A stretch of 17,050 nt of DNA, taken from positions 1 to 17,050 of the forward strand of contig CAIYYW010000004.1 in NCBI GenBank assembly GCA_903930515.1, written 5' to 3'. Below the pieces are notes generated by a model that worked only from the letters and a program-made list of their open reading frames with translations, searched no databases and was not told the DNA's origin. Shown here piece after piece: positions 1 to 17,050 of the stretch. The stretch's first letter is position 1. Each line of letters begins with the position of its first letter. The translations under genes and the position numbers were made by a program. Origin of the DNA: an uncultured delta proteobacterium (GTDB lineage: Bacteria > RBG-13-61-14 > DRUE01).

Positions 1-2
1 AC

Positions 3-1430
3 ACCAAGCTGTTCCATATCCTGGTCCTCCCCGCCAATATCTTCCTCAGCTCGCACGAGCCCAAAGGCGGACTGCCCCGGGTGGACATTGAAGCCCTGCT
101 CAACGACGAGAAGGCCGCGGAGAATTTCAATGTCGGCGTGAGCACGGTGAACGACCAGACCTGGAAGATGCGTTTGGATTATGACGCCTGCATCCGCTGC
201 GGCCGGTGTCAGGATGTTTGCCCGGCCTATCTGAACCAGCACCCGCTCTCGCCCAAGAAGTTCATAAACGACCTGAAGGATTTTTCCTGGAAGGAATATC
301 AAAAGTCCTTGGCCGCAAACGGCAATGGCAAGGCCGAGCCTGGAGCCGCGGCTCCGGAAAGCGCGCAAGCTCCTTCCGAGCCGGCAATGATTGTGGGCGG
401 CGCCTTTGATCCGACCACCATCTGGGAATGCCGGACCTGCCGCGCCTGTATGGAAGTATGCCCGGCGCATATTGATCATATCCCGCAATTGATGGAACTG
501 CGCCGCGCCGAGGTGATGATGCGCGGACAGCTTCCGCAGGACGCGAGCATTGCGCTCAAGACCATGGAGCGGGCCGGGAACCCGTTCGGGCCGCAGGAAG
601 CGCGCAAGCAATGGATTGAGGACGCGCAAATCCCGGTGATCGGACCGGGCGAGGAATGCGATGTCCTGTTCTGGATCGGATGCTGCACCACCTATGACCT
701 GTGCAAGCAAAAGGTCGCCTACAATGTCTTGAAGATCCTGCAGAACGCCGGGCTAAGGGTCGGGGTGCTGGGAGACGATGAACAATGCTGCGGGGATCCC
801 GCCAAATCCCTGGGCGACGAAAACATCTTCCAGACCATTGTCAAAAGCCAGATTAAGACGATTGAGAGCCGGAAGTTCAAATACCTGGTCGCCCATTGCG
901 CGCATTGCTACAATGTCTTCAAGAACGACTATCCGCAATTCGGCTCCAAGTTCACCGTGCTCCATCATACCGAACTGATCGCCATGCTCTTGAAAGAAGG
1001 CAAGCTAAAATTCACCGTGCCCATTGAGCGGACCGTAACCTATCACGACCCCTGCTACCTCGGCCGCTATAACGACATCTACGACGCGCCCCGCGAAATC
1101 CTCAAGGCCATCAAGGGGATCAAGCTGGTGGAAATGAAAAATAACCGCGAAAAGGCGCGCTGCTGCGGAGGAGGAGGAGGCCATTACTGGATGGACATCC
1201 CCGGCGGAGAGCGCCTGAATGTGAGCCGCGCCAAGGAAGCCCAGGAAACCAACGCGGACATCGTTACGGTCGGGTGCATCTACTGCCTGCATATGCTGGA
1301 TGACGCGATCAAGATTTTGAGCCTGGACGAGAAAATGGTGGTCTATGACATCTCCGAACTGGTGGTCGTGGCTATGGGCGGAGAGGTGGACACCAAACTG
1401 ACCTGTTCTTTGGAACAAATGGCAGCCTGA
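3..1430 (+). CDS. Heterodisulfide reductase-like (HdrD/GlpC-type) Fe-S protein, 5' partial
   Basis: A redox protein expected to pass electrons between a membrane quinone or cytochrome site and a cytoplasmic thiol or disulfide partner. The frame is open from base 3, so the real start lies upstream; the GTG at 81 is probably internal. Residues before that GTG (KLFHILVLPANIFLSS) resemble the end of the NarI/HdrE-like cytochrome b domain often fused to such proteins. Counting from the GTG codon, two 4Fe-4S motifs follow: C37/C40/C43/C47 and C117/C120/C123/C127, separated by an Ala/Pro-rich linker (about 80-103). Then come two CCG (DUF224) domains: Cys-Cys-Gly at 236-238 with CAHC at 273-276, and Cys-Cys-Gly at 361-363 with CIYC at 399-402. 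The two CCG domains are typical of catalytic HdrD-like subunits. The exact substrate cannot be told. A strong terminator follows. The family call is firm; the membrane fusion is inferred from only 26 residues. Confidence 0.9.
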   Translation, partial: TKLFHILVLPANIFLSSHEPKGGLPRVDIEALLNDEKAAENFNVGVSTVNDQTWKMRLDYDACIRCGRCQDVCPAYLNQHPLSPKKFINDLKDFSWKEYQKSLAANGNGKAEPGAAAPESAQAPSEPAMIVGGAFDPTTIWECRTCRACMEVCPAHIDHIPQLMELRRAEVMMRGQLPQDASIALKTMERAGNPFGPQEARKQWIEDAQIPVIGPGEECDVLFWIGCCTTYDLCKQKVAYNVLKILQNAGLRVGVLGDDEQCCGDPAKSLGDENIFQTIVKSQIKTIESRKFKYLVAHCAHCYNVFKNDYPQFGSKFTVLHHTELIAMLLKEGKLKFTVPIERTVTYHDPCYLGRYNDIYDAPREILKAIKGIKLVEMKNNREKARCCGGGGGHYWMDIPGGERLNVSRAKEAQETNADIVTVGCIYCLHMLDDAIKILSLDEKMVVYDISELVVVAMGGEVDTKLTCSLEQMAA

Positions 1431-1495
1431 AATTAGGGCAGGAGCCATCTCGCGTATGGCGGCACCTGCGAACCCAAAACTAGCCGATCCCACGC

Positions 1496-1542
1496 GAGGG
1501 GCGGGCGGGTTGAAGTTTGACCCACCGCCCCTCCGATTTTTT
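1496..1542 (+). terminator. Rho-independent terminator after the Hdr-like gene
   Basis: A 9-bp G+C-rich perfect stem (1496-1504 with 1525-1533), prolonged inward by four pairs (1507-1510 with 1520-1523) past a small bulge, is followed at once by six T residues (1537-1542). It lies 65 bases after the Hdr-like stop codon. A TTG codon at 1517 that would open the next reading frame lies inside the loop region, which argues against that TTG as a start. Confidence 0.75.
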
Positions 1543-1555
1543 CAATATCTTTTTA

Positions 1556-1599
1556 CCAAAGAAAGCACAGAGAACGCAAAGAATTTTTCTGAGACCTGC
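1556..1599. repeat. Dispersed repeat fragment (cgcaaagaat type)
   Basis: This stretch carries the 15-mer cgcaaagaatttttc at 1575-1589, found again exactly at 13418-13432. The wider context (agaacgcaaagaat, then tctgaga) also matches a variant at 13340-13365. Such A-rich cgcaaag strings recur as degenerate intergenic repeats in many environmental bacterial genomes. It is non-coding and sits between a terminator and the next gene. Confidence 0.55.
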
Positions 1600-1606
1600 C
1601 CCCAAT

Positions 1607-1635
1607 ATTACATTCTTTTTTTCTGATTTTATGAT
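1607..1635 (+). promoter_or_regulatory. Candidate sigma70-like promoter before the SGNH gene
   Basis: ATTACA (1607-1612) and TATGAT (1630-1635) are separated by 17 bases, matching the consensus boxes at four and five of six positions. The predicted transcript would begin only a few bases before the ATG at 1649, so the leader would be nearly absent. This makes the call weak. Confidence 0.25.
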
Positions 1636-1648
1636 AGGGTATTTGCAG

Positions 1649-3112
1649 ATGAAGAATTGGTCCAAGAATTTGCTCGCGATCGGGATCGGGATCGGAGCGA
1701 TACTGGCGCTGGAGTTCATGCTCTGGTCGTTTAAATTTGACCGGCCGATCTGCGATTTTGATCCGTATGTGAGTTTCAAGGAGAGCATCCCGGTTTTGGT
1801 GGGGGCACAGTATACGGACGAGCAATGGCTCCGTCTCAACCCCCGGCTGAAGGCCTATTTCAACCCCACGGCGTTCCGTAAGGACAAGGCTTTGGGACTC
1901 AGGAGAATTTTTGTGCTGGGGGAGTCCAGCACACTCGGTTTTCCGTTCGGAGACCCCGGCTCCTACGGCTGGTTTTTGAAACTGGGTCTGGACCAGATTG
2001 ACCCGGGCCGGCAATACCAGGTGATCAACCTGGGCGCGTTCGGGTTCGCCAGCTACCGGATCCTGCGGGTGTTCCGGGAGGTTCTCAATTACCAGCCGGA
2101 CCTGATCACGGTAATGACCGGCCAGAACGAGTTTTTGGAAAAACGGGAATATGCCGCGTCTCCGAAATTGATCCGGGTCCAGGAACAACTTTCCCGCTTA
2201 AAAATTTATTGCCTGCTGAAAGCGATTTGGCTCAAGTTGCATCCGGCAAAAGAGCGAAAGCTCCTGGGAGCGGATGTGAGATGGGAAAAGCTGAGCGCGG
2301 ACCCGGAGACTCGCTCCAAAGTGATTGAGCATTTCCGGTTCAATCTTGAGGAAATGGTCCGGCTGGCTTTTGATCAAAAGGTCCCGCTCTTATTGCTCAC
2401 CAATCCTTCCAACCTCAAGGACTTCCCGCCTTACCATTCCCTTCACGGGAAAAATTTAAGCCCGGCCGAGTTGTCAAGCTGGCGGGAAAAATATGAGCAG
2501 GCGGAAAAATTTATGGAAGGGAAAAAATGGGGGGAGGCGGTCCCGGTCCTGGAACAACTAACGGAACTGGACCGCGGATACGCGGAGAGCTGGTATCTTT
2601 TGGGGGGATGTTTATCCGAGCAAAAGCTATACCCGGAGGCGAAATCAGCCTATCTCAAGGCCCTGGAAGAAGACGGCTGGCAGGTGCGGGCGCTTCCGGA
2701 ATTCAACAACATCATCCGGGCCGCGGGAAAGGACCGGGCAAAAGCGCTGGACCTGGAGCGGATTTTCAGCGAGCAAAGCCCGGGCGGTATTCCCGGCGAC
2801 AATCTTTTTTACGACCATTGCCATCCGAGGATTGAGGCGCAGGCTATGATCGCCAAAGAGATTCTTCGCAAGCTGGGCGAGGACCAATGGCTGACCCTGC
2901 CGCAGGGATGGGAGAGCCTTTTTGACGAGACCGCCAAAAGCTATGTTGCTTCCCAGCCCGATTCCTTTTTTGCCCAGGCCGATTACAACCTGGCCATAGA
3001 GATCGGCGCCAATATGGGACTCAAGGGGCTGGGCAGAAGGTATCTGGGATTGGGAATGGAGCTGACCCCGGAAGATCCGAAATGGAAGAAGGTTGGCGAA
3101 CTGTTGAAATAA
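1649..3112 (+). CDS. Membrane-anchored SGNH/GDSL-family hydrolase with inserted TPR repeats
   Basis: A 487-residue protein probably acting on ester groups outside the cytoplasmic membrane. An N-terminal hydrophobic segment (about residues 7-27) serves as anchor. SGNH signatures follow in order: block I FVLGESSTLG with Ser93 or Ser94, a block II-like Gly in INLGAFGFAS (127-136), block III TGQNE (157-161), and block V with Asp389 and His392 in DHCHP. Between blocks III and V is a helical section (about 280-345) with TPR-like spacing. The start at 1649 was chosen because the frame's TTG at 1517 lies in the upstream terminator, an aggg sequence sits about ten bases before 1649, and the anchor begins right after it; ATG 1631 is an alternative. 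It stands alone between a terminator and the ffh promoter. The fold is well supported; the substrate is unknown. Confidence 0.75.
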   Translation: MKNWSKNLLAIGIGIGAILALEFMLWSFKFDRPICDFDPYVSFKESIPVLVGAQYTDEQWLRLNPRLKAYFNPTAFRKDKALGLRRIFVLGESSTLGFPFGDPGSYGWFLKLGLDQIDPGRQYQVINLGAFGFASYRILRVFREVLNYQPDLITVMTGQNEFLEKREYAASPKLIRVQEQLSRLKIYCLLKAIWLKLHPAKERKLLGADVRWEKLSADPETRSKVIEHFRFNLEEMVRLAFDQKVPLLLLTNPSNLKDFPPYHSLHGKNLSPAELSSWREKYEQAEKFMEGKKWGEAVPVLEQLTELDRGYAESWYLLGGCLSEQKLYPEAKSAYLKALEEDGWQVRALPEFNNIIRAAGKDRAKALDLERIFSEQSPGGIPGDNLFYDHCHPRIEAQAMIAKEILRKLGEDQWLTLPQGWESLFDETAKSYVASQPDSFFAQADYNLAIEIGANMGLKGLGRRYLGLGMELTPEDPKWKKVGELLK

Positions 3113-3154
3113 ACTTGGCGTCCGGGGACGAATCCCATAAATTTCCCTGTAATT

Positions 3155-3182
3155 TTGAAAAAGGGCGAATCCGGGTTATTAT
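3155..3182 (+). promoter_or_regulatory. Probable sigma70-type promoter of the ffh-rplS cluster
   Basis: TTGAAA (3155-3160) and TATTAT (3177-3182) are spaced by 16 bases, each box matching consensus at five of six positions. Transcription would begin near 3189, leaving an 18-base leader that contains a gggtagg ribosome-binding site just before ATG 3207. It lies downstream of the SGNH stop codon, so it would drive the translation cluster independently. Confidence 0.6.
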
Positions 3183-3206
3183 CAGTAGCCAATTTTCGGG
3201 TAGGTA

Positions 3207-4547
3207 ATGTTTGAGACTTTATCAGAGAAGCTGACTGAGAGTGTGCGCCGGGTCCGGGGACAGGCGCGGATTTCCGAGCAGAACATTGATGAGATTTTGC
3301 TGGAGGTCCGGACCCACCTTTTGGAAGCTGATGTCAACTATCAGGTGACCAAGCGTTTCCTGGCTCAGATCAGGGAAAAGACGCTGGGGGCCGAGGTCAC
3401 CCCGGGGTTGATGCCTGCCCAGCAGTTTGTCAAGGCGGTTTATGACGAGTTGCGCGAGTTGCTGGGCGGAAAAGCCGAGGAGCTTGTCCTCAAGGGATTC
3501 CCCGCGGTGATTATGCTGGCGGGCTTGCAGGGTTCGGGCAAGACCACCACCGCGGGCAAGCTGGCGCTGATGTTGAAATTAAAAGGACGCAGCCCTTACC
3601 TGGTTCCGGCGGATGTTTACCGGCCCGCGGCCATTGAGCAACTTTTGGTCCTGGCGGACCAGCTTCAAATCCCGGCCTTCAAGTCCGGCGCGGAGCAAAA
3701 GCCGGAGGAGATCTGTCAACAGGCTTTAACCGAAGCCAAGGTCAAGGCCTTGGATACGATGATTGTTGACACTGCGGGAAGATTGCATATTGACCAGGAG
3801 CTGATGGCGGAACTCAGCCGGCTGAAAGGAATCCTGAACCCGAGCGAAATCCTTTTGGTCGCGGACGCGATGACCGGGCAGGATGCGGTGAATGTGGCGG
3901 AATCTTTCAATAACGCGGTGGGCCTGACCGGGGTGATTTTGACCAAGCTGGACGGGGACGCCCGGGGGGGAGCCGCGCTCAGCATCAAGAGCGTGACCGG
4001 GAAGCCGATCAAGCTGGTGGGGGTGGGCGAAAAGCTGGAGGCCCTGGAGGTTTTCCATCCCGACCGGATGGCCGGCCGGATTTTGGATTTGGGAGACATC
4101 CTGACCCTGGTGGAAAAAACGGAACAGGCCTTTGACCAGAAGCAGACCGAGAAGCTCCAGAAAAAATTGCTGGCCGCTGATTTCTCTCTGGAAGATTTCC
4201 GGGATATGATGGTTCAGATCAAAAAGCTGGGGCCTCTGGAAGAGGTGCTGGGACTGATCCCGGGGATGAAGGCGCAGATGAAGATGGCGCGCAATCTGGG
4301 CGCCGCGGACCAGGAGCTAAAGCGGGTGGAAGCGATCATCAATTCCATGACCAAACGGGAGCGGGGGGATTTCCGGATCATCAACGGCAACCGCCGGATC
4401 CGGATCGCCCGGGGATCGGGCGTTACGGTCCAGCAGGTGAACCGGGTATTGAAGAGTTATCTGGAGATGAAGAAAATGATGAGGAAGATCAAACCCAGTC
4501 AGATGAAAAATCTGGCGGGGCAGGTATTTGGAAAAGGAGGATTTTAA
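3207..4547 (+). CDS. ffh: Signal recognition particle protein Ffh
   Basis: The GTPase of the bacterial signal recognition particle. It binds 4.5S RNA and signal sequences of nascent membrane proteins and docks with FtsY at the membrane. The 446 residues are a normal length. The N domain (1-95) contains LLEADVNYQV; the G domain has P-loop GLQGSGKTT (106-114), DVYRPAAIEQL (136-146), DTAGR (188-192) and TKLDGDARGG (246-255). The M domain (about 325-446) keeps the RNA-binding region INGNRRIRIARGSGVTVQ and ends in a Met-rich helix (YLEMKKMMRK). The ATG follows a gggtagg site. It is the first gene of a tight cluster; rpsP starts two bases after its stop. No oddities were seen. Confidence 0.98.
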   Translation: MFETLSEKLTESVRRVRGQARISEQNIDEILLEVRTHLLEADVNYQVTKRFLAQIREKTLGAEVTPGLMPAQQFVKAVYDELRELLGGKAEELVLKGFPAVIMLAGLQGSGKTTTAGKLALMLKLKGRSPYLVPADVYRPAAIEQLLVLADQLQIPAFKSGAEQKPEEICQQALTEAKVKALDTMIVDTAGRLHIDQELMAELSRLKGILNPSEILLVADAMTGQDAVNVAESFNNAVGLTGVILTKLDGDARGGAALSIKSVTGKPIKLVGVGEKLEALEVFHPDRMAGRILDLGDILTLVEKTEQAFDQKQTEKLQKKLLAADFSLEDFRDMMVQIKKLGPLEEVLGLIPGMKAQMKMARNLGAADQELKRVEAIINSMTKRERGDFRIINGNRRIRIARGSGVTVQQVNRVLKSYLEMKKMMRKIKPSQMKNLAGQVFGKGGF

Positions 4548-4549
4548 CA

Positions 4550-4882
4550 ATGTCGGTGAAGATCAGATTAGCCCGGGTGGGCAAGAACAAGAGAGCGATC
4601 TGGCATATCGTGGTCAGCGATACCCGTTCCGCCCGGGACAAAAGGATTATTGAGAGGATCGGGTTTTATGATCCGAAGCCCAACCCGTCCATTATTGAGG
4701 TCAAGGGCGACCGGGCCCTTTATTGGATTTCCAAGGGAGGAAAGCCCTCCCGGACGGTTTATGTGCTTCTGAAAAAGAAGGGCATTATTCAGCCGGCTAA
4801 TAAGAAGGCGGCCCCGCAAGCAGCGCCGGCCCCGGAAACCGCGCCGGCACCGGAAGCCGCTCCGGAATCGCCCAAGGCCTGA
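4550..4882 (+). CDS. rpsP: 30S ribosomal protein S16
   Basis: A small-subunit ribosomal protein that binds 16S rRNA early in assembly. The first ~80 residues match the family throughout: MSVKIRLARVGKNKRAIWHI, VVSDTRSARDKRIIERIGFY, then DPKPNPS. The remaining ~25 residues are an Ala/Pro/Glu-rich low-complexity tail (APAPETAPAPEAAPESPKA), an extension common in S16 and probably disordered. The start codon lies two bases after the ffh stop, with aaaggagg as ribosome-binding site inside the end of ffh, implying translational coupling. The ffh-rpsP-KH-rimM-trmD order is typical of many bacteria. Confidence 0.98.
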   Translation: MSVKIRLARVGKNKRAIWHIVVSDTRSARDKRIIERIGFYDPKPNPSIIEVKGDRALYWISKGGKPSRTVYVLLKKKGIIQPANKKAAPQAAPAPETAPAPEAAPESPKA

Positions 4883-4900
4883 CCTCCCTGGGATCAGTCA

Positions 4901-5149
4901 ATGTCCAAGAAGACAGATACCAAGGGGTTGCTGGAATTCCTGATCCAGAACCTGGTCCAGGACCGGGAGCAGGTGGCGATCTCCGAGTTGGAAAAAGAAG
5001 ACGCCCTGATCTATGAACTGAGGGTTTCCGCGGAAGACCGCGGAAGGGTGATCGGCAAGCAGGGAAAAACCATCAAGGCGATCCGGAAGCTTTTGTCCGC
5101 GGCGGCCAGCGGCTCGGAACGCCGGGTGTCCGTGGAACTGGTGGAATGA
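4901..5149 (+). CDS. khpA: KH-domain RNA-binding protein (KhpA/YlqC-like)
   Basis: An 82-residue single-KH-domain protein. The family binds RNA and, with KhpB/Jag, influences cell size and small-RNA or translation control in Gram-positives; its role in this lineage is not known. The N-terminal helix LLEFLIQNLVQDREQV is followed by the KH core RGRVIGKQGKTIKAIRKLL, with the GxxG loop GKQG at 52-55. Length and position between rpsP and rimM are exactly as expected. The ATG at 4901 has no strong Shine-Dalgarno sequence (ctgggatcagtca precedes it), so translation may be coupled to rpsP, whose stop is 18 bases upstream. Confidence 0.93.
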   Translation: MSKKTDTKGLLEFLIQNLVQDREQVAISELEKEDALIYELRVSAEDRGRVIGKQGKTIKAIRKLLSAAASGSERRVSVELVE

Positions 5150-5161
5150 GCGGGTTTTATT

Positions 5162-5713
5162 ATGAGCAAGGACGGGCGATCAGACCTGAGCGACGGTCAT
5201 TACATCCTGTTCGGACAGGTGGGCCGCGCCTTCGGGATCAAGGGAGAAATCAGGGTCCATCCCTATAACCCGCTGACGGAAACCGTTGAAACCCTGAAAT
5301 ATCTATTCCTCCGATCCAACTCCGGCGAGACCAGGAAACATGAAATTGAGCAAATCCGTCCGCACCAGAATTGTTATGTGATCCGGCTCAAGGAAATTTC
5401 GGACCGGGACCAGTCGGAAGCGGTCCTGGGTTTTAAGGTGTTGCTGGAAAAGGATCAACTGCCCCTCTGCAAGAAGGGGGAATTTTATTGGTTTGATTTG
5501 ATCGGCCTGAAGGTGGTTTTGGAAAACGGACAGGGAGTAGGAGAACTGGTCCGGCTGGAAGAGACTAATTCCGGCCTGGGCGGGAATGAAGTCCTGGTGG
5601 TCAAGAGCGACGGCGTTGAGGTCCTGGTCCCGTTCACCAAAGATGAAGTCAGGAAAATTGATTTGAAAGCCGGAGAAATTATGATCAGGAGCCTGGAGGA
5701 TTTCAAGCTATGA
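5162..5713 (+). CDS. rimM: 16S rRNA processing / ribosome maturation factor RimM
   Basis: RimM helps mature the 3' head domain of the 30S subunit and binds protein S19. The 183 residues include an N-terminal RimM beta-barrel (GQVGRAFGIKGEIRVHPYNP, 18-37) and a C-terminal PRC-barrel from about residue 98 (GEFYWFDLIGLKV) that keeps the LGGNEVLVV motif (normally TGANDVLVV) and the VLVPFTKDEV strand near the end. The start lies 12 bases after the KH gene with only a weak ribosome-binding site. The stop overlaps the trmD start by four bases (ATGA), a standard coupled arrangement. Confidence 0.96.
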   Translation: MSKDGRSDLSDGHYILFGQVGRAFGIKGEIRVHPYNPLTETVETLKYLFLRSNSGETRKHEIEQIRPHQNCYVIRLKEISDRDQSEAVLGFKVLLEKDQLPLCKKGEFYWFDLIGLKVVLENGQGVGELVRLEETNSGLGGNEVLVVKSDGVEVLVPFTKDEVRKIDLKAGEIMIRSLEDFKL

Positions 5714-6450
5714 TCCAGTTTGACATCATCACCCTGTTTCCGGAAATATTCGCTTCTCCCCTGCGGGAAAGCCTGCTCAACAAGGCCCGGGAAAAAGGCC
5801 TGCTCAAAATCCGCCTCTTCAACCTGCGGGACTGGGCGACCGACAAGCATAAAACCGCGGATGACGCCCCCTTCAGCGGGAGCGACGGGATGGTGCTCAA
5901 GCCGGGGATCCTGGAAAAAGCCATCACCGAGATCCGCAAGGACGGCGAACCCGCTCCGGTGATTTTGCTCTCCCCCCAAGGGAGACGCTTTGATCAGGAA
6001 TGGGCGCAAGGGTTGGCCCGACTCAACCGGATCATCCTGGTTTGCGGGAGATACGCCGGGATGGATCAGCGGGTGATTGACCGGATGGTGGACCTGGAAC
6101 TGTCCATCGGAGACTATGTGCTTTCCGGAGGAGAGATTCCGGCGCTGGTGGTGATTGAGGCTTTAAGCCGACTGATCCCGGGAGCGCTCGGAAACCTGGA
6201 CTCTCCGAAAAACGATTCCTTTCCCGCCCGGCTGGAGTCGGATCAATACACCCGGCCCAGACTCTTCCAGGAACGGGAGCCGCCGGAAGTGCTTCTGAGC
6301 GGGGACCATAAAAAGATTGAGGCCTGGCGGAAGAAGGAATCTTTGCGCAAGACCTTGCTCCGGAGGCCGGACTTGTTGCTCCGCTTCCCGCTCACCGAGG
6401 ACGAGGCCGCAATCATCTCCCGGATCAAGAAGGAGTTGATGGAAAATTGA
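5710..6450 (+). CDS. trmD: tRNA (guanine-37-N1)-methyltransferase TrmD, with a substituted cofactor-site residue
   Basis: TrmD methylates N1 of G37 in tRNAs, preventing +1 frameshifting, using a SPOUT trefoil-knot fold. The 246 residues begin with the standard FDIITLFPEIF and keep SIGDYVLSGGEIPAL (132-146), Arg154, Asp169 (in NDSF) and the RNA-binding tail PPEVLLSGDHKKIEAWR. Numbering coincides with E. coli TrmD, whose sequence I recall, so positions can be compared directly. Two departures stand out: the usual GRYEGIDERV reads GRYAGMDQRV, placing Ala at position 116, where Glu has been implicated in magnesium and SAM function; and the usual DD.PYGGG.GM reads DDAPFSGSDGM (51-61). The catalytic Arg154/Asp169 pair is intact, so activity is plausible but not certain. 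It is coupled to rimM. Confidence 0.96.
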   Translation: MIQFDIITLFPEIFASPLRESLLNKAREKGLLKIRLFNLRDWATDKHKTADDAPFSGSDGMVLKPGILEKAITEIRKDGEPAPVILLSPQGRRFDQEWAQGLARLNRIILVCGRYAGMDQRVIDRMVDLELSIGDYVLSGGEIPALVVIEALSRLIPGALGNLDSPKNDSFPARLESDQYTRPRLFQEREPPEVLLSGDHKKIEAWRKKESLRKTLLRRPDLLLRFPLTEDEAAIISRIKKELMEN

Positions 6451-6488
6451 AAAAATACACCACCCGGAACACGGCGCATGATTGGGGG

Positions 6489-6508
6489 GCGGGACACTCT
6501 TGTCCCGC
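6489..6508. repeat. Perfect 8-bp hairpin in the trmD-methyltransferase gap
   Basis: gcgggaca (6489-6496) and tgtcccgc (6501-6508) form a perfect stem around the four-base loop ctct. No T-tract follows, so it is not a classic terminator. It may be a small palindromic repeat unit, an mRNA stability or processing element, or a partial attenuator between trmD and the next gene. This 103-base gap is the largest inside the translation cluster; nothing else is evident in it. Confidence 0.55.
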
Positions 6509-6541
6509 ATTCCCGCCGTTGACCGTTAAGATAAATTAGTT

Positions 6542-6556
6542 GGAGGCAGCCGTTTG
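6542..6556 (+). promoter_or_regulatory. Ribosome-binding site fixing a TTG start
   Basis: ggagg at 6542-6546 stands seven bases before TTG at 6554. This ideal spacing supports TTG as initiation codon, since the next in-frame ATG (6575) would remove the conserved first strand of the product. Confidence 0.7.
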
Positions 6557-7138
6557 AATTTTGACAGAATATATATGGCTCTTTTACATTACCCGGTTTA
6601 CAATAAGACGGGGGAAGTAGTGGCGAGTTCCATCACCAACCACGACCTCCACGACCTGGCCCGGCTCAACGCCACTTTCGGCCTGGCCGGATACTTCATC
6701 GTCTGCCCGCTTGAGTTGCAGAGGAAACTGGCCGGGCGCTTGATCCAACATTGGCTGACCGGCCCGGGCGCGGAGCAAAACTGGACTCGCAAAGAGGCGT
6801 TCCAGCGCGCGAGCGTGGTGGCCGAGCTTGCGGAAGTAAAGAACGCGGTCCGGGAACAAACCGGGCAAGGCCCGAAGCTGGTCGCGACCACGGCCCGCGG
6901 CGCCGGGGGCCAGATCGGGTACCGGGCGTTGCGGGATAAAATGGATCAAGAAGCCGGTCAAAGCTGGCTGATCCTGTTCGGAACCGGCTGGGGATTGACC
7001 CGCGAGTTCCTGGATCAGGAAGCGGATTATTTGCTCAAGCCGATTCTCGGGAGCGGGGATTATAATCATTTAAGCGTGCGCTCGGCCTCGGCGATCATCC
7101 TGGATCGGCTCTTTGCGATTGACAGGACGGCTGATTGA
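6554..7138 (+). CDS. SPOUT-type SAM-dependent RNA methyltransferase (PF09936-like)
   Basis: A 194-residue protein of the family found between trmD and rplS in deltaproteobacteria, sometimes fused to TrmD. Recognition rests on the N-terminal IYMALLHYPVYNKTGEVVAS, SITNHDLHDLARLNATFGLA and YFIVCPLELQ, and on the C-terminal SWLILFGTGWGLTREFLDQ and LKPILGSGDYNHLSVRSASA. The latter looks like the knotted SAM-binding region of SPOUT enzymes, with the glycine-rich FGTGWGL loop. The family is predicted to methylate RNA; the target (tRNA or rRNA) is unknown to me. Translation starts at TTG 6554 with a good ggagg site. It lies 32 bases before rplS, so it is probably in the same transcript. Family call fairly sure; reaction inferred. 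Confidence 0.85.
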   Translation: MNFDRIYMALLHYPVYNKTGEVVASSITNHDLHDLARLNATFGLAGYFIVCPLELQRKLAGRLIQHWLTGPGAEQNWTRKEAFQRASVVAELAEVKNAVREQTGQGPKLVATTARGAGGQIGYRALRDKMDQEAGQSWLILFGTGWGLTREFLDQEADYLLKPILGSGDYNHLSVRSASAIILDRLFAIDRTAD

Positions 7139-7170
7139 GTGCACAATAACAAACGGAAAAGGAGTTAGCA

Positions 7171-7512
7171 ATGAACAAACTGGAGAAGTTTGAGCAGGAG
7201 AGACTGCGGAAGGATCTGCCCCAGATCCGCCCCGGAGACACGGTGCTGGTGCATCAGCGGATCAAGGAAGGCGACAAGGAGCGGACCCAGATTTTTGAGG
7301 GGACCATCATCCGGATCAAGAACCGCGGGCCGCGCACCACGATCACCGTCCGCAAGGTCTCTTATGGGATCGGCGTGGAAAAAGTCTTTCCGATCCACAG
7401 CCCGATCATGGAAAAAATTGAAGTGAAACAAAGGGGCAAGGTGAGACGGGCCAAGCTCTACTATCTGCGCGAGCTGGTCGGCAAGGCGGCCAAGATCAAG
7501 GAGCAGAGGTAA
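7171..7512 (+). CDS. rplS: 50S ribosomal protein L19
   Basis: A large-subunit protein at the 30S-50S interface. The 113 residues are full length: [34 protein letters not shown], the [20 protein letters not shown] block and the basic tail [20 protein letters not shown] are all canonical. An aaaggag ribosome-binding site precedes the ATG. It ends the translation cluster. A ribonuclease HII gene, a common next neighbour in other genomes, is absent here and replaced by the ATPase gene 12 bases downstream. Confidence 0.98.
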
Positions 7513-7524
7513 GCGGGACCGGCG

Positions 7525-9702
7525 ATGCAGCTAGTTGACCTGGTTTTGCAGGGCGTCAAGAAGTTTTCCCAGAGCCAGAAAATACCGTTCAAGCCAGGGT
7601 TCAACTTGATCTTCGGTACCAACGAGTCGGGCAAAACCACCCTGTTCAACTGCCTGATCGAGTTGCTGTTCCCCAACCGGATCGTTGACCTGAAAAAAGA
7701 TTGGCAGACCTGGCAGAGCGGGGGCCAGTCCCGGGCCGGCCTGACCATCCAGCAGAACGAGACCTTTTACCGGATCCTCAAGGATTTCAGCCAGAACGCC
7801 ATCAGCTTGTCGCGCCGGGCCCCGGGCAAGGACAAATTTGAGAGGCTGAGCGGAGACCCGAGCGAGATTTCCGCGATTTTAACCGAGGAGATCGGCCTGC
7901 CGGCTTATCAGGATTACAAGGTTTTATTTTTAGAAAGCAGGTTCTGGCTGCCCAGTTATACCGGCATGGAAAAAAACCCGGAAGAAGCCTCGGCAATTCC
8001 GGCAAGCGACGCCGATTCTGTCAAGCTAGAGCAGGTCTCCGATCTTGGCGGATCCTTTCCCGGGATAAGCCCGCCCGGGTTCGGCGGCCAGGCCATGCCC
8101 GGAATGACCGGGATACCGGGGATGCCGGGAATGCCCGGGATGCCCGGAATGCCGGGGATGCCGGATCTGATGGGGATGTCCGGAATTCCGGGATTGGGAA
8201 TGCCGGGAGACCTTCTGGGAGAGGATGACGGCCTGAGTTGGGAGGACAAGCAAAAACGGCTGGAGGAGCTTAAGGCGCAGAATGACCTGATCAAGGATGC
8301 CGATGAAATCCAGTATGAGATTGATGGGTACAATCATAAAATATTTGACCTGGACCGGGAGAAGGAAAAGGTCAAACTCTTTGATGGGGAGATCGCCGAG
8401 TTGGACCAGGAATTGGAAAAATATCGCTTCTTCCGCAACCTGCCGGAAAATATAGACCAACGGATCGCCCAGTATGATTCCATTGAAGACAACCGGGGCA
8501 AGGATATTGAAACGATAGATCAAAAAATGATCGGGCTGGATGAAGAGTTGAACTATTATATGGCTCAACCCATGTTTTACCAGCAGGCCTTTTTCAAGTT
8601 CGGCGTCGGCCTGATCGCAGCGGGAATTTTATCACTCATTCTCCGGTCGGTTCTGGGGATGGAATTCCTGCAATGGCTGGGAACCCTGATGCTTCCGGGA
8701 GTGGTGCTGGCCGGGATCGCGATGTGGAAATATTTAAGCGAGGAGAGCAAACGGACGGACTTGGGCGATACCCTGAAGCGGCTGGAAGACCAGAAGCGGA
8801 GCGTGGTCAAGGAATACCAGGTCCGGGGCGCGATTGTCAAACGGCTTTTGGAGCAGACCCACTGCGATGACACGCGGGAGCTCAAAGAAGCGCTCAATAG
8901 CTATCACGAGCTGGACGGCAAACGGAATGAACTATCGCGCAAGAAGAAGGAATTACTGATTAACCTGGACCTGGACAAGCTGAACCGCGAACAGAAGGAA
9001 ATTAGGGAAAAGATATCTCCCCTGGAAGAAAAACTGCGCGGGGTCGGATTGGCCGGAACGGATAAGACCGAGCTGAACAAGGAGATCGCGCGGCTGGAGA
9101 ACTCCCTTCAGCGCGCCCGCCAGATGGGATTGATCCGGCCCAAGCCCGGAGAAGCGGCCAAACCAGGCGAAACGGCCAAGCCCGGCGAAGCGGTTCCCTC
9201 CATCCCATCGGCGCCGGATGTGGGCAAGACCCAGATGGGGGTCGCTCCGAGGAGGGATTCCCTGCTCTTCTGGGAGCAGATCGCCGAGAGCGGCGGAAGG
9301 CTGTTCGGGTTAGGGACCGAGGAAATGTTTCAGCAAATCCTGTCGCGGGCCAATATCTATCTTCAGACCCTCTCCTCCAAGCGCTACCAGGAATTCCGCA
9401 AGGAGGAAAACCAGATCCTGGTTAAACTGGCCGAGATGGATCACGAGCAGGAGTTGACTCAACTGGGAAAGACCGCGGCCAACCTGGTTTACCTATCCCT
9501 TAAATTCGCCCTCCTGGAAATCGCGGCGCAAAAATATCAGTTCCCGATCCTGCTGGATGATCCCTACCTGGTGCTTGACGAAAACTGTTATCTCACCGTG
9601 GCCAAAACCCTCAAGCGGCTCAGCGCAAAAACCCAGGTGGTAATATTTTCCTCCCAAAAGGTCTTCGCCCAGGACGCCGACCAAGCCCTCAGTCTGGGCT
9701 GA
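7525..9702 (+). CDS. Rad50/SMC-like AAA ATPase with membrane hairpin and Met-Pro-Gly repeat
   Basis: A 725-residue protein with split-ATPase architecture, as in RecF/Rad50/YhaN-like proteins. The N-terminal lobe has Walker A GTNESGKTT (31-39). The C-terminal lobe has Walker B ILLDDPYLVLDE (675-686) preceded by a divergent signature, ELTQLGKTAANLVYLSLKFA (643-662), lacking the usual serine. Between them are: a flexible acidic/Gly-rich insert with Met-Pro-Gly repeats (191-229); predicted coiled coil (about 240-345); two hydrophobic segments (about 359-373 and 381-401) forming a membrane hairpin; a second coiled coil (about 405-530); and a Lys-Pro-Gly-Glu repeat linker (540-557). Membrane-anchored relatives exist among YhaN-like proteins, but I do not recognise this exact arrangement. 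The start lies 12 bases after rplS, suggesting read-through from the translation cluster. Role unknown: possibly a membrane-tethered DNA or chromosome-structure ATPase. Confidence 0.85.
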   Translation: MQLVDLVLQGVKKFSQSQKIPFKPGFNLIFGTNESGKTTLFNCLIELLFPNRIVDLKKDWQTWQSGGQSRAGLTIQQNETFYRILKDFSQNAISLSRRAPGKDKFERLSGDPSEISAILTEEIGLPAYQDYKVLFLESRFWLPSYTGMEKNPEEASAIPASDADSVKLEQVSDLGGSFPGISPPGFGGQAMPGMTGIPGMPGMPGMPGMPGMPDLMGMSGIPGLGMPGDLLGEDDGLSWEDKQKRLEELKAQNDLIKDADEIQYEIDGYNHKIFDLDREKEKVKLFDGEIAELDQELEKYRFFRNLPENIDQRIAQYDSIEDNRGKDIETIDQKMIGLDEELNYYMAQPMFYQQAFFKFGVGLIAAGILSLILRSVLGMEFLQWLGTLMLPGVVLAGIAMWKYLSEESKRTDLGDTLKRLEDQKRSVVKEYQVRGAIVKRLLEQTHCDDTRELKEALNSYHELDGKRNELSRKKKELLINLDLDKLNREQKEIREKISPLEEKLRGVGLAGTDKTELNKEIARLENSLQRARQMGLIRPKPGEAAKPGETAKPGEAVPSIPSAPDVGKTQMGVAPRRDSLLFWEQIAESGGRLFGLGTEEMFQQILSRANIYLQTLSSKRYQEFRKEENQILVKLAEMDHEQELTQLGKTAANLVYLSLKFALLEIAAQKYQFPILLDDPYLVLDENCYLTVAKTLKRLSAKTQVVIFSSQKVFAQDADQALSLG
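8095..8208 (+). repeat. Nine-base tandem repeat encoding Met-Pro-Gly
   Basis: Eight consecutive nine-base units of the type atgccnggn run from 8095 to 8166 with few changes (MTG, IPG and final MPD variants), then a looser Met/Gly/Pro-rich tail to 8208. The repeat is in frame in the ATPase gene and encodes a collagen-like Gly-every-third-residue tract at residues 191-228. Its palindromic cccggg content makes the opposite strand open as well, giving spurious Gly-Ile-Pro reading frames. Confidence 0.9.
9142..9195 (+). repeat. Three 18-base repeats encoding a KPGEAA-type linker
   Basis: Three adjacent imperfect 18-base units (9142-9159, 9160-9177, 9178-9195) encode KPGEAA, KPGETA and KPGEAV at residues 540-557 of the ATPase. 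This looks like a flexible linker joining the second coiled coil to the C-terminal ATPase lobe. Confidence 0.85.
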
Positions 9703-9788
9703 AACCGGGAATTAGGAATTGGCCGGATTCCCAACCCCAACCCCCAATTCCCAACTTGGCTTAATCCCATCCTTATGCTAAATTAAAA
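9703..9788. repeat. Intergenic gap with degenerate ggaatt/aattcc repeats
   Basis: The 86-base gap contains ggaattaggaattgg (9708-9722) and the inverse-type ccccaattcccaa (9742-9754), plus gggaat (9707-9712) facing attccc (9727-9732). Such low-complexity aattgg/ccaatt strings are frequent intergenic debris. The pairing is too weak and T-poor to be called a terminator. No convincing promoter for the next gene is visible. Confidence 0.4.
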
Positions 9789-11525
9789 ATGAAAATGATT
9801 CTCAGTTGGAAACAATTTTTGGCCGCGATCCTTTCCCTGACCGCGGCCTTCAGCGTGGTGCTGGGATGCGAGCTGGTGAAAAAATTCTCCCTCCATAACG
9901 CCCCGGATCAGGCAGGCTACACCCCGCTTTCCCGGGAGGCCGAGGCCAGGACTTTTTTCAGCGAGGGAATGCAACTGATGTTTGACAATAAGATGCCTCA
10001 GGCCAAAGCCTATTTTAATAAAGCCCTGGAACTGGATCCCGATTCCGCCTATCTCCATTTCAAGATGGCACAGGCGAACGCGGTCTCCGCGGATTACCCG
10101 GCCGCGACCGCCGAGGCCGAGAGCGCGATCAAGCTGGACCCGGGCTGGTCCGAGCCGTATTTCTTTTTGATTGAAATGTATCTGGCCGGAAGGAAGCCCG
10201 ACCTGGCCGAGCCGATCGCGGAGAAGCTGGTGGAAATCGCGCCCGATGACCCGTTGGCCTGCCGCGATCTGGCCCGGGTTTATGAAATCAGGGGCTTGCC
10301 CGCGTCCGCGATCGTGGTCTTGGAAGATTACCTGGATCAACACCCGGACCAAATCTATCTCAAGAAAGAATACGCCCGCCTGTTGATCCGGACCGGACGG
10401 CCCGAGCAGGCGGAAAAAGTTTACCGGCAACTGTCCGAAGATGTCCCCGGGGATGTAGAGGTCTGGGCCGAATATGCCGGTCTGGAAGTTTCCCTTCAAA
10501 AAATCCCCCAAGCCCTCCAGGCCTATCAGGAAGAATTGAGTTTGGAGCCGGCCAATATCCAGGACCGGATGGAATTGGTTAAAATTTTAGTCAAACAGGG
10601 AAAGCCAGGGGAAGCGATTGCCCAGTTGGAGACCGCCAAGACGACCAACCCCGAGAGCGCGGACCCCTGGTCCTTTTCCGCTTTCCTGCATCTCCAGCAA
10701 AACCAGCCGGATTTGGCCGCGGATGAATATCGTCATCTCCTGGAGCTGAACCCCAAAGCCGAGGAAGCGATTTACAACTTGGGCTTGATTGAAACCATCC
10801 GGAAAAATTTGCCGGCCGCGGGGAAATGGTTTTCTCAGATACCTTCCGCCTCCAAGCTCTATCCCGACGCCCAGGCCCGGATGGTCTGGCTGGATTATGA
10901 TCAGGGCAAAAAGGAAGAGGCGATCCAACAGGCCCAAGCCCAGGTCCAGGAGCATCCGGGCAAAAAGCCTTTCTATCAGATCCTGGCGGAAATTTATCAG
11001 AAGGAAGAGCGATATGATGACGCGATCCGGCTACTTTCGGACGGCCTGAAGCATATCCCGGAGGACCCGGATTTGTTCTACTCGCTTGCGGTCATCTATT
11101 CCCTTGAGGGGGATCCCCAAAAATCTTTGGAGAACGCGCAGGCCGCCCTTAGTCTCAGCCCGGACAATCCCGAGCTTCTGAATTTCATCGGCTACTCCTG
11201 GGCGGACGCTAAGATCAACCTGGGTCAGGCCGAGGAATATTTGAAAAAGGCTTTGGGCAAAGAGCCGGAAAACGGCGCGGTCATTGACAGCATGGGCTGG
11301 CTTTATTTCCAGAAAGGACAAACCCGCGAGGCCCTGAAATGGGTTCTGCGCGCGAATGAAAAAATGCCGGGTGATCCGGAAATCAAAAAACACCTGGGGC
11401 AGATTTACTTGAAGCTCGGGGATATAAAAAAGGCGCGCGAATATTTACAACAAGCCCTGTCCCAAAAGCCCCATTCCGGACTGAAAACGCAAATTGAGGA
11501 CTTGTTAAAGCAAACCAATCCGTAA
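9789..11525 (+). CDS. Tetratricopeptide-repeat lipoprotein
   Basis: A 578-residue exported scaffold protein. The first 27 residues form a lipoprotein signal: Lys2 and Lys8, a hydrophobic core (about 9-24), then lipobox VLGC with Cys27 as the lipid-modified residue; +2 is Glu, so sorting to the outer membrane is plausible. From about residue 53 to the end the protein is almost entirely TPR units with the 34-residue rhythm, for example AKAYFNKALELDPDSAYLHF, AIVVLEDYLDQHPDQIYLKK and SLENAQAALSLSPDNPELLN; I estimate about 14 units. TPR superhelices hold protein partners, so this is likely an assembly or secretion adaptor. ATG 9789 lacks an obvious Shine-Dalgarno sequence; ATG 9795 is a possible alternative. 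The next gene follows after 16 bases. Confidence 0.85.
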   Translation: MKMILSWKQFLAAILSLTAAFSVVLGCELVKKFSLHNAPDQAGYTPLSREAEARTFFSEGMQLMFDNKMPQAKAYFNKALELDPDSAYLHFKMAQANAVSADYPAATAEAESAIKLDPGWSEPYFFLIEMYLAGRKPDLAEPIAEKLVEIAPDDPLACRDLARVYEIRGLPASAIVVLEDYLDQHPDQIYLKKEYARLLIRTGRPEQAEKVYRQLSEDVPGDVEVWAEYAGLEVSLQKIPQALQAYQEELSLEPANIQDRMELVKILVKQGKPGEAIAQLETAKTTNPESADPWSFSAFLHLQQNQPDLAADEYRHLLELNPKAEEAIYNLGLIETIRKNLPAAGKWFSQIPSASKLYPDAQARMVWLDYDQGKKEEAIQQAQAQVQEHPGKKPFYQILAEIYQKEERYDDAIRLLSDGLKHIPEDPDLFYSLAVIYSLEGDPQKSLENAQAALSLSPDNPELLNFIGYSWADAKINLGQAEEYLKKALGKEPENGAVIDSMGWLYFQKGQTREALKWVLRANEKMPGDPEIKKHLGQIYLKLGDIKKAREYLQQALSQKPHSGLKTQIEDLLKQTNP

Positions 11526-11541
11526 ACCGTCGCGAGGGAAA

Positions 11542-13272
11542 ATGAAAAAAAGATTGCTCCTTCTGATCCCGATCCTGGCTCTCAGCTTTCTTTCCTGCAA
11601 ACCCCGCAGCCAACCGGCCCAAAAACCTGGAACCCTTGCGGCGGATTCCGGAGCAGGCGCCTGCCAGGAAAAGCTTGAATTCCCGGGCGCGATGGAAAAG
11701 GTTTTGCCCGGCCCGGACGAAAAGCCGGTAAGCGGAGACTGGCTGGTGCGGGCGATGATGGACGAGCCGGGAACCTTGAACCCGGTCACGGCTACGGATA
11801 TTTATGCGGAGCTGGTGGATTCTTTAGTAATGGAAAGTCTGCTGGAGTTGGACATCGACACCCAGGAGCTCAAGCCGCTCCTGGCGGAAAGCTGGGAGGT
11901 CAGCCCGGATAAACTGGTATATACTTTTCATCTGCGTAAAAATGTCCGCTGGCATGACGGCAAACCGTTCACGGCTGATGATGTTATTTACACCCTGCAA
12001 AAAATTATGGACCCCAAGGTTGATGCCGCGCATTCCCGGATCTATTACATTGATTGCGTGGAGTATAAAAAGCTGGACGATTATACCGTTTACTTCCGCT
12101 GGAGACAGCCTTATTTTAAGGCCCTGGAAATCCTGGGCACCAGCCCGATGTTCATCGTTCCCAAACATATCCTGGATGACGGCACTGATTTCAACAAGCA
12201 CCCCTTCGGCCGCAACATCGTCGGCACCGGCCCTTATAAGTTTGTCAAATGGGAAACCGGGAAACGGATTGAGCTGGTCCGGAACGAAAACTACTGGGGA
12301 GCAAAACCCCGGATCAATCGGGTGGTGTTCAAGGTCATCACCAACGAAGATGTCGCGCTCCAGGCCTTCAAGCAGGGCGAATTGGACACGGTCAGCCTGA
12401 CCCCCACCCAGTGGACCAAGCAGACCAACTATCCGGAGTTTTACCAAAAGGCCAACAAGATCGCATACGATTACCCGCAGTTCGGATATATCGGTTGGAA
12501 CCTGAGGAGGCCCCCGTTTGATGACAAAAGGGTCCGCACCGCAATGACCTTGCTCCTGAACCGGGATGCAATTCTCAAAAATATTATGTTCTGTATGGGC
12601 AGGGTGGTGAGCGGGCCGTTTTACATCAACACCCCCTATTACGATCAATCCATCAAGCCCCTCCCCTATGACCCGGAACAGGCGAAAAAACTACTGGCCG
12701 AGGCCGGATGGTCGGATCACAACCAAGACGGCATCCTGGACAAGGACGGCAAGGATTTCCGGTTTGAGTTCCTGATGCCCTCCGGGAGTCAGGACACGGA
12801 AAAAATCGCCACTATTTACAAAGAAGACCTGGCCAAGGCCGGGATTGATATGCAAATCCGACAACTGGAATGGGCGGTGTTCCTGGAAAATATACAGGAC
12901 CATAAATTCGACGCATCCACCCTGGGATGGTCAATGGACTTTGACACCGACCCCTACCAGATCTGGCATTCCTCAATGGCCGATGTCAAAGGGTCGTCCA
13001 ATCATGTCGGCTATAAAAACCCCGAAGTGGACAAGCTGATTGAGCAAGGACGGGTGGAATTCGACCGCCCCAAGCGCGCCCTGATTTATCATCAGATCCA
13101 TAAAATCATCGCCGCCGATCAGCCATACACCTTCCTCTTTACCCCAAAAGCCAGGATCGCGGTGGATAAAAGATTCCGAAATGTAGTCCCCTATACCCTC
13201 CGGCCCATCTTCAAATTCACCGATTGGTTCGTGCCCCTAAACATTCAGAAATACTCCGATGACAAAAAATAG
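11542..13272 (+). CDS. Family 5 extracellular solute-binding lipoprotein (peptide/nickel-type)
   Basis: A 576-residue periplasmic or surface ligand-binding component of an oligopeptide-type ABC importer (SBP_bac_5, DppA/OppA class). The signal MKKRLLLLIPILALSFLSC ends at Cys19, a usable though not ideal lipobox. The mature part has the family hallmarks: DEPGTLNPVTATD near the start, LLAESWEVSPDKLVYTFHLR, KNVRWHDGKPFTADDVIYTL, GTGPYKFVKWETGKRIELVR, the hinge segment FGYIGWNLRRPPFDDKRVR and YDPEQAKKLLAEAGW. A gaggg ribosome-binding site precedes the ATG. No permease or ATPase genes are adjacent, so it is an orphan binding protein or partners with a transporter elsewhere. It appears co-transcribed with the TPR lipoprotein, which is unusual. 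The ligand cannot be predicted; peptides are the default. Confidence 0.93.
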   Translation: MKKRLLLLIPILALSFLSCKPRSQPAQKPGTLAADSGAGACQEKLEFPGAMEKVLPGPDEKPVSGDWLVRAMMDEPGTLNPVTATDIYAELVDSLVMESLLELDIDTQELKPLLAESWEVSPDKLVYTFHLRKNVRWHDGKPFTADDVIYTLQKIMDPKVDAAHSRIYYIDCVEYKKLDDYTVYFRWRQPYFKALEILGTSPMFIVPKHILDDGTDFNKHPFGRNIVGTGPYKFVKWETGKRIELVRNENYWGAKPRINRVVFKVITNEDVALQAFKQGELDTVSLTPTQWTKQTNYPEFYQKANKIAYDYPQFGYIGWNLRRPPFDDKRVRTAMTLLLNRDAILKNIMFCMGRVVSGPFYINTPYYDQSIKPLPYDPEQAKKLLAEAGWSDHNQDGILDKDGKDFRFEFLMPSGSQDTEKIATIYKEDLAKAGIDMQIRQLEWAVFLENIQDHKFDASTLGWSMDFDTDPYQIWHSSMADVKGSSNHVGYKNPEVDKLIEQGRVEFDRPKRALIYHQIHKIIAADQPYTFLFTPKARIAVDKRFRNVVPYTLRPIFKFTDWFVPLNIQKYSDDKK

Positions 13273-13536
13273 AAGAAGCGCAGGCATCCCGCCTTAAAGC
13301 GAGACCTGCGAACAAATAAATTTTCACCGCAAAGAACGCAAAGGTCGCAAAGAATTGGTCTGAGATATGAGATTTGAAATTTGAGAGTCAGCGCAAAGCA
13401 CTGATGCGCCGCAAAGCCGCAAAGAATTTTTCCTGTTTCCTTTGAATGTGCGAGCGCCTTCAGGCGCGACAAGGGCGGAGCCCTTGACCACTCTGTGCGA
13501 GCGACTTTGGGGGCACAGGACACGCGGAAATTCGGG
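13273..13536. repeat. Gene-free stretch with dispersed repeat fragments and small palindromes
   Basis: No plausible gene lies here. An imperfect dyad cgcagg/cctgcg (13279-13284 and 13305-13310) follows the solute-binding gene. Next come cgcaaag-type repeats (13327-13356 and 13390-13432; the latter shares a 15-mer with 1575-1589) and a ttgaaatttgag low-complexity string (13374-13385). Then two tight hairpins: gcgcc/ggcgc around ttca (13454-13467) and aagggc/gccctt around gga (13471-13485), bracketed by direct 10-base repeats tgtgcgagcg (13447-13456 and 13494-13503). The region resembles an accumulation site for small repeats next to a transposase-derived element. Confidence 0.6.
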
Positions 13537-13554
13537 GTCAGGTCTTCATTTGTA
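13537..13554 (+). repeat. Left terminal inverted repeat (18 bp)
   Basis: gtcaggtcttcatttgta, perfectly complementary to 13914-13931. Its last base is the first base of the ATG of the transposase remnant. The match stops on both sides, so the repeat length is exactly 18. Confidence 0.85.
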
Positions 13555-13890
13555 TGGCTCGGCCGTGGAGAATCCAATATCCGAACGCGGTCTATCATTT
13601 GACCAGCCGCGGGAAAGGTTGAGTCGGTGCCTGACTATCAAGAGCTTGCCCGGCCGGAGATTGATGTCACAAACGAACTTGAGCGGGTTGCCAATATTTT
13701 CGGAGTCCGGCGCCAGGACTTTCTCTGCAAGCGGAGAAACTTTCCGGCCCGGCTGGCAGGTTATTACCATTTGGTTGAGCAGTGCGGAAGGAGCCTGACC
13801 GCCGCGGGCTATGAAATGGGAGTGAAGACTTCTTCCGTGTCAATGGGGATCAAGTTTTTTAAAGAGATGACGGGAAAAAATAAAAGCTGA
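13554..13890 (+). pseudogene. REP-associated tyrosine transposase (RAYT) remnant with internal deletion
   Basis: ATG 13554 opens 22 codons, MARPWRIQYPNAVYHLTSRG ending KG-stop, which is the typical RAYT start (MARPLRI...YHVTSRGN). The frame then breaks: TGA at 13620-13622. A shifted frame from about 13627 to 13890 encodes a C-terminal RAYT-like segment of about 87 residues, including DVTNELERVANIFGVRR and a DnaA-domain-IV-like or helix-turn-helix region ending SSVSMGIKFFKEM. The whole Y1 catalytic core with HUH and Tyr, normally more than 100 residues, is missing. The remnant cannot act as a transposase. The C-terminal piece could still be read from GTG 13627, but no good ribosome-binding site is seen. 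Confidence 0.75.
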
Positions 13891-13913
13891 AAGCGCGGGT
13901 GGAGCAGTTAAAC

Positions 13914-13931
13914 TACAAATGAAGACCTGAC
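13914..13931 (-). repeat. Right terminal inverted repeat (18 bp)
   Basis: tacaaatgaagacctgac, the exact reverse complement of 13537-13554, located 23 bases after the remnant's stop codon. Confidence 0.85.
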
Positions 13932-14044
13932 TTCTAAAACTTAAATCAGTTCCCCCCGAGAATCGGCCCTCTCTAACTTGATTTTCCGTCCGGTCAAAGG
14001 CAATATAGAATTCTGGTTTCTGGGCGCGAGAAGGGAGAAACGGG
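13932..14044 (+). other. Leader region of the thrC operon
   Basis: The 113 bases between the mobile remnant and thrC contain TTGATT (13978-13983) and TATAGA (14004-14009), but the 20-base spacing is too long for a confident promoter; CAATAT at 14001-14006 gives 17-base spacing with a poorer box. An agggaga ribosome-binding site lies before ATG 14045. No riboswitch or leader peptide was recognised. The operon promoter probably lies here, because the upstream genes end at 13272. Confidence 0.35.
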
Positions 14045-15127
14045 ATGGAAGGCGTAAAGAAATTTATTTGGCAGGGAGTGATCCGGCACTACCGGGAGTA
14101 TTTGCCGATCAAGAAAGAGGATTGCATTGTCACGCTCCTGGAGGGCAACACCCCCTTGATCCCCTCGCGCCGGCTGGGGTCTGAGTTGGGCAAAAATATT
14201 GAGATTTTCTTCAAGTTTGAGGGCTTGAACCCGACCGGATCGTTCAAGGACCGGGGGATGACGGTTGCGATCTCGCGCGCCAAGGAAGAAGGGGCCGGCG
14301 CGGTGATCTGCGCCAGCACCGGAAACACCAGCGCCTCTGCCTCGGCCTATGCCGCCCGCGCCGGGATGAAGGCGATCGTTCTGATCCCGGAGGGCAAGAT
14401 CGCGCTCGGGAAACTCTCCCAGGCGATGATGCACGGCGCCCTGGTGGTGCAGTTGGAGGGCAACTTTGATCAAGCGCTGGAAATTGTGCGGGAACTGGGC
14501 GCGAAATACAAAGTGGAGATCGTGAACTCGATCAATCCCTATCGGATTGAGGGACAGAAGACCGCGGCGTTTGAAATCTGCGATGTCCTCGGCGCTCCTC
14601 CGGACCACCATTGCCTCCCGGTCGGGAACGCCGGCAACATCACCGCTTATTGGAAGGGATATCAAGAATACTATCAGAAGGGAAAGATTGAATCGCTCCC
14701 GCATATGAACGGGTTCCAGGCCGAAGGCTCGGCCCCGATCGTGCGCGGCTATCCGATCAAGAACCCGGAGACTTTGGCCACCGCGATCCGGATCGGCAAT
14801 CCCGCGAGCTGGAAAAGCGCGGAGGCCGCCCGGGACGAGAGCGAGGGGATCATTGATATGGTGAGCGATGACGAGATTGTGAAGGCGTATAAATACCTGG
14901 GCCGGATGGAGGGAATTCTTTGCGAGCCGGCCAGCGCCGCGAGTGTCGCGGGTTTGTTCAAGATGAAGGAAAAAGGAGCGGACTTTTCCGGCAAGCGGAT
15001 CGTCTGCACTTTGACCGGGCACGGCTTGAAAGACCCGGACAATGCGATCAAGTTCAGCGAACCCACCACCAAGCTTCCGGCCCAAATGGATGCGGTGGTC
15101 AATTCCTTGCAATTAGAGAAGAGATGA
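14045..15127 (+). CDS. thrC: Threonine synthase
   Basis: A PLP enzyme converting O-phosphohomoserine to threonine, the last step of threonine synthesis in the cytoplasm. The 360 residues match the short class of threonine synthases. Visible features are LLEGNTPLIPSRRLG (31-45), the PLP-lysine motif NPTGSFKDRGM with Lys68, the STGNTSASASAYAARAGM segment (91-108), the phosphate-binding PVGNAGNITAYWKGYQ loop (about 192-207), and the C-terminal CEPASAASVAGLFKM region. The stop codon abuts the ATG of the next gene, an ApgM-family protein, so the two are co-translated. That pairing suggests the neighbour supplies the phosphohomoserine substrate. Confidence 0.96.
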   Translation: MEGVKKFIWQGVIRHYREYLPIKKEDCIVTLLEGNTPLIPSRRLGSELGKNIEIFFKFEGLNPTGSFKDRGMTVAISRAKEEGAGAVICASTGNTSASASAYAARAGMKAIVLIPEGKIALGKLSQAMMHGALVVQLEGNFDQALEIVRELGAKYKVEIVNSINPYRIEGQKTAAFEICDVLGAPPDHHCLPVGNAGNITAYWKGYQEYYQKGKIESLPHMNGFQAEGSAPIVRGYPIKNPETLATAIRIGNPASWKSAEAARDESEGIIDMVSDDEIVKAYKYLGRMEGILCEPASAASVAGLFKMKEKGADFSGKRIVCTLTGHGLKDPDNAIKFSEPTTKLPAQMDAVVNSLQLEKR

Positions 15128-16357
15128 ATGAAGAAGAAGTTCCTGATCCTGATCGGAGACGGGATGGCGGATGATCCCAAGGATTTTCCAGACGGCAAAA
15201 CCCCGTTAGTGGCCGCGAACAAGCCGAACCTGGACCTGCTTGCCCAGGTCGGAGAACTCGGACAGGTCCGGACCATTGGCAAAGGCCAGAACGCCGGCTC
15301 GGATGTGGCCAATATGGCGATCCTGGGCTATGACCCTGAAAAATATTACACCGGAAGGGCGCCGATTGAGGCGGCGGGACTGGGGCTGGAGTTGAAGCCG
15401 GACGAGGTTGCTTTCCGCTGTAACCTGGTCGGGTTGCGAAGGGAAGACGAAGAACCGGTAATGGATGACTACAGCGGCGGGCATGTGACTGACGACGAAG
15501 GGAAACAATTGGTGGAGTCGCTGAACAAAAATCTGGGCACTCCCCGGATCAAATTTTACCCGAGCGTGAGCTATCGGAACCTTTGCATCATCAAAGATAT
15601 TGACCCTTACCAAGTGCATCTTCCGCCTCCGCACGACATCAGCAACCAGCGGCTTTGCCATCATCTTCCCGGGCCGGTCCTGAATCCGGTGGAAAAATTG
15701 GTGATGGAGCTGATCGCGAAGAGCAGGGATTTGTTCAAAGACCATCCGGTTAACCAGGAGCGGCGGTCTGCCGGGAAGAAGACCGTTGATTCCATCTGGC
15801 TCTGGGGACAGGGCAAGGCGCCGGCTTTTACCACGCTTAAGGAGCGCGCCGGGATCAGCGGGGTGGTGATCAGCGGGGTTGACTTGATCCGCGGCCTGGG
15901 CAAGCTGGCCGGGCTGGAAATAATCAGGGTGCCGGGCGCGACCGGATACATTGACACCAATTACGCGGGCAAGGTTGCGGCCGGAATTCACGCCCTGGAA
16001 AAGGGAGCGGATCTTGTTTATCTTCATGTGGAGGCCCCGGACGAGGCTGGACACTCAGGAGATTTGCAGTTGAAGATCAAAGCCATTGAGTTGTTTGACC
16101 AAAGGATCATCGGGCCGATTCTGGAAGGCCTGAAAAAATATCAAGACTGGATTATGCTGATCCTGCCGGACCATGCCACGCCGGTGCGCATCCGAACCCA
16201 TCAGGACGACCCGGTGCCGTTCGTGGCGGTCAGCTCGGCGCAGGTCAAGTCGGGAAAAAAGCAGCCGAGGGTTTTCAGCGAGGCGGACGCGCAAAAAACC
16301 GGGGTGCTGGTTGAAAAGGGGTTCAGCCTGCTTGATAAATATTTTTTCGGCGAATAA
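15128..16357 (+). CDS. ApgM-family phosphotransferase, proposed homoserine kinase
   Basis: A 409-residue alkaline-phosphatase-superfamily protein of the archaeal-type cofactor-independent phosphoglycerate mutase (ApgM) family. Motifs: metal-binding LIGDGMAD (8-15) with Asp11; nucleophile Ser58 in NAGSDVANMAILGYDP (55-70); YTGRAPIEAAGLG (74-86); WLWGQGKAPAF (225-235); metal ligands Asp305 and His309 in HVEAPDEAGH; Asp348 and His349 in LPDHATP; His358 in RTHQDDPVPF. One ApgM subgroup encoded beside threonine genes was proposed (TIGR02535) to be an alternative homoserine kinase in bacteria lacking ThrB. Direct abutment with thrC points to that role, although phosphoglycerate mutase activity cannot be excluded. 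No GHMP-type homoserine kinase is present in the window. Family certain; kinase role inferred. Confidence 0.85.
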   Translation: MKKKFLILIGDGMADDPKDFPDGKTPLVAANKPNLDLLAQVGELGQVRTIGKGQNAGSDVANMAILGYDPEKYYTGRAPIEAAGLGLELKPDEVAFRCNLVGLRREDEEPVMDDYSGGHVTDDEGKQLVESLNKNLGTPRIKFYPSVSYRNLCIIKDIDPYQVHLPPPHDISNQRLCHHLPGPVLNPVEKLVMELIAKSRDLFKDHPVNQERRSAGKKTVDSIWLWGQGKAPAFTTLKERAGISGVVISGVDLIRGLGKLAGLEIIRVPGATGYIDTNYAGKVAAGIHALEKGADLVYLHVEAPDEAGHSGDLQLKIKAIELFDQRIIGPILEGLKKYQDWIMLILPDHATPVRIRTHQDDPVPFVAVSSAQVKSGKKQPRVFSEADAQKTGVLVEKGFSLLDKYFFGE

Positions 16358-16360
16358 GTC

Positions 16361-16564
16361 ATGGCAAAAGTAGTGGTAATTGAAAGCCGGTGCAAGAGCT
16401 GCGAGATCTGCGTCTCGGTCTGCGCCCGCAGTTGCCTGCGCGTTTCCGACCGCCACAACCAGGCCGGATATTTCATCGTGGAATTCATCGGCGAGGACAA
16501 ATGCACCGGTTGCGCGCTGTGCGGGGAAATGTGTCCGGATTTGGCGCTGCAAATTTACAAATAA
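16361..16564 (+). CDS. korD: Ferredoxin subunit of a 2-oxoacid:ferredoxin oxidoreductase (KorD/VorD-like)
   Basis: A 67-residue 2x[4Fe-4S] ferredoxin. The second cluster motif is standard (C48, C51, C54, C58-Pro). The first reads C11, C14, C17, C21 but is followed by Ala where Pro is usual, and an extra Cys lies at 25. Small ferredoxins of this size often form the delta subunit of 2-oxoglutarate or branched-chain 2-oxoacid oxidoreductases. The next start codon, 41 bases downstream, begins an alpha-subunit-like sequence (see the following entry), supporting the assignment. The start is three bases after the ApgM-like gene, so it belongs to the thrC transcript. Which oxoacid is used cannot be told. 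Confidence 0.8.
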   Translation: MAKVVVIESRCKSCEICVSVCARSCLRVSDRHNQAGYFIVEFIGEDKCTGCALCGEMCPDLALQIYK

Positions 16565-16571
16565 AAATTGT

Positions 16572-16591
16572 GCGCAGACCGGAGTCTGCGC
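16572..16591. repeat. Perfect 8-bp hairpin between the ferredoxin and alpha-subunit genes
   Basis: gcgcagac (16572-16579) and gtctgcgc (16584-16591) pair perfectly around the tetraloop cgga. No T-tract follows, and the next start codon is 14 bases away. It could affect processing or the relative expression of the two subunits, or be a small repeat unit. Confidence 0.5.
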
Positions 16592-16605
16592 CGCGAACAA
16601 TAGGA

Positions 16606-16659
16606 ATGAAGAAGCTGATCAAAGGCAATGACGCGATCGCGATGGCCGCGATTGAGAGC
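16606..16659 (+). pseudogene. 5' stub of a 2-oxoacid:ferredoxin oxidoreductase alpha subunit (KorA/VorB-like)
   Basis: ATG 16606 with a tagga ribosome-binding site opens MKKLIKGNDAIAMAAIES, the characteristic start of the pyruvate/2-oxoacid oxidoreductase alpha subunit (usual pattern KGNEAIAEAAI, then AGC...GYPITP). After about 18 codons the homology stops. The sequence turns into the end of a cysteine desulfurase on the other strand, and the frame reaches TAA at 16693-16695. The intact gene would be 350-380 residues. Either the gene is truly broken by a rearrangement or two unrelated sequences were joined during assembly. Confidence 0.65.
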
Positions 16660-17050
16660 CTGTCCACGATGGGAGGCAGAACGTCGAGAACATAATTAAC
16701 GTCATCCGGATTATTCTGCATACCGAAAGAGAACAGGATAGAACCCTGGGAAAGCTCGTGAGACAGCCCCATCGCTATGAGGACATGGGACGCCTTGAGC
16801 GCTCGCGAAGTGCAGGCCGAACCGCTTGTTACCCCGATTCCCTGCATATTTAAGAACAGGAGCATTCCCTCACCCTCGACAAATTCGATGCAGAAACTGG
16901 CGCTTCCCGGAATCCGGTTTGTCGGATGGCCGGTGATGATGACATTCTCGATTTTAGCGGGTAATTCCTTGAGGAGTGCGTCCCGCATGGGCGTTATTTT
17001 TTGCAGGCGCTCCGCCATATTCTGCCTGGCGAGTTCGGCTGCCTTTCCCA
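16656..17050 (-). CDS. Cysteine desulfurase (NifS/IscS), C-terminal part, truncated at both window end and junction
   Basis: The reverse strand encodes about 130 residues of a PLP-dependent cysteine desulfurase, which mobilises sulfur from cysteine for Fe-S cluster assembly. The frame is open from the window end (GKAAELARQN), so the start lies outside. Motifs: ITGHPTNRIPGSASFCIEFV, then the catalytic-cysteine loop GVTSGSACTSRALKASHVLI, AMGLSHELSQGSILFSFGMQ and NPDDVNYVLDVLPPIVDRL. Normal relatives continue for a few residues (a ...MSPLY-like end). Here homology stops at about 16656, and the frame runs on as a meaningless extension to 16485 over the ferredoxin gene. G+C is near 52% by hand count (16681-16980), below that of thrC and the ApgM-like gene. 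Family call firm; the missing tail marks a break point. Confidence 0.88.

Follow-up and report, generated by a model that had tools for sequence, protein, structure and literature searches.

Proteins of the Rad50 and SMC type are regarded as ATP-driven machines, and the tip of their arms is formed by a zinc hook in Rad50 and by a hinge in SMC. The YhaN proteins of YhaO-YhaN pairs have Rad50-like lobes that are joined by a coil with two mid-length hydrophobic segments, and the same arrangement is seen in the protein described here. It is encoded in a stretch of 17,050 nucleotides from an uncultured delta proteobacterium (the window) and belongs to a distinct Rad50/YhaN-like family. As read from its sequences, the family is marked by a predicted membrane hairpin at the coiled-coil tip, by proline/glycine (P/G)-rich linkers between head and arms, by the absence of an SbcD/YhaO partner from the locus, and by an eroding ATP site. 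The first-pass annotation had named the protein as a candidate for an undescribed system. As a unit the family is indeed without a description in the libraries searched, where no single model covers the whole protein, and the literature searched gave no account of it. The features of the locus are the following.

7171..7512, + strand: rplS (ribosomal protein L19), an open reading frame and the conserved upstream neighbor of the family
7525..9702, + strand: rplS-linked Rad50/YhaN-like protein with a predicted membrane hairpin, 725 aa
7525..7962, + strand: N-terminal ATPase lobe, residues 1-146 (Pfam SMC_N 1.7e-11, AAA_23 2.1e-10, AAA_27 4.4e-5; Rad50 in the PDB)
7615..7638, + strand: Walker A GTNESGKT, residues 31-38 (sequence and alignment)
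7963..8238, + strand: linker 1 from the N lobe to the coiled coil, residues 147-238, including the Met-Pro-Gly tract (P/G analysis)
8095..8192, + strand: 9-bp tandem repeat coding for (M/I-P-G)n (TRF and repeat finding; TRF score 77-105 at 8095-8164)
8239..8574, + strand: N-side coiled-coil arm, residues 239-350 (helices 239-298 and 310-346, pLDDT ~85)
8587..8643, + strand: hydrophobic segment 1, residues 355-373 (mean KD 2.15)
residues 375-380, + strand: apex loop between hydrophobic segments 1 and 2
8665..8724, + strand: hydrophobic segment 2, residues 381-400 (KD 1.7-1.8)
8725..9123, + strand: C-side coiled-coil arm, residues 401-533 (AF2 arm model)
9124..9249, + strand: linker 2 from the coiled coil to the C lobe, residues 534-575, with KPGE repeats (TRF and P/G analysis)
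9250..9699, + strand: C-terminal ATPase lobe, residues 576-725 (match to the Rad50 C lobe in the PDB, family profile)
9451..9510, + strand: degenerate signature segment ELTQLGKTAANLVYLSLKFA, residues 643-662 (alignment columns)
9541..9564, + strand: Walker B FPILLDDP, residues 673-680 (alignment)
9634..9636, + strand: Gln704, invariant in 86 of 86 aligned members

The open reading frame begins with an ATG 12 bases past the rplS stop at 7512, which confirms the gap annotated before. rplS closes a run that is headed by ffh (ffh-rpsP-KH-rimM-trmD-RNA methyltransferase-rplS). Between the two genes no terminator-like site was found, and promoter-like sites are not above chance. This fits co-transcription with rplS, which had been raised as a possibility and is rated here as probable, but does not prove it. 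The RNA methyltransferase between trmD and rplS (6554-7138, + strand) matches PF09936 with an E-value of 2.7e-67, and a homolog of this type is located just upstream of rplS in the sister genome G001 and in genomes G002, G045, and G190.

Membership in the Rad50/SMC superfamily, as first annotated, is upheld by comparison with solved structures. The N lobe matches archaeal Rad50 structures (E 1.7e-9, residues 17-103) and the C lobe matches Rad50 3qf7 (E 2e-4, residues 598-722), and with a profile of the family the Rad50 matches go down to 1e-22 and SMC structures are matched too. The AAA_27 model (PF13514) is reached by the window protein with 23.6 bits against a Pfam cut-off of 22 and is matched by only 6 of 15 family members (E <= 0.01); an archaea-specific SMC-related protein model is matched by 11 of the 15. 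The NCBIfam Rad50 equivalog is not reached (40.5 bits against a cut-off of 700). The full-length AF2 model, built with three sequences, is weak, with pLDDT values below 50 in the heads. The ATPase had also been termed split. It is not divided between two genes; its N and C lobes are separate and are joined via the coiled coil within one reading frame, as in every Rad50/SMC protein.

The extent of the family was delimited with a 15-member profile in 386 sampled genomes. Fifteen genomes match at E <= 6e-169 and the next-best match, which comes from YhaN-type pairs, lies at 3e-41, a gap that is taken as the family boundary. The family is spread over eight or more bacterial groups of phylum level: it is present in 3/3 genomes of the window's group and 9/9 of the G022 phylum; the G030 phylum, evidently the Myxococcota, has a match in 121 of 146 genomes, weak in a few cases; and other groups have it in 2/2, 2/2, 1/1, 1/1, and 2/5 genomes. 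The two nearest relatives of the window protein belong to an uncultured delta proteobacterium from lake sediment (CAIUDS010000652) and to Deltaproteobacteria bacterium RBG_13_61_14. Homologs of identical architecture and known function had been named as the finding that would speak against novelty; homologs are widespread, and none with a function was found. A viral origin of the protein was rejected, as the viral contigs searched hold no relative. In a quick tree that includes long branches, the 62 rows of the family and the 9 rows of YhaN fall on either side of a single branch (SH-aLRT 100). The phylum-level groups each form a cluster, which suggests that the gene is old and vertically inherited.

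In 82 of the 86 genomes whose neighborhoods were compared, the gene is directly preceded by rplS in the same orientation, and a contig end accounts for two of the four exceptions. Loci L131 and L141 harbor family members without a recognizable rplS alongside; yraN is still found downstream in both, and rsmI at L141 as well. The conservation of the rplS position in eight phylum-level groups, despite a sequence identity of about 20%, argues for a translation- or ribosome-linked factor that would tether ribosomes or the SRP pathway to the inner membrane, a specific version of the tether proposed below. The presence of ffh in the same run in the window, G001, G002, G022, G045, G169, G180, G289, and G307 points the same way. 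However, the S16-L19 operon is itself conserved, and a vertically inherited ancestral insertion would look alike. Moreover, ffh was not found upstream of rpsP in the G030, G177, and G151 stretches, and a ribosome-binding motif is not recognized. Position alone suggests the ribosome link, and the gene could have remained next to rplS because the operon is conserved, with no functional connection between the two; a translation- or ribosome-linked factor is in our judgment unlikely.

The arms were modeled separately from the heads. AF2 gives residues 236-533 a mean pLDDT of 81.5, with 57-65 in the hairpin itself. The helices of this model reach from 351 to 374 and resume from 381 to 444, which places the hairpin at the turn between the arms. 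An equally strong hydrophobic pair arises in 1 of 1000 shuffles of residues 236-540, and a mid-length pair is present in all 86 aligned members. The membrane hairpin of the first-pass annotation therefore stands as far as the two hydrophobic segments in mid-coil are concerned, but it is not unique, since all nine YhaN-type controls have the pair; these controls were drawn from the weaker family-profile matches, which include YhaO-YhaN type pairs. A fold search with the arm model returned generic coiled coils only, none at E <= 0.001. Judged by hydropathy, the hairpin may insert in the inner membrane. Its topology is weakly supported, as the lysine and arginine content of the flanks (0.17) is barely higher than that of the loop (0.134).

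Head and arms are connected by P/G-rich linkers. The tract with glycine at every third residue (residues ~189-231) and the KPGE linker are both present as annotated, and both are encoded by short DNA tandem repeats, the former by the 9-bp repeat and the latter by an 18-bp repeat at 9140-9193 (TRF score 80). The label collagen-like is not sustained for the former. The window protein scores 12 bits against a cut-off of 27.2 in Pfam Collagen, and regular MPG repeats occur only in the window protein and its sister, with other P/G/A-rich sequence at this place in the remaining members; a collagen-like function was rejected on these grounds. The Met-Pro-Gly tract looks like a lineage-specific, slippage-prone form of a family-wide P/G-rich linker. 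In the weak full-length AF2 model, linker 1 shows no predicted helix or strand (pLDDT <50). A P/G-rich linker 2 is found in 79 of 83 members compared to 2 of 9 YhaN controls.

The ATP site was followed in an alignment of 86 members, 67 from the G030 phylum and 19 from outside. The canonical Walker A and B motifs of the first reading are confirmed, and so is its signature without serine: the signature-Ser column is occupied by Gly648 in the window protein, followed by a lysine. The window protein and that of G001 read LGKTAANL where relatives have LSGSEREK or LSEGD, and both retain Walker A, Walker B, and the aspartate of the D-loop (LVLDEN, D685 in the window protein). This pattern of motifs suggests that the window protein has probably kept ATP binding and lost the signature contact in trans, so that weak or no hydrolysis is expected.

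Across the family, 16 of the 19 members from outside the Myxococcota have an intact Walker A (scored as GxxxxGK[ST]). Of the 67 Myxococcota members, 2 have one, and an example of the segment in this phylum is YLVLKPPSAEASPFAGL. The signature serine is kept in 11 of 19 and 10 of 67, respectively. Parsimony on the tree requires at least 4 changes of the Walker A state; if the motif could not be regained, 11 losses are needed. Several members outside the Myxococcota have retained Walker A and B together with a recognizable signature and may be active ATPases. Within the Myxococcota, members of family f263 (G388 and G422; loci L130 and L156, and nearly so L155) have a near-perfect Walker A that is lost in the other sampled members, which makes them useful for comparing ATPase and pseudo-ATPase forms.

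The loss of ATP-site motifs in many lineages could be taken to indicate a decaying relic without function, but this is already contradicted by the data on selection, reading frames, and conservation. dN/dS lies between 0.04 and 0.34 among close relatives, including members without Walker A, which places even these under selection. The frames are full length and intact in nearly all members, and the 121 matches in the 146 Myxococcota genomes are hard to reconcile with decay. Gln704 is invariant, and R83, Q9, G25, and L95 are nearly so in the 86 members. We give the relic scarcely any credence.

A true ATP-driven DNA repair ATPase of the YhaN/Rad50 type, with its nuclease encoded elsewhere, would be in keeping with the Rad50 homology of both lobes and with the intact Walker A and B of the window protein. 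It would also suit the many members in which YraN, a predicted nuclease, or RnhB is encoded just downstream; rsmI is another frequent downstream neighbor. In the window, however, the gene is followed by those of a TPR lipoprotein and then an extracellular solute-binding protein, and neither rnhB nor yraN is among the following genes there or in the examined G001 stretch. No SbcD-like gene is present in the window or the rplS-linked loci examined, whereas 8 of 9 YhaN controls have one directly upstream. A translated search with a YhaO-like nuclease recovered 5 of 5 control genomes; of 20 family genomes, 12 gave no match, and the window's own is among these. The signature serine is missing from the window protein, and Walker A has been lost by 65 of the 67 members in the Myxococcota. 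Taken together, this makes a repair ATPase quite improbable.

The window protein also matches the PADLOC model of LmuB with an E-value of 7e-16, which would suit an anti-phage defence ATPase of the LmuB, GajA, or PtuA type. This match is unspecific, as YhaN-type controls match LmuB as well or better (to 1e-19) and the best-matched stretch of the window protein is its coiled coil and hairpin. In addition, the gene has a fixed, vertically inherited place in a housekeeping operon, and an effector neighbor is absent. The defence system was rejected and is considered very improbable.

Elsewhere in the window, a small 4Fe-4S ferredoxin-like gene (16361-16564, + strand) overlaps, 3' end to 3' end, with a class-V aminotransferase gene (NifS-like; 16485-17048, - strand), of which the C-terminal end is present. 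The frame of the aminotransferase overruns the homologous region, with the match ending at residue 119 of 187, and its stop may therefore be lost or frameshifted. An 87-aa frame at 13627-13890 (+ strand) has no Pfam match; its C-terminal half presumably resembles the DnaA-type helix-turn-helix of REP-associated transposases, and it is possibly a transposase remnant. Antisense frames at 1480-1620 and 13480-13600 (- strand) encode similar peptides (LCVLCAFFGK and LCDLCVLCGE), which suggests copies of a short intergenic repeat.

Our preferred reading is that the protein is an inner-membrane-anchored scaffold or tether, an orphan relative of YhaN that has dispensed with ATP in most Myxococcota; we hold it tentatively, at somewhat less than an even chance. 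A YhaN-type relative would have come to lie behind rplS in a common ancestor of several phyla and would since have been inherited vertically in that position. The two lobes of the protein would form a Rad50-like head in the cytoplasm, from which two coiled-coil arms of about 110-130 residues may reach the inner membrane, where a two-helix hairpin would substitute for the zinc hook or hinge. The flexible P/G-rich linkers would hold the head loosely on the arms. Given these linkers and the absence of an Mre11/SbcD-type partner encoded alongside, an ATP cycle is probably not driving DNA processing via the arms. The head may instead bind a cytoplasmic partner, either nucleoid DNA or the translation apparatus. 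ATP could serve in some lineages as a conformational or dimerization ligand, with the family drifting from ATPase towards pseudo-ATPase. The fuller proposal, a widespread undescribed membrane-anchored Rad50/SMC-like family that is now a pseudo-ATPase behind rplS and that, in Myxococcota and a number of candidate phyla, physically connects the inner membrane with either the nucleoid or the translation machinery, is a possibility that we regard as rather doubtful in its entirety.

A deeply conserved branch with a membrane-anchored arm tip, flexible head-arm linkers, and repeated loss of the ATP site would amount to a natural experiment on the workings of this fold without ATP. The fixed place in the S16-L19 operon and the apparent presence in myxobacteria, some of which are cultured, make the function directly testable.

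Among the known systems, Lamassu LmuB gives a weak profile match to the window protein, best over the coiled-coil region, but recognized Lamassu neighbors are absent at the window gene. SMC, MukB, and archaeal SMC-related organizers share with it the common plan of a head and an antiparallel coiled coil. Where SMC has its hinge domain, the apex of the window protein consists of two hydrophobic helices and the short loop that connects them, and its arms differ from those of SMC-type organizers in their length of about 110-130 residues. Both head lobes align with Rad50/SbcC (e.g., PDB 3qkt and 3qf7). Unlike Rad50/SbcC, the window protein has no CxxC zinc hook (its cysteines are located only at 43, 447, and 687), and it combines a hydrophobic hairpin at the arm tip with short arms and a locus devoid of an Mre11/SbcD partner. 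YhaN is related in sequence, with E-values of ~1e-41 to 1e-12 against the family profile. It adjoins an SbcD-like nuclease gene, a neighbor that the window family lacks, and it retains LSxG (8 of 9 controls) and Walker A where the window protein reads LGKTAANL in the signature. Most YhaN proteins are devoid of the P/G-rich linker 2, and they form a tree branch of their own.
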